Below, one piece after another: positions 1-64,000 of a stretch of DNA of 64,000 bases. Under the pieces are notes generated by a model. That model searched no databases and was not told the origin of the DNA. It saw only the letters and a list, made by a program, of their open reading frames with translations. Positions within the stretch are counted from its first letter, which is position 1. Every line of letters begins with the position of its first letter. Origin of the DNA: Methylocystis rosea SV97 (GTDB lineage: Bacteria; Pseudomonadota; Alphaproteobacteria; Rhizobiales; Beijerinckiaceae); assembly GCF_000372845.1 (NCBI RefSeq), contig NZ_KB889963.1:124001-188000 (forward strand). The letters run 5' to 3'. Position numbers and translations under genes: made by a program.

Positions 1-2339
1 CGGTCGCCGCGCACGTCAACGAAATTCTTCAGACCGGATCCGACGCCGTACCAGCCGGTGATCGAATGGCGGTTCTGCGCCCAGGCGAAGACCCAGGGGA
101 TCGCACGCAAATCCGCCAGGCTTTTGGCGCCGAAGCGACGCGCCGGCCGCGACCCGATGTTGAGCAGCGAAATCTCTTCAAGTGGGCTTGCAGCCTGAAA
201 GTAAGCGACAAGATCGGGATCGCCGATAAATTTGGCGTATGCGGCGAAAGAGGCGCCGGAAATCTCCTCGAGCGCCTCGTCGAACTCCGCGTGCGGCGCC
301 AGCGCTTCCTCGCGTTCGGACTTCAGCGCATGCTGGAACACAGAGGACGCCAAAAGCTCCATCTGATAGGCCGCAGTCCCGCGATTGGCGTATTTGAACG
401 AGACGACCTCGCCCTGTTCGGTGACGCGAAAACGGCCGCGAATAGAGCCCGCCGGCTGCGCCGCGATGGCATGGCCGGTCGGCGCGCCGCCGCGCGACAC
501 TGAGCCTCCGCGCCCATGGAAGAAGGCGATGGCGACGCCCTGCTCGCGTCCGACCTGACTGAGGCGGGCCTGCGCTTTGAACAGCTCCCAATTGGACGAC
601 AGAAAGCCGCCGTCCTTGTTGGAGTCGGAATAGCCGATCATCACCTCTTGCAGATTGCCCTGCCAGCGCGTCGAGCGGCGCACCACCGGAACCTGCAAGA
701 GATCGCGCATGATCGCCGGCGCGGCGCGCAGATCGCCGATCGTCTCGAAGAGCGGCACGATCGGCAGCGTGAGGATCTCGACGCCGGGTTCGTCGAGAAA
801 AAGCCCCGCCTCCTTGGCGAGTAGATACACGCCGAGGACGTCGACCGCCGAACGCGTCATCGACAATATAAATCCGCCGAAGGCTTCCCGATCGAGTTGC
901 GTCCGCATCTCGGCGACCACCTCGAACATTTCGATGACGTCGCGCGTATCGGCGGAAAGCTTGTCGCGCGAGAGAGGCGTCGTCCGCGGCTTTGCAAGCT
1001 CGGCGAGCAGCCATTCGCGCCATTCGGGAGCATCGAGGTCGGGCGGCGCCTCGCCGCCGGTCTTCAGGCGCCACAGCTCCTCGAGCGCCTGCGTCGTGCG
1101 CGTCGTGTTCTGGCGGATGTCGAGGCGCACCGTGCTGAAGCGGAAAGTTTCCACCGCGCGGCGCAACGGACGCACGAGATCCGTCGCGAGCGCGTCGCTC
1201 TTGGCTTCATTGAGCGCCTTTTCAAGCGCCAGCAGGTCGGCGATGAGTTCGTCGGCGCTCGCATAGCGCGGACCTGTCGCCGGTTCGGCGTTCACGGCGC
1301 GCAGCGTCTGGTCGAGCTTGCGCAGAATCGTCATCACGAACTGCCGGTAGGGCTCATTTTGATTGCGCGCTTCGATCGCTGCGCCGTCCGGCAGCGCGCC
1401 GAGGCGTTCAGCCAACTCCTCGCGGAAAGACTGAGGGATATCGGCGGCGCGCTGGCTGATCGACAGCATGCGCGCGAGATCGACGAAGCGGGTACGGTAA
1501 TAATTCAAACTCGCCGCAGCGTTTTCGCGCATGGTGCGGCGGGTGACGTCGTTCGTCACGAACGGATTGCCGTCGCGGTCGCCGCCGATCCAGGACCCGA
1601 ACTGGAAGAAAGGCGCGACCTCGAATGTTTCATTGGGATAGTGGCGTCGCAGCGCGCGTTCGCAGGATGACAGAAGCTCCGGCGCAAGATCGAAAATGCT
1701 CTCGTGGAAGAAGTGCTGGCCCCAGGCGACTTCCTGGTCGACCGTGGGCTTTTCGAGATGCAGTTCGCCAGTGAGCCACAGAAGTTCGATCTGATCATAG
1801 ATCGACTTCACCAGCGCTTCGCGCTCGCGGTCCGTCCAACGGGTCGATTCGAGTTCGCGCATCAGCAGATAGATGCGGCGATACTTTTCGAGGATCGAGA
1901 CGCGCTTCGCCTCGGTCGGATGGGCGGTGATCACCGGCCTGATGCGCAGCGACTGCAATTGCGCGCGTATTTCGTCGGGAGCGACGCCCGAGGCCGCGGC
2001 GCTCGACAAGACGTAATCGAATGTGCCGAGCAGCTTGTCGTGGCCCTTTTCGCGCTCGATCCGGCGGCGTCGGCGCATGGCGTACGCCTGCTCCGCAATA
2101 GACACGAGCTGAAACAGGATGCCCTGCGCCTGAAGCGCGCGCGCCATCTGACGCGGCTCCAGACCGGCGCCCGCCTTTGAGTCGCGCACGACGGCCTCGA
2201 TCTCCGGCGTGTGACGGCGAATCACGGTGAGCAATTGCTCGCGCAGGAAGTCGGAAGCTTCGGTGACCGAGCGAGTCGCGTAAGCAGACGGCAGGCCGGT
2301 CGAAGACAGGCTCTTAAATGTCTGGGTCTCGGCGGTCAT
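1..2339 (-). CDS. ppc: Phosphoenolpyruvate carboxylase, 3' end outside window
   Basis: Carboxylates phosphoenolpyruvate to oxaloacetate, the CO2-fixing step of the serine cycle. About 780 codons are visible; the family is usually 880-930 residues, so roughly the last 120-150 are cut off by the window edge. The N-terminal PEPC signature TAHPTEAKR lies near residue 135, the second signature GYSDSNKDGG near residue 570, and the catalytic glycine-rich loop HGRGGSVSRGG near residue 610, followed by TEQGEVVSFKY. The ATG at 2339 is preceded by AAGGAGT, which supports this start. It is the last visible gene of the serine-cycle operon, 101 nt downstream of mtkB. No frameshift is seen in the visible part. 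Confidence 0.96.
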   Translation of the reverse strand, partial: MTAETQTFKSLSSTGLPSAYATRSVTEASDFLREQLLTVIRRHTPEIEAVVRDSKAGAGLEPRQMARALQAQGILFQLVSIAEQAYAMRRRRRIEREKGHDKLLGTFDYVLSSAAASGVAPDEIRAQLQSLRIRPVITAHPTEAKRVSILEKYRRIYLLMRELESTRWTDREREALVKSIYDQIELLWLTGELHLEKPTVDQEVAWGQHFFHESIFDLAPELLSSCERALRRHYPNETFEVAPFFQFGSWIGGDRDGNPFVTNDVTRRTMRENAAASLNYYRTRFVDLARMLSISQRAADIPQSFREELAERLGALPDGAAIEARNQNEPYRQFVMTILRKLDQTLRAVNAEPATGPRYASADELIADLLALEKALNEAKSDALATDLVRPLRRAVETFRFSTVRLDIRQNTTRTTQALEELWRLKTGGEAPPDLDAPEWREWLLAELAKPRTTPLSRDKLSADTRDVIEMFEVVAEMRTQLDREAFGGFILSMTRSAVDVLGVYLLAKEAGLFLDEPGVEILTLPIVPLFETIGDLRAAPAIMRDLLQVPVVRRSTRWQGNLQEVMIGYSDSNKDGGFLSSNWELFKAQARLSQVGREQGVAIAFFHGRGGSVSRGGAPTGHAIAAQPAGSIRGRFRVTEQGEVVSFKYANRGTAAYQMELLASSVFQHALKSEREEALAPHAEFDEALEEISGASFAAYAKFIGDPDLVAYFQAASPLEEISLLNIGSRPARRFGAKSLADLRAIPWVFAWAQNRHSITGWYGVGSGLKNFVDVRGD

Positions 2340-2440
2340 CAAAACTCCTTAGGCGCTCACGACGCCGCGCAGGATGAACGGCTTCGCGAAATACGGCCTG
2401 ACAGCGGCGCGCGACGGCGCCGACGCCGATGCAGCATTCC

Positions 2441-3328
2441 TCAAGCGCTCTGCAATACCTTGGCGACAGTCGTTCCGAATTCCGCCGGGCTCGGCGCGAC
2501 CGTGAGCCCGTAAGACTTCATGATCTCGGTTTTTTCCGCAGCGCTGTCGCCCGTCGCCGAAATGATGGCGCCGGCATGGCCCATGCGGCGGCCCTTGGGC
2601 GCCGTGAGGCCGGCGACAAAGCCGATCACCGGCTTGGAGAAATTCTCCTTGATCCAGGCGGAGGCTTCGGCCTCCTGCGGACCGCCGATTTCGCCGATGA
2701 TGAGCACGGCCTGGGTCTCGGGATCTTTGTCGAACAGCACCAGATGGTCGAGGAACGACGAGCCGTTGATCGGATCGCCGCCGATGCCGACCGAGGTCGA
2801 TATGCCGAGGCCGAGCGCCTTCAACTGCGACGCCGCTTCATAGCCAAGCGTGCCGGAGCGCGAGATCAGCCCCACCGGACCCTGCTTGTAAATGTGGCCA
2901 GGCATGATGCCGAGCATCGCCTTGCCCGGCGAAATAATGCCGGCGCAGTTCGGGCCGACCAGCATCGGCCTGCGATCCTTCGGAAAGCGCAGGAAGTAGC
3001 GCTTCACGCGCATCATGTCCTGCGCCGGAATGCCGTCGGTGATCGAGCAGATCAGGCGGACGCCGGCGTCGGCGGCCTCCATGATCGCGTCGGCGCAAAA
3101 AGCCGGCGCGACGAAGGTGATCGACGCCTGCGCGCCGGTTTCGCGCACCGCGTCGCGGACGGTGTTGAACACCGGCACGCCGTGGTGAGTCTTACCGCCC
3201 TTTCCGGGCGTGACGCCGGCGACGACATTGCTGCCGTAGTCGATCATCTCCTTGGTGTGGAAACTGCCCTTGTCGCCAGTGATGCCCTGGACCAGGATCG
3301 GCGTCTTTTCGTCAATGAGAATGCTCAT
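2441..3328 (-). CDS. mtkB: Malate--CoA ligase (malate thiokinase) alpha subunit
   Basis: With MtkA it converts malate, CoA and ATP to malyl-CoA, which malyl-CoA lyase then splits into glyoxylate and acetyl-CoA in the serine cycle. The 295-residue protein has the SucD fold: an N-terminal CoA-binding domain and a C-terminal ligase domain with GHAGA near residue 250, whose His is the phosphorylated residue in this family. On sequence alone it could be succinyl-CoA synthetase alpha. Its position between ppc and mtkA, with fchA and mtdA close by, makes malate thiokinase the better call. The gap to mtkA is 17 nt, consistent with co-transcription. Confidence 0.93.
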   Translation of the reverse strand: MSILIDEKTPILVQGITGDKGSFHTKEMIDYGSNVVAGVTPGKGGKTHHGVPVFNTVRDAVRETGAQASITFVAPAFCADAIMEAADAGVRLICSITDGIPAQDMMRVKRYFLRFPKDRRPMLVGPNCAGIISPGKAMLGIMPGHIYKQGPVGLISRSGTLGYEAASQLKALGLGISTSVGIGGDPINGSSFLDHLVLFDKDPETQAVLIIGEIGGPQEAEASAWIKENFSKPVIGFVAGLTAPKGRRMGHAGAIISATGDSAAEKTEIMKSYGLTVAPSPAEFGTTVAKVLQSA

Positions 3329-3345
3329 GTGTCGTTCTCCGGCGC

Positions 3346-4518
3346 TTACTTGGCGCCCTGATAGGCGGCGACAGCCTTCTCGGCGGCTTCGGCCAGCGTG
3401 TCGGCCTGGATGATCGGAATGCCGCTTTCGGCGATGATCTTCTTGCCCGCTTCGACATTGGTGCCGGCGAGGCGCACGACGAGCGGAACGCCCTCGATCT
3501 TCTCGGCGCGCACGGCGTCAACGACGCCCTGCGCCACCCAGTCGCAACGATTGATGCCGGCGAAGATGTTGACGAGCACGACTTTCACGCGTCGATCCGA
3601 CAGAACGAGACGGAACGCGGTCGCGACGCGCTCCGGCGAAGCGCCGCCGCCGACGTCGAGGAAGTTCGCCGGATTGCCGCCGGCGTGCTTGATCATGTCC
3701 ATCGTCGCCATGGCGAGTCCGGCGCCATTGACGATGCAGCCGATCTCGCCGTCGAGACCGATGTAATTCAGGCTGTGCTCCGACGCCTGCGCCTCGCGCG
3801 GATCGCTCTGCGAGGGGTCGTTCATGTCGACGATATTGTGACGGCGGAACAGCGCATTGTCGTCGAAGGACATCTTCGCGTCGAGCGCCAGCACCTTATC
3901 GTCCTTGGTGACGACGAGCGGATTGATCTCGAGCATGGTCGCGTCATTGTCGCGGAAAGCGCGATAGGCGCCCATGATCGTCTTCACCGCGCGCGAGACC
4001 TGCTTGATATTGAGGCCGAGCTGAAAGGCGAGTTCGCGCGCCTGAAACTGCTGCAGGCCGACGGCGGGCTCGACGATGACCTGGAGCAGTTCGTCAGGGG
4101 TGTTCTTGGCGATCTCTTCGATATCCATGCCGCCGTGCTTCGAAGCGATGACGCGCACGCGCTCCAATTTGCGGTCGAGAACATAGCCGAGATAAATCTC
4201 GCGCTCGAAAGGATCGGCGACTTCGACATAGACGCGCTGCACCGGCTTGCCTTCCGGCCCGGTCTGCGACGTGACGAGCCGTTTGCCGAGCAGATCGCGC
4301 GCCGCCTGCTGCACTTCATGATAGGTGCGGCAGAGCTTGACGCCGCCCGCCTTGCCGCGCGCGCCGGCGTGGATCTGCGCCTTGACGACCCAATGCGAGC
4401 CGCCAAGCTCCGTCGCGGCATAGACCGCCTGGTCCGGGCTGAAAGCGACGGTGCCGGGCGGAACTTCGACGCCGTGGCTCGCCAGTATTTCCTTGGCCTG
4501 ATACTCGTGGACGTCCAT
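3346..4518 (-). CDS. mtkA: Malate--CoA ligase (malate thiokinase) beta subunit
   Basis: Nucleotide-binding subunit of malate thiokinase, a 390-residue SucC-like protein. It opens with [10 protein letters not shown], typical of the ATP-grasp beta subunit, and contains the metal-binding stretch EINPLVVT and the C-terminal glycine-rich INGAG-like loop (here VNGAGLAM). Its partner mtkB lies 17 nt downstream. Assignment to malate rather than succinate rests on the serine-cycle operon context; the sequence alone does not separate the two. It starts 34 nt downstream of fchA. Confidence 0.93.
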
Positions 4519-4552
4519 TTCAGTCCTCTCCTCGCATTGCGGCGCGGCTTCC

Positions 4553-5185
4553 TCAGCCGCCTATTTTGGCTTTGACCGTCTCATAGACCGCTTCCGTTTC
4601 GGCCGCGGCCTTGGCGAGAAGCGCATTGACTTCGGCAAGCTGCTGCTCGGCGAAGCCGCGATCCTTGATCGCCTTGGCGTTGATGAAGACATTGAGCGCG
4701 CAGCTACGCAGCCCGGCGTTGGCGGCGAGCACCGCGACTCCGGCGTCGCTGATGACGTTGAGGTTGCCCTTGTCGGCGGCCTCTTTCGACAGGCTGATGA
4801 CGTCATAGCAGATTTTGCACGTCTTCAGCGGCGCCAGCGTCGCTTCCTTCAGCGCCGACTGAATCGTCTCCGAGCGCTTCGCCTTCTCCTCATCGGTGCC
4901 GCGCGGCAGGCCATAGGCGCCCATCAGCGTGTTGAAGGCGACGACGTCTTCATCGACGCCCGCGGTCAGCTCGGCGCGCAGCGTTTCAGCCTTGGCGAGA
5001 GTCTGCTGCAGATCGGCTGAAACGGCTTCGTAATTCTTTTTGCCGATGGTGAGATTGCACACCATCGAAACGAGCGCCGCGCCCATGGCGCCCGAGAGCG
5101 CCGCCGCGCCGCCGCCGCCGGGAGTCGGCGCATCGCTGGCGAGTTCGTCGAGGAATTTTCCAATCGTATCGGTCTTGGCGCTCAT
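4553..5185 (-). CDS. fchA: Methenyltetrahydrofolate cyclohydrolase FchA
   Basis: Interconverts methenyl-H4F and formyl-H4F in the H4F branch of C1 transfer feeding the serine cycle. The 210-residue protein belongs to the formiminotransferase-cyclodeaminase C-terminal (FTCD_C) family, with the N-terminal glycine-rich [11 protein letters not shown] and helical core typical of FchA. This family is distinct from the FolD cyclohydrolase. It sits 12 nt downstream of mtdA and 34 nt upstream of mtkA, the same order as in known serine-cycle clusters. Confidence 0.94.
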
Positions 5186-5197
5186 ATCTTTCCTCGG

Positions 5198-6058
5198 TCA
5201 GGCGAGCTCTTTGGCTTGCGCATAAATGTTTTCGCAGTCGAACACCTGGTCGGCGGCGTCAAACAGCTTGCCGACGCATTCGCGATGCAACTTGAGCTTG
5301 AGCCCGCCCAGTCCCAGCGCGCCGATGACGATCTTGCCGTGGCGCTCCTTGGCCTTGTCGGTCGCCTCGACCCCCCCGACCCCGAGCGGCGGCTGCGCAT
5401 TGCAGTCGGCGATGAGTTCGATTGTGGGATCGTTCTGCCAATCCGTCTCGTCGAGCAGCGGGACGCCGATGGCGCCTGCCGCAAAGACGATCTGAGCGCC
5501 CTTGACCGCCTGAGCGCGCGCCGCGTTGTCCGCGGCTTCGATCGCCGCGGGCGTGAAGCCGAAGCGCTCCTGAATGGCTTTGGCGGCCGCCTCGGCGCGC
5601 GCCTTCTGACGCGAGGTGATGGCGACTTCGGCGCCTTCGATGTTGAGCATCGCCGCAGCGCGCATGCCGACAGGGCCGGTGCCGGCGAGAACGACAGCTT
5701 TCTTGCCCTTAAGCGAACTCGCCTTGGCGAGCAGCGCCACGCCGGCCGCGGCGGTCGTGTTCGATCCGTTCGAATCGAGCATCGCCGACACGCGGAAATT
5801 CGAGAAGAAACGCTTCTTCACCGCTTTGAATACGGCTTCGCCGGCCGTCATGTCGCCGCCGCCGACGAAGATCGCCGTATATTGCTTCTCTTTCGGACCA
5901 CGCGTGTAGATGCAGCCGTCGACCAGCGCCCCGACGTTTTCGCGCGTCACGCCGCCATAGCCGATGATGCGGTCGGCGCCGCCGTCATAGCCGACCACCG
6001 TGTCGAAAACGCTCGGAACCGGATCGGTATCAAAAAGGAAAAGCAGTTTTTTGGTCAT
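5198..6058 (-). CDS. mtdA: NADP-dependent methylene-H4F/H4MPT dehydrogenase MtdA
   Basis: Oxidises or reduces methylene/methenyl groups on H4F (and H4MPT) with NADP; in assimilation it supplies methylene-H4F to serine hydroxymethyltransferase. The protein is 286 residues. A Rossmann motif GTGPVGMRAA lies in the middle, and the N-terminal FLFDTDPVPSVFD segment is characteristic of MtdA. It is unrelated to FolD in sequence, and its pairing with fchA 12 nt downstream supports the role. A repeat-rich 157-nt gap separates it from hprA upstream. Confidence 0.94.
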   Translation of the reverse strand: MTKKLLFLFDTDPVPSVFDTVVGYDGGADRIIGYGGVTRENVGALVDGCIYTRGPKEKQYTAIFVGGGDMTAGEAVFKAVKKRFFSNFRVSAMLDSNGSNTTAAAGVALLAKASSLKGKKAVVLAGTGPVGMRAAAMLNIEGAEVAITSRQKARAEAAAKAIQERFGFTPAAIEAADNAARAQAVKGAQIVFAAGAIGVPLLDETDWQNDPTIELIADCNAQPPLGVGGVEATDKAKERHGKIVIGALGLGGLKLKLHRECVGKLFDAADQVFDCENIYAQAKELA

Positions 6059-6160
6059 TGGAACTCGAACCTTTCACTGATCCCCTCGCCAACCCTCCCC
6101 CGCGCTAGAGGGAGCAGACTCGGCCATCGACGCGCATTCGCGCAACCTCGGGCGTTGGTC

Positions 6161-6208
6161 CCCTCTCCCGCTTGCGGGGGAGGGTGGCGCGAAGCGCCGG
6201 GAGGGGGC
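6161..6208. repeat. REP-like palindromic repeat between hprA and mtdA
   Basis: The hprA-mtdA gap holds a palindromic element: CCTCTCCCGC pairs with GCGGGGGAGG around TT, followed by a second small palindrome GGCGCGAAGCGCC and a purine-rich tail. A related partial copy (CCCTCCCCCGCGCTAGAGGG) lies just upstream at about 6092-6112, and a similar arm occurs at 22217-22240. Such elements are common between alphaproteobacterial genes and can act as processing sites or attenuators. The function here is inferred, not shown. Confidence 0.6.
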
Positions 6209-6215
6209 GTAAGCC

Positions 6216-7157
6216 TCACGCCGTCACGAGGTTGCGCGGGCTGCCGGCGACAAAGGCGTCGATGTTGTCGACGAGTTGGTCGGCCAGCACCTGCATCGCC
6301 TCTTTCGAGGCCCAGGCGACATGCGGCGTGATGATGAGATTGGGAATCGTCGGATCGAGCAGGATGTTGCCGTTCTTGGGCGGCTCGACCGTCAGCACGT
6401 CGAAGCCGGCGCCGCCAATGATTCCCTTACGCAGCGCGTCGGCGAGCGCCGCCTCGTCGACGATGCCGCCGCGCGCCGTATTGATGATGCAGGCTGACTT
6501 CTTCATCGACGCAAGCTCCTTCGCGCCGATCATGTTCTTGGTCTCTGGCGTCAGCGGCAAGTTGAGCGTGACGACATCCGCCTCGCGCAAAACGGTCGCG
6601 ACATCGACCTTGTTCGGCACGTCCGCGACGTCGTTGATCAGCACTTTCATGCCGAGCGCGGCAGCGCGCTTTTCGATTTCTCTACCGAGAGCGCCATAGC
6701 CGATAATGCCAAGCGTAGAGCCGGCGATGTCGTAGATCGGATAATCGAAGTAGCAGAACTGATTGGCTTCGCCCCAGCGCCCCTGCCGAACGGAATTATA
6801 GTAGTTCACCAAATTGCGCCGCAGCGCGAAGAGCAGCGCGAACACATGCTCGGGCAGCGTATTGAACGCGTAGTTGCGAATGTTGGAGACGACGATCCCG
6901 TTGCCGCTCGTATAGGCCTTGTCGATGACGTCCGTGCCGGTCGCGGCGACGGCGATGAGCTTGAGGTCGGGAAGCTGCTTCAATGTCGCTTCGCGCAGCG
7001 GCACCTTATTGGTGATGCAGATCGTCGCGCCCTTCAGGCGTTCAACGATCTGGTCGGGCGCGGTCTGGGCGTATTCCGTGTATTCGTGAGGAAAATTCGG
7101 CTTGCGCACATTGGCGTCGAGCGTTTCCCGATCGAGAAAGACGATTTTGTGCGACAT
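6216..7157 (-). CDS. hprA: Hydroxypyruvate reductase (glycerate dehydrogenase)
   Basis: Reduces hydroxypyruvate to glycerate with NAD(P)H, the serine-cycle step after SgaA. The protein has 313 residues with the D-isomer-specific 2-hydroxyacid dehydrogenase architecture: Rossmann motif GIIGYGALGREIE near residue 150, the Arg-containing NTARGGIVDE near 240 and the catalytic His in ITPHVAW near 287. It lies 90 nt downstream of sgaA and upstream of mtdA, the canonical sga-hprA-mtdA order. Confidence 0.94.
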   Translation of the reverse strand: MSHKIVFLDRETLDANVRKPNFPHEYTEYAQTAPDQIVERLKGATICITNKVPLREATLKQLPDLKLIAVAATGTDVIDKAYTSGNGIVVSNIRNYAFNTLPEHVFALLFALRRNLVNYYNSVRQGRWGEANQFCYFDYPIYDIAGSTLGIIGYGALGREIEKRAAALGMKVLINDVADVPNKVDVATVLREADVVTLNLPLTPETKNMIGAKELASMKKSACIINTARGGIVDEAALADALRKGIIGGAGFDVLTVEPPKNGNILLDPTIPNLIITPHVAWASKEAMQVLADQLVDNIDAFVAGSPRNLVTA

Positions 7158-7247
7158 GTCCTGGTATCCCCCTCTTTCTCAATTCTTTTTTTTGCAGTCG
7201 TGCATCGGGCTCAGGCGGTCGGAAGGCTCCGACCGCCGGTCGCCGAT

Positions 7248-8441
7248 TTACATCTTGAGCAGCGGATTGGCGCGATAGACCGCCTGCGCGGCCGCAGCGC
7301 CTGAACCCGGAGTCACGGGGATCCCGACGTCACACATGGCCATCTCCGCGCCGCCAATGGCGCCGAGCAGCATCAGCTCGTTGAGGTCGCCGAGATGGCC
7401 GATGCGGAACACCTTGCCCGCGACTTCGGACAGACCGGCGCCGAGCGCGAGATTGTAGCGCTTGTAGGCGATCTCGATGACCTTGGCGGCGTCAAAGCCC
7501 TCCGGCACGACGATCGCCGTGACGGTGTCGGAGTTCCACTTCGGCTCCTTGGCGCAGCACTTGAGGCCCCACGCGGAGACAGCCGCGCGAACGCCCTCGG
7601 CGAGATGATGGTGCCGCTTGTAGACCTGATCGAGGCCCTCTTCGAACAGGATCGAGAGCGATTCCTTGAGGCCATAGAGCAGCGGCACGGAGGGCGTATA
7701 AGGGAAATAGCCGTTCGCGTTCTGGGCGATCATGTCCTGGAATTCGAAATAAGCACGGCGGCCCTTGTTGGACTTGCCGGCGGCGATCGCCTTCTGGCTC
7801 GCCGCCATCAGCAGCAGGCCGGCCGGCAGCATGAAGCCCTTCTGCGAGCCCGACACGATCACGTCGACGCCCCACTCGTCCATTTTGAACTCGAGCGACG
7901 CGACCGAAGACACGCCGTCGACGAAGAGCAGCGCCGGGTGCTTGGCGTTGTCCATCGCGCGGCGCACCGCGGCGATGTCGGAGGTGACGCCCGTCGCCGT
8001 CTCGTTATGCGTGGCGAGAACAGCCTTGATTTCGTGATTCTTGTCGGCCTTCAGCGTCTCTTCGATCAGCTCCGGATCATTGCCGGTGCCCCACTCGCGC
8101 TCCTGCACGACGACGTCCAGGCCCTGACGCTTACAAAGATCGATCCACAGATGGGAGAACTGGCCGAAGCGCTGCGCCAGAACCTTGTCGCCCGGCGACA
8201 GCGTGTTGGTGATCGCGGCCTCCCAGCCACCGGTGCCCGACGCCGGGAAAATGAAGGCGTGGCCCTTTTCAGTGCCGAAGATCTTCTTCAGGCCGGGGAA
8301 GAGCGGCTTGACGAGATCGGGGAACGTCGGCGAGCGATGGTCTTCGGACGCGACCGACATGGCGCGCACGATGCGGTCGGGAAGATTGGTCGGGCCCGGC
8401 ACAAACAGGAAGTTCTTGCCGGGAATTCTGGAATTCAACAT
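7248..8441 (-). CDS. sgaA: Serine--glyoxylate aminotransferase
   Basis: PLP enzyme that transaminates serine with glyoxylate to give hydroxypyruvate and glycine, the key amino-transfer step of the serine cycle. The 397-residue protein is a class V aminotransferase: FVPGPTNLPDRI near the N-terminus, the PLP-phosphate region FPASGTGGWEAA, Asp in LLFVDGVSSV and the Schiff-base lysine in GSQKGFM at about K201. It follows ftfL by 64 nt and precedes hprA. Length and motifs are normal for the family. Confidence 0.95.
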   Translation of the reverse strand: MLNSRIPGKNFLFVPGPTNLPDRIVRAMSVASEDHRSPTFPDLVKPLFPGLKKIFGTEKGHAFIFPASGTGGWEAAITNTLSPGDKVLAQRFGQFSHLWIDLCKRQGLDVVVQEREWGTGNDPELIEETLKADKNHEIKAVLATHNETATGVTSDIAAVRRAMDNAKHPALLFVDGVSSVASLEFKMDEWGVDVIVSGSQKGFMLPAGLLLMAASQKAIAAGKSNKGRRAYFEFQDMIAQNANGYFPYTPSVPLLYGLKESLSILFEEGLDQVYKRHHHLAEGVRAAVSAWGLKCCAKEPKWNSDTVTAIVVPEGFDAAKVIEIAYKRYNLALGAGLSEVAGKVFRIGHLGDLNELMLLGAIGGAEMAMCDVGIPVTPGSGAAAAQAVYRANPLLKM

Positions 8442-8505
8442 TTCTCAAGCTCCTTTCGAGCGGCGGGTTTCAGAATCGCGCGGCGTCGATGACGCCGTGA
8501 ACGCG

Positions 8506-10239
8506 CTAGAACAGGCCGGCGATGCGGCCGGAATCGTCGACGTAGATGTTGTTGGCGGCAGGGACCTTCGGCAGTCCCGGCATCGTCATGATGTCGCCGC
8601 ACACCACCACGATGAACTCGGCGCCTGCGGAGAGACGCAATTCGCGGATCGGGATCGTGAAGGCCGAAGGCGCGCCTTTGGCGTTCGCATCCGTCGAGAA
8701 GCTGTATTGCGTCTTGGCGATGCAGACCGGGAAGTTGCCGAAGCCTTCCTTCTCCAGCTCGGCGAAGCGCGCCTTGATGGTCGAATCATAAGAGATATCG
8801 GCGGCGCCGTAGAGCTCCTTGGCGATCGTGCGCACCTTCTCGGCAAGCGGCATGTCGTCCGGATAGAGCGGCTTGAAGTTCGAGGGCTGCGTCTCGATGG
8901 TGTTGACGACCGCCCTGGCGAGATCCGCCGCGCCGGCGCCGCCGGAGCCCCAGTTGTCGGCGACGACGCATTCGACGCCTTCCGCCTTGCAGAGCTTGTC
9001 GAGCGCCGCCATTTCGGCCGCGGTGTCGGACGAGAACTTGTTGATCGAGACGAGCACCGGGACGCCGAATTTGCGGACATTGCCGATATGGCGCTTCAGA
9101 TTCTCGAAGCCCTTCTCGACCGCGGCGACATTCTCGGCCTTCAGATCGTCCTTGGCGACGCCGCCATGCATCTTGAGCGCGCGGATCGTCGCGACGATCA
9201 CCGTGATGTCGGGCTTGAGACCCGCCTTGCGGCACTTGATGTCGAAGAACTTCTCCGCGCCGAGATCGGCGCCGAAGCCCGCCTCCGTCACGACATAGTC
9301 GGCGAGCTTCAGGCCGGCCTTCGTCGCGATCACCGAATTGCAGCCATGCGCGATATTGGCGAAAGGCCCGCCGTGGATGATCGCCGGGTTGTTCTCTAAC
9401 GTCTGCACGAGATTGGGCGCGATCGCGTCCTTGAGCAGCGCGGCCATGGAGCCCGCCGCCTTCACTTCCGAGGCGCGCACGCTCTTTTTGTCACGGGTCT
9501 GAGCGATAACAATGTCGCCGAGCCGCCGCTGCAGATCGGCGAAGTCCGAAGCCAGGCAGAAGATCGCCATCACTTCCGAAGCGACGGTGATGTCGAATCC
9601 ATCCTCGCGGGCGAAGCCGTTCGAGACTCCGCCGAGAGACGACACGATCGAGCGCAGTGCGCGGTCGTTCATGTCGACGACGCGCCGCCATGCAACGCGG
9701 CGCGAGTCGATCTTGGGCTCGCCGCCCCAATAGATGTGATTGTCGATCAGCGCCGCGAGCAGATTGTTCGCTGCGCCGATGGCGTGGAAGTCGCCGGTGA
9801 AGTGGAGGTTGATGTCCTCCATCGGCACGACCTGCGCATAGCCGCCGCCGGCGGCGCCGCCCTTGACGCCGAAACAGGGACCGAGCGAGGGCTCACGCAG
9901 ACAGCACAGCGCCTTTTTGCCGATGTGATTGAGGCCGTCGGTGAGGCCGACGGTCGTCGTCGTCTTGCCTTCGCCGGCGGGCGTCGGCGTGATCGCCGTG
10001 ACGAGGATCAGCTTGCCGTCGGCCTGGCTGTCGAGCGAGGAGATGTAGTCGAGGGAGATCTTGCCCTTGTAGTGGCCGTAGGGCTGCACATGTTCGGCCG
10101 GGATGCCGAGCTTGTCGCGCGCGACGTCGATAATCGGCAGCATCTTGGCGGCCTGCGAAATCTCGATGTCGGACTTCGGCGCAAGATGCTGATTGTCCTT
10201 TCCGCTCGCGCCCGGCGCGGCGGCTGACCGTTCTGACAT
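8506..10239 (-). CDS. ftfL: Formate--tetrahydrofolate ligase
   Basis: ATP-dependent formylation of H4F, the entry of formate carbon into the serine cycle. The P-loop [13 protein letters not shown] lies at residues 84-96, and the family signatures [13 protein letters not shown] and [11 protein letters not shown] are present; about 577 residues. I chose the ATG at 10239 because GGGAG stands 8 nt upstream; the in-frame GTG at 10248 would overlap that ribosome-binding site. It is first in the operon, whereas in Methylobacterium ftfL lies apart from sga-hprA-mtdA. Confidence 0.95.
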
Positions 10240-10925
10240 GCAGTCCACTCCCTATCAGGCCTGCGTCGCACAAGCCCACAATTCGTTTTTTTCGGTCGTC
10301 GAGAACCGAGCGTCGGCGCCGCCGATCCCGCTCCCGGCCGACCGGGCTGAAATCCTGCCGATGCAGGCTGCAGCCTTTTTTGCGACCGTAGTTTTCTCCA
10401 ATTCACGCATCAAGGCCCGCGGTTCGCCGCAACGAGCCGACGCGCGCATGAATCCGCTTACTGAAATTTCATTGGCGGACACCTCGTATGACGGGAATCA
10501 AAATTGATCGTCAAGCCGGCAGAGCCGCAAGCGGCGTGACGACGTCACGGGCGCCGCGATGCGGCTCCCGCTCGCGCGACACACCCGCGAGGCGAATCGC
10601 TTATTCGACAAGCCGGGCCGGCCGCCTATCCTTCACCTACCCAATAGAACAGGAATAGACAGGCTGCGCGCGCATTTATCAATGCGCGCATTTGCTACAA
10701 GAATTGTGACGTTTCCTACACGCCCGAAAAGCTGATGCGACGGGTCTGGACAGGCTCGCCGCTTGCGCGGGGAAGAAACCGAGCCCAATCCTTACCTATC
10801 CGAAGAAACCGCAGGCCAGCGGGCGCAGCATCCGTTGCGACGTCCCTCGAAAAAAATTTGTCGCAGTCAGCGTCGCAGCGTTGACTCTATCGGGCGATCG
10901 CGAGGCTCGATAGTCTTTTGGATGG
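10240..10925. other. Intergenic region upstream of the serine-cycle operon
   Basis: No reading frame here looks real. The stretch must hold the ftfL promoter (reading left) and the end of msrB. On the minus strand TTGACG (10514-10509) could be a -35 element, but 17 nt further the -10 match is poor. A palindrome ATCAAAATTGAT overlaps it at 10497-10508 and could be a regulator site, for example for a LysR-type QscR-like activator; that is speculation. A perfect hairpin lies at 10668-10689. Confidence 0.5.
10668..10689. repeat. Perfect 9-bp inverted repeat
   Basis: GCGCGCATT and AATGCGCGC pair perfectly around a TATC loop. No T-run follows on either strand, so it is not a classic terminator. 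It lies 237 nt beyond the msrB stop and could mark the end of that transcript or be a protein-binding site. Confidence 0.5.
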
Positions 10926-11327
10926 CTATTCGGGCTGAAAGTCGAGCGCGACGCCATTGATGCAATAGCGCAGGCCGGTCGGCGGCGGGCCATCGTTGAA
11001 GACATGCCCGAGATGGGAGCCGCAACGGCTGCAATGCACTTCCGTGCGCACCATGCCGTAGCCGCGATCGACGGTCGAGCCGAGCGCGCCGGGAAGCGGA
11101 TCGAAGAAACTCGGCCACCCGGTGCCGCTTTCGAACTTCTCGCCCGAGCGAAACAACGGCTGGCCGCAGCCCGCGCAGTTGAATGCGCCGCGACGCTTTT
11201 CATGATTGAGCGCGCAGCTTCCCGGGCGTTCGGTGCCATGCCCGCGCATGACGTCATATTGCTCGGGCGTGAGAAGCGCACGCCATTCGGCGTCTGTGCG
11301 GGTTACGGGAAAGATCTCGTCGGCCAT
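10926..11327 (-). CDS. msrB: Peptide-methionine (R)-S-oxide reductase
   Basis: Repairs methionine-R-sulfoxide in proteins. The 133-residue length is typical of single-domain MsrB. The two zinc-binding pairs CAGC and CSRC and the catalytic cysteine in RYCINGVALDF (about C122) are present, as are the substrate-site motifs GTGWPSF and HLGHVF. There is no signal peptide, so it is cytoplasmic. It stands alone on the minus strand with a 120-nt divergent spacer to the next gene. Confidence 0.95.
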   Translation of the reverse strand: MADEIFPVTRTDAEWRALLTPEQYDVMRGHGTERPGSCALNHEKRRGAFNCAGCGQPLFRSGEKFESGTGWPSFFDPLPGALGSTVDRGYGMVRTEVHCSRCGSHLGHVFNDGPPPTGLRYCINGVALDFQPE

Positions 11328-11447
11328 CGCCAGCGCCTTGTCTGAGATTCGTGGACTTGGGTCCTATCTTGTATCGACCGCCGCCTTTCGCCAGAGGGGC
11401 CTCGCGGGATAGAGTGGCGATCTTTCAGTGGGAAAGAAGATTCGAGA

Positions 11448-13016
11448 ATGAGCGACAAGAAATTCGACGCCGTGGTGATCGGCTCGGGACTGGGCGGATT
11501 GACGGCGGGAGCGATGCTTGCGCATGACGGCTACAGCGTCTGTCTGCTCGAACGTAATTTCAGCCTCGGCGGCGCGGCGTCGGTTTACAAGGTCGGTCCG
11601 CTGACTGTGGAAGCCTCGCTTCATCAGACCTCCGACGCGCGCAACCCCCGCGACGTGAAGCACGACATCCTGCGCCGCCTGGGGATTCTCGATGAAATCG
11701 AATGGCTGCCCACCGGGGCGCTCTATACAGTGCGCGGCGGGCCGGTTGGCGAGGCCTTCGAACTGCCTTTCGGCTTTGCCCCCGCCTATGAGGCGCTCGC
11801 CGCCCGTTTCCCCGACAAGCGCGCCGCCATCCAAAGATTTCTCGGCGAGGTCGAGCAGATTCACGACGCGCTGTGGACCTTGAAACAGGCCCGCGAGGAA
11901 AGCTCCTTCGCCAAATTGGCGCGCGGACTCTGGGAAGTCGCGCCCGCCGCGGCCGGCTGGCAGAATTCATTGCACGAGATCATGGAGCGCGATTTCGCCG
12001 GCTGCGAGGCCCTGAAATGCGCGCTGGGCGCCAATCTCGCCTATTACGGCGACGACCCGCGCCGGCTGTGGTGGATCTATTATGCAATTGCGCAGGGCGC
12101 TTACATCGGTTCGGGGGGCGCCTATATTAAAGGCGGCTCGCGACAGTTGAGCCTGAAGCTCGCCAAGTGCATCACCAAGACGGGCGGCGTGGTGCGCATG
12201 GGCCGGCAGGTCAGCGCCATCGAGACCGATGCGGGCGGCAATGTGATCGCCATACGCCATGTCGCGCGGCGCGCCGGCGACAGCGAGGAACGCATAGAAG
12301 CGCGGGTGGCGATGGCGAATTGCGCGCCTTCGGAGGCGGCGGCGATGATGGACGCGCCAGCGCGCGCGAAAATGGAGGAGACCTTCGGGTCCCGCCGGCT
12401 TTCAACATCGCTGTTTTCGGCCAATTTCGGCTTGAGCGCGAAACCGTCCACAGTCGGCTTGACGGATTTCACGACCGTCGTGATGCCGCAAAATATGCGG
12501 CGCTTCGATCAATATGGCGATGGCGCCGGCGCGATGGCGGAAGATCCCAAGGGGGAATTGCCCCTGCATACGATCGCCAATTTCACCGCAGTCGACTCAG
12601 GTCTTTGGGACGAGCCGCCGATCCTCGTCAGCGTGCTGGGCCTCGATCGCATCGAGAACTGGCGTGATCTACCGCGCGACGCGGCGCTCGCGCGCCGCGA
12701 ACGCTGGCTCGACGCCATACAGGCGTCTCTCGATCGCGACTATCCAGGCTTTTCCGGCCTGGTCACGACGCGCATGCTGCTCAACGCTTATTCGATGGCG
12801 AGCTATCTCAACACGCCGGAGGGCGCCGTGTACGGCTTTGCGGCGCTGCCCGCCGAAGCGCCGATCTTGATGGGATTTCCGCGAACGCCGCAAACGCCGA
12901 TCGCCGGACTCTATCTCGCGTCGGCGTTTGGCGGCGAGCATGGCTTCAACGGCGCGATGTTATCGGGCGCCGAGGCCGCGCGGCTCGCCGAAAGGCGGCT
13001 CGCCGTCGCGACCTGA
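11448..13016 (+). CDS. CrtI-family FAD-dependent oxidoreductase (phytoene desaturase-like)
   Basis: A 522-residue flavoprotein with an N-terminal dinucleotide-binding motif, VVIGSGLGGLTAGAML, followed by LLERNFSLGGAA, and a C-terminal FAD-closing segment GLYLASAFGGEHGFNGAML. This is the layout of phytoene desaturase, carotenoid isomerase and retinol saturase relatives. No crtB, crtE or other carotenoid gene lies nearby, so the substrate cannot be named. The gene stands alone, transcribed away from msrB. Confidence 0.8.
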   Translation: MSDKKFDAVVIGSGLGGLTAGAMLAHDGYSVCLLERNFSLGGAASVYKVGPLTVEASLHQTSDARNPRDVKHDILRRLGILDEIEWLPTGALYTVRGGPVGEAFELPFGFAPAYEALAARFPDKRAAIQRFLGEVEQIHDALWTLKQAREESSFAKLARGLWEVAPAAAGWQNSLHEIMERDFAGCEALKCALGANLAYYGDDPRRLWWIYYAIAQGAYIGSGGAYIKGGSRQLSLKLAKCITKTGGVVRMGRQVSAIETDAGGNVIAIRHVARRAGDSEERIEARVAMANCAPSEAAAMMDAPARAKMEETFGSRRLSTSLFSANFGLSAKPSTVGLTDFTTVVMPQNMRRFDQYGDGAGAMAEDPKGELPLHTIANFTAVDSGLWDEPPILVSVLGLDRIENWRDLPRDAALARRERWLDAIQASLDRDYPGFSGLVTTRMLLNAYSMASYLNTPEGAVYGFAALPAEAPILMGFPRTPQTPIAGLYLASAFGGEHGFNGAMLSGAEAARLAERRLAVAT

Positions 13017-13068
13017 TGATGCGCAAGGCGCGGATTGAGGGCGCGGCGACGCGTTGCGCCGCGCGTTG

Positions 13069-13311
13069 TTAGCGCTTGCGCTTTTTGCCGCCCGCCGACG
13101 CGAGGCCGAGTTCGGCTTTGCAGGCGGCGCTGATCGATCCCGCATTGGCTCTCAGGCATCGCTCGATGGCGACGGCGTCCGGAATATACGCCTCGCAGAC
13201 GCGATTCGCGTCGCCTTCACAGGCCTCGCGCTGTTCGGGCGTGCCTTGAGCGAAAGCCGGCGTGAGCGCAAAAAGAGCCAGAATAGCCGATAGCCTCAGA
13301 ATGATGCGCAT
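13069..13311 (-). CDS. Small secreted four-cysteine protein
   Basis: An 80-residue protein with a clear signal peptide: MRIILRLSAILALFALTPAFA, cut after AFA. The mature part of about 60 residues has four cysteines in a C-x7-C ... C-x11-C pattern, probably two disulfides, and a basic GGKKRKR tail. Small periplasmic proteins of this pattern are frequent in Rhizobiales, but I know no function. Flanked by two unrelated genes. Confidence 0.7.
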   Translation of the reverse strand: MRIILRLSAILALFALTPAFAQGTPEQREACEGDANRVCEAYIPDAVAIERCLRANAGSISAACKAELGLASAGGKKRKR

Positions 13312-13436
13312 TCAGATTGTCCTTCCTGTTGTCCGCGCTTCGAGGCGTACCGCAGGCGCGCCACTCGCCAGGCGCGCTTCCTCGAGCGACAATGGGGACG
13401 TTGATTGCATCGCGCCCGCCGGGAATCAAGTCGCAT

Positions 13437-14648
13437 TTATCCTTCGAGGACGGACTCCTTCGCCGGCTCCGTGGAATGAACGCGCTGCGGCGCCATCTCC
13501 CCGGGCAGCCGATGGCGCGGCAAATAGAGACTGTTCGCAATCATCGTGGGCACGATCGCCGTCGCGATGATCGCGGCGACGAGCGTCGAATACTGGCTTT
13601 CATCGATGATATTGTTTGACAGGCCGAAAAGCGCCGAAATCGTGCCGAATGTGAGGCCGGAGGCCATCAGCAGCGTCGTATACATGGCGTCCTTGTGCGG
13701 CGACCCGAATCGACGCGCCACGGGATAGACGCTGACGATCTTGGTCGCCATCTCGACGGCAAGAAAGGCGGCGACGCCAAGCGGCGCGGCGAGAACGGCC
13801 GGGATGGAGACAAAATATCCGGCTCGGATGAAATAGAAGGGCGTCAGCAGGCCGATAGTCACCGCCCGAATCTTACGAATGAGCGCATGGTCGCGCCCGA
13901 CGGAGCCCGCGAGCGCCATGCCGATCAGATAGGCCGGCAAGACGCCTTCGCTCCCGGCCCAGGTCGCGAGCGCGCCGAGCGCCATCAGCGCGAAGAACAG
14001 GAATTTGGTCTCGAATTCCGAAGGGCGCCCGCCGAACTTGGCAAAGATCACAGGCGTCGCCCGCGGCAATCCGACAAAGGCCGCGCCGACCGCCACGACG
14101 AACACGGCGGTCTTCCAGGTGAAGGGCGCGAATACGAGGCCGAGCGTCACGACCGTGCCGAGATCGGTGATGAAACAGGCGGCGAGAATGGTCTTGCCGA
14201 AATCGGTGCGGTTGAAACCATATTCCATCATCACCGTATAGACGACGGCGACGGAGGTGGCGGCGAGCGCGATGCCGGCAAGCAGCGCCGGCGAACTCTC
14301 CCACCCCAGCAGATAATAGGCGACCGCCCAGCAGCCGATGGCGGGCGCGAGGAAGCTCGCGGCGCCGACCGACGCAGCCTCCTTCCACTTCAGCTTGAAG
14401 ACGTCGGGATCGAGTTCGGCGCCTGCGAGAAACGTCAGCGCGATGGCGCCCAATCCGGCGAGCGTTTTGACCCATGGCTCCTGAGGGCTGAAGATTTCGA
14501 CGCCGACCGTCGCGGCGAAAAGCGTCCGGGCGCACATGCCGATGATAATTTCGGTCAGCGCAGTGGAGATGCGAAATCTCGCCGCGATCATCGCGGCGAT
14601 GAGCGCAAGGCCAAATATGAGCGCCGCCTGAAACCAGATCCCCGTCAT
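13437..14648 (-). CDS. CPA2-type cation:proton antiporter
   Basis: A polytopic membrane protein of 403 residues with about 11-12 hydrophobic helices and the Na+/H+ exchanger (Kef/NhaS-like) pattern: TEIIIGMC in helix 2, FLAGAELD in the discontinuous helix region, and a conserved Asp in FITDLGTVV. It lacks the TrkA-N or TrkA-C domains of KefB/C. The ATG at 14648 (MTGIWFQ) follows GGAGAAGG; the upstream extension, rich in Lys and Arg, is not credible. Confidence 0.85.
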   Translation of the reverse strand: MTGIWFQAALIFGLALIAAMIAARFRISTALTEIIIGMCARTLFAATVGVEIFSPQEPWVKTLAGLGAIALTFLAGAELDPDVFKLKWKEAASVGAASFLAPAIGCWAVAYYLLGWESSPALLAGIALAATSVAVVYTVMMEYGFNRTDFGKTILAACFITDLGTVVTLGLVFAPFTWKTAVFVVAVGAAFVGLPRATPVIFAKFGGRPSEFETKFLFFALMALGALATWAGSEGVLPAYLIGMALAGSVGRDHALIRKIRAVTIGLLTPFYFIRAGYFVSIPAVLAAPLGVAAFLAVEMATKIVSVYPVARRFGSPHKDAMYTTLLMASGLTFGTISALFGLSNNIIDESQYSTLVAAIIATAIVPTMIANSLYLPRHRLPGEMAPQRVHSTEPAKESVLEG

Positions 14649-14857
14649 GCGCCTTCTCCGCTTTCCAGGCGGCTGGTATGGCGTATGGCGCCGGCCATTG
14701 ACAAGCTTGCGGCGCTTTTTGGCCAAGCTGCGCTTCGTGACAAATGCGCTTTTTTGAGTGATGACTCGCACGCCGCAAATGAGGAAACTATGCGCCCGCG
14801 CTCTTCAACCGACCTGCGATCGGCTTGGCGTCCTGCGCTCCTGGCTGGAGCGCAACG

Positions 14858-16444
14858 GTGGTGACAGAGCAGGCGCGAATGAAAGGCTGGCGATTCCTGC
14901 TGCTCAACGTCGCGGCGGGCGCGGCGAACGTCGTCATGTTGTCGAATGTGCCGGGCTATACGGTGCTCGCGCCCTATGCCGCCGGAAGCCTCGAGGGGGT
15001 GACGCCGAGCTACGGCACATGGGCGACGACCGACCATATGGTCGGCATCGCGCTCGGCCTTCCTTTGTCGCGGTGGCTTTCCGGGCGGCTTGGCGACTAT
15101 CGCGTGCTGGTCGGCGCCCTTGTCGCCTACGCGGCCGTTTCCTTGATGTGCGCGGCGAGCGAGACGATCTGGTTTTTCGCGCCGATGCGCTTTCTGCTCG
15201 GCCTGATTGGCGGTGTCGCCCTTCCGCTCGCGCAATCCGTGACGCTTGGGCAATATCGGGATGATCAGCGCACGCTCGGCGTCGGCTTTTGGGGCGTCAT
15301 GAGCATGGCGCCCTTCACCATTGGCGTCTTCATGGGCGGCTTCTGGGCCGAATATTTCAACTGGCGCTGGCTGTTTTATTCCAACGTTTTGGTCGCGCTG
15401 CCCGCGGCGGCCGTTATCTGGGCGCTGTTCTACCGGCGCGACGTTCAGCGCCGCGTGACGCGCTTCGACACGATCGGTTTCATTCTGCTCGCGACGGTGT
15501 TGCTCTGCGTGCAGACGATTCTCAACATGGGCAATGATTTCGACTGGTTCGCCTCGCCCGTGCTCGCATGGCTGCTTCTGGTCGTTCTCCTCGCTTTGCC
15601 GATGTTCATCTTCTGGGAGTTCGGCGAGCGGCGGCCCGCCCTCGACCTGCGGCTGTTTCTGCACCGTAATTTCGCGATCGCGACCTTCTGCTCGCTGATC
15701 GGCTTTCTGATCATTCAGGGCCTGCTGTCGGTGTTCATCGTGCAGCTGCAGGTGCTGCTCGGCTACACGTCTTCACTCGCCGGCATGGTCTATCTGGCCA
15801 TGATTTTCCTGGCGATGGCCGCCGCCGCCGTTGTGCATGAGATCACGAGAAACGTCGACGCGCGACTCATCATTTTCCTCAATTTCATTGGCCTCGCGGT
15901 GACCTTTGTGTGGCTCGGCCATTACGACAAGAGCGCCTCTTTCGATAATGTCACGACGCCAATGTTCTTCTTCGGCTTTTCCCTCGCGATGTTCTTTGCG
16001 CCGCTCGCGACGCTCGCCATGACCGGACTCGCCGGCGAACGACTGATCCGCGCCGCGGAGGAGCTCGCGATGCTGCGCACGGTGTTCGGCGCCATGGGAA
16101 TCACGCTGCTCGGCGTTCTCTTTTTCCGCCGCACGCCCTTCCATCAGCTCGACCTCGCCGATCATTTCGGCGGACGCCGCTTCGCCTCGCTCGACCTGCT
16201 CGCCTCGTTCCTCGAGCGCATGCAGGCGATGGGCATGTCGCCGAATGCCGCCCGCAGCCGGGCGGCGCAGCTCATCCGCCAACAGGCGGGGATCCTGGCG
16301 CTCAACGACGCCTTTCTGTTCGGCGCGATGACGTTCATCTTGCTGGCGGGGATCATCTGGCTCGCCTCCCCGAGCTACGCGTCCAAGAAACGCAGCCAGA
16401 CGCTCACCCGGCTTACGGCCGAGGAGCTGATGGAGCAGCCGTAA
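14858..16444 (+). CDS. MFS transporter, DHA2 (EmrB-like, 14-helix) family
   Basis: Inner-membrane drug:H+ antiporter of about 528 residues with 14 predicted helices and the motif-A-like segment LSRWLSGRLGDYRV after helix 2. EmrB-type pumps usually pair with a periplasmic HlyD/EmrA adaptor; none is adjacent, so it may act alone or with a remote partner. The start is uncertain: GTG at 14858 or 14861, both behind GGAG, or ATG at 14879. The divergent antiporter gene ends 209 nt away. Confidence 0.85.
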   Translation: MVTEQARMKGWRFLLLNVAAGAANVVMLSNVPGYTVLAPYAAGSLEGVTPSYGTWATTDHMVGIALGLPLSRWLSGRLGDYRVLVGALVAYAAVSLMCAASETIWFFAPMRFLLGLIGGVALPLAQSVTLGQYRDDQRTLGVGFWGVMSMAPFTIGVFMGGFWAEYFNWRWLFYSNVLVALPAAAVIWALFYRRDVQRRVTRFDTIGFILLATVLLCVQTILNMGNDFDWFASPVLAWLLLVVLLALPMFIFWEFGERRPALDLRLFLHRNFAIATFCSLIGFLIIQGLLSVFIVQLQVLLGYTSSLAGMVYLAMIFLAMAAAAVVHEITRNVDARLIIFLNFIGLAVTFVWLGHYDKSASFDNVTTPMFFFGFSLAMFFAPLATLAMTGLAGERLIRAAEELAMLRTVFGAMGITLLGVLFFRRTPFHQLDLADHFGGRRFASLDLLASFLERMQAMGMSPNAARSRAAQLIRQQAGILALNDAFLFGAMTFILLAGIIWLASPSYASKKRSQTLTRLTAEELMEQP

Positions 16445-16723
16445 GATCCGGCGCAAAAGATCGAAACTGCCCTCATCAGCTTTAACGCAGCGGTTCGCTT
16501 CATTCACGCACGCCTCGCGTAAAGATTAGCTCTGGATTGGGAACACAGCGCAGCTTCAATCGTTACAGTTTTGAATTTTTCCTTCGAAAGCGCCCGTGGT
16601 TCATCGCACATTGATCGCCGTCTCCGCGCGCATGGCTGCATGCATTGTTCCTCCGGGCAGCAGCGCGGATATCGGAGCTGTGCGCGCTCTCAACCGCTGC
16701 GCGAAACCTCAGGACCGCCTTCG

Positions 16724-17236
16724 ATGATGGGCCCGCTCGCGCCGCTGGTTCCCCATTTCCTGGCGTTCCACGTCCTAACCCTTGCGCTGTGGTGCGCGGG
16801 CCTCATCGCCTTGCCGCTGATGCTGTCGCACCACGACCCGGCGCTCAGCCAGTCGGACTATGTGCGAATCCGGCGCTATACGCATTTCGCCTATACGCTT
16901 GGCGTGACGCCTGCCGCGGTTCTGGCGGTGGCCTCGGGGACAGCGCTCGTCTTTCTGCGCGACGCGTTCACGCCATGGATGTTCTTGAAGCTCGTCTTCG
17001 TCGGCGCTTTGGTCCTCACCCATGGCTGGGTCGGGCACACGGTCACATCGATGGGGGAAACCCAAGGGCTTCATCAGCCGCCGCATCCCGTCCTGCAGCC
17101 GGTCGCGGCGTTTATCCCGATCCTCGCGATCCTGTTTCTCGTGCTCGACAAGCCTGACTTCAGCGAGCTTCGCTTTCCGCACTGGCTCTCGCAGCCGCAG
17201 GGCGGTCAGCTCCCCTTTTTGGCACCCAGCCGATAG
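16724..17236 (+). CDS. HemJ/CopD-like four-helix membrane protein
   Basis: A membrane protein of about 170 residues with four hydrophobic helices. The first carries FHVLTLALWCAGLIALP, like the His-containing first helix of HemJ (UPF0093) and CopD-family proteins; RRYTHFAYTLG and a conserved HGWVGH follow. HemJ proteins bind heme and oxidise protoporphyrinogen; here the gene opens a terminal-oxidase cluster, so a role in heme or copper supply to the oxidase is plausible but inferred. I start at MMGPL (16724); the upstream extension looks noncoding. The 3' end overlaps the convergent DUF2231 gene by 31 nt. Confidence 0.7.
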   Translation: MMGPLAPLVPHFLAFHVLTLALWCAGLIALPLMLSHHDPALSQSDYVRIRRYTHFAYTLGVTPAAVLAVASGTALVFLRDAFTPWMFLKLVFVGALVLTHGWVGHTVTSMGETQGLHQPPHPVLQPVAAFIPILAILFLVLDKPDFSELRFPHWLSQPQGGQLPFLAPSR

Positions 17237-17718
17237 TCGAAGACGAGCTTGCCGCCATGCCATCCGGTCACCGACACCATGATCACGCAAAAGATCGACA
17301 AAAGAAGTCCGTAGGGCAGCACGACGGCTTCGTAGTCGTACAGCCTATAGCCCCAATTCACGCCGAGAAGAGCGAGCAGCAATACGGCAAGAATGAAATG
17401 CGACCAGGCCGCGGTCCTGGCGCGTATGCCGGCGACGAGCAGCAATTCCGCGGCTCCCGACAGCCCCGCCACAAGGCCGAGCAGGAAACCTCCGCCCGCG
17501 GACCATACGCCGGCGCGCGCCCAGAAGACGTCGCCGGTCCACCAGTAAAGGAGATCGGCGCCAAGCAGGGTGAATGTCAGCGCGATCGGAAAGGCGACGG
17601 ACATCGCGTGAATCGGATGGCCAAGCACCGCCACTCGAGATTCGGTGTCGTAAAACTCTGGAAGCTGTTCGATCGGATCAATGAAGCTTCGCTTCTTACC
17701 GTTTCGTTTGTTCGCCAC
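17206..17718 (-). CDS. DUF2231 membrane protein
   Basis: A 170-residue inner-membrane protein with four helices and the conserved GHPIHAMSVAFPIAL motif of DUF2231, whose histidines suggest heme or metal binding. The start is GTG at 17718, with GGAGG 7 nt upstream. It lies inside a terminal-oxidase cluster on the opposite strand; its 5' end overlaps the oxidase subunit II reading frame head-to-head. Function unknown. Confidence 0.85.
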   Translation of the reverse strand: MANKRNGKKRSFIDPIEQLPEFYDTESRVAVLGHPIHAMSVAFPIALTFTLLGADLLYWWTGDVFWARAGVWSAGGGFLLGLVAGLSGAAELLLVAGIRARTAAWSHFILAVLLLALLGVNWGYRLYDYEAVVLPYGLLLSIFCVIMVSVTGWHGGKLVFDYRLGAKKGS

Positions 17719-18402
17719 CGGCGTTCCTCCGCGCGTCGTCTCGTCCTCTTAACGCCTCTAGCGGTCGCTGGTTGCGCCGGCGGTCTATCAACAGTCGATC
17801 CGGCGGGCCCGGCCGCCGCTCGAATCGCCACGCTGTGGTGGACGATGTTGACGGGGTCAGCGGCGATATTCGCCCTGGTGATGCTCCTGCTGCTGATCGC
17901 CTATCGCCGAACGCCCGCTCCCCATCAGAGCGAGCGTCGGCAGGAGCGCTTTTGGCTGTATGGCCTCGGCCTCGCCTTCCCGCTCGTCACCCTGGCCGCG
18001 CTTCTGATTTATGGGCTGGTTCTGGGGGAAACGCTTCTTCCCAAAGCTAACGAAAACGTCGTGACCGTGCGCGCAGAGGCGCGTCAGTGGTCATGGAGCT
18101 TCGGCTATGCTGACGCCGCCGGACGCACGCAGTGCGTTCTGCACATCCCGGCCGGCCGGCCCGTCGAGGTCGAGATCACCTCGCTCGACGTGGTCCACAG
18201 TTTTTGGGCCCCTCGGCTCGCCGGCAAGCTCGACGCCATTCCGGGGCAGGTGAATGTGCTGAGGATCGAAGCCGCGGCGCCGGGAGAATATCACGGAGTC
18301 GGCGCGGAATTCAGCGGCCCCGGATATAGCGGCGACGCCTTCACCGTGATCGCGCATGATCCGGCGAGCTGGGCGGCCTTTCTCGGGCGCGCAAAAGAAT
18401 GA
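17617..18402 (+). CDS. Terminal oxidase subunit II without CuA ligands (quinol oxidase type)
   Basis: Lipoprotein subunit II of a heme-copper oxidase: lipobox AVAGC, two membrane helices, then the cupredoxin domain with DVVHSFWAPRL. In cytochrome c oxidases the next conserved segment carries the CuA ligands C-S-E-I-C-G-x-x-H. Here it reads GAEFSGPGYSG, so both Cys and the His are gone, as in CyoA of cytochrome bo3 (SGPGFSG). The enzyme should therefore accept electrons from quinol. The start is unclear: 17617 is the nearest ATG and gives an unusually long N-region before the signal peptide, overlapping the DUF2231 start by about 100 nt; no closer ATG, GTG or TTG exists in frame. Confidence 0.85.
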   Translation: MAKHRHSRFGVVKLWKLFDRINEASLLTVSFVRHRRSSARRLVLLTPLAVAGCAGGLSTVDPAGPAAARIATLWWTMLTGSAAIFALVMLLLLIAYRRTPAPHQSERRQERFWLYGLGLAFPLVTLAALLIYGLVLGETLLPKANENVVTVRAEARQWSWSFGYADAAGRTQCVLHIPAGRPVEVEITSLDVVHSFWAPRLAGKLDAIPGQVNVLRIEAAAPGEYHGVGAEFSGPGYSGDAFTVIAHDPASWAAFLGRAKE

Positions 18403-20882
18403 ACGCGCTCGCGCGCCATCGCGCCCTCAGCAGAATCTGGTCTTCGCAGCCCGGCTGGAGAGGCGTCATTTCGACGGTCAATCACAGCGATATCGGCAGA
18501 ATGTTTCTTCTTGTCGCGACGCTCTTCTTTCTGATCGGCGGCGTCCTCGCAATGTTGATCCGAACGCAGCTCGCCACGCCGCATTCGGCGTTCGTCGCGC
18601 CCGCGATCTACGATCAGATCTTCACGATGCATGGAACAGTCATGATGTTCCTCTTCGCGATTCCGCTGCTCGAAGGCGCGGCCGTCTATCTGCTGCCGAA
18701 GCTGCTGGGCACGCGCGATCTCGCCTATCCGCGCCTCTCGGCCTATGGCTTCTGGTGTTACGTGTTCGGCGGGTTGATGCTGGTCTTCGCCTTGCTGGCC
18801 GGCCTTGCGCCAGACAGCGGCTGGTTCATGTATCCGCCGCTGTCTTCGAGCGCGCATTCGCCCGGCGTCAACGCCGACTTTTGGCTCATCGGCGTCACCT
18901 TCGTCGAAGTGTCAGCCATCGCCGCGGCCGTCGAGATTTGCGTCTCGATCCTGAAGTTTCGCGCGCCGGGCATGTCGCTGGACCTCATGCCGATCTTCGC
19001 CTGGTATGCGCTCGTCACCGCGCTGATGATCCTGATGGGCTTTCCGCCGCTGATCCTTGGCTCCATTCTGCTGGAACTGGAACGCGCCTTCGGCTTTCCC
19101 TTTTTCGAATCCGCGCTCGGCGGAAGTCCCCTGCTCTGGCAGCACCTCTTCTGGCTCTTCGGCCATCCGGAAGTCTACATCATCTTCCTGCCCGCCGCCG
19201 GCGTCATCTCCACAGTCCTTCCGGTGATGGCGCGCACAACGCTGCTTGGTTATCGATGGGTCGTGGCGGCGGCCGTCGCGCTGGCGTTCCTGAGCTTCGG
19301 GCTCTGGGTGCACCACATGTTCGCGACAGGCATTCCGCATATGGGACTGGCGTTCTTCTCGGCCGCCTCGACGCTCGTCGCGGTTCCCACAGGCATCCAA
19401 ATTTTCGCCTGGCTCGGCACGCTATGGAAAGGGTGGCCGCGGCTCACGCTACCGATGCTCTACATCATCGGCTTTTTCTTCACCTTCGTGATTGGCGGCC
19501 TGACGGGGGTCATGGTGGCGATCGTGCCGTTTGACTGGCAGGCGCATGACACGGCCTTCATCACCGCGCATCTGCATTATGTGCTGTTTGGCGGATTCGT
19601 CTTTCCGATGCTCGCAGGGCTGTATTACTGGCTTCCCCAGCTCACCGGCCGCAAGCGCTTCTTTCGAATCGGCGAGATGGCCTTTTGGCTCATTTTTCTC
19701 GGTTTCAACGGCGCCTTCTTGGCGATGCACTGGGTCGGCCTTCTCGGCCAGCGACGGCGGATCGCCTGGTATCCTGAGGACGCCGGCTGGACCGCAATCA
19801 ATCTGTTTTCTTCGATCAGCAGCTTCGTCATGGCGATCGGCGTCGCGATGGTGGTTTTCGACATTGCGCTGCATGCGCTTCTCGCGATCCAAGGTTCGCG
19901 CAATCCCTGGGACGCCGGAACGCTCGAATGGGCGATGCCGACGCCCCCTGCCCCGTATAACTTCGCCAGCATACCGATCGTCCGCAGTCGTGAACCGCTG
20001 GCGGCGGACCCAGCCATCGGGGATCAAATCGCCCGCGGCGAATATTTTCTTGGCGAGCCGCGCGGAGACTTGCGCGAGACGTTGACCGTCGACGCGGCGA
20101 GCGGCAGGCCTGAAGCTCTGGTCATCTTCCCCGGCAATTCGACGCTGCCCATCACGCTTGCGGCGGCCACGGGAGCGGCGTTCCTCGCCGCGCTGATTAG
20201 AGCCTATTGGATCGTTCCGCTCGCCTTGTTGCTCGTCGTCGGCCTTTCGCTGCGCTGGGGCTGGTCGCAAGACGCGGCTGCGTATCCTGGACTTCAGAAT
20301 GTCGGGCGCGCGACGCTTCTGCCCCAGGCCATCGAGACTGATCGGTCTCCCGGCTGGTGGGGATCGGTCTTCCTGCTTGTCGCGGACACGGTTCTCTTTG
20401 GCTCTCTCTTCTTCGGATATGCATTTCTTTGGACCGTCGGACCCAATTGGCCGCCGCCCCAATGGCTGTCGCTCTCCGTTCTTGAACTGGCCCTCGGTCT
20501 CATCGGCGCAGCAGTGGAGGTCATCGGCATACGCCTCGCGGGGCGCGCCGTTTCCCGCAGTTCGCCGTCCTCACACGGCACTCTCCTCGCCCTGGCCGGC
20601 GCCGCAATGACAATGGCGGCGCTTGCGATGGCGCTAACGCGCGCAGGCCAACTGACGGACTACGCCTATGGCGCGACGATTTTCGTGATGATCGCCTATG
20701 CGTTCATTCATGCGGCGATCGCGGCGATCATGATTTGCTCGCTCGCATATCGAACCTTGCGCGGCGGCGCGTCGTGTCCCCGAACATCGAACGTCAACAT
20801 TGTGCGCCTCTGGACCGATTATGCCGCCTTTGTCGCCGCAACCAGCCTCATCGCGACGCAATTCTCGAGCTATCTCACATGA
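18399..20882 (+). CDS. Heme-copper oxidase subunit I + III fusion
   Basis: An 827-residue fusion. Residues 1 to about 540 are CtaD/CyoB-like: low-spin heme His in MHGTVMMF, the CuB/Tyr motif WLFGHPEVYIIF with the A1-type Glu, the CuB His pair WVHHMF and the heme a3 region HLHYVLFGG. Residues from about 590 form the multi-helix subunit III part. It couples O2 reduction to proton pumping in the inner membrane. The start overlaps the subunit II stop by 4 nt, and its stop overlaps the next start (ATGA). Because subunit II lacks CuA, quinol is the likely donor. Confidence 0.92.
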   Translation: MNALARHRALSRIWSSQPGWRGVISTVNHSDIGRMFLLVATLFFLIGGVLAMLIRTQLATPHSAFVAPAIYDQIFTMHGTVMMFLFAIPLLEGAAVYLLPKLLGTRDLAYPRLSAYGFWCYVFGGLMLVFALLAGLAPDSGWFMYPPLSSSAHSPGVNADFWLIGVTFVEVSAIAAAVEICVSILKFRAPGMSLDLMPIFAWYALVTALMILMGFPPLILGSILLELERAFGFPFFESALGGSPLLWQHLFWLFGHPEVYIIFLPAAGVISTVLPVMARTTLLGYRWVVAAAVALAFLSFGLWVHHMFATGIPHMGLAFFSAASTLVAVPTGIQIFAWLGTLWKGWPRLTLPMLYIIGFFFTFVIGGLTGVMVAIVPFDWQAHDTAFITAHLHYVLFGGFVFPMLAGLYYWLPQLTGRKRFFRIGEMAFWLIFLGFNGAFLAMHWVGLLGQRRRIAWYPEDAGWTAINLFSSISSFVMAIGVAMVVFDIALHALLAIQGSRNPWDAGTLEWAMPTPPAPYNFASIPIVRSREPLAADPAIGDQIARGEYFLGEPRGDLRETLTVDAASGRPEALVIFPGNSTLPITLAAATGAAFLAALIRAYWIVPLALLLVVGLSLRWGWSQDAAAYPGLQNVGRATLLPQAIETDRSPGWWGSVFLLVADTVLFGSLFFGYAFLWTVGPNWPPPQWLSLSVLELALGLIGAAVEVIGIRLAGRAVSRSSPSSHGTLLALAGAAMTMAALAMALTRAGQLTDYAYGATIFVMIAYAFIHAAIAAIMICSLAYRTLRGGASCPRTSNVNIVRLWTDYAAFVAATSLIATQFSSYLT

Positions 20883-21202
20883 AGGACGTCGTTCGGATCG
20901 TCATCGCCATGCTCGTGTGGCTCGCCTTGTTCAGCGCCCTCTATGGGCTGGAGGGTGTGGGCTGCGCGGCAGGCTGGCATCGCATCCCGGTCAATGGCGC
21001 GACGCTCTTCCACGCCGCCATGACGCTTGTGTTTTTCGTCGCGCTTTTGATTCTCGTCGCAGTTCTCGTCGCGCTACGCTCGCCGCGCTTTCGCTCCGCC
21101 TCTCCCTTTGTCGCGCACATCAGCATCATTCTCGCCGTCGCGGCTCTCGTCGCGGGCGCATGGACTCTGTTTCCGGCCTTGGCGCTTTCACATTGCGCAT
21201 GA
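20879..21202 (+). CDS. Small membrane protein at the end of the oxidase operon
   Basis: A 107-residue protein with three hydrophobic helices (about residues 5-25, 40-65 and 78-100) and no recognised domain. It is translationally coupled to the subunit I+III gene through an ATGA overlap at 20879-20882. The position suggests an accessory (subunit IV-like) or assembly role; this is inference from context only. Confidence 0.7.
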   Translation: MKDVVRIVIAMLVWLALFSALYGLEGVGCAAGWHRIPVNGATLFHAAMTLVFFVALLILVAVLVALRSPRFRSASPFVAHISIILAVAALVAGAWTLFPALALSHCA

Positions 21203-21239
21203 GGGCTTCAGGCCGAACGCTCAGGCGCGGCGCGGCCTT

Positions 21240-21752
21240 TTACGGAAAACGCTCCAGCGGCTGGTCGGCGCGAACATAGAGCGGATGGCGCGGCGCGCCG
21301 CGCTGCGTCCTGCCGAGGCAGGCGAGACTCGCGCCCGAGGCGTGAAACATTCGCAGCGCGCCGTCAATTCGATCTTGTCGGGCCAGCGCGCCCCACGCGC
21401 AAACGATGGGGAGCGACTGATCGACCGCTTGCGCGGCGAGGCCAGCGAGCGTTTGCAAATTCTCCGGACCGAGCGGATCGCGCGCCGACCACAGCGCCTC
21501 AGGCGAGGGCGCGCGCAGCGCATAAAGATTGGCGACGATGAGTCCGCCCGCGCCTTCACGCCGCGCGAAGCCGATGCAGCGGCGAATTGTCGGATCGTCC
21601 TCTTTAGCGTCGGCCGTCGATGGATTGAGCATGACGAAGGGCAAATTCGGCGCATCGCTCCATTTGCGCGTGAGACTGTAGCGATACGCGCCGCACTTTG
21701 AGATGACGGCGGCTCTCTCAATCTCGCACGCTACGCCGGAGAGGCGAGGCAT
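21240..21752 (-). CDS. DUF1643 domain protein
   Basis: About 170 residues matching DUF1643: FVMLNPSTADAKEDDPTIRRC, then LIVANLYALRAP and a C-terminal GRTQRGAPRHPLYV. The biochemical role is unknown; members are scattered in bacteria and phages. I prefer ATG 21752 because GAAGGG lies 8 nt upstream; the further upstream ATG at 21824 has no ribosome-binding site. Confidence 0.8.
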   Translation of the reverse strand: MPRLSGVACEIERAAVISKCGAYRYSLTRKWSDAPNLPFVMLNPSTADAKEDDPTIRRCIGFARREGAGGLIVANLYALRAPSPEALWSARDPLGPENLQTLAGLAAQAVDQSLPIVCAWGALARQDRIDGALRMFHASGASLACLGRTQRGAPRHPLYVRADQPLERFP

Positions 21753-21859
21753 TGAGCTGACCCTTCGGCGCTCTGTTCCGGCGTCGGCGCTTTCAAATGT
21801 AGCGAATGATCTTACGATCGTCATTGCATCGAAGTCCGACTAATAAATCGGCCGAAACC

Positions 21860-21884
21860 GGAACATATCTGCAGCACGGCGGTT
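21860..21884 (+). promoter_or_regulatory. EcfG-type (general stress) promoter of csbD
   Basis: GGAAC (21860-21864), a 17-nt spacer, then GTT (21882-21884) match the alphaproteobacterial general-stress sigma factor consensus GGAAC-N16/17-GTT. It lies 61 nt upstream of the csbD start codon, a suitable distance. Confidence 0.65.
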
Positions 21885-21944
21885 ATTCATTTGTCTTGAC
21901 CGTGGCGATGGCCACGTAGCGATCTTCACAAGGAGGAAGTTTTC

Positions 21945-22196
21945 ATGAGTTCGACCAGCGATAAACTTAAAGGCGCCCTGAATGAAGCGACAGGGTCTGC
22001 GAAGCAGGCGGCCGGAAAGGTGATCGACTCTCCCCAACTGGAAGGCGAGGGCGTGTTGCAGGAAATGAAGGGGAAGGGCCAGACGGCGCTCGGAGAGGCC
22101 AAGGACGCCATTGCCGATGCGCTTGATGCCGCGGCGACCAAGGCGAAGGAAGTCGCCAAAAACGCCAAGGACGCCGTTCACAAGGCTACCGAATAA
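21945..22196 (+). CDS. CsbD family stress protein
   Basis: An 83-residue hydrophilic Ala/Lys-rich protein with the CsbD signature: DKLKGALNEATGSAKQAAGK, then EGEGVLQEMKGKGQ. CsbD proteins are abundant cytoplasmic proteins induced by general stress; their molecular role is unknown. A strong AGGAGG ribosome-binding site and an EcfG-type promoter stand upstream. It is the last core gene before the inserted element. Confidence 0.93.
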   Translation: MSSTSDKLKGALNEATGSAKQAAGKVIDSPQLEGEGVLQEMKGKGQTALGEAKDAIADALDAAATKAKEVAKNAKDAVHKATE

Positions 22197-22257
22197 GAGA
22201 TGCCGCTCGCGAGCCTCCCTCTCCTTACGAGGGGGAGGTTCGCCGTGCGGCGCTTAA

Positions 22258-22307
22258 TGGTGGGCGGCACAGGGATTGAACCTGTGACCCCTCCCGTGTG
22301 AAGGGAG
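22258..22307. repeat. Left attachment site: partial tRNA-Val 3' end
   Basis: Fifty bases identical to 49455-49504, covering CCA, acceptor 3' strand, T arm, variable loop and part of the anticodon arm of tRNA-Val on the minus strand. After base 22307 the match degrades and the D arm and 5' acceptor strand are missing, so this is not a functional tRNA. It marks the left end of the integrative element. Confidence 0.92.
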
Positions 22308-22470
22308 CGCCCTATCGTTGATGGCGGTTGTGGCGGGTGGATTTCAACCAAGAATGCACTGCTTTTCCATAATTCTGAATTGCGATGCTTGGATTTAGAT
22401 TGCTGGGATTTGCGGTCATGTGGTAGCTATCTGGTTGCTAATCGCTCTTAGCTACCATGGCTTTGCTTCC

Positions 22471-23742
22471 ATGCTGACCATTAAAACCATCGCGACGATC
22501 CCAATGGGCAAAACCCTTTGGGATGACGGCAAAGGCGCAGTTGCTGGCTTCGGCGCTCGGCGGCAAAGAGGCGACGCCGTCACCTATGTGCTCAAATACC
22601 GGACTCAGGACGGACGCCAGCGCTGGTTGACCATTGGGCGGCATGGTTCACCTTGGACGCCGGACCTCGCGCGCGCCGAGGCGCGGCGGCTTCTCGTCGA
22701 CGTGGCGAAGGGCGGCGATCCGGCGATGGAAAAGCGGCAAGGCCGTAAGGCCGCGACCGTCGCGCAACTCTGCGACGAATATCTTGCGGCAGCGAAGGCC
22801 GGACGCCTGCTCACGCGACGCGGCGTCATGAAGAAACCCGCCACTCTGGACGGTGACAGGGGCAGGATCGAGCGCCACATCAAGCCCTTGCTCGGCGATC
22901 TCAAGGTCGCTGCGGTTTCCCGCCAAGATATAGAGCACTTCAACAATCAAGTGAGTGAAGGCGCGACTGCAACGCGGATTAAGACCGGCAAGCACGGGCT
23001 CGCGATCGTGACGGGCGGACGCGGGACCGCGACTCGCGCCATGGGGTTGCTCGGCGCGATCTTTAATTACGCCGTCCGGCAAGGGCTCCGCCCGGACAAT
23101 CCAGCTGTAGGCGTCGCGCGCCATGCCTATGCGGAACGCCAGCGGCGCGCCTCGGATGCTGAATTCGCCGCACTCGGCGAGGCTCTTCGCACCATGCCGC
23201 CGACGACATGGCCGGCTGCGGTCGCCGCCGCGAAGTTTCTCGCGCTTACTGGCTGGCGGCGCGGCGAAGCGCTCGCGCTCCGATGGTCGGAAGTCGATTT
23301 GGTGACGCGGACGGGGCGGCTCCCGGACACAAAGACGGGCTTTTCACTGCGCCCACTCTCCCATGCGGCATGCGACGTGTTGCACGATCTCCCGCGCCTC
23401 GGCGCGCTTGTGTTTCCGGCTTCCGTGGGAATCGACAAGCATATGAGCGGATTCCGCAAGGTTTGGGTCCGCATTGCCGCGAAGGCTGGACTTTCTGACG
23501 ACGTGACGCCGCATGTGTTGCGGCACTCGTTTGCCTCGATCGCGGCGGACCTGGGATACAGCGAGCTGACGATTGCCGCGATAATCGGACACCGCAAGGC
23601 GACGATGACGAGCAAGTATGCCCATCATGCCGACGCGGTGCTGCTGGCAGCCGCGGATGCAGTTGCGAGCAAGATTTCCGAATTGATGGGAGACGCGCAG
23701 CCTGCGGGCGTCGTCGTCCCCCTCAGAGGAACGAGAGATTAA
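22471..23742 (+). CDS. Tyrosine recombinase (integrase)
   Basis: Site-specific recombinase that probably moves the element between attP and tRNA-Val. The N-terminal part resembles the P4-type arm-binding domain, a SAM-like core-binding domain follows, and the C-terminal catalytic domain shows Arg in TGWRRGEAL, HVLRHS, GHRK and the nucleophile Tyr in TSKYAHH. It sits 163 nt inside the left repeat and reads inward. The ATG at 22471 has no obvious ribosome-binding site; an upstream alternative start at 22420 would add 17 residues. Confidence 0.93.
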   Translation: MLTIKTIATIPMGKTLWDDGKGAVAGFGARRQRGDAVTYVLKYRTQDGRQRWLTIGRHGSPWTPDLARAEARRLLVDVAKGGDPAMEKRQGRKAATVAQLCDEYLAAAKAGRLLTRRGVMKKPATLDGDRGRIERHIKPLLGDLKVAAVSRQDIEHFNNQVSEGATATRIKTGKHGLAIVTGGRGTATRAMGLLGAIFNYAVRQGLRPDNPAVGVARHAYAERQRRASDAEFAALGEALRTMPPTTWPAAVAAAKFLALTGWRRGEALALRWSEVDLVTRTGRLPDTKTGFSLRPLSHAACDVLHDLPRLGALVFPASVGIDKHMSGFRKVWVRIAAKAGLSDDVTPHVLRHSFASIAADLGYSELTIAAIIGHRKATMTSKYAHHADAVLLAAADAVASKISELMGDAQPAGVVVPLRGTRD

Positions 23743-23748
23743 GCGAGA

Positions 23749-23808
23749 TGCGTGGGGATAGCGCGACGGCGCGACAAGCGAGACTAAGCCCCCTCGCTTC
23801 CCCACGCA
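23749..23808. repeat. Inverted repeat after the integrase
   Basis: TGCGTGGGGA (23749-23758) and TCCCCACGCA (23799-23808) are perfect 10-bp arms around a 40-nt loop that also contains repeats of AAGCGAGA. The site follows the integrase stop by 7 nt. It may be an integrase arm site or an RNA structure ending the int transcript. Confidence 0.5.
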
Positions 23809-23836
23809 CCTTTGGGGCGCTTCGCGAGGGCTCGCG

Positions 23837-24421
23837 ATGGGTGGATTGAACGACCGACCTCCAAATGCCGCTGGCACCATTCTGGGCCGCAAAAAAACGC
23901 CCGAAGACATCGAGTTCGAGAAGGAGCGGGCCGAACGGGAAGCCGCGCTCACCCGCGACGTGCAGCAGCGTCGTGCTCACTTGGAGGAAATACGCGCCCT
24001 CATATTCGAGAATAGCAAATGGGCGCTCAGTTCAAAGTCCGTCAATCAAAAAGAGAAAGCCGAGCTGCAAAAAAACCGCGGACAGCTAAACGAAACCTTG
24101 CAGCTGCTTGACAAGCTATTGAGCGTTTCGACGCCCGCCAGGCAGGCAGATGTCCTTTACTTCGCCGGAGAATTGCTTCGGTGCGGCATCGCGCTGGGGC
24201 GCTTCACTAAAGCCGAAAAGAAAACCCCAAAATATGGTCCGGCCTTTGTAGCGACGATCAATATCGTCAAGAAGCAGCTCAGGCGCGGCGAAACGCTCCA
24301 TACCATCCGTGAGCTTCAGAAGCTCAGGCCGGATATTTTCGGGCGCACTGAAAAAGACGCGCGTGCCTTGAAGGCACGCTATTACGAGGCCAGGAAGGTG
24401 TACGGCAATATTGATGGATAG
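23837..24421 (+). CDS. Hypothetical charged coiled-coil protein
   Basis: A 194-residue hydrophilic protein, no family recognised. Residues about 20-55 and 68-90 are charged, heptad-like helices (KERAEREAALTRDVQQRRA), and the C-terminal third is Arg/Lys-rich (ELQKLRPDIFGR). No membrane segment or signal peptide. The ATG follows GAGG 7 nt upstream. It lies between the integrase and an excisionase-like gene. Confidence 0.6.
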   Translation: MGGLNDRPPNAAGTILGRKKTPEDIEFEKERAEREAALTRDVQQRRAHLEEIRALIFENSKWALSSKSVNQKEKAELQKNRGQLNETLQLLDKLLSVSTPARQADVLYFAGELLRCGIALGRFTKAEKKTPKYGPAFVATINIVKKQLRRGETLHTIRELQKLRPDIFGRTEKDARALKARYYEARKVYGNIDG

Positions 24422-24517
24422 CGTACACAAATCGACGCTGCTCTGGCGAGAAGTTGAAGACTTTCACGCTCCGGGATGAGAAATAGATTGCCGCAAACTC
24501 GAACAAGAGGCGGCATA

Positions 24518-24811
24518 ATGCTACTGGGCAATTCAAAGAACGAACTCTCTGCAATCATTGCTGCGCTTGAAGCGCTACTTAGTCGCGACACGATCCTGTC
24601 GCGTCGGCAACTCGCAGAAAAGTCGGAGCAGGCGAACGTCCCCGTCGCCGAGAGTTCATTAGCGACGATGGCTTCGCGAGGATCGGGCCCGAAATTCACC
24701 AAATACGGGAACCGCTCCCTGTATCGGTGGGGCGATTATGTCGACTGGGTGGCCAGCAAGTCGACGGTGGCGCGCTCCACCTCCGAACATCGTGCGAAGG
24801 CCGCTACGTAG
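24518..24811 (+). CDS. Excisionase-like helix-turn-helix protein
   Basis: About 97 residues. The pattern SRRQLAEKSEQANVPVAESSLATMASRGSGP followed by KYGNRSLYRWGDYVDW resembles the winged-helix layout of excisionase/AlpA-like DNA-binding proteins, with the Arg-rich strand and the terminal YRWGDYVDW. I set the start at ATG 24518 behind GAGG; the upstream extension lacks such a site. Likely roles are excision or control of the downstream gene chain. It ends 2 nt before the next start. Confidence 0.55.
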   Translation: MLLGNSKNELSAIIAALEALLSRDTILSRRQLAEKSEQANVPVAESSLATMASRGSGPKFTKYGNRSLYRWGDYVDWVASKSTVARSTSEHRAKAAT

Positions 24812-24813
24812 CA

Positions 24814-25074
24814 ATGGCACTTGAAACGGCGAGGGCCGCAACCGCGCGATGCGGAAGCGACCCTTGGGAATGTCACAGCCTGGCGGGCGTCGACGGTTCC
24901 AAAAATAGCACCTCCGGCCTCAATCTCAAAGAGCTTCCGAGCCGCGCGACGCTCGCCCGCCGGTGGCCGGGGCTACGCATCAATCGTCTGACGTGGCGGT
25001 GGCGCGACGACGCGACCGGCGCAGGGGGCGATAATTTTCAATCGCTGCTCTCGTACATCGGGGCGAGCGCATGA
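24814..25074 (+). CDS. Hypothetical protein, first of the overlapping gene chain
   Basis: An 86-residue soluble protein without a recognised domain; LPSRATLARRWPGLRINRLTWRWRD in the C-terminal half could be a small DNA-binding helix-turn-helix. It starts 2 nt after the excisionase-like gene and ends in an ATGA overlap with the next gene, so it belongs to the same transcript. Confidence 0.55.
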   Translation: MALETARAATARCGSDPWECHSLAGVDGSKNSTSGLNLKELPSRATLARRWPGLRINRLTWRWRDDATGAGGDNFQSLLSYIGASA

Positions 25075-25316
25075 CCGCACGCCCCGCCCTCTCCATCCCC
25101 AGCGCCGGCGCACAGTGCCGTCAGCACATCGCCGAACTCGCCGGCGTCATCGGCGCCAGCGCCGAGATTATCGCTCGCTATGCAGAACTCGGCGACGATG
25201 TCGGGCTCGAATACCAACTGCGGCGATTGATCCTGCATGTTCGGGCCGCGACCCAGACGTTCAAAGACCTTGCCGAGTTTGAGAACGCGCGCCGCGCGGA
25301 AAGCGAGGCTGCGTGA
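25071..25316 (+). CDS. Small helical hypothetical protein
   Basis: An 81-residue, largely alpha-helical protein (residues about 15-75, with AELAGVIGASAEIIARYAELG and LRRLILHVRAATQTF). No family recognised. Both ends overlap neighbours by 4 nt (ATGA and GTGA), indicating translational coupling with the DUF3631 ATPase downstream. Confidence 0.6.
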   Translation: MTARPALSIPSAGAQCRQHIAELAGVIGASAEIIARYAELGDDVGLEYQLRRLILHVRAATQTFKDLAEFENARRAESEAA

Positions 25317-26875
25317 GCGATCAATCGCAACAGCGCTTGGCACCGCCGGAAACGTCCGATGGCTTCAATCCTGAAATCGCCCGTCTCGCGGCGCTTGATC
25401 CAATCGCTTATGACCGCGAGCGCCTCGCCGCGGCCGAGGAGCTAGGCTGTCGCGTCTCGACACTCGATAGCCTGGTCGCCAAAGCGCGCGCTGAAGCCGA
25501 CGAGCATAAGCAGGTCGACCTTTGCGCGGACGTTGATCCTTGCGCCGAGCCCATCGACGTGGGCGAACTGCTCGATGACATTGATGCAACGATCCGGCGC
25601 TTTATCATTTGCGACGACTCGACGAGGACGGCCGCAGTATTATGGATTGCGTTCACTTGGATCATCGAGCACGCCCAAGTCTCGCCGCTCGCCATTATCA
25701 CGGCGCCAGAAAAGGGATGCGGGAAGTCGCAGCTCTTGGACGTGGTCGGCCGCCTGTCCAAGCGCCCACTATTCGCGTCGAATATCTCGCCGGCCGCGAC
25801 ATTCCGCGTCATCGAAGCAAAGACGCCGACTTTGCTCATTGACGAGGCTGACGCCTTTTTCAAAGAGAACGAGGAATTGCGCGGCATTATCAACAGCGGC
25901 CACACTCGCACGTCGGCCTATGTCATCCGCACAGTAGGCGACGACTTCGAAGTCAAACAGTTTTCCACATGGGGCGCGAAGGCGATTGCCGGCATTGGGC
26001 GGTTGCCCGAAACCGTCATGTCGCGCGGGATTATCCTGGCGCTGCGTCGGAAGTTGAAAAGCGAAACAGTAGAGCGGCTGCGTCACGCCAAGCACGGCTT
26101 GTTCGATGCGCTCGCCGGGCGTCTGGCGCGCTTCGGACATGACTACGGAGCCGCTATCGCTCGCGCGAGGCCGCAACTGCCGGAAGCGTTAGGCGATCGC
26201 GAACAGGACAATTGGGAACATCTACTGGCCATCGCCGACCTGGCCGGAGGCTCGTGGCCGCAGGAAGTGCGGCGCGCCGCGCTGATGATGTGCTGCGCCA
26301 ATGATCGTGAAGACCTATCTCTCGGCGAGCAACTGCTTCACTCGATACGAGACGCGTTTGGCCAGGACGTGGCGGACAAGCTGTCGCGCGAAGAACTTCT
26401 ACGTCGTCTTGTCGCCGACGAGGAAGGACCATGGGCGACTTGGAACAAAGGCAAGCCAATGTCGGCGGCCCAGTTCCGGAAGCGTCTCGCCGCCTATGCG
26501 ATCAAGACAAAGAAGGTCCGTCTCGACACCTACACGACGGCGCAGGGATTCGAGCGCCGGCAATTCGAGGACGCTTGGAGTCGTTATCTTGATGGCGAGG
26601 ACCATGCTTCCACTGGGAGCACCCCTCAGAAACAGAACAATGGAACATCGCAGGAAACCGAGGCGTCTGGGCGTTCGGAGGCCGTTCCGGTTCCAGTTCG
26701 AGAATCGGAACATGCCGACTCCGCCGTCAATTCGTCGCCTGTTCCAAAATCAAAGTGGAACGGGAACGCGAACGGAACGGCGAAAAAGACGGAAAACTTG
26801 GATTGTTCCAATGTTCCAGTTCCGACCCCCACCTCTGGAGAAGACACGCCTCATGAAATCGAGGTGGAGCTGTGA
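25313..26875 (+). CDS. DUF3631 P-loop ATPase (replication primase/helicase-like)
   Basis: A 520-residue protein with Walker A APEKGCGKSQ at residues 131-140 and Walker B TLLIDEADAFF near 173-183, then the DUF3631 region that ends in LRRLVADEEGPW and a winged-helix-like tail. DUF3631 proteins are usually found in phages and integrated elements attached to primase modules, so a role in element replication is likely. The last ~90 residues are low-complexity (VPVPV, NGNANGTAKK). The start is GTG at 25313, overlapping the previous stop. Confidence 0.85.
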   Translation: MSDQSQQRLAPPETSDGFNPEIARLAALDPIAYDRERLAAAEELGCRVSTLDSLVAKARAEADEHKQVDLCADVDPCAEPIDVGELLDDIDATIRRFIICDDSTRTAAVLWIAFTWIIEHAQVSPLAIITAPEKGCGKSQLLDVVGRLSKRPLFASNISPAATFRVIEAKTPTLLIDEADAFFKENEELRGIINSGHTRTSAYVIRTVGDDFEVKQFSTWGAKAIAGIGRLPETVMSRGIILALRRKLKSETVERLRHAKHGLFDALAGRLARFGHDYGAAIARARPQLPEALGDREQDNWEHLLAIADLAGGSWPQEVRRAALMMCCANDREDLSLGEQLLHSIRDAFGQDVADKLSREELLRRLVADEEGPWATWNKGKPMSAAQFRKRLAAYAIKTKKVRLDTYTTAQGFERRQFEDAWSRYLDGEDHASTGSTPQKQNNGTSQETEASGRSEAVPVPVRESEHADSAVNSSPVPKSKWNGNANGTAKKTENLDCSNVPVPTPTSGEDTPHEIEVEL

Positions 26876-27225
26876 GCGCCGCCCGTCTTCTCAAAGAGGC
26901 CCGAGCCGCGGGCCTGTCCATTTCCGTCTCGCCCGCCGGCAAGCTCGCCTGCCGCGGTCCAGCGGAAACATTGGAGCGTCTCAAGCCCGCGCTCGCCGAA
27001 TGCCGTGACGAGCTGATTGAGGAACTGCGCTCCGAAGTCACGGCGGCATACGATCCCGAGCGTCTCCAGCGCGACGCCGATCGACAAAATGCCAGAGCCG
27101 CTCGCGAGGGATTAACCGATCGCTTCTGCCGCTGCGGCCATTTGGCGGAATTCGCCTGGCTCGGCGATGACGGTCGCGACGTTTGGATATGCGGCGAGTG
27201 TCTGCCGACAAGGGGGCGCGCATGA
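26872..27225 (+). CDS. TubC-type docking domain plus zinc-ribbon protein
   Basis: A 117-residue protein. Residues 1-50 (LLKEARAAGLSISVSPAGKL, then CRGPAETLERLKPAL) resemble the TubC N-terminal docking domain often found in phage and island proteins. The C-terminal part has CRCG and CGEC pairs spaced about 26 residues, a probable zinc ribbon. It may tether replication proteins to one another; that is inference. GTG start in the GTGA overlap with the ATPase gene. Confidence 0.65.
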   Translation: MSAARLLKEARAAGLSISVSPAGKLACRGPAETLERLKPALAECRDELIEELRSEVTAAYDPERLQRDADRQNARAAREGLTDRFCRCGHLAEFAWLGDDGRDVWICGECLPTRGRA

Positions 27226-27533
27226 GCCGCCGCCGCCTCCCCAACCGCCGCGCGGGCGAAACCATCGGCTTTGAATTTCGCGGCGCTGCCTATACCGCGA
27301 CCTTCTCCCACTTCCCCGATGGAAGGCTCGCAGAAATTTTTATCGACGCTGCAAAGCCATCAAACGACGCCGCGGATGATGCTCGCGATGCTGCGGTGGC
27401 AATGTCGATAGCCTTGCAGCATGGGACACCGCTTGAGGCAATCCGGGCTGCTCTGACGCGCGACGGCGCGGGACGGCCCGCCGGGATCTTGGGGGCCGCT
27501 CTTGATGCGATCGCGGAGGGCGCGCCGCAATGA
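27222..27533 (+). CDS. TSCPD-like domain protein
   Basis: A 103-residue protein resembling the stand-alone TSCPD domain: GFEFRGAAYTATFSHFPDGR, then AEIFIDAA and a helical ALQHGTPLEAIRAALTRD segment. TSCPD domains occur at the C-terminus of class II ribonucleotide reductases and as separate genes in phages and islands; their function there is unknown. ATGA overlaps at both ends. Confidence 0.7.
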   Translation: MSRRRLPNRRAGETIGFEFRGAAYTATFSHFPDGRLAEIFIDAAKPSNDAADDARDAAVAMSIALQHGTPLEAIRAALTRDGAGRPAGILGAALDAIAEGAPQ

Positions 27534-28024
27534 CCAACATCCTCGGAATCGACATTGGCGCGAAGGGCGCGCTTGCGCTGCTCTCGCCGACCGGCGAACT
27601 GATCGAAGTCGCCGATATGCCAATCCTGCGCGACGGCCCCGCTAATCGTCCGAACGTGAATGCGCCGCTTCTGGCGAGCATCGTGCGCCGCTGGCAGGCG
27701 TCGCAGGCATTCGTCGAATACGTCGGCGCGCGGCCCAAGGAAGGCCCTACAGGGGCTTTTGCCTTCGGGCGGTCCAAAGGCGTCATCGAAGGCGTTTGCG
27801 CTTCTGCTGGCCTCCCTGTGGCTTTCCTCACGCCATGCGCTTGGAAACGCGCGGTGGGCATTCCGCCGGGCAAGGATGGCGCGAAGGACGCGGCTCGCTC
27901 GGAAGCCATCCGACGATGGCCTGGCAAGGCTGACTTGTTCGCGCGCGTCAAAGACGATGGGCGGGCGGAGGCGGCGCTGATCGCTGTTGCCGGCCTATTG
28001 CGAGAGGCGAGGGCTGCGGCGTGA
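27530..28024 (+). CDS. RuvC-like Holliday-junction resolvase
   Basis: A 164-residue RNase-H-fold nuclease of the phage RuvC type: first acidic motif LGIDIGAKGAL, second FVEYVGARP, third DDGRAEAALIA. Such enzymes resolve branched DNA before packaging or during element replication. It overlaps both neighbours by 4 nt in the replication gene chain. Confidence 0.8.
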   Translation: MTNILGIDIGAKGALALLSPTGELIEVADMPILRDGPANRPNVNAPLLASIVRRWQASQAFVEYVGARPKEGPTGAFAFGRSKGVIEGVCASAGLPVAFLTPCAWKRAVGIPPGKDGAKDAARSEAIRRWPGKADLFARVKDDGRAEAALIAVAGLLREARAAA

Positions 28025-28347
28025 CCGGCTCTCCGCAAGTCCTAATCCCCTATGACAGACGCGAAGCGATCGCGCTGCGGCAAGCCGCTCAAGTCGCCGG
28101 CCGATCGGAATCAACCCTCCGCAGTTGGTGTCAGACCCATTACATCGGCCGTCGCGTGGCGGGCGGTCCCTGGATGGTAAGCCGCGTGGCGTTGGCGATG
28201 TTTCTAGACGACGACGCTCGCGCGCTGCGCGCCTATCTTGCTGGCGATCGCGTGAGCGAATTGGTGAAAACCTATTTCCGGCGCGCGGGTCTATGCCACA
28301 TGCAACAAATTCCGCAGCAGCAACAGAACTCGCAACAAGCGCAGTAG
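28021..28347 (+). CDS. MerR/excisionase-like DNA-binding protein
   Basis: A 108-residue protein whose N-terminal half, ALRQAAQVAGRSESTLRSWC then GRRVAGGPWMVSRVALAMFL, fits a winged helix-turn-helix of the excisionase/MerR type. The C-terminus is glutamine-rich (QQIPQQQQNSQQ). It starts with GTG in an overlap and closes the chain of coupled genes; likely regulatory. Confidence 0.6.
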   Translation: MTGSPQVLIPYDRREAIALRQAAQVAGRSESTLRSWCQTHYIGRRVAGGPWMVSRVALAMFLDDDARALRAYLAGDRVSELVKTYFRRAGLCHMQQIPQQQQNSQQAQ

Positions 28348-28388
28348 CTCTGTAGCGCGCTTCGCATCGAGCGGCGCATCGTCGCGCC

Positions 28389-28637
28389 ATGCAGACGGGA
28401 ACTGTCTCACGTCCAAAGAACGGCGCCCGGTTCATCGAAACCGTGCGGGCGCGCGCGCCGAGGGGATTCGCGGAAGCCGTAAAGCGAGCGGCGGAAGCCA
28501 ATCAGCTATCGACAAGCGAATTTGTACGCCGCGCCCTCGCAGGCGCGATTGAGCCAACGGCTCTCCCGGCTAAGCCCGCGAAGAACACATCAGAACACGC
28601 GTCGCTGAACTCTCTAAGCATCGGAAAAATCCAATGA
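28389..28637 (+). CDS. Ribbon-helix-helix-like protein
   Basis: An 82-residue protein with GFAEAVKRAAEANQLSTSEF followed by VRRALAG, the pattern of Arc/CopG-type ribbon-helix-helix DNA-binding domains. Its stop overlaps the start of the tail-fibre-like gene (ATGA at 28634-28637), so it may regulate that gene or simply be coupled to it. Confidence 0.55.
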   Translation: MQTGTVSRPKNGARFIETVRARAPRGFAEAVKRAAEANQLSTSEFVRRALAGAIEPTALPAKPAKNTSEHASLNSLSIGKIQ

Positions 28638-30304
28638 TGAAAACGACGCGGACTCTCGCGGCGCTGCTCTTTTGCGCCATTACGTCTTTGGCGAATGCGC
28701 AAACGTATACGGGCCTGACATGGGGGCTGGATCGCACGTCAACGCCTTACGGAATTGGGATCAATCTCAACGGCGTTTGGTACCAGTTCGCCACCATCAC
28801 CAGCGCTGGCGTGAGCAATCTTCCGAAGTTGAACGCCGCAAACGTTTGGACTGCCACCAACACTTGGACTGCCACCAACACTTGGGGCTCCCCGCTCGCG
28901 ACCACAATCAATACAAAGGGGGAGGTCACAGACACCAGCACCATCATCGCTTCGTTGCAGCGGTTTTTCGAAGGCGATTTCTACGGCACGCCGACGATCG
29001 GCAAAGTGCATCGCATGAACCGGTTATTCGTCGGCGAGGCAGCGCTATCGAGCGGCGGCGCCGGCTACGCTGGGCTTAACCCGCCGTATTCTTGGATTGA
29101 GCAGTATGTCCCTCGGGCAAACTCAGTGGCTTCATTGGCTGTTGGCACGCCTATGGGAGCGCTTGCCATCACCGGCTATGCGCGAACCAGTGATTATAGG
29201 ACATGGACGGGAACGCCGACTGCCGGGGCGGAAGGCGGCGTGTTTATCGGCGTCAACGACGATGCGAACGGCATTGCGGTTGGCGTGGACGTTCGCGCCA
29301 TCAGAGCCGCAAAGGGAGAAGGTATCGCAACAAACCAGTTTGATGCGATAAACCTACGTCCGACGTTCCAAACCCTTCGCCCCTATGCAGCGCTGAACAC
29401 CGTATCGGCCGGTCTGATTTATCCGCTCTTGCTGACGACGGGCGTGGCTAATGGCGGGTCCGGCACGGTCACAATCTCGATTGCCTCTCCCGGCATTATC
29501 ACGCATGTCGGGCATAATCGAAAAAATGACGACACGGTCAAAATCACAACAACCGGGGCTCTGCCGACTGGCCTGACGGCGAGCACTACTACCTACTACA
29601 TCGTCAACAAGACAGATGACACTTATCAGGTGTCGGCGACGCCCGGCGGCGCGGCGATCAATACGAGCGGGTCGCAGTCCGGCGTGCACACCGCTACCTA
29701 CAATGTGCCGCATGAAATCACGGCGTTCGGTTTCATGGCCGGGGGCGTCGGCGCTGGGCTGCCTGCAACCGCGATTGCCCAAAAGGGCATCGTTATGCTC
29801 GACGGGGCGATCGATAAGACCTATGGGCTGTCCACCGGCGGCGTGTTTGCTGAGCTGCCAGAATTTGCCGCCATTCAATGGATGAAACCTGACGGCACGT
29901 CTTCAATCGGTCTTTGGGGCGACCCGTCCGGCAATTTGCTTGTTTCCAGTTCGCCCTTTTATTCAGGCGGGAATGTCACTGCGGCCACCAATCTTATTGG
30001 CCGGAACATCATTTCCGGTAGCGCCGTCCCGGTCGCTTCGTCGTGCGGCACAACCCCTGCCGTAGATGCGAACTCAACCAACATCAGCGGCAATTTCACT
30101 ACAGGCACGGGCTCGCCGACCGCCTGCACGCTCACCTTCGCCAATGCCTATCCGACAGCGGCGTCATGTGTCGTAACGGCAGCGAATGCTGCTGCGGTTG
30201 GAACGACTGTGCGCGTCTCGGCTCCCGCGTCGGCATCCTTCACCATCACGCTTGGCGCTGGCACCAGCTCGGCGAGCTTCAATTACGTCTGCTTGGGCAA
30301 GTAA
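28634..30304 (+). CDS. Tail-fibre-like structural protein with signal peptide
   Basis: A 556-residue protein. Residues 1-23 look like a Sec signal peptide (MMKTTRTLAALLFCAITSLANA). A WTATNTW duplication comes from an 18-nt tandem repeat. The middle holds the phage-type module TGALPTGLTASTTTYYIV, common in tail fibre and tail appendage proteins, and the C-terminal ~85 residues (SCGTTPAVDANSTNISG) resemble phage receptor-binding tails. Ser/Thr/Gly-rich and beta-strand-rich throughout. The signal peptide is unusual for a virion protein, although known in some podovirus-like tails. Confidence 0.6.
   Translation: MMKTTRTLAALLFCAITSLANAQTYTGLTWGLDRTSTPYGIGINLNGVWYQFATITSAGVSNLPKLNAANVWTATNTWTATNTWGSPLATTINTKGEVTDTSTIIASLQRFFEGDFYGTPTIGKVHRMNRLFVGEAALSSGGAGYAGLNPPYSWIEQYVPRANSVASLAVGTPMGALAITGYARTSDYRTWTGTPTAGAEGGVFIGVNDDANGIAVGVDVRAIRAAKGEGIATNQFDAINLRPTFQTLRPYAALNTVSAGLIYPLLLTTGVANGGSGTVTISIASPGIITHVGHNRKNDDTVKITTTGALPTGLTASTTTYYIVNKTDDTYQVSATPGGAAINTSGSQSGVHTATYNVPHEITAFGFMAGGVGAGLPATAIAQKGIVMLDGAIDKTYGLSTGGVFAELPEFAAIQWMKPDGTSSIGLWGDPSGNLLVSSSPFYSGGNVTAATNLIGRNIISGSAVPVASSCGTTPAVDANSTNISGNFTTGTGSPTACTLTFANAYPTAASCVVTAANAAAVGTTVRVSAPASASFTITLGAGTSSASFNYVCLGK
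28846..28881 (+). repeat. 18-nt tandem repeat inside the tail-fibre-like gene
   Basis: TTGGACTGCCACCAACAC is present twice back-to-back (28846-28863 and 28864-28881) and begins a third time. It keeps frame and duplicates the peptide WTATNT, so copy-number change would lengthen the protein in six-residue steps. Confidence 0.9.
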
Positions 30305-30313
30305 GGGGCTGGA

Positions 30314-30550
30314 ATGAGCGAAGTTCGATCTGCCATGCTCGACGCCAACCAAATCGCGACCGCTTTGACTTGCGTCTTGGATGCAAGTTTGTCCGCCGTC
30401 GACCCGAGCGGCGCTGCGCTTCGCCGGGCTCACTACAACCTTCGCGAAGGGCTTCGCCTCGCCGAAGAAATGAACGCGGCAGACAACGACGCCGCATCTA
30501 TCATTCGCGAAGTCGTCGCCTCAATTTCAGAAAGCGAGCAACATGACTGA
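30314..30550 (+). CDS. Small hypothetical protein
   Basis: A 78-residue acidic helical protein, no family recognised. AAGGGGC precedes the ATG at a good distance. It lies between the tail-fibre-like gene and a phage-type hypothetical gene, whose start it overlaps by 8 nt. Confidence 0.55.
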   Translation: MSEVRSAMLDANQIATALTCVLDASLSAVDPSGAALRRAHYNLREGLRLAEEMNAADNDAASIIREVVASISESEQHD

Positions 30551-30989
30551 CACGCCCGCCCTGCTTCAACGTCGCTTCCAGCTCGCGGAGCATACGCGCA
30601 CGATTTACTTCGTGACCGTCGAGCAGCTCGTAAAGCCCGAGGACGTGCTGAAGCCGGACTTTTGGCGGCATGTCGCCTCGCAGCTGCGGCCCTATGACGA
30701 AATCATCGTCGCCACGGATTCCTGCGAGTGGCGCATGCAGCTTCTCGTCTGCGATGTTTGGCACTGTGGCGCACGCGTCGTCGAGTTGAGCCGCTTCGAT
30801 ATGAGCGGGCAAGAGGAAGAGGACCAAACTGTCGGCGACGACCTTCGCGTCAAATGGCGTGGGCCCGTCAACAAATGGTGCGTCGTCAGAACGGATGGCG
30901 TCATTCTGCGGGGCGGCCTCGACAACAAGAACGTGGCGATGGAAACGCTCGCCGCCATCGCCCAAGAACGGGCGGCGATAGGCAACTAA
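30543..30989 (+). CDS. Conserved phage-type hypothetical protein
   Basis: A 148-residue soluble protein with LKPDFWRHVASQLRPYDEI and DSCEWRMQLLV, features I associate with uncharacterised proteins in alphaproteobacterial podovirus-like prophages, where they sit next to terminase genes. Function unknown. Its stop overlaps the TerS-like start by 1 nt (TAATG). Confidence 0.6.
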   Translation: MTDTPALLQRRFQLAEHTRTIYFVTVEQLVKPEDVLKPDFWRHVASQLRPYDEIIVATDSCEWRMQLLVCDVWHCGARVVELSRFDMSGQEEEDQTVGDDLRVKWRGPVNKWCVVRTDGVILRGGLDNKNVAMETLAAIAQERAAIGN

Positions 30990-31414
30990 TGGCTGGCCGC
31001 CCTTCAAAATACGAAGAACGCTTCTGCGATGAGATGGAAGCGTTCATGGCGCAGGGATATTCCGCAACAGCGTTTGCGGGACACATCGGAGTCAGCCGCT
31101 CCACAATCGACAATTGGGCAAAGGAATATCCAGAATTTCTGGAAGCGCTCAATCGCGCGAAGGCGAAACGTCTCCTGGAATGGGAGAAGATCGGCCTGAA
31201 AGTCGCCCGCGAGGGTGGCACTGGCGGCCAATCGACCATGATTACCTTTGGCCTGAAAAACATGGGCGGCTGCGAGTGGTTCGATAAGCAACAGCTCGAG
31301 CACTCAGGCAAGGACGGCGGGCCGATCGAAACCGTCGAGCTATCTCCGCTGGAGGCGGCAAGGCGGATCATATTTGCGCTTGAGAAGGGGCTGAGGGAGC
31401 AGCAAGGGAAATGA
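30989..31414 (+). CDS. Terminase small subunit-like protein
   Basis: About 141 residues. The N-terminus GRPSKYEERFCDEMEAFMAQ with the helix-turn-helix GVSRSTIDNWAKEYPEF and the following FGLKNMGG segment match small terminase/DNA-packaging proteins of tailed phages. TerS binds the pac/cos site and hands DNA to the large subunit. No large subunit follows, so it may redirect a helper phage's packaging, as in known satellites, or be a relic. Confidence 0.65.
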   Translation: MAGRPSKYEERFCDEMEAFMAQGYSATAFAGHIGVSRSTIDNWAKEYPEFLEALNRAKAKRLLEWEKIGLKVAREGGTGGQSTMITFGLKNMGGCEWFDKQQLEHSGKDGGPIETVELSPLEAARRIIFALEKGLREQQGK

Positions 31415-32061
31415 GCGGGATTGAGGCGGCGATGGCAGGGGTAAGCGCAGCGGGGACGCTTCTCGGCGGCTATGGCGAATATCGATCTGGTATGGATAGC
31501 GCCGCCGCGCTCGATGCCTCGCGCCCTTACGACATTATCAATGCTGCCAATAAATCGCAGGGATTGAAATACGCCGCGGATACGGCTCTTGCCGGCTCTC
31601 AGCGCCAAGCGCTCGCTAAGGCGCAGGACAAGGACCTGTTGCTTTCAAAGTCGCGCGCGCTGGCCGCAGCGTCTGGCGGCGGGGCCAACGACACGACGGT
31701 CATCAATCAAGAGGCGCTGATCGAGCGGCAAGGCGAATTCTACAAGGCGTTGGAGATGTTCGGCGGACTGGAGCAGTCCAACCAGCTCAATTACGAGTCT
31801 CAGAACGCCCTGCTCCAAGGCGTCAACACTTACAACGCCAAGGGCGTCGCGGTCAGCAGGGCGCGCAGCGCGGCACGGATGCAGGCGGCGGGGACGCTGC
31901 TCTCCAGCGCTGGCGCGGGCTTGTACAAATATCGACGCAGCCTCCCATTCGGCCCGTCCGATACGGATGTCGCTATTGCCGAAGGCTACCGGGATGCGGC
32001 CAAGGTGCGGGCGGACTATGCGGCAAGCGCATTGCGTCGCCGCTCGGGTCGTCAATGGTGA
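31411..32061 (+). CDS. Internal-virion-like helical protein
   Basis: A 216-residue Ala/Gly-rich helical protein. An N-terminal glycine-rich hydrophobic stretch (AGVSAAGTLLGGYGEY) and long helices resemble the small internal (ejection) virion proteins of podovirus-like phages, which line the DNA-ejection channel. It starts in an ATGA overlap with the TerS-like gene. The match is on overall pattern, so the call is moderate. Confidence 0.55.
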   Translation: MSGIEAAMAGVSAAGTLLGGYGEYRSGMDSAAALDASRPYDIINAANKSQGLKYAADTALAGSQRQALAKAQDKDLLLSKSRALAAASGGGANDTTVINQEALIERQGEFYKALEMFGGLEQSNQLNYESQNALLQGVNTYNAKGVAVSRARSAARMQAAGTLLSSAGAGLYKYRRSLPFGPSDTDVAIAEGYRDAAKVRADYAASALRRRSGRQW

Positions 32062-32318
32062 GAAAGCCAAAGAAGCCGCCGCCGCCGTTCCAGAGCGCCG
32101 AATCTAAAGAGGCGTTCCGGCAAGCCCTTCGATCCGCCTTCGCGGCGAACCGGGCGCTTCTCGACTTTACCGAAAGCGTCCTGCACGACAAGCCCATTGT
32201 GGAGCCTCTGGACGCGATCCAGAAGGCGGCTGCGGCCGCGCGTGATGCTGAAACGGCCTGGGCTTACTTCCTGCGGCTCTCTCACAAAAGCTTTCCAGAT
32301 AAGGTGAGCCTTAACTGA
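32055..32318 (+). CDS. Small hypothetical protein of the packaging module
   Basis: An 87-residue protein with a proline-rich N-terminus (KPKKPPPPF) and two helices. No family recognised. It overlaps the previous gene by 7 nt and is the last gene of the rightward phage-derived transcript that begins near 24.5 kb. Confidence 0.55.
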   Translation: MVRKPKKPPPPFQSAESKEAFRQALRSAFAANRALLDFTESVLHDKPIVEPLDAIQKAAAAARDAETAWAYFLRLSHKSFPDKVSLN

Positions 32319-32387
32319 GCGTCGAGTGTCGGTCTGCGACGACGTGCCTAATTGAAATTCGGTGCGCCTGCGCGCACAAATTCGCGC

Positions 32388-32477
32388 ATGATCCGCGCAC
32401 CGATTGCGAACGCCGTGATCGCATCCATTGTCGTCGCCGAGATTTTGGGCGGCATGATGCTGTTGCTTGGGCACTGA
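32388..32477 (+). CDS. Possible 29-residue membrane peptide
   Basis: ATG at 32388 opens a 29-codon frame coding for a single hydrophobic helix (ANAVIASIVVAEILGGMMLL). Phage modules often hold such one-helix peptides, for example holin-like ones. No good ribosome-binding site is visible, so it may be chance. Confidence 0.25.
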   Translation: MIRAPIANAVIASIVVAEILGGMMLLLGH

Positions 32478-32574
32478 CCACCTGCCATTGCATTTGCAGC
32501 ATGGGCGTTCCTTCGCAAGGCGAATTGCCGTCAGCGTGCCTTCAACAAAAGCCTTCGCAGCACTGCCGCGCAGG

Positions 32575-33057
32575 CTATCGAGCGAAATGGCGTTGCTCTT
32601 TGCGCCATTCCCAAGGCGCTTGAGTATGTCCTGCCCACATGCCGCGACGATTGTTCTTGGCCTCCTGCTCCGCACCGATGTAGTCCGACGAATAGCGGCG
32701 ATATGCGAAGGCCTGGCCGCTTCTGACCAACCAAAGCCCTACATCCTCGCCCCGGACCCGACAGGCAGCGACGGTCCGCCCATAGCGGTCAACATCCTTC
32801 TCTCCACACGACACGGGCGACTGTCCGATAAATTTGTCCAGAGCCATCGCAGCGTTCTGTCCGCAGCGGTAGGGTTGGTTCGCGGCGTCGAAACATGGCT
32901 GCCCCTTCTCAGGCGCATCAACCCCATGGAGGCGGATGCGCTGTCCCTGAATTTCGATTGTATCGCCGTCTATGACCGACGCTCGCCCCACGATGTCAGC
33001 CAAGCAGATGCCAGGGAACAATACGAAGGCTGTAATTATGAGCAGGCACGTCGTCAT
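32575..33057 (-). CDS. Secreted thermonuclease-family nuclease (SNase-like)
   Basis: A 160-residue protein with a signal peptide (MTTCLLIITAFVLFPGICLA) and one SNase domain: VIDGDTIEIQGQRIRLHGVDAPE with the catalytic Arg and Asp residues, then VDRYGRTVAAC and the C-terminal YIGAEQEAKNNRRGMWAG. Presumed Ca-dependent nuclease of the periplasm or outside. A decayed relative lies at 39184-39330 in the same element. Confidence 0.88.
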   Translation of the reverse strand: MTTCLLIITAFVLFPGICLADIVGRASVIDGDTIEIQGQRIRLHGVDAPEKGQPCFDAANQPYRCGQNAAMALDKFIGQSPVSCGEKDVDRYGRTVAACRVRGEDVGLWLVRSGQAFAYRRYSSDYIGAEQEAKNNRRGMWAGHTQAPWEWRKEQRHFAR

Positions 33058-33261
33058 GCCGATTTGTGGCCCTTCATGAAAGCGCAGTGTAAAAACGCTT
33101 ATCGGACGTTACGAGCGCGGTTGCTAGACCAAGGGCCATATCGGCGACCTTATGAGCACTCCGAGGGACGGATCTAGAAAGATCGAAAGCCTTCGCATCC
33201 CGTCCTGCGGACAATTCAGAGAAGCAAAACCGCTGCTGTGCTCGATGAGATGGGGATTACG

Positions 33262-33567
33262 ATGGGGGCTCGTTTATCCAAAGCTTGGGCAGCAGCGCGA
33301 GGGCTGCTTTATCTGAGTATCTTTTTGACAATCTGGATTGGAGCTTGGTTGATAGGCAATCAGGGTCGAGTTTTTGAAGAGAAGGCCTTCGTCGATGATG
33401 ACCGCCTCGCGGACGTGATGCGCGGAAGAGTGGGCTACATTGACGAGAATGGAATCGTCTACACGACAGAAGGCAACGTTGGTGGCGTGATCGGATTTTT
33501 TTGCGGCGTGTTGATCACCGCCGGGATCGTCAGTTTCGTTGAAAATCGCCTCGGAAACGGTGGTTGA
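33262..33567 (+). CDS. Two-helix membrane protein
   Basis: About 101 residues with a hydrophobic helix near residues 14-33 and another near 72-92, separated by an acidic loop. No family recognised. The ATG at 33262 has GGGG 6 nt upstream; in-frame alternatives are ATG 33250 and GTG 33238. Confidence 0.5.
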   Translation: MGARLSKAWAAARGLLYLSIFLTIWIGAWLIGNQGRVFEEKAFVDDDRLADVMRGRVGYIDENGIVYTTEGNVGGVIGFFCGVLITAGIVSFVENRLGNGG

Positions 33568-33779
33568 TCGCAGGCGTGCGTTCCCGCGATCGTTCGTCCT
33601 GGTCTTCCCGGTCGTCATTATCGCCTTTCGCCCGGCCGGTTTGCCACCACGCGCAGACAACAAAAATATTGGCGAGATTTCAACCGTAAGGCGTCATCAG
33701 CCACGTAACCGCCTCGGACCCGCAGTAAGCGCGGGGAGGCGAGGAACGTCGACGTTAGGCGCTCCTTTCAACTATGCGA

Positions 33780-34010
33780 TTAGATGATCCGCAACGCATA
33801 AAGAAGATGCCCAATCCAATGCGTGCGAGTCTGCATCTTGTTTAGACATTCTTCGCGATTGATTCGCTCTACTGGGTTCTTGATGTCATAGTCGCTGCAG
33901 AATCCCACGAAATTTGCGTAGCGATAATTTTCAAGGCGCACGACCGTTGAACCGAGCACGACAACAGCGACAAAAAGTATGCCAATAGCGGAATAGAGAA
34001 ATAGTTTCAT
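33780..34010 (-). CDS. Small single-helix membrane protein
   Basis: A 76-residue protein with one N-terminal membrane helix (LFLYSAIGILFVAVVVLGST) and a soluble tail with two cysteines (FCSDYD and EECLNK). No family recognised. GAGGGAA precedes the ATG at 34010. Confidence 0.5.
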   Translation of the reverse strand: MKLFLYSAIGILFVAVVVLGSTVVRLENYRYANFVGFCSDYDIKNPVERINREECLNKMQTRTHWIGHLLYALRII

Positions 34011-34095
34011 TTCCCTCGTCCCTTCTTTTTCAACCGAACCCCCGGCCCGCCGCCGTTTCGGCGATGAACTCGAAGCCGGCTCGCCCATGACCTCT
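34007..34095 (-). pseudogene. C-terminal remnant of an XRE-family regulator
   Basis: Reading left, the frames give AGFEFIAE and then, after a one-base deletion, GGGPGVRLKKKGRGK. This matches the C-terminal tail of the intact XRE regulator at 34529-34780 (GEGPGVRLKKK). No helix-turn-helix part remains. Confidence 0.55.
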
Positions 34096-34329
34096 CGCAA
34101 CGGCCTTTGCCAACCGGATCGTCAATGCCGCCGCAAAAACGGCCCGCCACTCTATGTAAGGTGACGGGCCGCCTGAGGCTTGAGGCTGCGGCACCCCAAG
34201 TCCACGCAACAATAGATCTAGTTTTTTGGCGATTGAGCAAGCCGCCAGAAAACTGGAACAGTTCTCGATTACGAATGCTTGCCACGCCATCTCTGTTGCG
34301 AATAATTCGCGAGAGGGAGAACTAAGGCC

Positions 34330-34512
34330 GTGAGTGAATGGAACAGCGCGGAACCACCTGAGAATGATGCCGTTGTGTACGTGCTCGCTGAGGATCACCG
34401 CGGCGAATATCCGGTTCCGTTCCCAGTCGTTTTCCATGACGATCGTTGGTGGAACGCCCACACTGGGGAAGAACTCGACGCCTATGTCGCGGCATGGCGT
34501 CCGCAGGAATAG
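34330..34512 (+). CDS. Small Trp-rich hypothetical (DUF551-like)
   Basis: A 60-residue protein with a GTG start and AAGG upstream. The layout W-x7-PEND-VVYVL ... FHDDRWWNAHTGEE ... AAWRP recalls DUF551 proteins of phages, which have a similar length and terminal tryptophans. Function unknown. Confidence 0.45.
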   Translation: MSEWNSAEPPENDAVVYVLAEDHRGEYPVPFPVVFHDDRWWNAHTGEELDAYVAAWRPQE

Positions 34513-34528
34513 AACGACGGTTCTCGTT

Positions 34529-34780
34529 CTATTTTGATTTCGCCTTTTTCTTCTTGAGCCGGACGCCGGGGCCTTCCCCGTTTTCGTCGACAAAGATCAC
34601 GCCCGCCTTTTCGAGGGCGTTCCGGATGGCAGCGACGGTGCGAGCCTGCGCCGCCAATTCTCCGGGCTTCGTTTCAAGCCGCTGAATTGAAGGCAGCGAA
34701 ACCATAGACGCTTCGGCCAAATCTCTTTGTTCCCAGCGCAGCAAGGCGCGCGCCGCCCTTACCTGTTCGCTCGTCATCAT
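34529..34780 (-). CDS. XRE-family transcriptional regulator
   Basis: An 83-residue Cro/CI-type protein: helix-turn-helix ARALLRWEQRDLAEASMVSLPSI followed by an AIRNALEKAGVIFVDENG dimer tail and a basic KKKKAKSK end. It is divergent from the S24-like gene, with a repeat-rich, AT-rich spacer between them (34781-34937) that should hold its operators. It is the likely repressor of the element's switch. Confidence 0.85.
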   Translation of the reverse strand: MMTSEQVRAARALLRWEQRDLAEASMVSLPSIQRLETKPGELAAQARTVAAIRNALEKAGVIFVDENGEGPGVRLKKKKAKSK

Positions 34781-34784
34781 TTAA

Positions 34785-34856
34785 TATCTCACCTATTATT
34801 TGATAGGTCAGACATTGACAATGTGCTGACTATCATTTAATAGCTGAACTATCACA
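34785..34856. promoter_or_regulatory. Operator region between xre and the S24-like gene
   Basis: AT-rich spacer with a perfect palindrome ACCTAT-TATTTG-ATAGGT (34798-34815), a second weaker one CTAT-CATTTA-ATAG downstream, and the direct repeat ATCATTTAATA present twice. These fit paired binding sites for the dimeric XRE repressor governing both divergent genes. Confidence 0.65.
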
Positions 34857-34937
34857 TGCCGCTCTCAAGAGCAAACGACGCCGGAAACTCTCGTTTCGGC
34901 GAACGCCCGAGACTTGCCTGAACGGAGGACGAAAGCC

Positions 34938-35468
34938 ATGCGTGTTTCGATCGAACGTTCCTCTTGCACAGTTATCCCCCCGTCGAAGGCCGCAGAGGCC
35001 TCGCAGCCTCGCCTTGTTCTCGATCCCTCCGAACTGCCTGACCGATACGGCGTGATCGTCAGGGGCGTCTGCATGGAGCCTGAAATTCAGGAAGGCTCCC
35101 GGCTGATCTTCGACAAGAGCGCTCCCTACAAGCCCGGCGATCTCGATATCCTGTGGAAACGCCCCGAGCTGGTGAAGCCAGGACAGCCGCAAGCCATGGG
35201 CAAGCGGCTCTATATGGCGCCGCCCTCATGGGTAAAGTTCCCTTATCGCGAGCACCCAGAGAGCGGCATGTGCGCGCTTTTATTTGCCGAGCAGCTCAAC
35301 CCTCCGCGCAACTTCGCCATTCCCTGCGAAGACCTGCTTGCAGTCCATAGATGCGTCGGGGTGATGCGAGAGATAGCGGCCGGGGATGGCCTGGACGATA
35401 CGGTTGGGTTCGCGTCCCGCCGCGTCAAGAACCGCAGCGGCAAACACCATCGGGGGAGGGACGCGTGA
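34938..35468 (+). CDS. S24 peptidase-like protein with Ser-to-Cys change
   Basis: About 176 residues, with a LexA/CI C-terminal-type fold: RYGVIVRGVCMEPEIQEGSR, then LIFDKSAPYKPGDL. In S24 peptidases the nucleophile is the Ser of S-M-E-P; here it is Cys (CMEP), while a candidate general-base Lys remains in MGKRLYM. No helix-turn-helix domain is fused. It may be a sensor or antirepressor rather than an autoprotease. The ATG at 34938 follows GGAGG. Confidence 0.7.
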   Translation: MRVSIERSSCTVIPPSKAAEASQPRLVLDPSELPDRYGVIVRGVCMEPEIQEGSRLIFDKSAPYKPGDLDILWKRPELVKPGQPQAMGKRLYMAPPSWVKFPYREHPESGMCALLFAEQLNPPRNFAIPCEDLLAVHRCVGVMREIAAGDGLDDTVGFASRRVKNRSGKHHRGRDA

Positions 35469-35734
35469 TGCCCTTCGACCGCTCCGCCATCATGAGAGCC
35501 GCGCATTTCACCGCCCGCTGGCGAGCTCAATCGGTCGGCGGCTCCTATCGGGAATGGTTCGCCAAGGCGCTGTCGGCGGAATGGAAAAAGGCCAAGGCCG
35601 CCCGCCAACGCGAGGAAAGCAACGTCGGACTTCCCGTCCGTTCCTGCTTCGCCGACCGGCCTGCGCCGCGCATGCCCCTATGCCGTCTCTACACCACGCA
35701 TTCCGGCCGCATCGCCGGATCATTCGCGGCCTGA
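35468..35734 (+). CDS. Small conserved island/phage protein
   Basis: An 88-residue basic protein; MRAAHFTARWRAQSVGGSYR and EWFAKALSAEWKKAKAAR form amphipathic helices. I recall similar proteins in alphaproteobacterial prophages but no function. It begins in a TGATG overlap with the S24-like gene, so both are co-expressed. Confidence 0.6.
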   Translation: MPFDRSAIMRAAHFTARWRAQSVGGSYREWFAKALSAEWKKAKAARQREESNVGLPVRSCFADRPAPRMPLCRLYTTHSGRIAGSFAA

Positions 35735-35825
35735 TTTGAAGGACCGCCCGAGAAAGCGGCCGGGAAAGGCATGCGGCAAGCCTCCTCTCCCGGCCTAACC
35801 ACAACACGAAAAAGGACTCCGCATC

Positions 35826-36230
35826 ATGGCTACTCGACAAGATACCAGAACCGAGGCGCGCGAGCGTCCATCCGACATAATTGCGCAGCTCCACGCCGCT
35901 GGCGTCGATCATGACCTCACAATGAGGACATTCGATTGCATTGAAACCGAACGCGCTGAGGCAATCGCGAAGGCGGCTCGCCTGTTCTATTGTCCAGCGG
36001 ATGAGCAGGGTCCGATGACACTTGGCGAGTTCTCGGACCAATTCAACAATATGAGCCGTCGCTTGTGGGGTATCTCCGCTGCGGTCGACGATGTGTTGGG
36101 CGAACGCGACGACTCGGTCGGGTCGGGAGTTATGCAGCTTGTGCAAGACGCCGCCCGGGAAATGGAGCGCTTGGCAGAGGCGTTCGACGCCGAGCGTTGG
36201 CTGGAGCGCAAGCGGGAGAAGCGCTCATGA
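35826..36230 (+). CDS. Hypothetical helical protein
   Basis: A 134-residue soluble, mostly helical protein with no recognised family. AAGGA precedes the ATG. It overlaps the next gene by 4 nt (ATGA). Confidence 0.55.
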   Translation: MATRQDTRTEARERPSDIIAQLHAAGVDHDLTMRTFDCIETERAEAIAKAARLFYCPADEQGPMTLGEFSDQFNNMSRRLWGISAAVDDVLGERDDSVGSGVMQLVQDAAREMERLAEAFDAERWLERKREKRS

Positions 36231-36397
36231 CTGACTTTTCCAACGTCAAGGCACGGCTTCACCGTTTGCCGCTTCGCACCATCATTGCGCTGTCATCGCG
36301 CCTCGGGCTCGGCTGGTCGTTCGGGCAATGCCTGGCCACGGCCTGGACGGCGGCGAAAGATCGGCGCAAGGCTCGCGCCCGAGGAATTGCGGCGTAA
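36227..36397 (+). CDS. Small basic hypothetical protein
   Basis: A 56-residue basic protein (RLHRLPLRTIIALSSRLGLG) coupled to the preceding gene by an ATGA overlap. No family recognised. A strong terminator-like hairpin follows 63 nt downstream, closing this transcript. Confidence 0.5.
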   Translation: MTDFSNVKARLHRLPLRTIIALSSRLGLGWSFGQCLATAWTAAKDRRKARARGIAA

Positions 36398-36459
36398 GCT
36401 GCGAGGGATTAGGCTTCCGCAACTCGCCGGTTTTGATCTCCTCTTTGCCGGCGCCAGGA

Positions 36460-36498
36460 GCGCCCCGACCGTGGATGTAACGGCGGGGCGTTTTTGCG
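36460..36498 (+). terminator. Terminator-like hairpin, family B copy 1
   Basis: CGCCCCG pairs with CGGGGCG around GTGGATGTAA, then TTTTTGCG. An almost identical element lies at 42921-42959. This one sits after the gene at 36227-36397. The 36398-36719 stretch holds no gene: only this and the next hairpin. Confidence 0.75.
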
Positions 36499-36594
36499 TC
36501 TCATGGAGTTGAATCTCATTGCCCCCGCACTAACTCTACGAGCTTCAGTGTCGGCGCGCACCGTGCCGGCACAACCCTCCCAGGGTTGCGCAGC

Positions 36595-36630
36595 ACCTCC
36601 AGCCCGGCCGGCGACGACCGGGCTTTTTCG
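36595..36630 (+). terminator. Terminator-like hairpin, family A copy 1
   Basis: AGCCCGG and CCGGGCT pair around CCGGCGACGA, followed by TTTTCG. Upstream are two more small stems, GTGCCGGCAC and AACCCTCCCAGGGTT, so the 36548-36630 stretch could be a compact structured RNA. The 3' hairpin is repeated almost identically at 47011-47044. Confidence 0.7.
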
Positions 36631-36719
36631 TGCGGGAGCGGCGCTTTAAAAAGGCCGCGGCCGTGAACTGCGGGCAACGTGACAGAACTAACCTGCCAGC
36701 GACAGGCCCGGCACCTTTC

Positions 36720-36929
36720 CTATTCATCCTCGCTAGACCAAGCCTCGATCAGGTAAAGCCTGTCGTAAAACTCGACGCGGAGATCGACCTTCGACTCGTC
36801 AACGACGGCATACTCAAAAATCTCGCGCGCTCGAATTGGGTCATCCTCGCGATGCAATGCAATGCACCTCGCCCCCTCAAAGACGATGACCGCATATCGA
36901 GGTTCTGCCGATCGATTGATGCCTGGCAT
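36720..36929 (-). CDS. Small hypothetical protein
   Basis: A 69-residue protein (RYAVIVFEGARCIALHREDD, then YDRLYLIEAW), probably a small alpha/beta fold. GAAGG stands 8 nt before the ATG at 36929, which supports expression. No family recognised. The next 270 bases to the right show no convincing gene. Confidence 0.5.
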   Translation of the reverse strand: MPGINRSAEPRYAVIVFEGARCIALHREDDPIRAREIFEYAVVDESKVDLRVEFYDRLYLIEAWSSEDE

Positions 36930-37201
36930 TGTGGCTGCCTTCGACTGGCACCCCCAGCGGGATCACAGATTACTGGCGCAGCTTGTCCAGCTTGTGATGG
37001 TATAGAGGCGGGCCGCCTTGATTGGCGCGTCGAAAGACTCGAGTGCTCGCTTGCGGACGCGCCTATGGCATACATGCGCGTGCCGCGCTTTTGTGCCTCC
37101 CGAACGGCGATCGCCTCAAGGTCTTCGGAGAACTAGCCGGTGAAAATTTCAGGGTCGGACGTGTCGAGCGGCGTTAACTCTTGCTCGCGCCTGAGCCATA
37201 G

Positions 37202-37507
37202 ATGCGCTCCGAATTGAGCGCCGCAGACAGAGCCGCTCAGACGGCGCGCCGGAAGTCCATCTACCTGGAATTGCACCCTGAGACGGCTAGAAGCGCAAAC
37301 GTAGGACCGCAACGACAATTTGTCGCTGCGGATACGGAGAGCTTTTCAGAGGCGACAGCCGCTGTGACTAGAAAGGACCGGCGCACGATTGAGCGCGACG
37401 CAGAGCGCGGGGAAAAGATCAGCGACCGCGACATTCGGCAAATTTGCCGGAAGTTTCTCAACCGCAAGAAGGTTCGCGCGAGTGGCGAGAAGATCGAGCC
37501 GAAATAG
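37202..37507 (+). pseudogene. ParB-like protein remnant (C-terminal part)
   Basis: A 101-codon frame, AADRAAQTARRKSIYLELHP then ETARSANVG, and SFSEATAAVTRKDRRTIERD, matching the helix-turn-helix part of ParB-nuclease-type proteins of phages and islands. The N-terminal ParB catalytic domain is absent and a stop codon directly precedes the ATG, so this is probably a 5'-truncated gene. It could still make a short DNA-binding protein. Confidence 0.55.
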
Positions 37508-37680
37508 GTCAAATCATCCGGCGCCAGTAGAACAGCAACAGGCCCCACCGCCGGAAACCACAAGATCGTCAGCACTAGCTGGGTTGGCCCGCTGCCGCCT
37601 CCAGCGGTCATGCGAGAATTCGACGAGCCGCTTCGCCCGCCTCCGACGTCAGAGCCCGTGCGATCGTCTGCGGGACGGCC

Positions 37681-37863
37681 TTAGCGGCGCTTCACGGCTT
37701 CTTTGATCAAATCTCGAAGCTGCTTCCTAAGCACCGGTCCCAGGACCTGGCGTCCGTTATAGCCTTCGCGATCAAGGCGTCTGATCAGATTGTCGATGGA
37801 ACCGCAATTTCCGGAGCGCGCCAGAACGAACGCGCGCTCGAGGGTGGTGATGCTTGTGCGCAT
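37681..37863 (-). CDS. Small paralogue A: DREGY family protein
   Basis: A 60-residue basic protein (TLERAFVLARSGNCGSIDNL, then RRLDREGYNGRQVLG). It is clearly homologous to the gene at 44985-45200 in the same element (TIERAFELARSGDC, LDREGYDRRQ). The pattern suggests a small helix-turn-helix fold. Function unknown; the conserved pair supports both being real genes. Confidence 0.65.
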   Translation of the reverse strand: MRTSITTLERAFVLARSGNCGSIDNLIRRLDREGYNGRQVLGPVLRKQLRDLIKEAVKRR

Positions 37864-37977
37864 GTTGGCTCTCCCAGAGCCTTTTATAGTTCGCGGCTGA
37901 CGCGCGCCAACGAAGTTTCGATTTCGTCAGCTGCAGGCCATCGTCCACAAATCAGAGGCGGAAGGGTGGCCGCTCTT

Positions 37978-38160
37978 TCACGTTGGCTTGCTGGCGCGCA
38001 ACTCGATCAGCAATTCAGCCATTCCCTTGGGCAGCGGCTCGGTTAGGACGTCGTCAAACTTGGATCGCAGAAGCTTGCCGATCGTTTCCAAGGCCTGGGA
38101 CTTAGCTTTCACGACAGAAGTGTCCAACTTCCGCCAATTGTCCGGCCGTTTGTGCGGCAT
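37978..38160 (-). CDS. NepR-like anti-sigma factor
   Basis: A 60-residue protein whose core IGKLLRSKFDDVLTEPLPKG, then MAELLIELR, matches the NepR helix pair (typical IGxxLRxxYDxVxxEPVPDRF-xxLL). NepR binds the general stress sigma factor EcfG until phosphorylated PhyR removes it. GAGGGAG precedes the ATG, and an EcfG-type promoter stands 25-49 nt upstream, giving the expected feedback loop. No phyR or ecfG is in the window, so it must act on chromosomal partners. HWE kinases follow within 4 kb. Confidence 0.75.
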   Translation of the reverse strand: MPHKRPDNWRKLDTSVVKAKSQALETIGKLLRSKFDDVLTEPLPKGMAELLIELRASKPT

Positions 38161-38184
38161 GGTAATACTCCCTCAAGGCAGCGA

Positions 38185-38209
38185 AACTCCTACCCATCCG
38201 GATTGTTCC
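38185..38209 (-). promoter_or_regulatory. EcfG-type promoter of the nepR-like gene
   Basis: On the minus strand GGAAC (38209-38205), a 17-nt spacer and GTT (38187-38185) match the general-stress sigma consensus. The start codon at 38160 lies 25 nt downstream. The spacing is the same as at csbD (21860-21884). Confidence 0.7.
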
Positions 38210-38366
38210 GGGAAGGGAAAATATAGAAAAAATAAAATGTTAGCAGTGACTGAAGTATAGGGTAGACCTCAGGGATGCGGAGCCCCAGCCTGTCGCGCGT
38301 CGCAGCTCCTTCAACTCGAACCTCGCCCCAGCGCGGGCACGCCCCGGCTCAATGCCCCCGTTGTTT

Positions 38367-39200
38367 TCAGTGACTAGACCGGGATGGAAATTCGACCTTG
38401 AGAGTTGTTCCCGTCGGACCGTTTAATCGCAGGGAGCCGCCGAGCTGGCGCGCAAACGTTTGCATGATGCTCATGCCCAACGACTGACGTTCGCCCGCCG
38501 AATCCCGCCTTATCCCTGGTCCGTCATCATGGATGAGCAAGCGCAAGCCGTCTGTCTGCTTGAGCAATTCGACCTTGAAGGTCGTCCCCGCTCCCTTCCG
38601 AAAAACGTGCTTCGCCGCGTTCATCGCAGCCTCATTGACGAGCAGGGAGATCGCAGTCATCTGGTCCAGCGAAAGTTCGATGCCAGGAGCGATTTCGACG
38701 CGGACAAGAACGGGCAGGTCTCGAAAAACTTCGTGGAGCACGTCCGTCATCAGTGGCGCCAAGCCGTTTTCGTAAGCTGTCCGATCATAGAGACGGCGAT
38801 GCAAATCCGACATCATTGCGATGCGGTCTTGGGCATTCGCGATTGCTTCAGCAGTGGCTTCGTCGGACAAATCGCGTCTGACACCCTGCAGCATGGCCAC
38901 AACTACCTGCAGGTTGTTGGCGACGCGGTGCTGCAGTTCTTGAAAGAGGCTCTCTTGAGCTCGGTTGGCGAATTCGAGCCGCTTGATGAGGTCCGTCATC
39001 CCAGCGACCAGCACGACGAGAAAACCGCCGACCAGAAGAAATCCAACGACCGCGACGACCGTACTCGCGTCCTTTATCTCAAAGCTATATGCCGCCGGGT
39101 AAAACAAGTACCAGGCCGCCGCCGCTGACAGCAGCAGAACGGCGACGCCTCGCGTCCATCGGCGCCGCCGTCGCAGTGCTTGAGTGCGAGGCGAGGACAT
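38367..39200 (-). CDS. Membrane HisKA_2-type histidine kinase
   Basis: A 277-residue kinase: two N-terminal membrane helices (residues about 16-35 and 45-68) with almost no periplasmic sensor, a linker, the phospho-His region ELQHRVANNLQVVVAML (HisKA_2), and an ATPase domain with N box NEAAMNAAKHVF and G box HDDGPGI. HisKA_2 and HWE kinases typically drive PhyR in the general stress response. It lies downstream of nothing on its strand and 207 nt from the NepR-like gene in the same direction. Confidence 0.88.
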   Translation of the reverse strand: MSSPRTQALRRRRRWTRGVAVLLLSAAAAWYLFYPAAYSFEIKDASTVVAVVGFLLVGGFLVVLVAGMTDLIKRLEFANRAQESLFQELQHRVANNLQVVVAMLQGVRRDLSDEATAEAIANAQDRIAMMSDLHRRLYDRTAYENGLAPLMTDVLHEVFRDLPVLVRVEIAPGIELSLDQMTAISLLVNEAAMNAAKHVFRKGAGTTFKVELLKQTDGLRLLIHDDGPGIRRDSAGERQSLGMSIMQTFARQLGGSLRLNGPTGTTLKVEFPSRSSH

Positions 39201-39330
39201 CGAGCTTTGGCTTGTGAGAAATGGTCACGCCATGGCGTATCCCGATATTCGAGCGCCTATATTGGCGCCGAGCAGGAGGCGAAGAACGCGAAGCGGGGAA
39301 TTTGGGCCGGTCAGGTCCAACCGCCGTGGA
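39184..39330 (+). pseudogene. Decayed SNase-like nuclease fragment
   Basis: Encodes VRGEDIELWLVRNGHAMAY and then, after a one-base deletion, RYSSAYIGAEQEAKNAKRG and IWAGQVQPPW. This aligns with the C-terminal third of the intact nuclease at 32575-33057. The 5' two-thirds are gone, cut off near the start of the divergent kinase gene. Confidence 0.75.
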
Positions 39331-39444
39331 TTGGCGAAAGGATCGCAAATATTGACCCCCAAACCGCCTCTCGCCCGCCGAGAAGCTCTCCAGTCAACAT
39401 TGACACAGGTTCAAATTATAGAAGATCATTTTGGCAGGGCCACG

Positions 39445-39612
39445 CGCAAGACCAGGAACGTATCGCTCACGCCCGAGCTGGAGCGTTCTATTGAGAAGGG
39501 GCCGCCTCGGCCGTTATTGAGGCGCGGCGAAGTTATTTGTGCCGCGTTGCGATTGTTAGAGAAAGAAGAAAAAAAATCTGGTCCCCAGAGCGAACACTCG
39601 CTTGGAAGTTGA
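39445..39612 (+). pseudogene. Degenerate ParD-type antitoxin remnant
   Basis: The frame reads TRNVSLTPELERSIEKG and, further on, EVICAALRLLEKEEKK, like ParD/CC2985 antitoxins (NVSLTPEL ... EVVRAALRLLE). The middle, normally ASGRYxNAS, is scrambled, consistent with small deletions. No ParE toxin is adjacent. It runs up to the next kinase gene. Confidence 0.5.
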
Positions 39613-39625
39613 TGAAAGGGCGGCC

Positions 39626-40684
39626 ATGGCAAATGAAGAAAACAAGTCCGGGGAGCAGAAGGTCGCTGAATCGGAAGTTGAGACCTTTCAGAGTGACCTG
39701 GGGCCATTCGTCGTCGCAGCCGAAACGACACGCATGCCTATGGTGTTTACAAATGCGAAAGAACCCGGCCATCGCATCATTTTCGCCAATGACAGCTTTC
39801 TCGCTTTGACCGGATATACCCGGAAAGAGGTACTCGGCGAGACGTTCAATTCTCTGATGGCGCCCGGGGCCGATCCAACTGCGCTGTCGCAAATCGAACT
39901 CGCCTTCGAGGGTAAGTTAGACACCGACCCGGAAATCAGCTACAGCCGCAAAGACGGCAGCGCATTCTGCGCCTCCATCTTCATCAGTCCTGTCCGAGAT
40001 AACAGCGGGGATGTCGTACAGCAATTCGCCTCCTTCGCGGACATTACCAAACATCATCGCGAGAAAGAGCGCCTCCGGCTTCTCCTGGAGGAGTTGAACC
40101 ACCGCACGCAAAATACGCTCGCGACCGTGCTGGCAATCGCCCGGCAGACCTTGCGGGGGATGGCCGACGAGGAGGTCGTTGATGCTCTCGAAGGGCGCAT
40201 CCTGGCGCTGTCAAAAACGCATAGCCTGTTGGGGCGCGAGAGCTGGGACAGGGTGAGCCTGTGCAAAATCCTGGATTTAGTATTTCAGCCGTTTGGTCTA
40301 CACGAAAGCCGGGTTTCCCGCTTTTCAGTCCAGGGCGAGGATGTTCGCCTGCAACCGAAATCAGCTTTGACTCTCACCATGGTATTCCATGAGCTGGCAA
40401 GCAATGCTGTAAAGCACGGTGCTCTCTCAAACGATGCCGGCAGAATCGACATTAGCTGGAAAGTCGAGCCTTCCCCGCAGGGAGACCAACTGCGTCTGCG
40501 TTGGCAAGAAAGCGGCGGGCCGCCAGTGACACCGCCGACACATAAGGGTTTCGGATCGCGCCTGATCCAAAGAGACTTGGCGCAGGACCTGGGTGGACAG
40601 GTCTACCTCGATTATGAGCCCACAGGTGTGGTTTGCGAGATCATCATGCCCATAAGCCGAGGGCCGGTCGACGAGCATGAATAA
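39626..40684 (+). CDS. PAS/LOV-like HWE histidine kinase lacking the photoactive cysteine
   Basis: A 352-residue soluble kinase. Residues about 30-140 form a PAS domain very close to LOV domains (IIFANDSFLALTGYTRKEVLG), but where LOV has GxNCRFLQ it reads GETFNSLM, so the flavin-reactive Cys is Phe; other flavin contacts (NYRKDG becomes SYSRKDG; ASQ becomes ASF) are changed too. Then comes the HWE phospho-His region LLEELNHRTQNTLA, N box HELASNAVKHGALS and the W-x-E motif RWQESGGPP. ATG 39626 follows AAAGGG. It overlaps the next gene by 8 nt. Confidence 0.88.
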   Translation: MANEENKSGEQKVAESEVETFQSDLGPFVVAAETTRMPMVFTNAKEPGHRIIFANDSFLALTGYTRKEVLGETFNSLMAPGADPTALSQIELAFEGKLDTDPEISYSRKDGSAFCASIFISPVRDNSGDVVQQFASFADITKHHREKERLRLLLEELNHRTQNTLATVLAIARQTLRGMADEEVVDALEGRILALSKTHSLLGRESWDRVSLCKILDLVFQPFGLHESRVSRFSVQGEDVRLQPKSALTLTMVFHELASNAVKHGALSNDAGRIDISWKVEPSPQGDQLRLRWQESGGPPVTPPTHKGFGSRLIQRDLAQDLGGQVYLDYEPTGVVCEIIMPISRGPVDEHE

Positions 40685-42050
40685 CGGACTCTCTGGCCGG
40701 CGCATTCTCGTTGTTGAAGACGAGGCGATCGTAGCTTGGACGCTCGTAGATATGCTTACAGGCTTAGGCTGTGCGGTCCTCGGCCCCGCCGCCGGCGTCG
40801 ATCAGGCCCTCGCGATGATCGACGTGGAAACTATCGACGCCGCTGTGCTCGACATAAATCTAAACGGGCAAAAATCTTACCCCATCGCGGACGCACTGTC
40901 AGCGCAGGGCGTGCCGTTCGTCTTTGCGACCGGCTATAACAATGACAGCCTGCAAAAGAACTATACTGCTGCTCCCCTGCTTCAAAAGCCCTTTGGGCGT
41001 TCGGCGTTAGCCGGGGCCCTCACGGAACTATTGACCCCGGGACTTCACCCGACATTAGAGAAGGCAACTAGCCCACCGGAGTGGGACGCCAATCGTCTCC
41101 GGATTGCCACCGAGGCAGCGGGTGTCGCGCTGTGGTCGTGGAATGTCGATACAGACCAGATTGCCCTAGACGAGCGCGCCCATGGCATGTGGGGGGTGCA
41201 CGAAGGGGTTGTCACCTTTGAGGATCTGTCATCACACATCCATCCCGAGGATCTCGACAGGGTGAGAGCCGCCTTCGCTTCGACGCGAGAAGTCCTAGGC
41301 CCTTACGAAATCGACTTCCGTATTCTGCATGGCGACAAGGTGCGTTGGATATCAGCACGCGGGAGAGGCGATGACGAGGGTATCGTCGGCCGAACAATGT
41401 TTGGAGTCTTCCTTGACGTGACGGGTCGGAAGCTGGCCGAGGAAGCCCGTGAGATGCTCTCGGGGGAGATGGTTCACCGGGTGAAGAACCTATTCGCTAT
41501 CGCGTCCGCGCTCACCGCAATATCGGCGCGTTCGACGAAAACCTCGAAAGAAATGTCGCTCGACCTGACCAAGCGATTAACGGCCCTAAGCCACGCGCAC
41601 GATCTTATCCGTCCCGTTCTGGGGGAGCCGAAGAAGGCCGCTCCTCTTGGCGAACTGCTCGCCGCACTTCTCGCGCCCTACGACGAGGAGGGAGGGATCG
41701 GAGTTCGTGTCCGCGTCTCCGTGCCCGAGTTGTTGGTGGGGGAGGCATCGGCCAATGCTTTTGCCCTCGTCGTCCACGAGTTGGCTACGAATTCTATCAA
41801 ATACGGTGCGCTCTCACAGGCAACCGGCACACTCGACGTGGCGGGCATAGCCGACGATAGCCAATTGATTATCACTTGGACCGAGAGGGGCGGTCCCGCC
41901 GTTGTTGCCCCTAAAGGACGCGCAGGTTTTGGGAGCCAGCTCGTCACCAAGACCATTTTCAGCCAGCTCGGCGGCACGATAGTTTTCGACTGGGACCAAG
42001 AGGGAGTTATCGCTACGCTGAGTATGAGCAAGGCCCGTCTTGGTGCATGA
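40677..42050 (+). CDS. Receiver-PAS-HWE histidine kinase
   Basis: A 457-residue protein with an N-terminal response-regulator receiver domain (ILVVEDEAIVAW; phospho-acceptor Asp in AAVLDINLNG; Lys in LLQKPFG), a PAS domain (about residues 140-255), and an HWE kinase with MVHRVKNLFAIASAL, N box HELATNSIKYGALS and W-x-E in TWTERGGPA. It overlaps the preceding kinase by 8 nt, so the two form one unit; the first kinase may phosphorylate this receiver, but that is inference. Confidence 0.9.
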   Translation: MNNGLSGRRILVVEDEAIVAWTLVDMLTGLGCAVLGPAAGVDQALAMIDVETIDAAVLDINLNGQKSYPIADALSAQGVPFVFATGYNNDSLQKNYTAAPLLQKPFGRSALAGALTELLTPGLHPTLEKATSPPEWDANRLRIATEAAGVALWSWNVDTDQIALDERAHGMWGVHEGVVTFEDLSSHIHPEDLDRVRAAFASTREVLGPYEIDFRILHGDKVRWISARGRGDDEGIVGRTMFGVFLDVTGRKLAEEAREMLSGEMVHRVKNLFAIASALTAISARSTKTSKEMSLDLTKRLTALSHAHDLIRPVLGEPKKAAPLGELLAALLAPYDEEGGIGVRVRVSVPELLVGEASANAFALVVHELATNSIKYGALSQATGTLDVAGIADDSQLIITWTERGGPAVVAPKGRAGFGSQLVTKTIFSQLGGTIVFDWDQEGVIATLSMSKARLGA

Positions 42051-42321
42051 CTCTCCGAGCGCTGCGCCAGAAATTTGGATATTTTGATCAACAAGCGTCC
42101 GCGATTGTCCGCTCAATTCCATCTCAAACGTAGCTCTATTATAAGACCGATTGTAAGTCCGCGCCCGTGTTCGGTCCGTCAAATATAGGGAAGCGCGAAA
42201 CGCAGACGTCCCAATGTTGCAGCCCGCACCGAGCGTCGGATGCTGGCGAGCAGTAGGCCTTGTACAGCCCGAGCCTTCGAATTATATTGTGGGCACGCCG
42301 GCGAGCTGAGACGCCGGTCAG

Positions 42322-42363
42322 GAACGCTCCGAGCGCGTGTCAGCGCGCCGGGGCGTTTTTGCG
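42322..42363 (+). terminator. Terminator-like hairpin, family B divergent copy
   Basis: ACGCTCCGAGCGCG ... CGCGCCGGGGCGTTTTTGCG: imperfect GC stem ending in the family tail GGGGCGTTTTTGCG. It lies 272 nt after the receiver-kinase stop. Confidence 0.5.
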
Positions 42364-42544
42364 TTCACGCTACGGCGCGCGCCGGCTTTGGCGCGGTTGC
42401 CGAGGGCAAACTGGCGCGTTTTCGAGATTCGGCTATGGTCGAAGCGGCCAGAACCGAAAACGCGCCTAGCGCGCTTCTCTACCTCGGCAAGTGCCAAGCG
42501 TGACCTGAGCCTGTAGAAATAGCGAAGCGTATCCCTACGTGAGC

Positions 42545-42580
42545 ACCCCCGAGCCGGGATGTACGGCCGGGGCGTTTTTT
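42545..42580 (+). terminator. Terminator-like hairpin, family B copy
   Basis: CCCCCGAGCC and GGCCGGGGCG flank GGGATGTAC, followed by TTTTTT. It has the family tail GGGGCGTTTTTTGCG and the loop motif GGATGTA. Confidence 0.6.
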
Positions 42581-42920
42581 GCGTTTGTGTTCACGGGTTG
42601 GGGTGCGGGTTGACGATTGAAGCTACGTAAGTGCTATCGTTTGGACATGGCCAGCCGGAGGCTTGGTCGTGGGCTATTCCAGTCGCCCGAGTGGAGATAT
42701 GCGCATGACACGGGAGCTACGACGTCAGCCTACGCACACGTTTGTCCCTGCTGGCATTGGGCTCATGGCAAAAAGACTTGCCATCCCTGCGGAAAACTCC
42801 CAAGCGGGCATATCAGATAACGACGGACCCTTTCACCGCAGCGGTTTCGCCGGGACCGTGATGGACCAGGGGTTTAGCGCCTAAAATTGTATGGAGTGAC
42901 GGCCCCGCCCGCCGCGACTG

Positions 42921-42959
42921 AGCGCCCCGACGTGGATGTAACGGCGGGGCGTTTTTGCG
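42921..42959 (+). terminator. Terminator-like hairpin, family B copy 2
   Basis: CGCCCCG and CGGGGCG pair around GTGGATGTAA and are followed by TTTTTGCG. Apart from one base in the loop it is identical to the element at 36460-36498, 6.4 kb away. Confidence 0.75.
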
Positions 42960-43085
42960 TTCGCGCTCGCGCTTAATCTCACTGAGATAGGCGTAAATTG
43001 ATGTGTATGTCACAACGACGAGCCGCTTGCGATGAGCGGTCGTCGTCCCCAAAAAACTTGTAGCATCCCTACGAGGATAAGTCTG

Positions 43086-43454
43086 ATGTCAAATGCAGAG
43101 ACAACGAAAGATCTCGTTGGTCAATCGATCGGAGAGATCAAGCGGGGAATCGACACGCTGGCCGATTCGACGAAAGCGCCGCTTGAGGCCGAAAGCCTTG
43201 AAGTTCAGCAGAATATCCAGCACGCAATTGACCAAGTGAAGGACGCTGTGTCGGTTGCCCTCGATTGTCTTACTCAGTGCAGATCAGTGGACCAATTGCG
43301 AGGCTACGCAAATGAGGCAATGGGCAAGACGAAGCTGGCCGTAGCTCTCTCTACGCGCTCTCCGGAGCTTGCTGTGGCCGGAATCGTGCAGCAAGCCATA
43401 GGCGATTTGCAGAAGTTTATAGGCGAAGCAAAAAACGCCGATGAAAAAGAATAG
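43086..43454 (+). CDS. Helical phasin-like hypothetical protein
   Basis: A 122-residue, almost entirely alpha-helical acidic protein (IGEIKRGIDTLADSTKAPLE, QHAIDQVKDAVSVAL). It recalls phasins or other amphipathic helical surface proteins in pattern but lacks a clear family signature. GAGGA lies 8 nt before the ATG. It lies in the stress-gene part of the element. Confidence 0.6.
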   Translation: MSNAETTKDLVGQSIGEIKRGIDTLADSTKAPLEAESLEVQQNIQHAIDQVKDAVSVALDCLTQCRSVDQLRGYANEAMGKTKLAVALSTRSPELAVAGIVQQAIGDLQKFIGEAKNADEKE

Positions 43455-43693
43455 CAAATCGGTCGGGCGGAGAGACCGGCTGAGCTCAGTCTCGCCGCCC
43501 TAGCCGCGCCAGGGTGCGGGCCCGGCGCAGATTGCGACGCGATGATAGCGCGCGCTGGAAGCTGAGCAAGGCGAGGCTTAAGCGCGAATCCTGACTGCGA
43601 ATTTCATGGACGGTCGGCTTGCATTCCCGGCGTTAGCGCTTATCTCACGACCATGCGCCGGCGCCGCGTGTGCCGGCAATTCCTTGGTTCCTC

Positions 43694-43722
43694 AGCCCGG
43701 TCAGAAATGGCCGGGCTTTTTC
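43694..43722 (+). terminator. Terminator-like hairpin, family A copy 2
   Basis: AGCCCGG and CCGGGCT pair around TCAGAAATGG, followed by TTTTCG. The stem is the same as in the copies at 36601 and 47013 but the loop differs. Upstream GTGTGCCGGCA recalls the GTGCCGGCAC stem of copy 1. Confidence 0.65.
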
Positions 43723-43765
43723 GTGAGATGGTCGATGTCTTCAGCACAAATCGGCGAGCGGTCCT

Positions 43766-43860
43766 CGCACCGAAGCTGGCGCCATCCGCGCCGCGCTTGA
43801 GGCCGCCGCCGTCAAGTTCACGAATGGCGATGCGCCTGGCGTGAGGCTGAAAAAAAGCCC
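43766..43860 (+). pseudogene. Second C-terminal remnant of an XRE-family regulator
   Basis: The frame reads RTEAGAIRAALEAAAVKFTN then GDAPGVRLKKSP, matching the dimer tail and C-terminus of the XRE regulator at 34529-34780 (AIRNALEKAGVIF, GPGVRLKKK). The helix-turn-helix part is missing. Confidence 0.55.
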
Positions 43861-43924
43861 GCGGCTTTCACGGCCGTGCGCAAGGTGGCTAACGATCGTC
43901 TCTGTGAGAGGCGCCGTCCCACAA

Positions 43925-44305
43925 TTATTGCTGCCCGCCGATTTCTTGCCAATAAGGCCGAGCGCTATAATGCTGATGCACGCGCGTCTCCCACTCACGA
44001 TCCATCCAGCTTTCGTCGGTGTAGTCTGGCGCGCTCTCGACCAAGTCCTGGGTGACATCCGCGAAGTATCCACGACAGTCTCTGTCGTATTTCAGCGATG
44101 TCCAAGGCAATGGATGATGGCCGGGATGCAGGCACATGCCGCCGCAAAATTCGACGACCGCGTAAAGAACGCGGCCCGATTCCATATCAATCATGAAATG
44201 GTCGATCTTGCCGATTTCCTTGCCGCTCTTGTCGTAAACGGCCGCGCCATCGATGTGCTGGCTCGATATCAGGTTGATTTTCGGATTTGAGGCTGCAGTC
44301 GCCAT
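43925..44305 (-). CDS. PRC-barrel domain protein
   Basis: A 126-residue cytoplasmic protein with a PRC-barrel domain: LISSQHIDGAAVYDKSGKEI, GKIDHFMIDMESGRV, LYAVVEFCGG and PLPWTSLKYD. Such proteins are small beta-barrels linked to RNA processing, photosynthetic reaction centres or stress. It sits divergent to the universal stress protein, sharing a 156-nt spacer. Confidence 0.88.
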   Translation of the reverse strand: MATAASNPKINLISSQHIDGAAVYDKSGKEIGKIDHFMIDMESGRVLYAVVEFCGGMCLHPGHHPLPWTSLKYDRDCRGYFADVTQDLVESAPDYTDESWMDREWETRVHQHYSARPYWQEIGGQQ

Positions 44306-44461
44306 TGCGCTCTCCTATGCGTAGGACGCCGCAATGTTCCTGGACCGCCGCCTTCGAACGGCCGAGAGCACGATGCTCGCAAAGATGTGCGTAAGAGACC
44401 GTTGCCTCGGCACTAAAGCTCCGCATCTTACTTCCTAAAAGGGTCAGCCAGGGAGGCGACG

Positions 44462-44887
44462 ATGCTCAAAAAGATTCTTGTCGCGATCGATCTCACTGAA
44501 TCTGAGATGACCAAGCAGGCGATCGACAAAGCAGCGGCGCTCGCCAGGGCTTTCAATAGCGAACTCAGGCTGGTCAATGTGCAGACCCTTATTCCCGTCG
44601 CCTTCCTCGACTACGTCAAGGGAAATTTCGACAAGGATATTCAGCAAGGCCTCGAGAAGGAGATCGCCGCCTTAGCGGCTAGCATCGCTCATCCGACCGG
44701 CCGAATCTCGACCGTTGTGCTGTTCGGTCCCGTCTATCAAAAGGTTCTGGCGGAGGCCGAGGAGTGGGGCGCAGAAGTCGTCGTCGTAGGCTCCCACCGG
44801 CCAGGAATGGATCGGTTTCTCATTGGCTCGAACGCCGGCGCCATCGTATACCACGCAAAATGCTCAGTGCTCGTCGTGCGGCAGTAG
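44462..44887 (+). CDS. Universal stress protein (UspA family)
   Basis: A 141-residue single-domain Usp: ILVAIDLTESE at the N-terminus and the nucleotide-binding motif VVGSHRPGMDRFLIGSNAG near residues 108-126, the G-x2-G-x9-GS pattern of ATP-binding members. AGGGAGG precedes the ATG. It is part of the element's stress cargo. Confidence 0.92.
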   Translation: MLKKILVAIDLTESEMTKQAIDKAAALARAFNSELRLVNVQTLIPVAFLDYVKGNFDKDIQQGLEKEIAALAASIAHPTGRISTVVLFGPVYQKVLAEAEEWGAEVVVVGSHRPGMDRFLIGSNAGAIVYHAKCSVLVVRQ

Positions 44888-44984
44888 CAGCTACGGGGTG
44901 CAGGATAGCCCAACCGCAACAAAGGGCGAGCAATGCCATGACCGATCGACGCCCATACAAGGGCGCTAGGTAGCCATAACTGCC

Positions 44985-45200
44985 ATGGATGCCGACAAGA
45001 CAACAATTGAGCGAGCGTTCGAACTTGCTCGCTCCGGAGACTGCAGAAGGGTCAGCGATATCGTCGCACGCCTTGACCGTGAAGGATACGACAGGCGTCA
45101 GATCCAAGGTTCCGTCCTAAAGAAGCAGCTTGCGCGCCTGATCGAAGAGGCGCGGAAAGCTGACGACGGGCGAGGCTCGAAGCCAGCGGATGAACCATAA
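44985..45200 (+). CDS. Small paralogue B: DREGY family protein
   Basis: A 71-residue protein (TIERAFELARSGDCRRVSDI, RLDREGYDRRQIQG) homologous along its length to the gene at 37681-37863, with an added acidic C-terminal tail. Function unknown. Confidence 0.65.
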   Translation: MDADKTTIERAFELARSGDCRRVSDIVARLDREGYDRRQIQGSVLKKQLARLIEEARKADDGRGSKPADEP

Positions 45201-45315
45201 AAAGCCCGCGGCTCTGAACCGCGGACAAGTAGTTGACAGGAGTCGCTAGAGAGGCGACGCCGGCCAGATAGCGCCGAGGCAGCGTGGCAGGCCGAGCGCC
45301 GCAAGGACCAATACG

Positions 45316-45513
45316 ATGACCGAAGCTGAGAAGCTGATACGAGGAATAGAATCGCTGCGTGAGACTATCCGGCGCGAGTGGTTCAACATCAGGCTGGATA
45401 CTCTGACGCATGATGACCGAGTCGTCATTCGAGAGCATATCGAACGCTGCCACGCCGATCTGAAAATCCTGCTGGATCGGCTATGGAATTTGGATGACCG
45501 AAATTCAAATTAG
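45316..45513 (+). CDS. Small helical hypothetical protein
   Basis: A 65-residue charged helical protein (EAEKLIRGIESLRETIRREW). No family recognised. AAGGA lies 8 nt before the ATG. Confidence 0.5.
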   Translation: MTEAEKLIRGIESLRETIRREWFNIRLDTLTHDDRVVIREHIERCHADLKILLDRLWNLDDRNSN

Positions 45514-45588
45514 CCGCCCCATTGTCGGTTCATTCGGCTCATAGCACCTTATTGGACTAAGGCGATCTGCAGTCAGGAAGGAGCCCGT

Positions 45589-45810
45589 ATGCATCAGGAT
45601 TTGATCGACGAAGCCTTCCGGGCCGCCAATCGAATGGCCGCCGATCGCGGGATAAGCCTCGACGGAACTGCGCTGATGCGGGCTGTGCTTGCTGTCGCCG
45701 GGGAAGGTGAGGGGCAGAACGAGCCTGAGGAAATTGCCGAGGATGCCATGGAGCTATTGGGCAAGGGCAGCGGGGCCTTATCCTCTCGGCGAGGCCGCAG
45801 ACCATTTTGA
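45589..45810 (+). CDS. Small hypothetical protein
   Basis: A 73-residue protein (MHQDLIDEAFRAANRMAADR). No family recognised. GGAAGGAG stands upstream of the ATG, a strong ribosome-binding site. Confidence 0.5.
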   Translation: MHQDLIDEAFRAANRMAADRGISLDGTALMRAVLAVAGEGEGQNEPEEIAEDAMELLGKGSGALSSRRGRRPF

Positions 45811-46168
45811 TTTCCAGCGCCGAACGCGCTGGGGTGAAACCATGATTTTAAAGCACGACGTATACATTGCCGAGGTCGGCTACGACTCTTCCGCGAATGG
45901 GGGCTAAGCAAAGCTCAAACACCGCCCGCGTCAAGAAATGCGAAGAACCTCGCGCATGTGTATTTCCTTGGCCCGCGCCGCGGGGTCGATCCATCCAGCG
46001 CAGCCAGCGAGTTCTTATGATTGAGCCCCCGCTAGATGCGGGGCTCCGAATGTGCTGCGTCGCGGCGGGCGAGTTCTTTGCGTAACTGCCGCGCGACCGC
46101 CGGTCATCCGCACCCTTTAAATCGACTCCAAGCGCCATAGTTCTCCACACAAAGATGGGGAGGACCCT
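45811..46168. other. Intergenic stretch with one hairpin
   Basis: No convincing gene. A 21-codon frame at 45842-45907 (MILKHDVYIAEVGYD) has GGGGTG upstream but is too short to trust. A hairpin with arms GAGCCCC and GGGGCTC lies at about 46022-46046. Confidence 0.4.
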
Positions 46169-46402
46169 ATGCGTAAAATAATAACTTCTGGCGCAGTTCT
46201 AGCAGCAGCGATGTTGTGGGCGCCATTGGCGCAATCCGGCACATCGCACCACGGACGGTATCTGCCGGACTACGGAGGGCATGGCCGCCACATGCACCGC
46301 GATTGGAGCGGCGGCTCCGGGTACTACGGTCTGGGCGGCGGCCACGTCCATGGTCCCTGCTGGGTATGGGATCAAGGCCACTGGGTTTGGGTTTGCCAGT
46401 GA
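46169..46402 (+). CDS. Secreted Gly/His-rich small protein 1
   Basis: A 77-residue protein with a signal peptide (MRKIITSGAVLAAAMLWAPL, cut near AQS) and a mature part rich in Gly, His, Tyr and Trp: GGHGRHMHRDWSGG and GHWVWVCQ. The histidines suggest metal binding. Convergent with a related protein at 46512-46712 sharing GGHGRHMHRDWS and the terminal W-V-W-V-C. Confidence 0.7.
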   Translation: MRKIITSGAVLAAAMLWAPLAQSGTSHHGRYLPDYGGHGRHMHRDWSGGSGYYGLGGGHVHGPCWVWDQGHWVWVCQ

Positions 46403-46424
46403 CGCCCAGCTGTTCGGATAAAAG

Positions 46425-46452
46425 ACGCCCGCCAAACATGGCGGGCGTTGTC
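46425..46452. terminator. Bidirectional terminator between paired secreted genes
   Basis: ACGCCCGCC and GGCGGGCGT form a perfect 9-bp stem around AAACAT. It lies between the convergent genes at 46169-46402 and 46512-46712. The T-run is weak on both strands. Confidence 0.6.
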
Positions 46453-46511
46453 GTCCGGGCCGCCCCCTAAATTTTGCGAGACGGCGATTATCGCGCGAGA
46501 CGCTTTCTCCG

Positions 46512-46712
46512 TTAGCGACAGACCCATACCCATTTTCCGTGATGGCGATGCCAGCAAACGTTATGTCTGTGCTGACCCGGAGTGCTCCAATCCCGATGCA
46601 TGTGCCTGCCGTGTCCGCCAGGGACCATCCCATGAGTCTGCGGGTCGTGGGCCATCGCAGGAGCCGAGAGGAAGAGAGTCGACACGGCTAAAATCACCAG
46701 CAGCTTGCGCAT
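46512..46712 (-). CDS. Secreted Gly/His-rich small protein 2
   Basis: A 66-residue protein with a signal peptide (MRKLLVILAVSTLFLSAPAM, cut near AMA) and a His-rich mature part: GGHGRHMHRDWSTPGQHRHN, CWHRHHGKWVWVCR. It is homologous to the convergent protein at 46169-46402. Possible periplasmic metal binding; function unknown. Confidence 0.7.
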   Translation of the reverse strand: MRKLLVILAVSTLFLSAPAMAHDPQTHGMVPGGHGRHMHRDWSTPGQHRHNVCWHRHHGKWVWVCR

Positions 46713-46891
46713 TTTTTTCTCCAATCCACGCCGCCGCCAGAATAATTCGCCAAGGCGCTTCGGTAAACTGCTTGGGCGGCGCCCATTGTAATTGGCCCTT
46801 CGGCGATTGTGGAAGGAGGCTGGCCGATCAGATCGGCCGCGAGCCGGTGAGGCTCTTCCCAGGTCAGACGCTGCGTGAACCGACCGCACAT
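46694..46891 (-). pseudogene. SRAP (HMCES/YedK) N-terminal fragment 1
   Basis: The frame begins MCGRFTQRLTWEEPHRLAAD, the signature of SRAP proteins with catalytic Cys2 that crosslinks abasic sites, but ends after 65 codons; the family is about 220 residues, and only about the first 20-25 codons match. The rest of the domain is missing. It overlaps the start of secreted protein 2. Confidence 0.7.
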
Positions 46892-47010
46892 GGCGGTAGC
46901 ATAGCATTAACTATGGCGGCTGGTCGCGGTTGCCTGCATCGCTCCGCGCGCGTACGAACCGGCCCGCACCGAGCCAAAAGTGCTCGGCGACGGTCCTTCC
47001 GACCGCACCT

Positions 47011-47044
47011 CCAGCCCGGCCGGCGACGACCGGGCTTTTTCGCG
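47011..47044 (+). terminator. Terminator-like hairpin, family A copy 3
   Basis: AGCCCGG / CCGGGCT around CCGGCGACGA followed by TTTTTCGCG. The hairpin and the flank CACCTCC match copy 1 at 36595-36630 base for base, 10 kb away. Confidence 0.7.
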
Positions 47045-47062
47045 CGCGGCGAGAAAATTTGC

Positions 47063-47302
47063 TCAACCATCAACCTTGATCACCAATTTCTTGGTCCGTG
47101 TGTCTATCACCACGACGTCGGCCGCTCCGTTTGTCGCTTTGACCTGCTTGGCGACCGCAACAGCGTCGCGGACATCATAGAACCGGTCGTGCAAGACCTC
47201 GTCGACGCGGACTTCAAAGGGACATTCGACGAGCTTTGTCGGCGTTAATGCGTCATGAGCGTCGATAGAAATACCCCTTACCCGCCGGAGAATTTTAGTC
47301 AT
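47063..47302 (-). CDS. Small hypothetical protein
   Basis: A 79-residue protein with an alpha/beta pattern (VDEVLHDRFYDVRDAVAVAK, DVVVIDTRTKKLVI). No family recognised; no good ribosome-binding site is seen. It lies just after the DUF1269-like gene on the same strand. Confidence 0.45.
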   Translation of the reverse strand: MTKILRRVRGISIDAHDALTPTKLVECPFEVRVDEVLHDRFYDVRDAVAVAKQVKATNGAADVVVIDTRTKKLVIKVDG

Positions 47303-47344
47303 AGGTGTAACAGGGTCAGCAGCGCTCAGTCTGGATCGTGAGGC

Positions 47345-47914
47345 CTATGCCGCCAGGCTATGAACATGCACGTCGTGGCCTCCATTGTTCTGCATGGCAG
47401 ACATGGCGGCGCGTTCGTGTTCTTCGGTCCGGGTTCGCACCCACAGCAACAGACCGCCGCGCGCTAATTGCGCCTGCACCCAATTGCGCTGACGACGTCG
47501 AATGAATGCGCCGACGCCCAGGCCAATCACGCTGGCGGCCATGCCAGCGCCAATGCCCGCAAAGATCGCCTCGGCGAAACTGCCGTAGATGGTCCAAACG
47601 GCGATCGCGCCAGCAGTGGCGCCGACATAGAAGAGCAGGCCGATGAGCGCAGCTTTGCCTTCATTAAGCGACTCGGTTTCGATGTAGGAAATGCGAGGAG
47701 CTTCATCGCTGTCCTCGATTTCGACCGAGCGTTTCGACCCAACCTTTTCGCGCGTCTTCGCGTCTTCGGTGAGGAGGCTGATTTCGGATCTGTCGAATCC
47801 GTGAGTCATCAAATCGTCAATGGCAGACTGCAGTTTATCAACCGAGTCGAACAGGCCTACGACTTCGGTAAATTCGCGGTGCTGTTCGAGCGCAGCCGTT
47901 TCATTCGATTCCAT
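47345..47914 (-). CDS. General-stress-type membrane protein with glycine zipper
   Basis: A 189-residue protein. The N-terminal EVVGLFDSVDKLQSAIDDLM then THGFDRSEISLL resembles the YflT/general stress domain, and a glycine-rich membrane hairpin follows (GATAGAIAVW, GIGAGMAASVIGLGVG), then a basic cytoplasmic tail. It probably acts in the inner membrane under stress. GGAGG lies 7 nt before the ATG. Confidence 0.75.
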   Translation of the reverse strand: MESNETAALEQHREFTEVVGLFDSVDKLQSAIDDLMTHGFDRSEISLLTEDAKTREKVGSKRSVEIEDSDEAPRISYIETESLNEGKAALIGLLFYVGATAGAIAVWTIYGSFAEAIFAGIGAGMAASVIGLGVGAFIRRRQRNWVQAQLARGGLLLWVRTRTEEHERAAMSAMQNNGGHDVHVHSLAA

Positions 47915-48004
47915 GGAGTTCCTCCCGAAGCTCAGTACTCTTGAATCGAACCCGGCCTCTGTGCGCCCTTGCCCATCTAAGCGGGCATTCGCCGTGTGGC
48001 CGTA

Positions 48005-48112
48005 TCAAATATCAGCATGCCCCCGCTTGAAGCCTTCGACAAGGCCAAGCGCTAACGGAGCCCCGGAGAAAAGCTCTTCCCAGGAAAGGTGCTGTGTGAA
48101 TCGGCCGCACAT
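48005..48112 (-). pseudogene. SRAP (HMCES/YedK) N-terminal fragment 2
   Basis: Begins MCGRFTQHLSWEEL, like fragment 1 at 46694-46891, then diverges to a stop after 35 codons. Both copies share the sequence just upstream of the ATG (GCTATGCT), so they derive from one gene or its duplicate. Confidence 0.7.
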
Positions 48113-48317
48113 AGGGAGAGCATAGCAGGACGAGCGAAGGTGTGGCGGGGGCACTGTTTCTCTTGTCGGAGTATTGCTTTCTTAAGCCCTCTCGGCCATA
48201 TCTATCTCAATAAGACCCGCCACGCCTCGGACGGAGCTTCGGCTTCGAACTGCGCACCCCGGCGGGTTTCTTATTTTTGAGCGACTGCAAATTCTTGTTC
48301 TAGAATGGATTCGGGGG

Positions 48318-49220
48318 ATGAGGTTTACAAAGCCGGCCCTATCGATTGAGGACCAGCTCAACCTCTTGCGGCGCCGTGGCCTGCGAATCGAGGATGAGGC
48401 GAGAGCGAAGCATTTCCTGCAGCACATCACCTACTACCGGTTACGAGCCTATTGGCTGCCCTTTGAGCAACCCTGTTCCGTTCCGGGCGATCACAGTTTC
48501 AAAGAGGGAGCGACATTTGAAGACGTGCTGTCCCTGTACGTTTTTGATCGCCAACTGAGATTACTCGTTATGGACGCGATCGAACGGATTGAGGTCTCCT
48601 TGCGGGGCCGTTGGGCGCATCACTTGGCTATGAACTACGGGCCGCATGGCTATCTCGAGCCGGTCCACTACACCCGGCCGGATCACTATGCGAAGGCGAT
48701 GACCAGCCTTATTGAGGAAATCGAGCGGTCCCGCGATACCTTCATCGAGCATTATCGCCGGAAATATCGCGACCCTGAGCTGCCGCCAATCTGGATGACG
48801 TCGGAGGTAATCTCATTGGGTCAGCTCTCGAAGTGGCTGGGCAACTTGAAGCTTCGTGTCGACCGACAGGCAATTGCAAAGTCCTACGGTCTGGACGAGC
48901 GAGTGCTTGTCTCGCTGGCGCACCATCTGACATACGTCCGAAATATCTGCGCGCATCATGGTCGACTGTGGAACAAGCAGTTTACAGTGACTATGGCCCT
49001 CCCCAATTCGCCGGGAGCACTGAAGCTCGCCATGAACCCCCAGGCGGCGCGAAAGCTCTATAACACCCTTGCGACTCTTGGCTATTTACTGGGGATCATC
49101 GCTCCCTCTTCCGGCTGGCGAAAGCATCTCATCGATTTGCTGGACGCCCATCCGCTTGTGGATCCCGCGGCAATGGGATTTCCGAGTGATTGGCGTAACC
49201 GACCAGCCTGGAGATCATAA
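48318..49220 (+). CDS. AbiD/AbiF-type abortive-infection protein (Abi_2, HEPN)
   Basis: A 300-residue Abi_2 protein: RFTKPALSIEDQLNLLRRRG at the start, YYRLRAYWLPF, LYVFDRQLRLLVMDAIERIE and the HEPN R-x-x-x-AH motif in YVRNICAHHGRLWN. Such proteins stop phage growth by aborting infected cells; HEPN members are often RNases. It stands alone at the right end of the element, 235 nt from the tRNA, typical of defence cargo. Confidence 0.9.
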   Translation: MRFTKPALSIEDQLNLLRRRGLRIEDEARAKHFLQHITYYRLRAYWLPFEQPCSVPGDHSFKEGATFEDVLSLYVFDRQLRLLVMDAIERIEVSLRGRWAHHLAMNYGPHGYLEPVHYTRPDHYAKAMTSLIEEIERSRDTFIEHYRRKYRDPELPPIWMTSEVISLGQLSKWLGNLKLRVDRQAIAKSYGLDERVLVSLAHHLTYVRNICAHHGRLWNKQFTVTMALPNSPGALKLAMNPQAARKLYNTLATLGYLLGIIAPSSGWRKHLIDLLDAHPLVDPAAMGFPSDWRNRPAWRS

Positions 49221-49454
49221 GGGCTCGATCGAATCTGGAGCCGCGGCCTGGCCGTCCCATTGGTTCGAGCGGAACCAATCGGACGGCCAAGTGAGCACAA
49301 GAACGAAGCCCGGTGCACCAGACCCACGCACCAGCGACGCCCTCAGCGCGAAGATCGGCGACCGTCAGAGGGGCGACTAATGTCCGCATAGTAGCTATAC
49401 GGTAGCTAGCCTCCTGCGCAGGCCGCTCCATCTCAGTTAACACCTTGATTTTGC

Positions 49455-49529
49455 TGGTGGGCGGCACAGGGATTGAACCTGTGACCCCTCCCGTGTGAAG
49501 GGAGTGCTCTCCCGCTGAGCTAGCCGCCC
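49455..49529 (-). tRNA. tRNA-Val (anticodon CAC)
   Basis: A 75-nt cloverleaf on the minus strand: acceptor GGGCGGC/GCCGCCC, D arm, anticodon stem CTCCC/GGGAG with loop TTCACAC (anticodon CAC), T arm GGTTCAATCC and encoded CCA. It decodes GUG. It is the integration target; its 3' 50 bases are repeated at 22258-22307. Confidence 0.95.
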
Positions 49530-49540
49530 GTCGCCATCGG

Positions 49541-49580
49541 CGATCGATCCTCATCCTGTACGATCGATCCTCATCCTGTA
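49541..49580. repeat. 20-bp tandem duplication beside tRNA-Val
   Basis: CGATCGATCCTCATCCTGTA occurs twice in direct tandem (49541-49560, 49561-49580), just upstream of the tRNA's 5' end. It may affect the tRNA promoter or be a scar. Confidence 0.9.
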
Positions 49581-49696
49581 TGAGAGCCCGGCGCCCTCCG
49601 TCAAGATCGGAGATCGCCCTCCGGCGCCGGAGATCGCCGCCTCGCCGCCGACTGCCCGCCGCCGAGGCTCAAGCCTGGGCCACGCGCCCCGGCCGC

Positions 49697-50248
49697 TCAC
49701 GGCGGGGTCCAATCCTTCGAGAGAACGCGCCGCACCATCGGCTCGAAGGTCGAGAGCGGCTCATTCTTGTAGGCGGGATCGAACGACACTTCGTCATATT
49801 TGGCGCAGAACTCGATCGTCTGCTCATAGGCCGGGTCCGACCGGAATTTGTCGCGGGCGTTCGGATCGAGGCCAAGGTGGGCGGCGTAGAAATAGGTCTG
49901 AAACAGGCCGTGCTGCGCTAGCATCCAGTAATTGTCGCGGCTGATGAAGGGCCTCAGGATCGCGGCGATCACCTCGCCGTGGTTGAAAGGTCCAAGCGTT
50001 TCGCACGCGTCATGCAGCAGCGCGACGACCACATATTCTTCGTCCTTGCCGTCGCGCAGCGCGCGCGTCGCCGATTGCAGACAGTGATCGCGGCGCGTGA
50101 TGTTATAGGCCGTGTCCTTGCCTAGATCGCCCAGCAGTCCAAAGAGCCGGTCCGGCAGTTCCTTGAGCGTGTGCTCGTGAACCTGTTTGAGGATCTGAAA
50201 ATCTTCGTCGGTGCCCTGGTCCATCCGCGTGAAATGCATTTTCTCCAT
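49697..50248 (-). CDS. HD-domain phosphohydrolase-like protein
   Basis: A 183-residue protein with the HD-type metal site pattern: RRDHCLQSATRALRD, VALLHDACETLGPFNHGEV. Members of this group are small metal-dependent phosphohydrolases or dioxygenases; the substrate is unknown. It lies upstream of gph on the same strand, with a 62-nt gap. Confidence 0.75.
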   Translation of the reverse strand: MEKMHFTRMDQGTDEDFQILKQVHEHTLKELPDRLFGLLGDLGKDTAYNITRRDHCLQSATRALRDGKDEEYVVVALLHDACETLGPFNHGEVIAAILRPFISRDNYWMLAQHGLFQTYFYAAHLGLDPNARDKFRSDPAYEQTIEFCAKYDEVSFDPAYKNEPLSTFEPMVRRVLSKDWTPP

Positions 50249-50310
50249 ATTGCGATCCTTTCCGGAACGTGCGCGGCGCCGGCGTCGACGGCGAAGCGGG
50301 GCTCAAAAGA

Positions 50311-51015
50311 TCAGGACGCCTCAATCGCGCGCTGGAACAGCGCCTCTTCCAGCGAGGCGACCGCGTCCCACAGCTCGTCGAAATGCGAAATCACGCGATC
50401 GGGCGAAAGCGCCGCGACCGGCGTGTCGGTATAGCCGAAATCGACCGCCACCGAAGGCGTTCCGGCGGCGCGGGCGGTGTCGATATCGGTCTTGGAATCC
50501 CCGACCATCACCGCGCGCCTAGGGTCGCCGTCCGCCGCCTCGACCGTCAACCACAGCGTGCGCGGATCGGGCTTGTGCATCGGAAAGCTGCCGCGGCCGC
50601 AGATCGCTGCGAAACGGTCCGCCGCCGAGAGTTTGTGCAACAGCAGCCGCGCCAGTTCTTCAGGCTTATTGGTGCAGACGGCGAGGCGAAAGCCGGCCGC
50701 CTTGAACCGATCGAGCGCCGCGAGGGCGCCGGGGAACAGCCTGCTTTCGTCGGCGATGTGCGCCTCGTAATAAGCCAGGAAGTCGCGCACCAGCCCCTCG
50801 GCGCGCGCCGGATCGAGCGGCGCGCCCTGATGGGCGAAGCCGCGCTCGATCAGCGCCCGCGCGCCGGCGCCGACAAGCGGCCGTCCGGCCTCGAGCGCGA
50901 GCGGCGTCAATCCCTCGCGCATGAGCAGCACATTGAGCGTGCCGATGAGATCATACGCTGTGTCGGCCAATGTGCCGTCGAGATCGAAAACGAGAACAGG
51001 GAAGCGGGCTGTCAT
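50311..51015 (-). CDS. gph: Phosphoglycolate phosphatase
   Basis: A HAD-family phosphatase of 234 residues: motif I FDLDGTLADT, motif II VCTNKP, motif III Lys in HKPDPRTLW and motif IV VMVGDSKTDIDTA. It fits Gph, which removes phosphoglycolate. I set the start at ATG 51015; the upstream extension to 51051 is unlikely. Confidence 0.85.
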   Translation of the reverse strand: MTARFPVLVFDLDGTLADTAYDLIGTLNVLLMREGLTPLALEAGRPLVGAGARALIERGFAHQGAPLDPARAEGLVRDFLAYYEAHIADESRLFPGALAALDRFKAAGFRLAVCTNKPEELARLLLHKLSAADRFAAICGRGSFPMHKPDPRTLWLTVEAADGDPRRAVMVGDSKTDIDTARAAGTPSVAVDFGYTDTPVAALSPDRVISHFDELWDAVASLEEALFQRAIEAS

Positions 51016-51145
51016 AGCCCAGGGGGTAGCCGCGCCGCCCCCCGGGATCAAGCGCCGTTGATCCGATAGGCGAATTTTGTCGCCTCCGCAGGCGAGGGCT
51101 CTGCGTGTAGACTGCGCCGACCGATTCGCGACAGGGAGCGCAAAA

Positions 51146-51544
51146 ATGCGTGGAACGCGCCATTTCCAAACGCGTCGACGTGCAGCTTTGACGGCCGGCG
51201 CGCTTGTCTTCGCCCTTTCCGGTGCGTCGATGGCGGCGGCCGGAAATTACGAATTTCTGGCGGCGCCGCAGACGGATCTCAATCGCGTGTTTCGCCTGGA
51301 CCGTTCCAATGGCGAGGTCGGCGCCTGCCAATATGGCCTGAAGGAAGGCGCAGCGATCGGCGTGACGCTGTGCTATCCGCCTGGCGAAGGCGCGCGCGCC
51401 GGCGTTTTCAGCGAATATGCGCTGGTCGCATCGCGTCATACCGGCGAAGGCGGCGTATTCCGCGTTGATCTGCGTTCCGGCATGATGTCGATCTGCTTCG
51501 TGCTGAACGAGACATCGGTGGTCTGCACGCCGCCGGCCAAATGA
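51146..51544 (+). CDS. Secreted hypothetical protein
   Basis: A 132-residue protein with a Tat-like signal start ([17 protein letters not shown], cut near MAAAG) and a mature beta-rich domain containing repeats like [20 protein letters not shown] and [18 protein letters not shown]. No family recognised. GGGAG precedes the ATG; the stop overlaps the rpiA start (ATGA). Confidence 0.7.
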
Positions 51545-52296
51545 GCGATCGACCTGGCGAAGCGAATGTCCGCATGAGCGCTTTTTCCGCCGAGGCAATG
51601 AAGCGCGCCGCCGCGCGCGCGGCGCTCGAGTCCGTCACGCATGGCATGCGGCTCGGGCTCGGCACGGGATCGACGGCGGCGCATTTCGTCGATCTTCTCG
51701 GCGCCCGCGTCAGGGAGGGTCTGGAAGTCCTTTGCGTGCCGACCTCCGAGCGCACCCGCGCTCAGGCCGAAAGCCTCGGGATACCGCTTTCCACCCTCGA
51801 CGAGACGCCACAACTCGATCTCACCGTCGACGGCGCTGACGAATTCGACGCGGCGCTTCGCTTGATCAAAGGCGGCGGCGGGGCGCTGCTGCGCGAAAAG
51901 ATCGTCGCCGCCGCCTCGACGCGGATGTTCGTCATCGCCGACGCGACGAAGGAGGTGCGCACGCTCGGCGCCTTCCCCCTGCCGGTCGAAATCGATCGAT
52001 TCGGCGCGCGCTCCACCCTGCTGCATATCGAACGGGTCGCGCGCGGTCTGGGACTCATCGGCCCGCTGACGATGCGCGAAGCGGAGCCTGGCGAGCGCTT
52101 CATCACCGACGGCGTCCATTACATCGTCGACTGCGCATTTGGCGCCATTGACGATCCAGACGCCCTCGCTGCGCGGCTTTCGGCGATTCCCGGAGTCGTG
52201 GATCACGGACTGTTCATCGGACTTGCAACGGCGATCTTCATCGCCGGCGCCGAAGGCGTGCGCATCCTGGGAAACATATCGGGCGACCCCTTATGA
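51541..52296 (+). CDS. rpiA: Ribose-5-phosphate isomerase A
   Basis: Interconverts ribose-5-P and ribulose-5-P in the pentose phosphate pathway. The 251-residue protein carries [23 protein letters not shown] (catalytic Asp), and [14 protein letters not shown] (catalytic Glu/Lys). An alternative start is ATG 51574. Overlaps the preceding and the following gor gene by 4 nt each, forming an operon. Confidence 0.95.
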
Positions 52297-53666
52297 CTTT
52301 CGACTATGACCTTATCGTCGTCGGCGCCGGATCCGGCGGCGTCCGTGCGGCGCGCGTCGCCGCAAGCCATGGCGCGAAAGTCGCGATCGCCGAGGAATTT
52401 CGCGTCGGCGGCACCTGCGTCATACGCGGCTGCGTTCCTAAAAAGCTTTACGTGCTGGCGAGCCGTTTTCACGATGATTTCCAAGACGCTGCCGGATTCG
52501 GCTGGCGCGTCGGCGATGTGTCGTTTGACTGGCCAGCGCTCGTCGCCGCAAAGGAAAAGGAGATCACGCGCCTTTCAGACCTTTACGCTGAAACGCTCGC
52601 GAGTTCCGGCGTCGAGCTCATCCGCGCGCGCGCGACGCTCACCGATCCAAACGGCGTGCGTTTTTCCAACGGCCGCTCCGCCCGCGCCCGCTACATTCTC
52701 ATCGCCACCGGCGGCGCGCCGGTGCTCGCCCCCCACATTCCAGGCATCGAATTCGGCGTATCCTCGAACGAGATTTTCGATCTGCCGAAGTTTCCGCAAA
52801 GGCTGTTGATCGTTGGAGCGGGATATATCGCCGTCGAATTCGCCAGCGTCTTCGCGCGGCTTGGCGCAAAGGTGCATCTCGCCTATCGCGCCGATCTGCC
52901 GCTGCGCGGCTTCGACGACGATCTGCGTTCGCGTCTCTGCGAAGCGCTCAAGACGGCTGGCGTCGAACATCGGGCCGGCGTCCTGCCGACGCGCATTACG
53001 AAAAACGCTGACGTTCTGACGGTCGAGATGAGTGACAACGCGCCGCTTGAGGTCGACTGCCTGCTCATCGCGACCGGGCGCAGGCCGATGACGCAAGACA
53101 TGGGGCTCGAGGCCGCAGGCGTGGACTTACGCGAAAATGGCGCGGTTGCGGTCGATGAGAATTCGCGCACGAACCTTGAATCCGTCTACGCCGTCGGCGA
53201 CGTCACCGATCGGATCAATCTAACGCCTGTCGCCATTCGCGAAGGGCAAGCCTTCGCCGACAGCGTCTTCGGCGGGACGCCGACGGCGGTCGATTACGCA
53301 TGCACGCCAAGCGCCGTCTTCACCACGCCCGAAATCGGAACGGTTGGTCTGACCGAGGCCGAGGCGCTCGCGCAGCATGGCGCGATCGATATTTATGAGA
53401 CGCAGTTTCGCCCCATGCGCGCGACGCTCTCTGGACGCGGCGAACGCGTTTATATGAAGCTGATCATCCACGGCTCGAACGGGCGCGTGCTTGGCGCACA
53501 TATATTCGGTCCCGAGGCGGGGGAAATGGCGCAGCTCGTCGCCGTCGCCTTGCGAATGGGCGCGACGAAGCGCGATTTCGACGCGACGATGGCCGTGCAT
53601 CCGACGATGGCGGAAGAGCTCGTGACGATGCGCGCGCCGTCACGTTTGCTGAGGCCGCAGGCTTAG
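52293..53666 (+). CDS. gor: Glutathione-disulfide reductase
   Basis: FAD enzyme that keeps glutathione reduced with NADPH. The 457-residue protein has FAD motif [13 protein letters not shown], redox pair [16 protein letters not shown](P) motif [13 protein letters not shown] and the C-terminal active-site His-Glu region HPTMAEE. It overlaps rpiA by 4 nt and ends in a 4-nt convergent overlap with the acyltransferase gene. Confidence 0.95.
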
Positions 53667-54880
53667 GCTTCGATCCGCTGGCGCGGCGGCTGCGCCGGCG
53701 CCACCTCATGCTCCGGAGCCGGAGCGGCGGGCTCGGGCGCCCATCTGTCGAGAAGGGCGCGAAGCTTGCGCCGCGCCGCGCCCGTCTTCGCCTCGGTGAC
53801 TCGGGAGAAGAAATAGCCGGCGACGATGGCGACCCCCATCACCGAGAAGGCCACGGCGTAATTTTGCGGGGTGGCGAGCTGAGTCGCCCAGTCATTCCCC
53901 AATGTGCTGCCGACCGCCGCGCGCGCGAAGATCAGGATCGGCATATGGATGCTGTAAAGCGAGAAGGAAAAATCGGCGAGCGTCTTGTGGAACTTCGGAC
54001 GCAGCAATGAAAAGCCTTCGGCCGGCCCATAGCGGAAGGCGAGCAGGACATTGACGAACAAGCCCGACGCGAGAAGATCGCCAGCATCGGCGAGCCAGGG
54101 ATGGGCCTCGAGAAGATGGCCGCGCACGACGAGCCGGATGACCGCGACGACGGCGGCGTAGAGGATGAGCGCCTGCCAGCGCGAGCGGATCATCGGCCGG
54201 GCAAGCAGCGTGGCGAAGGCGCCGCCGGCCCAGAGAATATAGCCGAATTTGAACCAGCTCGGCGGCGTCGAGAGCGCCAGGAAGAGCGCCGCGCCCAGCG
54301 CGAAACCCAAAAAGCGCAGCGCCAGCGGGTAATTGCGCGCAAAGGGCAGCAGCAGCAACGGAAAGGTCACGTAGTACCAGAATTCGCAGGCGAGCGACCA
54401 CAAGGGCCCGTTGGTGCCGAAATAGTCGAAGGCGATGCCTTGCAGATTGAGAAAACTTGCAAGAAACAGAACCGGGGAGAAATGCCCCTTGAACAGCGGC
54501 CATTCATAGACGCCGCTGCTGGCGAACAGCCATCTGCCGAGTGAATCGAGAACGAGCGTGAGCGCGACGGCAGGCCCCACGACGAGATAGATTCGCGACA
54601 CTCGATGAATGAAATATTCGCGCAGGAAGCCCTGGTTCTTGCGCATATGCGCCAGCACCGCGCCGCCGACGAGATAGCCCGACATCACGAAGAAGGCGAG
54701 CACCGCCTGATGCCCCAGCTCGAAGGCCGAGTAGAACCACCAGACATAGGCGAGCGGCCCATGCGGCGCGCTCATGATGTCCGCCTGGTTGGTGAACATG
54801 TTGTTCGTGTGGACCGCCAGCACGACAAGCGCGCCGAGCCAGCGGGACGCCTCGATGAATTGCGATAGAATGAACGGCAT
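53663..54880 (-). CDS. Acyltransferase 3 family membrane protein
   Basis: About 405 residues with ten membrane helices. N-terminal FIEASRWLGALVVLAVHTNN with the catalytic His-like region and FFVMSGYLVGGAVL are features of the OafA/acyltransferase 3 family, which O-acylates polysaccharides or lipids. The C-terminal 40 residues are Ala/Pro-rich. I start at MPFIL (54880); the upstream Arg-rich extension is not credible. Confidence 0.85.
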   Translation of the reverse strand: MPFILSQFIEASRWLGALVVLAVHTNNMFTNQADIMSAPHGPLAYVWWFYSAFELGHQAVLAFFVMSGYLVGGAVLAHMRKNQGFLREYFIHRVSRIYLVVGPAVALTLVLDSLGRWLFASSGVYEWPLFKGHFSPVLFLASFLNLQGIAFDYFGTNGPLWSLACEFWYYVTFPLLLLPFARNYPLALRFLGFALGAALFLALSTPPSWFKFGYILWAGGAFATLLARPMIRSRWQALILYAAVVAVIRLVVRGHLLEAHPWLADAGDLLASGLFVNVLLAFRYGPAEGFSLLRPKFHKTLADFSFSLYSIHMPILIFARAAVGSTLGNDWATQLATPQNYAVAFSVMGVAIVAGYFFSRVTEAKTGAARRKLRALLDRWAPEPAAPAPEHEVAPAQPPRQRIEA

Positions 54881-55073
54881 CGCCCCGGTTCGCCCCCTCG
54901 CTCTCGGCCGCGCTCGCGCCCCGGCTTTATAGCCGGTCGCCCCCGGCTTCGCCAAATCGCCGCGGCCAAGCGGAGGGTCGCATTAGAGGCAATAATCCAC
55001 TATAAGCGCCGCTGGCGTCGCTGCGAGAACGACCCCAGCGCCTATCGGGCCTGATTTTGCGGAGTTTTGCGAA

Positions 55074-56453
55074 GTGGAACGTTGGTCGCCGGGCAGCTGG
55101 AGAAATCTACCGATCGAGCAGACGCCGGTCTATCGGGACCAGACGGCGCTCGCCGATGTCGAGCGCCAGCTCGCCGGCTTTCCGCCGCTCGTTTTCGCCG
55201 GAGAAGCGCGCAACCTGAAGCGCCACTTGGCCGAAGTCGCCGCCGGCAAGGCGTTCCTGCTGCAGGGCGGGGACTGCGCCGAGAGTTTCTCGGAACATTC
55301 GGCCGACAATATCCGCGACTTTTTCCGCGTTTTCCTGCAGATGGCCGTCGTGCTGACCTACGCCGCCGCGTCGCCGGTGGTGAAGGTCGGGCGCATCGCC
55401 GGCCAGTTCGCCAAGCCGCGCTCCTCGCCGCTCGAAAAGCAGGGCGACCTCGAGTTGCCGAGCTATCGCGGCGACATCATCAACGACCTCGCGTTCAACC
55501 CGCAGGCGCGCGAACCCGATCCGCAGCGCCAGCTGCTCGCCTATCGGCAATCCGCGGCGACGCTGAACCTCATCCGCGCCTTTGCGGCGGGCGGCTTCGC
55601 CAATCTCGAAAACGTCCATCGCTGGATGCTGGGCTTCGTCAAGAGCAGCCCGCAGTCCGAGCGCTACCAGAAGCTCGCCGATCAGATCACCGAGACCTTA
55701 AGCTTCATGCGCGCGATTGGTCTCGATCCGGAGCATCATCCGGAATTGCGCGGCACCGACTTCTACACTTCGCATGAGGCGCTGCTGCTCTGCTACGAAC
55801 AGGCGCTGACCCGCATCGACTCGACGACGGGCGACTATTACGCGACCTCCGGCCATATGCTGTGGGTCGGCGACCGCACCCGTCAGGAAGACGGCGCCCA
55901 TATCGAATTCGTCCGCGGCGTCAAAAACCCGCTTGGGCTGAAATGCGGTCCGAGCTTGAAGCCCGACGCGCTGCTGCGCCTCATCGACGCGCTCGATCCC
56001 GAGAACGAGCCCGGCAGACTCACGCTGATCTGCCGCTTCGGCGCGGACAAGATCGATGATGCGCTGCCTGCGCTGGTGCGGGCGGTGACGCGCGAAGGCC
56101 GCAAGATCGTCTGGTCCTGCGATCCGATGCATGGCAACACGGTCAGCGCCGGAGGTTACAAGACGCGGCCGTTCGATCGAATCATGTCGGAAATCCGCAA
56201 CTTCTTCGCCGTTCATCAGGCGGAGGGATCCTACGCCGGCGGCATCCATCTCGAGATGACCGGCAAGGACGTCACCGAATGCATGGGCGGCGCGCGGGCG
56301 ATTTCGGAGAGCGATCTGCGCGACCGCTATCACACCTATTGCGATCCGCGCCTCAACGCCGAACAGGCGATCGAAGTCGCGTTCTTGGTGGCCGAGCTGT
56401 TGAAGGAGGAGCGCGTCGCCCGCGGCGTGCAGGAGCAGCACGCGGCGGAGTGA
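55074..56453 (+). CDS. aroG: Class II 3-deoxy-7-phosphoheptulonate synthase
   Basis: Condenses PEP and erythrose-4-P in the first step of aromatic amino-acid synthesis. The 459-residue protein is of the plant/class II type: [27 protein letters not shown], and metal ligands Cys, His and Glu including WSCDPMHGN and [12 protein letters not shown] start with GGAG 9 nt upstream. Stands alone; no visible leader attenuator. Confidence 0.93.
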
Positions 56454-56473
56454 GGCAAGACGGCGCGGGCTGG

Positions 56474-57616
56474 CTAGCCCGTCGTCTCTTCCGCCTCGCG
56501 CACCGTCATCTCGGCGCCGTGCCAGACGAAATCGTCGTAGAGCAGCGCGTCGATGAACATCACCGGCAGCATCAGGTCGCGCACGATGAGCGCGAAGGGC
56601 GTGCGCCAGTCGAGCGGGAAGCCGCAGACGCGCGCCAGCCAGATCTCGCCGCCGTGCAGCGAAAATACGATGAGCGTCGTGACCAGCGCCACCGTGGAGA
56701 TCCCGCCGTCGAGCTGAACGGCGGCGTAGGCGCCGAGCACGATCGCCGCAAAACTGCCGTTCATGAATTCGGGGGCGTAATGCGCGGGGAAGGTGGCGCG
56801 CCGCAGCCGCGCCCAGCGCACATGCCGTGAATAGACTTCACGGGCGGTGCGTTGGCCGAGCGGCTGTTCGAAAGGCATGTCGACGAGGCGCACATCCATG
56901 CCTTGAGCGCGGATGACTTTGGTCGAGGCGGCGTCCTCGGCGATTTCGCTCGCCAGCGCACGAATGCCGCCAGCTCTGTCGAGCACGTCGCGCCGCCACA
57001 TCATGTTCTTGCCCTGAGCGAAGGCGGCCCCGATCGCCTCGGCGCCATATTGCCAGCGCGCCTGGAATGTATTGAGAATCCCGCATTCGACCATCGCCCA
57101 GAAGCCTTTCGGCCGCGAGCCGATCGGCATCGAGACGCTCATCGCCGTATTGTCGCGGAACGCGGCGAGCATCGTCTGGATATAGTCGCGCGGCGGCAGC
57201 GCGTTGGAATCTGCGAGGATCACGTGATGATGGCGCGCCGCATCCCAGCCTTTGACGCAATTATTGAGCTTGGGATTGGCGCTGACGTAATCGTCGCCGA
57301 CGAGCAGCCGCGCCTCGCGCTCGGGATGCGCCGCGATCAGCCGCTCGACCAGCGGAATGACCGGATCGCTCGGCGACTGCACGCAGAAGACGATCTCATA
57401 GTCGGGGTAGTCGAGGTTGAAGGTCGCGCCGAGCGTCTCCTCGCTGAAGGGCTCCAGCCCGCGCAAGGGCCGCACGATGCTCACCGGCGGCGCATTGTCC
57501 GGGGGAGGCAGAGTCCGCGCCCGCGCCCGACATTTTCGGGACATCAGGGCCACGCTTGTGAAATTGAGGATGAGAATGACGGCGCACCAGCCGGCGCAGA
57601 TATAGGCCAGGATCAT
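56474..57616 (-). CDS. GT21-type ceramide glucosyltransferase-like protein
   Basis: A 380-residue membrane-anchored glycosyltransferase: N-terminal helix, PPVSIVRPLRGLEPFSEETL, DSNALPPRDYI (D-x-N motif), and RHVRWARLRR, the (Q/R)xxRW motif of GT2/GT21, then C-terminal helices. Bacterial relatives glycosylate ceramide or diacylglycerol or act in hopanoid pathways. No hopanoid genes are beside it, so the acceptor is unknown. Confidence 0.82.
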   Translation of the reverse strand: MILAYICAGWCAVILILNFTSVALMSRKCRARARTLPPPDNAPPVSIVRPLRGLEPFSEETLGATFNLDYPDYEIVFCVQSPSDPVIPLVERLIAAHPEREARLLVGDDYVSANPKLNNCVKGWDAARHHHVILADSNALPPRDYIQTMLAAFRDNTAMSVSMPIGSRPKGFWAMVECGILNTFQARWQYGAEAIGAAFAQGKNMMWRRDVLDRAGGIRALASEIAEDAASTKVIRAQGMDVRLVDMPFEQPLGQRTAREVYSRHVRWARLRRATFPAHYAPEFMNGSFAAIVLGAYAAVQLDGGISTVALVTTLIVFSLHGGEIWLARVCGFPLDWRTPFALIVRDLMLPVMFIDALLYDDFVWHGAEMTVREAEETTG

Positions 57617-57860
57617 GAACGGCGCTTTTTCTTAAGAGTCGTAACGCAGAGAATCGGAACGCCGAACGCCAGCGGAGTGGCTCGGCTTCCGGCGCGCGAC
57701 GCCGGGGCGCGGCCAATTTGAAATTCCGCCTGACAAAGACGCGGGGTCTTGGCAAAAGGATGGTGGCGCGAGAATCTTCTCCCGACGCGCGGCTGTTGAA
57801 AATCCCTGCTGGAAGCTCTGCTGCCGAATTCCCTGTTGAAACTCCTGACGAAGCTTCCTC

Positions 57861-59213
57861 ATGACCTCTCCGATCGTTCGTTTCGCGCCTTCGCCGACCG
57901 GCCGCATTCACATCGGCAACGCGCGCGTCGCGCTATTCAATTTTCTGTTCGCCGCCGCCAACCTTGGACGATTCGCGCTACGGTTCGATGACACTGATTT
58001 TGCTAGATCCAGCGAGGAATTCGCGCGTGGAATCGAGATTGATCTCGCCTGGCTGGGCGTCGTTCCACATGAGGTTTTCCGCCAGTCCGAGCGCGTCGCG
58101 CTCTATGAGGACGCCGCCGATCGCCTGCGGCGATCCGGCCGCCTCTACCCTTGCTATGAAACCCAGGAAGAGTTGGACAAGCGCCGCAAAATGCAGCAGG
58201 CGCGCGGGCTTCCGCCAGTTTACGATCGCGCGGCGCTGCGCCTCTCCGCGTCTGATCGCGCCGCGCTCGAAGCCGAGGGCCGGCAGCCGCACTGGCGATT
58301 CATGCTCGAGCCAGGCGTCGCCGAATGGAATGATCTGGTGCGCGGTCCGGCGCATATCGACTGTTCGGCCCTGTCCGACCCGGTCCTGATCCGCGAGGAC
58401 GGCAGTTTTCTTTACACGCTGCCCTCGGTCGTCGACGATATCGACATGGGGATCACCCATGTTATTCGCGGCGAAGACCACGTCACCAATACGGCCGTCC
58501 AGTTGCAGCTCATCCGAGCGCTCGCGCCGCATGCGCCGACGCCGATTTTCGCGCATCACAATCTTCTCATCGGCGCGGGCGGCGAGGCTCTGTCGAAGCG
58601 AACCGGGTCGCTCTCCATCGCCTCGCTGCGCGAAGACGGCTATGAGCCCCTCGCCGTCGCCGCGCTCGCGACGCTGACCGGCTCCTCCGACAATGTCCAC
58701 GCCGTACGCTCGCTCGGCGAACTCGCACAGAGGTTCAATCTGTCGCATGTCTCGCGCAATCCGGCGCGTTTCGACCCCGCCGATCTTGAAACTCTGACGC
58801 ATCGCACTCTCGCGCTTTACGAATATGATGACGTGCGCGAGCGGCTCGAAGCCTTGACGATCGTCGGCCGCAAGGCGGAGCCCTTATGGCGCGCGGCGCG
58901 CGGCAATCTTGCGCGTTTCGACGATATTCTGACATGGTGGCGCGTCGTGGACGGCGAGATCGAGCCGGTCCGCGAGGACGAGTCATTCCTGAAAGACGCG
59001 GCGCAGCTTTTACCGTCGGAGCCTTGGGACGAGACCACATGGGCGGCCTGGACAAGCGACATCAAGACGGCGACCGGAAGGAAGGGCAAAGCGCTCTTTC
59101 ATCCGCTGCGGCTGGCGCTGACCGGCGCCGAGAGCGGGCCGGAGCTCGCCGCGCTGCTGCCGCTCATCGGCCACGCCAAGGCGCTCGCGCGGCTCGTCGG
59201 GACCGGCGCATGA
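57861..59213 (+). CDS. gltX: Glutamyl-tRNA synthetase (GluRS)
   Basis: Class I aminoacyl-tRNA synthetase, 450 residues. The HIGH motif is [11 protein letters not shown] and the KMSKS motif is LSKRTGS. Shorter than the usual GluRS of about 470, typical of the second GluRS found in many Alphaproteobacteria, where one copy also makes Glu-tRNA-Gln. Which tRNA this copy serves cannot be read from sequence. Confidence 0.93.
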
Positions 59214-59226
59214 GAGCGAAGCGCTA

Positions 59227-59619
59227 GTGTCCTATCTCGCCGGCATCCACGAGATCATCAACTTCGCCGGTCTGGCGCTCGACGTCGTCGGCGTGCTGAT
59301 CATCGTCATTGGCGCGGTCCTGTCGACGCTCGCTTTTCTGACGCCCTGGAGAGCGCACCCCCTCACCTATCGCGGCTACCGAAAGAATGTCGGCCGCTCG
59401 ATCCTGCTCGGGTTGGAGTTCCTCGTCGGCGGCGACATCATCCGGACCGTCTCCGTCGAACATCCAAGCCTCGAGAATGTCTTCGTGCTCGGCCTGATCG
59501 TGATGATCCGCACGGGGATGAGCTTTACGATGGAGGCGGAGCTTGAAGGCCGCTGGCCCTGGCAGGGCCGAAGCCTGGAGACGGCGGCGCCAAGCGAAGA
59601 CGAATCGGCGCCGTCATAG
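59227..59619 (+). CDS. DUF1622 membrane protein
   Basis: A 130-residue inner-membrane protein with three helices and the DUF1622 pattern: LDVVGVLIIVIGAV, GRSILLGLEFLVGGDIIRTV. GTG start 14 nt after gltX, so co-transcription is likely. Function unknown. Confidence 0.85.
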   Translation: MSYLAGIHEIINFAGLALDVVGVLIIVIGAVLSTLAFLTPWRAHPLTYRGYRKNVGRSILLGLEFLVGGDIIRTVSVEHPSLENVFVLGLIVMIRTGMSFTMEAELEGRWPWQGRSLETAAPSEDESAPS

Positions 59620-59637
59620 GATGAAGTCGAGCGTTGC

Positions 59638-60213
59638 TCACGCCGGCAGCACCGAAACGCCGAACAGCCATGGGTGCAGATAGAGCACGATGAGGAACAG
59701 CGCCGTTCCGACGCCGAGCGCGATCGCGTCGCCCCACGTGAACTGCGAAATCCGCGGCGCGCCCCCGTCCCCGCGCTTCTTCACCGCGATGCGGTCGAAG
59801 ACGCCCCAGGCGAGAAAAGACCCGAACAGGATCATGCCGCCGAGATCGCCATTCACGAGAAGATGCGCGAGCGCCCAGCTCTTTATCGCGACGAGAGTCG
59901 GATGGCGCAGCGCGCCGCGAATGCGGCCCGGCGGCGCGCGACGGCTCGCGATCGCGACGAAAGCGAACCAGACGAGCGGCATGGCGAGATGGCGTCCCCA
60001 TGACGGCGGCGTCCAGACATAAATCAAGCCCTCCGCGCGATACCGAATGAAGCCGTAGACGATCAGCCCGAGACCGATGGCGGCGACGAGACCGTAGGCG
60101 GCCTTATAGGTTTGAAGGCCATAACGCTCGATCAGGCTAGTGCGCGTCTCGCGAAAGCTCGTTAGCGTATGGACCCCGAGAAAAATCACGATTCCGAGAA
60201 TGAGAATAAGCAT
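59638..60213 (-). CDS. NnrU family membrane protein
   Basis: A 191-residue protein with five helices and the NnrU signature: GVHTLTSFRETR, HPTLVAIKSWALAHLLVNGD. NnrU is linked to nitric-oxide metabolism; its plant relative is the carotene isomerase Z-ISO. No denitrification genes are near, so the role is open. Convergent with the DUF1622 gene. Confidence 0.88.
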   Translation of the reverse strand: MLILILGIVIFLGVHTLTSFRETRTSLIERYGLQTYKAAYGLVAAIGLGLIVYGFIRYRAEGLIYVWTPPSWGRHLAMPLVWFAFVAIASRRAPPGRIRGALRHPTLVAIKSWALAHLLVNGDLGGMILFGSFLAWGVFDRIAVKKRGDGGAPRISQFTWGDAIALGVGTALFLIVLYLHPWLFGVSVLPA

Positions 60214-60243
60214 GGGTTCTCCAGCTCTTGCATCGATTGGCTT

Positions 60244-60591
60244 CTAAAAACACCGCACCTGCGCCTCAGCCTGAGCGCGGCGTAATTCCTGGAGCGCGTC
60301 GCGCGCCGCATCCGTATTGCGCATCAGCGCGCCGACCTGCCCCGCCTGCTGATTGACGCTAGCGACGGTCTCGGCCGTGACATACCGCTCATAAGACAGA
60401 ATGGTCGCGATGACGTCTATGGAGCAGGAGCACTGATCCAAAGAGAGGCGCGTGTCGCCGTTCGCCTTCATGCAGCCGAAGACGTAATCGGCGCGCGCGG
60501 AGGTCGGATAGTCGTTGAGATCCGCCGCCCGCGCCCAGCCGCCCGCGAGCGGAAGCAGCGCGATAATGAGGAAATTCGATACCGGGCGCAT
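60244..60591 (-). CDS. Secreted hypothetical protein with CxC motif
   Basis: A 115-residue protein with a signal peptide (MRPVSNFLIIALLPLAGGWA, cut near RAA). The mature part has CMKANGDTRLSLDQCSCSID and a terminal Cys, and is helical. No family recognised. It follows NnrU's start by 30 nt on the same strand. Confidence 0.65.
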   Translation of the reverse strand: MRPVSNFLIIALLPLAGGWARAADLNDYPTSARADYVFGCMKANGDTRLSLDQCSCSIDVIATILSYERYVTAETVASVNQQAGQVGALMRNTDAARDALQELRRAQAEAQVRCF

Positions 60592-60734
60592 CTTTTTCGT
60601 TCCTGCCGGGTTCTGTCCTTGGACAGCCTATCGCATGCGCGTGGGCGACGCACCGAACCGCTATTAGACGAAGGGATGACGCGCAAGCTGAGTTTCAGAG
60701 CAGCGTCGTCCAGCATTTGAACAGGGAGGACGGC

Positions 60735-61313
60735 ATGTCGAAGCCGCTTAATCCTATTTGGTTGCTGATGATCGCGGCGCTCGTCTGCGCGCCTCTATCG
60801 TTCGCTTTCGCTCATGGCGCGATGCAGCGCCGGCAGAACGCCTGCATGCTGAAAATCGGCCCCGATATCATGTATTTCTCCGGCTATCAGCCTGCGGCGT
60901 CGCGCAACAGGTTCTGTGAGGACATTCCCACGACTGGCGCGACGATTTTCGTCCTCGATTATGCTCAGGACGAGCTGCGGGACATGTCGACCGACTTTCG
61001 CATCATCCGCGACATCGGCGACAAGGGGTCGCAGGAGCGCCTCGACGCCATCACCGTGGCCTACCTGCCGCCAAAGGTCTATCCGGCCGGCACGCTGAAC
61101 TTTGAGCATGTCTTTAACGAGACCGGCCGATTCGTCGGGATTGTCACGGCGGACGGCCCTAACGGCGAGCACTGGGTGTCGCGGTTCCCCTTCACCGTCG
61201 GCGGCCGGCCGCTGCTCGCGCGGATGCCTTACTTTCTGTTTGCGGCCGCTGGCGTTCTCGCTCTCGTGCTGTTCGTTTGGGGAAAGGACGACCAGAGCGT
61301 GCGCGGCGGTTAG
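60735..61313 (+). CDS. Membrane-anchored protein with two TM helices
   Basis: A 192-residue protein: N-terminal hydrophobic helix (IWLLMIAALVCAPLSFAF), a periplasmic domain with paired cysteines (NACMLKIGPDIMYFSGYQP, RFCEDIP) and a C-terminal membrane helix. The domain is beta-rich (TIFVLDYAQDELRD, FEHVFNETGRFVGIVTA), like a small immunoglobulin-type fold. I know similar proteins in methanotrophs and nitrifiers but not their function. GGGAGG precedes ATG 60735. Confidence 0.65.
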   Translation: MSKPLNPIWLLMIAALVCAPLSFAFAHGAMQRRQNACMLKIGPDIMYFSGYQPAASRNRFCEDIPTTGATIFVLDYAQDELRDMSTDFRIIRDIGDKGSQERLDAITVAYLPPKVYPAGTLNFEHVFNETGRFVGIVTADGPNGEHWVSRFPFTVGGRPLLARMPYFLFAAAGVLALVLFVWGKDDQSVRGG

Positions 61314-61404
61314 AGCGTGCGGCGCAGCGTCATGCGGCCGTCAATTTGGACGCGCATAGACTGCGCCGAGCCTTCCGAGCGTGCTGCGTACTAAGGAAGG
61401 CTCA

Positions 61405-61442
61405 AACGCCGGGCCGGAGGTACGTCCGGCGTTTTTTATTTT
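61405..61442 (+). terminator. Intrinsic terminator
   Basis: AACGCCGG and CCGGCGTT form an 8-bp stem around GCCGGAGGTACGT, followed by TTTTATTTTA. It lies 92 nt after the membrane-anchored protein gene. Confidence 0.75.
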
Positions 61443-61562
61443 AGGGAGCCCCTCGGAACGGCCTGATTTCAAAAAACTATGCAATTTTGAAGACTTAACC
61501 TTATTCTGCCTCTTGCCGAAGCCGCGCTGTCTTGCCATCATCGCGGCCGGTTGGGGGCTGCC

Positions 61563-62876
61563 ATGGGCGAATTGGTTAAGCGATTTTCAGGATTTAGTTA
61601 CAGCGCGCAGGGCGGACTGCAGCGCGACGGCAAGCGCATTCATCTGGGCCCGCAGGCGCGTCAACTCCTTGAAATGCTTCTGGAGTCGCCTGGCGTCCTG
61701 CTCACCAAGGCCGAAATCGCCGCGCGCCTGTGGCCGGATCGCGCCGCTTCCGACGATTCGATCGACCGCTGCGCCTATCTTTTGCGGAAGCCGCTGCGCG
61801 AGGCCGGCGGCGAGGAGCTGATCGCCACCGCCTATGGCCGGGGGCTGTTGCTCCGCGGAACGGTCGAAACCATCGACGAGGGCGCGGCGCAAACGCTCCG
61901 TCTCGCGCCGTTGAGCGAGCCGCATATTCTCGATCTCTGGCAGACCGCCTATGAGCTTGCCGGCGACCGCACGCGAGAGGGCTTCGCCCGTGCGCAGGAA
62001 GCGATTGCGTCCGCCGCCCAGATCGAACCCGGCAACCCTGCGGTCTGGTCGCTCGCCGCCGACATCGCCGCGGGCCGAGTCGTGCGCGGGTTTCTTCGTC
62101 CCGCCCAGGCGGCGGCGATGATCGAGGACTTCGCCGGCCGGGCGCTCGGCGTCCTGCGCGATCATACGCCGGCGCTGGCCGTTCTCGGCTGGGCCCGGGG
62201 CGCGCTGAGGGGCAAGCTTTCCGAGGGCCTCGCGCTCCTCGATCATGCGGTCGCCGATGACCCGCTCTACGGCAAGGCGCGCGTCTACCGCAGTTGGCTG
62301 CTCGCGGCGGCCGATCGTCTCGACGAGGGTCTCGCCGATTGCGAAGAGGGCCTCGTCAACTCGCCGCACGATCAGGCGCTGCTGTCGGTGCGCGCATGGC
62401 TCATTCTCTGCGCCGGCGACCTCGAGCGGGCGCGCCGCTATGCGCGCGACGGGCTCGATTTAAGGCCCGACGCGGCGACTCTGCATCTCGTGATGTCCAT
62501 CGCCTACAGCCTTCAGGGCGTTCACGAACAGGCGGTTAGCACGGCGCGCCGCGCCGTCGCCTCGAGCCCGGACGATCCCTTCCAATTGACCGTGCTCGCC
62601 TATGCGCTCGCCCGCGCCGGCCGCGCCGAGGAAGCGCAAGCGCTCATCGGCAGGCTCATTGAAGACGCCGAGCTCTATGCGCCGCCCTGCTTTCTCGGCG
62701 CGGCGTTTTTCGCTCTTGGCAAGCGCGCCGAGGCGCTCGAATCGATTAGGCGAGGCCTTTCCGACGGCTGTCCCTGGAGCTCCTTCGCACGCGTCGATCC
62801 GCGCTTCGTCGTCTTGCGGGGCGCGATCGACGGATTTGGCCGCCCGCAGCAGGCCGAGGCGCGCCCCGCCGGTTGA
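61563..62876 (+). CDS. Winged-helix (CadC/OmpR-type) regulator with TPR domain
   Basis: A 437-residue protein. Residues about 15-95 form a Trans_reg_C winged helix (LGPQARQLLEMLLESPGVLL, TKAEIAARLWPDRAASDDSI, then an AYGRGLLL wing). The rest is a string of tetratricopeptide-like helices (ALAVLGWARGALRGKLSEG, ARVYRSWLLAAADRLDEG). No receiver or membrane domain, so it probably responds to a bound ligand or partner. Start ATG 61563 or 61551. Confidence 0.82.
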   Translation: MGELVKRFSGFSYSAQGGLQRDGKRIHLGPQARQLLEMLLESPGVLLTKAEIAARLWPDRAASDDSIDRCAYLLRKPLREAGGEELIATAYGRGLLLRGTVETIDEGAAQTLRLAPLSEPHILDLWQTAYELAGDRTREGFARAQEAIASAAQIEPGNPAVWSLAADIAAGRVVRGFLRPAQAAAMIEDFAGRALGVLRDHTPALAVLGWARGALRGKLSEGLALLDHAVADDPLYGKARVYRSWLLAAADRLDEGLADCEEGLVNSPHDQALLSVRAWLILCAGDLERARRYARDGLDLRPDAATLHLVMSIAYSLQGVHEQAVSTARRAVASSPDDPFQLTVLAYALARAGRAEEAQALIGRLIEDAELYAPPCFLGAAFFALGKRAEALESIRRGLSDGCPWSSFARVDPRFVVLRGAIDGFGRPQQAEARPAG

Positions 62877-62931
62877 AATTGCCCGCGTCAGCGCTTATTG
62901 GCGCTGCACAGCATTCTTCCGGAAGGTGAAA

Positions 62932-63336
62932 ATGATCGGCCGTCTGAACCATGTCGCTATCGCTGTCGATAGCGTCGAAAAGGCCTCCGCCGTCTATCGC
63001 GACGCCCTGGGGGCGAAGGTCTCGGCGCCAGAACGCGTCGTGGAGCATGGCGTTACGGTCGTTTTCGTCGAATTGCCGAACACCAAGATCGAGCTGCTAG
63101 AGCCATATGGCGAAAACTCGCCGATCGCCGGCTTCGTCGCGAAAAATCCAGCGGGCGGCATCCACCACATCTGCTACGAGGTCGAAGACATTATCGCCGC
63201 GCGCGAACAACTTAAGGCCTCGGGCGCGCGCGTGCTGGGCGATGGAGAGCCAAGGATCGGCGCGCATGGCAAGCCCGTGCTGTTTTTGCATCCCAAGGAC
63301 TTCTGCGGCGCCTTGATCGAACTCGAGCAGGCTTAA
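62932..63336 (+). CDS. mce: Methylmalonyl-CoA epimerase
   Basis: Interconverts (R)- and (S)-methylmalonyl-CoA, needed in propionyl-CoA metabolism and in the ethylmalonyl-CoA pathway that regenerates glyoxylate in many serine-cycle organisms. The 134-residue vicinal-oxygen-chelate protein has LNHVAIAVDSVEKA, GGIHHICYEVEDI and the terminal ALIELEQ with metal ligands His, His and Glu. GGAAGG precedes ATG 62932. Confidence 0.92.
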   Translation: MIGRLNHVAIAVDSVEKASAVYRDALGAKVSAPERVVEHGVTVVFVELPNTKIELLEPYGENSPIAGFVAKNPAGGIHHICYEVEDIIAAREQLKASGARVLGDGEPRIGAHGKPVLFLHPKDFCGALIELEQA

Positions 63337-63343
63337 GGCGCAT

Positions 63344-63580
63344 ATGCCCTTTTCCCTGCCGCTCGCGGCTGCGATCTACCTGACCATCTGGTGGATCGTG
63401 CTGTTCGCCGTGCTGCCGCTCGGCGTGCGCTCTTCCGAAGAGGCCGAAGAAGATCTTCCCGAGGGCGCCGACCCTGGCGCCCCCGCCTCGCCAGATCTCT
63501 TGAAAAAAGCGGGGATCACGACGGTCGTCTCGGCTGTCCTCTTCGGCCTGCTGGTGCTTTTCGCCAAGTTGACGGCATGA
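63344..63580 (+). CDS. DUF1467 membrane protein
   Basis: A 78-residue inner-membrane protein with two helices and the DUF1467 start AAIYLTIWWIVLFAVLPLGV, then RSSEEAEED. It follows mce by 7 nt, an arrangement conserved in Alphaproteobacteria. Function unknown. Confidence 0.88.
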   Translation: MPFSLPLAAAIYLTIWWIVLFAVLPLGVRSSEEAEEDLPEGADPGAPASPDLLKKAGITTVVSAVLFGLLVLFAKLTA

Positions 63581-63721
63581 GAGCGGCGCGCGCCCTCCGG
63601 GGGTTGACCGGCCCGCCGCCCGCCGGTAGTTGATCGCGAGGCGCGGGACAGACGACCCGCCCGGCCGAACGGACCGACCCGCTCAGTCGACTTCGGCGGC
63701 GCCGCCCGCCGCCTCTGGTGC

Positions 63722-63797
63722 GAGCGCGTAGCTCAGTCGGTAGAGCACCTGACTTTTAATCAGGGGGTCGTGGGTTCGAGCCCCACCGCGCTCACCA
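63722..63797 (+). tRNA. tRNA-Lys (anticodon TTT)
   Basis: A 76-nt cloverleaf: acceptor GAGCGCG/CGCGCTC, D arm GCTCAGTCGGTAGAGC, anticodon stem CCTGA/TCAGG with loop CTTTTAA (anticodon TTT), T arm GTGGGTTCGAGCCCCAC and encoded CCA. No integrated element is visible beside it. Confidence 0.97.
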
Positions 63798-63845
63798 ACA
63801 TTATCGCCGGCATCGCAATCAGACCGAGAATTTCGAGGGCCGAAT

Positions 63846-64000
63846 ATGGACGAATGGGTCGCGCATATCGCGGCGTCAGTCGGCATCGCGCCCGCGGTCG
63901 CGAGACTCGCCGTCGGTCACGTTTTTGGCTTCCTCCAGAAGCGCCATCCGAATGGCCCTGCCGACGAGCTGATCGAGAAAATTCCCGGCACTGAAGCCGC
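63846..64000 (+). CDS. DUF2267-like protein, 3' end outside window
   Basis: Fifty-one codons are visible from ATG 63846 to the window edge: MDEWVAHIAASVGIAPAVAR, AVGHVFGFLQKRHPNGPADE, LIEKIPGTEA. The helical pattern resembles the DUF2267/DUF2780 type, with the AVG-xx-FLQ and LP/IPG elements. Start 49 nt after the tRNA. Confidence 0.5.
   Translation, partial: MDEWVAHIAASVGIAPAVARLAVGHVFGFLQKRHPNGPADELIEKIPGTEA

Follow-up and report, generated by a model that had tools for sequence, protein, structure and literature searches.

A tRNA-integrated element of Methylocystis rosea SV97 may tune the host stress reaction through a NepR relative and three HWE/HisKA_2 kinases

A 27.2 kb element inserted in a tRNA-Val gene of Methylocystis rosea SV97 carries a set of stress-regulator genes, comprising a gene for a 60-amino acid NepR-like protein with its own EcfG-type promoter and three histidine kinases (here K1, K2 and K3), through which this mobile DNA may tune the stress reaction of its host. 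The observation of such a set, made in an earlier note on this DNA, is confirmed, whilst the note's first interpretation is partly supported. On balance we favour, with modest confidence, a reading in which the element carries a branch of the general stress response without the core, the NepR-like protein being an EcfG-induced antagonist of PhyR and the kinases adding inputs. The earlier note knew of no described element of this form, and a literature search limited to listings and partial texts from one open-access collection showed none. Coordinates (Table 1) refer to the window, the whole 64,000-nucleotide stretch analysed.

Table 1. Features of the element and its boundaries, with positions in the window
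Feature	Position	Strand	Remarks
attL: partial copy of tRNA-Val 3' end	22258..22321	.	first 50 nt identical to copy at 49455
Tyrosine integrase, arm-type DNA-binding domain	22420..23742	+	Pfam 3.8e-21; PHROG integrase 7.2e-58
DUF3631 protein	25313..26875	+	Pfam 5.9e-47
b60, 60-aa protein, directly downstream of NepR-like gene	37681..37863	-	recurrent pairing
NepR-like protein, 60 aa	37978..38160	-	profile searches, shuffle and ORF controls, dN/dS
EcfG-type promoter GGAAC-N16-AGTT, GGAACAATCCGGATGGGTAGGAGTT	38209-38185	-	begins 49 nt ahead of NepR-like start codon
A/T-rich conserved stretch 5' of -35 box, GCTAAC..TTTATTTTTT..	38218..38246	-	six upstream regions aligned
K1, HisKA_2 kinase, hydrophobic N-terminal segments	38367..39200	-	HRxxN at residue 91
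K2, PAS-HWE kinase	39602..40684	+	HRxxN at residue 167
K3, receiver-PAS-HWE kinase	40677..42050	+	HRxxN at residue 267; start overlaps K2 stop
K3 receiver	40677..41042	+	PFVFATGY (FATGUY) at residue 80
CsbD-like protein	43032..43454	+	26.9 bits, Pfam cut-off 40
PRC-barrel protein	43925..44305	-	Pfam 3.2e-9, passes cut-off
Universal stress protein	44462..44887	+	Pfam 1.1e-28, passes cut-off
Second b60-family protein	44985..45200	+	54% identical to b60
YflT-like protein	47345..47914	-	22.9 bits, cut-off 26.2
Abi_2 abortive-infection-like protein	48318..49220	+	Pfam 1e-58
attR / insertion site: tRNA-Val(CAC)	49455..49529	-	

That the element is integrated, as the earlier note proposed, is borne out by the tRNA-Val repeat at both ends, an integrase gene beside one of them and an empty tRNA-Val site in six of the 20 loci fetched (own locus included). 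Three of the 20 hold other DNA at this site, and most of the others do not decide, being truncated at a contig end, too divergent or lacking the tRNA part. Among the subset of ORFs scanned for phage genes (capsid, portal, large terminase), only weak small-terminase-like and virion-protein-like matches were seen. The combination of three kinases and a NepR-like gene on an element was seen once.

Evidence for the nature of the 60-amino acid protein comes from several profile searches. It matches the Pfam NepR model (PF18557) at E=9.5e-4 (19.2 bits, below the gathering cut-off of 25.7), the Pfam AbfS_sensor model slightly better (7.9e-4, 19.7 bits, below its own cut-off of 26) and the NCBIfam NepR model at 0.0025, again below cut-off. 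With an HMM built from the cores of five other NepR proteins of this genome it scores 34.0 bits, compared with 10.7 for the best of 1592 scored shuffles (2000 made) and 5.8 for the next best of 1235 ORF segments from the window. When a profile of six NepR-like proteins, no cassette NepR among them, was compared with solved chains, 3t0y_B ranked top (E=9.8e-5), ahead of 2lfw_B (0.016); of the six chains listed at E<=10, NepR accounts for four, two of which reach no better than 0.63 and 0.96. The profile also recovers, at C1:590285, the nepR of a host cassette (E=7e-5). Judged by sequence, the protein is a NepR homologue beyond chance, though under the Pfam and NCBIfam cut-offs, and the note's NepR assignment scores better than random. 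The core IG..LR..FD.V..EP.P is kept, and L31, R32 and F35 stand, by residue number and without alignment, where they do in Sphingomonas melonis NepR2. The predicted fold consists of two helices (pLDDT 76), for which fold comparison gave no PDB match at E<=10. In three comparisons with the window gene, dN is 0.18-0.19 against a dS of 0.50-0.53 (dN/dS 0.34-0.39); between two close relatives (L052 and L091) dN exceeds dS (0.054 against 0.045), on nine changes.

The good EcfG-type promoter claimed for this gene also stands. The motif by itself is weak support, because GGAAC-N16/17-NGTT occurs four times on both strands of the 64 kb and twice within the element, where simulated sequence would give 1.3; the weight therefore rests on the promoter's position and conservation. 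Among the 21 NepR-like ORFs with an MP start that lie within the 26 loci scanned, 20 have GGAAC-N15-18-NGTT at -49 to -52, with diverged spacers, including one (L099) whose NepR-like gene is split over two ORFs; the only exception, L088, has TGAAC in place of GGAAC. Ten other NepR-like genes fall outside this count: L101 and L096 have a site at -46 and -53, respectively, L100 has one at -72, and the remaining seven lack one within 120 nt. At the -10 box the window gene has AGTT and the host cassettes CGTT, and the A/T-rich stretch 5' of the -35 box may be an UP element or some other site. At the 20 gene starts tested, a good EcfG-type site was found at the NepR-like gene, a weak one (GGAAT) at b60 and none at the other 18, K1, K2 and K3 among them. 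EcfG control over the whole stress cargo was rejected on this count and, because these 18 starts lack such a site, the suggestion that the set acts for the element's benefit is unsupported.

Extra copies of the regulators of the alphaproteobacterial general stress response are common, their roles largely elusive according to the excerpts consulted of one study (PMC4814048). Unlike canonical nepR, which sits beside phyR and ecfG, the window gene lies away from phyR: a search with the PhyR_sigma2 profile (E<=1) placed none of the genome's eight matches in the window, in agreement with the earlier note, and both phyR cassettes of the host lie outside the element. Two paralogues offer the closest parallels, as far as these excerpts go. 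NepR2 of S. melonis Fr1 is likewise a small EcfG-regulated NepR homologue, in which alanine at L31 or F35, but not at R32, lowered activity; its gene (1448), however, adjoins ecfG (1447) and phyR (1445), and the excerpt describing it makes no mention of a mobile element (PMC6599016). Unlike NepR2, the window protein starts MPxxxPDxWR and has b60 behind its gene. META2p0735 of Methylobacterium extorquens also has an EcfG-type promoter, there EcfG-dependent; it co-precipitates PhyR, and its overexpression lowers stress resistance (PMC4814048). Rhizobium etli EcfG2 is likewise a paralogue of a general-stress-response regulator on an accessory replicon, but is described as a sigma factor on a plasmid, not a NepR-like protein in a tRNA element (PMC3892343, in part). 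In the mechanism that we propose, host PhyR is phosphorylated and EcfG freed, whereupon EcfG would transcribe the element's nepR-like gene, as the promoter suggests. The product, by homology, would bind PhyR via the NepR two-helix core with its L31 and F35 and compete with host NepR; EcfG would therefore be recaptured, giving a negative feedback as for NepR2 and META2p0735.

All three kinases possess HRxxN, and a receiver stands at the N-terminus of K3, in line with the earlier note's description of one kinase as fused to a receiver. K1 passes the HisKA_2 cut-off and also that of HWE_HK (25.5 versus 22.8) but without a WxE match, whilst the HWE_HK model, HRxxN and WxE are all present in K2 and K3; three of the genome's 11 HWE_HK matches fall in the element. 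The best NCBIfam model for K1 is Caulobacter PhyK (NF051872; 4.2e-24, 85 bits), although this is far below the 750-bit cut-off and the kinase core alone is matched. In the LOV-kinase-like K2, the LOV cysteine motif was not found. The K3 receiver fits PFXFATG(G/Y), and its best NCBIfam receiver match is a PhyR-family model (9.7e-13, far below cut-off). This motif, together with HRxxN kinases, is common to the MrrA (Caulobacter) and SdrG (Sphingomonas) systems; MrrA and SdrG are single-domain in the excerpts describing them, whereas the window receiver is fused ahead of a second HWE kinase (PMC5964349, PMC5898713).

A related receiver comes after the K2-type kinase in 13 of the 19 relatives examined, as a separate ORF in 11 and as the last part of a longer one in two; only five of the 13 have the strict FATGUY motif. 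In none of 23 relatives of the K3 kinase part was a same-frame receiver found by tblastn at E<=1e-5 in the 5-106 residues that precede the homology, and K3 as an ordinary hybrid kinase was rejected on these grounds. K3 looks like a fusion of a receiver resembling the regulators after K2-type kinases and a kinase resembling receiver-less ones. One of the 23 relatives has a receiver-like stretch close by on the opposite strand. Named genomes yielded just three distant relatives of K3. PhyR is not the target of every HRxxN kinase. Going by their families, the FATGUY receiver that is now part of K3 is a probable phosphorylation target of K2, and all three kinases would exchange phosphoryl groups with host PhyR or an SdrG/MrrA-type hub; they probably feed the host relay.

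It is possible, though we doubt it, that the kinases instead constitute a separate phosphorelay (K2, then the K3 receiver, then K3) with no link to the general stress response, the NepR-like gene being an independent passenger. Across 39 genomes of the genus, K3 lacks a relative at E<=1e-60; the nearest relatives of K2 in an order sample with one other genome of the genus are 48-56% identical and belong to other families; the kinases lack EcfG-type sites; and b60 pairs with NepR-like genes at seven places. No kinase was found beside the NepR-like gene in 22 of 26 loci, some on short contigs, with kinases detected by motif pattern and a shortened one (L052) recognised only on reading. The four loci with kinase neighbours are all MPH-type, and three share a near-identical kinase, shortened in the own genome. 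Against a separate relay, PhyR receives input from HWE/HisKA_2 kinases and from FATGUY receivers in the cases studied in these excerpts (PMC5964349, PMC5898713), and NepR-like genes of this clade have a kinase neighbour in a second setting as well.

The note's interpretation is weakened in that kinase neighbours are confined to this clade, in two settings, and in that NepR paralogues are ordinary in Methylocystis, with 0-9 NepR matches per genome at E<=0.01 in the 39 genomes. Relatives of the window gene beyond the genus are scarce and weak: the window NepR-like query matched 14 of 199 genomes in a family sample (E<=1e-3; three own or same genus) and two of 397 in an order sample (E<=1e-9; own included). 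Protein searches gave no match for it in plasmids, phages, viral contigs and named genomes, nor for a second clade member in plasmids, but such short queries can miss members, a NepR-like gene on an M. parvus plasmid having been reached only via b60.

The earlier note called the NepR-like protein an anti-sigma factor; the homology holds, but sequestering a host EcfG directly, like canonical NepR, is probably not its main mode. We consider this unlikely despite the retained core and the binding, in S. meliloti, of both NepR proteins to the sigma factor and both PhyRs (PMC4814048): the gene is away from phyR, and the two closest EcfG-controlled paralogues bind PhyR, with EcfG binding not seen in the excerpts available (PMC4814048, PMC6599016). 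Equally improbable is neutral drift, with one of many genus paralogues caught in the element to little effect (low expression or affinity), since the conserved promoter and the low dN relative to dS speak against it, whilst the numbers of paralogues, the broken frame of the NepR-like copy on the host's second contig and the split L099 copy speak for it.

Because the element that bears the set can be removed, and relatives with an empty site exist, whether mobile DNA tunes the general stress response of a host becomes a direct question. More tentatively, the element could read the response through EcfG, limit it with a PhyR antagonist and add its own relay, in which a FATGUY receiver from a K2-type operon is joined to a second HWE kinase, and would so set the timing and strength of the host response; the NepR-like protein and b60 would then form a small portable control unit with b60 as partner. 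The fusion would offer a testable view on the rewiring of promiscuous relays, and the recurrence of b60 beside NepR-like genes suggests a partner yet to be studied. Among 21 b60 matches, an intact NepR-like gene lies directly upstream at seven distinct places; L176 shares the NepR-like gene of L159, that of L157 is broken, L169 and L173 have no b60 ORF by local model, and the remaining rows have no NepR-like gene upstream. Two stretches of Sphingomonas plasmids have a b60-like gene, the NepR-like gene being absent by local model. b60 has no domain match in Pfam (E<=1), NCBIfam (E<=0.1) or PHROG (E<=0.01), and the best fold match of its predicted model (pLDDT 82) is at E=3.9. Regarding the stress genes noted nearby, the universal stress and PRC-barrel proteins are over the Pfam cut-offs and the YflT-like protein is under; copies of the latter are 92% identical on a relative's contig and 79% identical on the host's second contig.

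Pfam alone is not decisive, at the level of sequence, as to whether the small protein encoded in the element is a NepR. The NepR-like protein scores 19.2 bits against the Pfam NepR model (cut-off 25.7) and 19.7 bits against AbfS_sensor (cut-off 26). Against a model built from the cores of five further NepRs in this genome it reaches 34.0 bits; the highest of 1592 scored shuffles reaches 10.7 bits and the next-best ORF segment in the window 5.8. A six-member profile (the window protein with five paralogues or relatives) places 3t0y, a NepR, first among solved structures (9.8e-5), followed by 2lfw (0.016), with 5uxx and 4qic matching weakly (0.63 and 0.96) and two unrelated chains at 0.75 and 1.7. 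The same profile recovers the gene of the host phyR/nepR cassette at C1:590285 (7e-5) and at E<=1e-4 has matches in 27 of the genus's 39 genomes, remoter NepRs making up many of them. PF18557 has nine matches at E<=10 in the host genome, five of which exceed the cut-off; at E<=0.01 NepR matches number 0 to 9 per genome in the genus, 38 of its 39 genomes having at least one, and one of 14 control genomes also has a match.

The closest paralogue of the window gene, at C1:1175797, is 68% identical (dN 0.19, dS 0.50), and comparison with two relatives gives similar values (dN 0.18-0.19, dS 0.52-0.53). For one pair among the relatives, L052 and L091, dN exceeds dS (0.054 and 0.045, 9 changes).

Coordinates of the window and of the features discussed
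Feature	Position	Strand	Remarks
Window	124001-188000		contig positions, 3.55-Mb contig; second contig of the genome 365 kb
Copy of tRNA-Val 3' end	22258-22321		64 nt, 92% identical
SNase gene	32575-33057	-
b60	37681-37863	-	small protein
NepR-like gene	37978-38160	-	60 aa
EcfG-type promoter	38209-38185	-	GGAACAATCCGGATGGGTAGGAGTT; ends 24 nt upstream of the NepR-like start codon
K1	38367-39200	-	HisKA_2 kinase
K2	39602-40684	+	PAS-HWE kinase
K3	40677-42050	+	receiver-PAS-HWE kinase
Abi_2-type gene	48318-49220		right end of element
tRNA-Val gene	49455-49529	-

The promoter motif is not rare in itself, with two occurrences in the element against 1.3 expected. Its position is shared: in six aligned upstream regions the promoter lies at equal distance, with an A/T-rich stretch ahead of it common to all, and it is found at -49 to -52 in 20 of the 21 NepR-like genes whose products start with MP. 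Many of these 20 are close kin and hence not independent cases, though their spacers have diverged. Sites near the nepR genes of host cassettes read GGAAC-N16-CGTT.

Two EcfG-controlled NepR paralogues, NepR2 of S. melonis and META2p0735 of M. extorquens, bind PhyR and reduce stress resistance when overexpressed, according to PMC6599016 and PMC4814048, respectively. Because of this behaviour, and because L31 and F35 are common to NepR2 and the window protein, our preferred reading by analogy is that the latter would act as a PhyR antagonist, exerting negative feedback on the stress response. HWE/HisKA_2 kinases have SdrG or MrrA as phosphorylation targets, and those of S. melonis phosphorylate PhyR as well in vitro (PMC5964349 and PMC5898713); for this reason K1-K3 plausibly feed the host relay; they could as well serve as phosphatases.

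Kinases are not constant neighbours of NepR-like genes, and nor is b60, a family of 60-70 aa proteins without a named domain whose window copy lies directly downstream of the NepR-like gene. Across 26 loci, b60 adjoins five NepR-like genes (one of them broken) and a kinase four, no kinase being found next to the gene in the other 22, some of which are short contigs. HRxxN kinases adjoin the gene in the window and, convergently, in the loci L088 and L091 of two relatives, and a PAS-HisKA_2 kinase (L052, 9706-10491) stands beside the closest paralogue in the host genome, at 261 aa against 365 aa in two relatives. All four kinase-adjoined proteins start with MPH. L046, one of these 22 loci, has a kinase ~9 kb from the NepR-like gene. 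Six loci of relatives (L084, L087, L089, L093, L099 and L101) contain two different NepR-like ORFs, the second oriented opposite to the first and ~2 kb or less from it.

Counted by independent cases, b60 is the more frequent neighbour. The genus has 21 b60 matches in 10 of 39 genomes. Two of them share their start coordinate with b60 matches on named plasmids, G203 C2 with pGW6_1 of M. rosea (154125) and G202 C2 with pMpar-1 of M. parvus (91046), from which Methylocystis is the probable genus. An intact NepR-like gene lies upstream of b60 in seven distinct places and a broken one in one place; the paired genes are of two types, with MP and MTPQ starts. The pair is present on pMpar-1, whose NepR-like protein is that of G202. 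In L046 (3064-3201 of that locus), from host contig C2, the NepR-like frame is broken near a G run and followed by an intact b60, reflecting either decay or a sequencing error. A b60-like gene also occurs on a Sphingomonas paeninsulae plasmid (L154), with integrase and phage capsid genes <=5 kb away.

HWE_HK has 11 matches in the host genome, three of them within the element. No other K3 match was found at E<=1e-60 in the 39 genomes of the genus, and K2, searched in 297 genomes sampled from the order, had no match at 1e-50 in the one other genome of the genus among them; the best K2 relatives in that sample (48-56% identical) come from four genomes of other families. The kinase part of K3 is 52-68% identical to kinases of 23 genomes of other genera (397 sampled, E<1e-100), none of which was found to carry an in-frame receiver. 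In 13 of 19 loci examined, a K2-type kinase is immediately followed by a receiver to which that of K3 is 41-52% identical; 11 of these receivers are separate ORFs and two lie within longer ORFs. Because the K3 start codon overlaps the stop codon of the preceding K2, the most parsimonious history suggested by these sequences would be a K2-receiver operon whose receiver was then fused to a second kinase, giving K3. A strict FATGUY motif occurs in five of the 13 receivers, the closest having the near form PFVFSTGY; K3 keeps PFVFATGY, a motif type shared with the MrrA and SdrG receivers as described in PMC5964349.

The tyrosine integrase gene starts 99 nt inward from the tRNA-Val 3'-end copy. Among 20 loci of the genus with the right flank, the window's own included, the left flank runs straight into the tRNA gene in six (L105, L106, L107, L108, L111 and L112), and the 27.2 kb is thus inserted. 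Three further loci (L104, L109 and L110) have a closely similar right flank with other DNA at the site, which may therefore be an integration hot spot. The left half of the element carries a DUF3631 protein and weak phage-like matches, the right half regulators, stress-themed cargo and the Abi_2 gene, possibly an anti-phage gene. Parts of the cargo region recur on host contig C2 (81-88% nucleotide identity over the longer matches) and, at 94%, on a relative's 18.8-kb contig. One case of a mobile element together with the kinases was seen, and literature searches of one open-access library listed no element of this form. In the host genome, locus L051 (9421-10692 and 11058-11222) has another NepR-like gene <400 nt from a second integrase gene, perhaps a second mobile copy. 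GC-rich terminator-like repeats with T-runs occur in the element's right half, at 36593, 43686 and 47005 and at 36470, 42554 and 42931 of the window, and the stretch just upstream of K1 (39184-39350) resembles, by eye, the end of an SNase gene.
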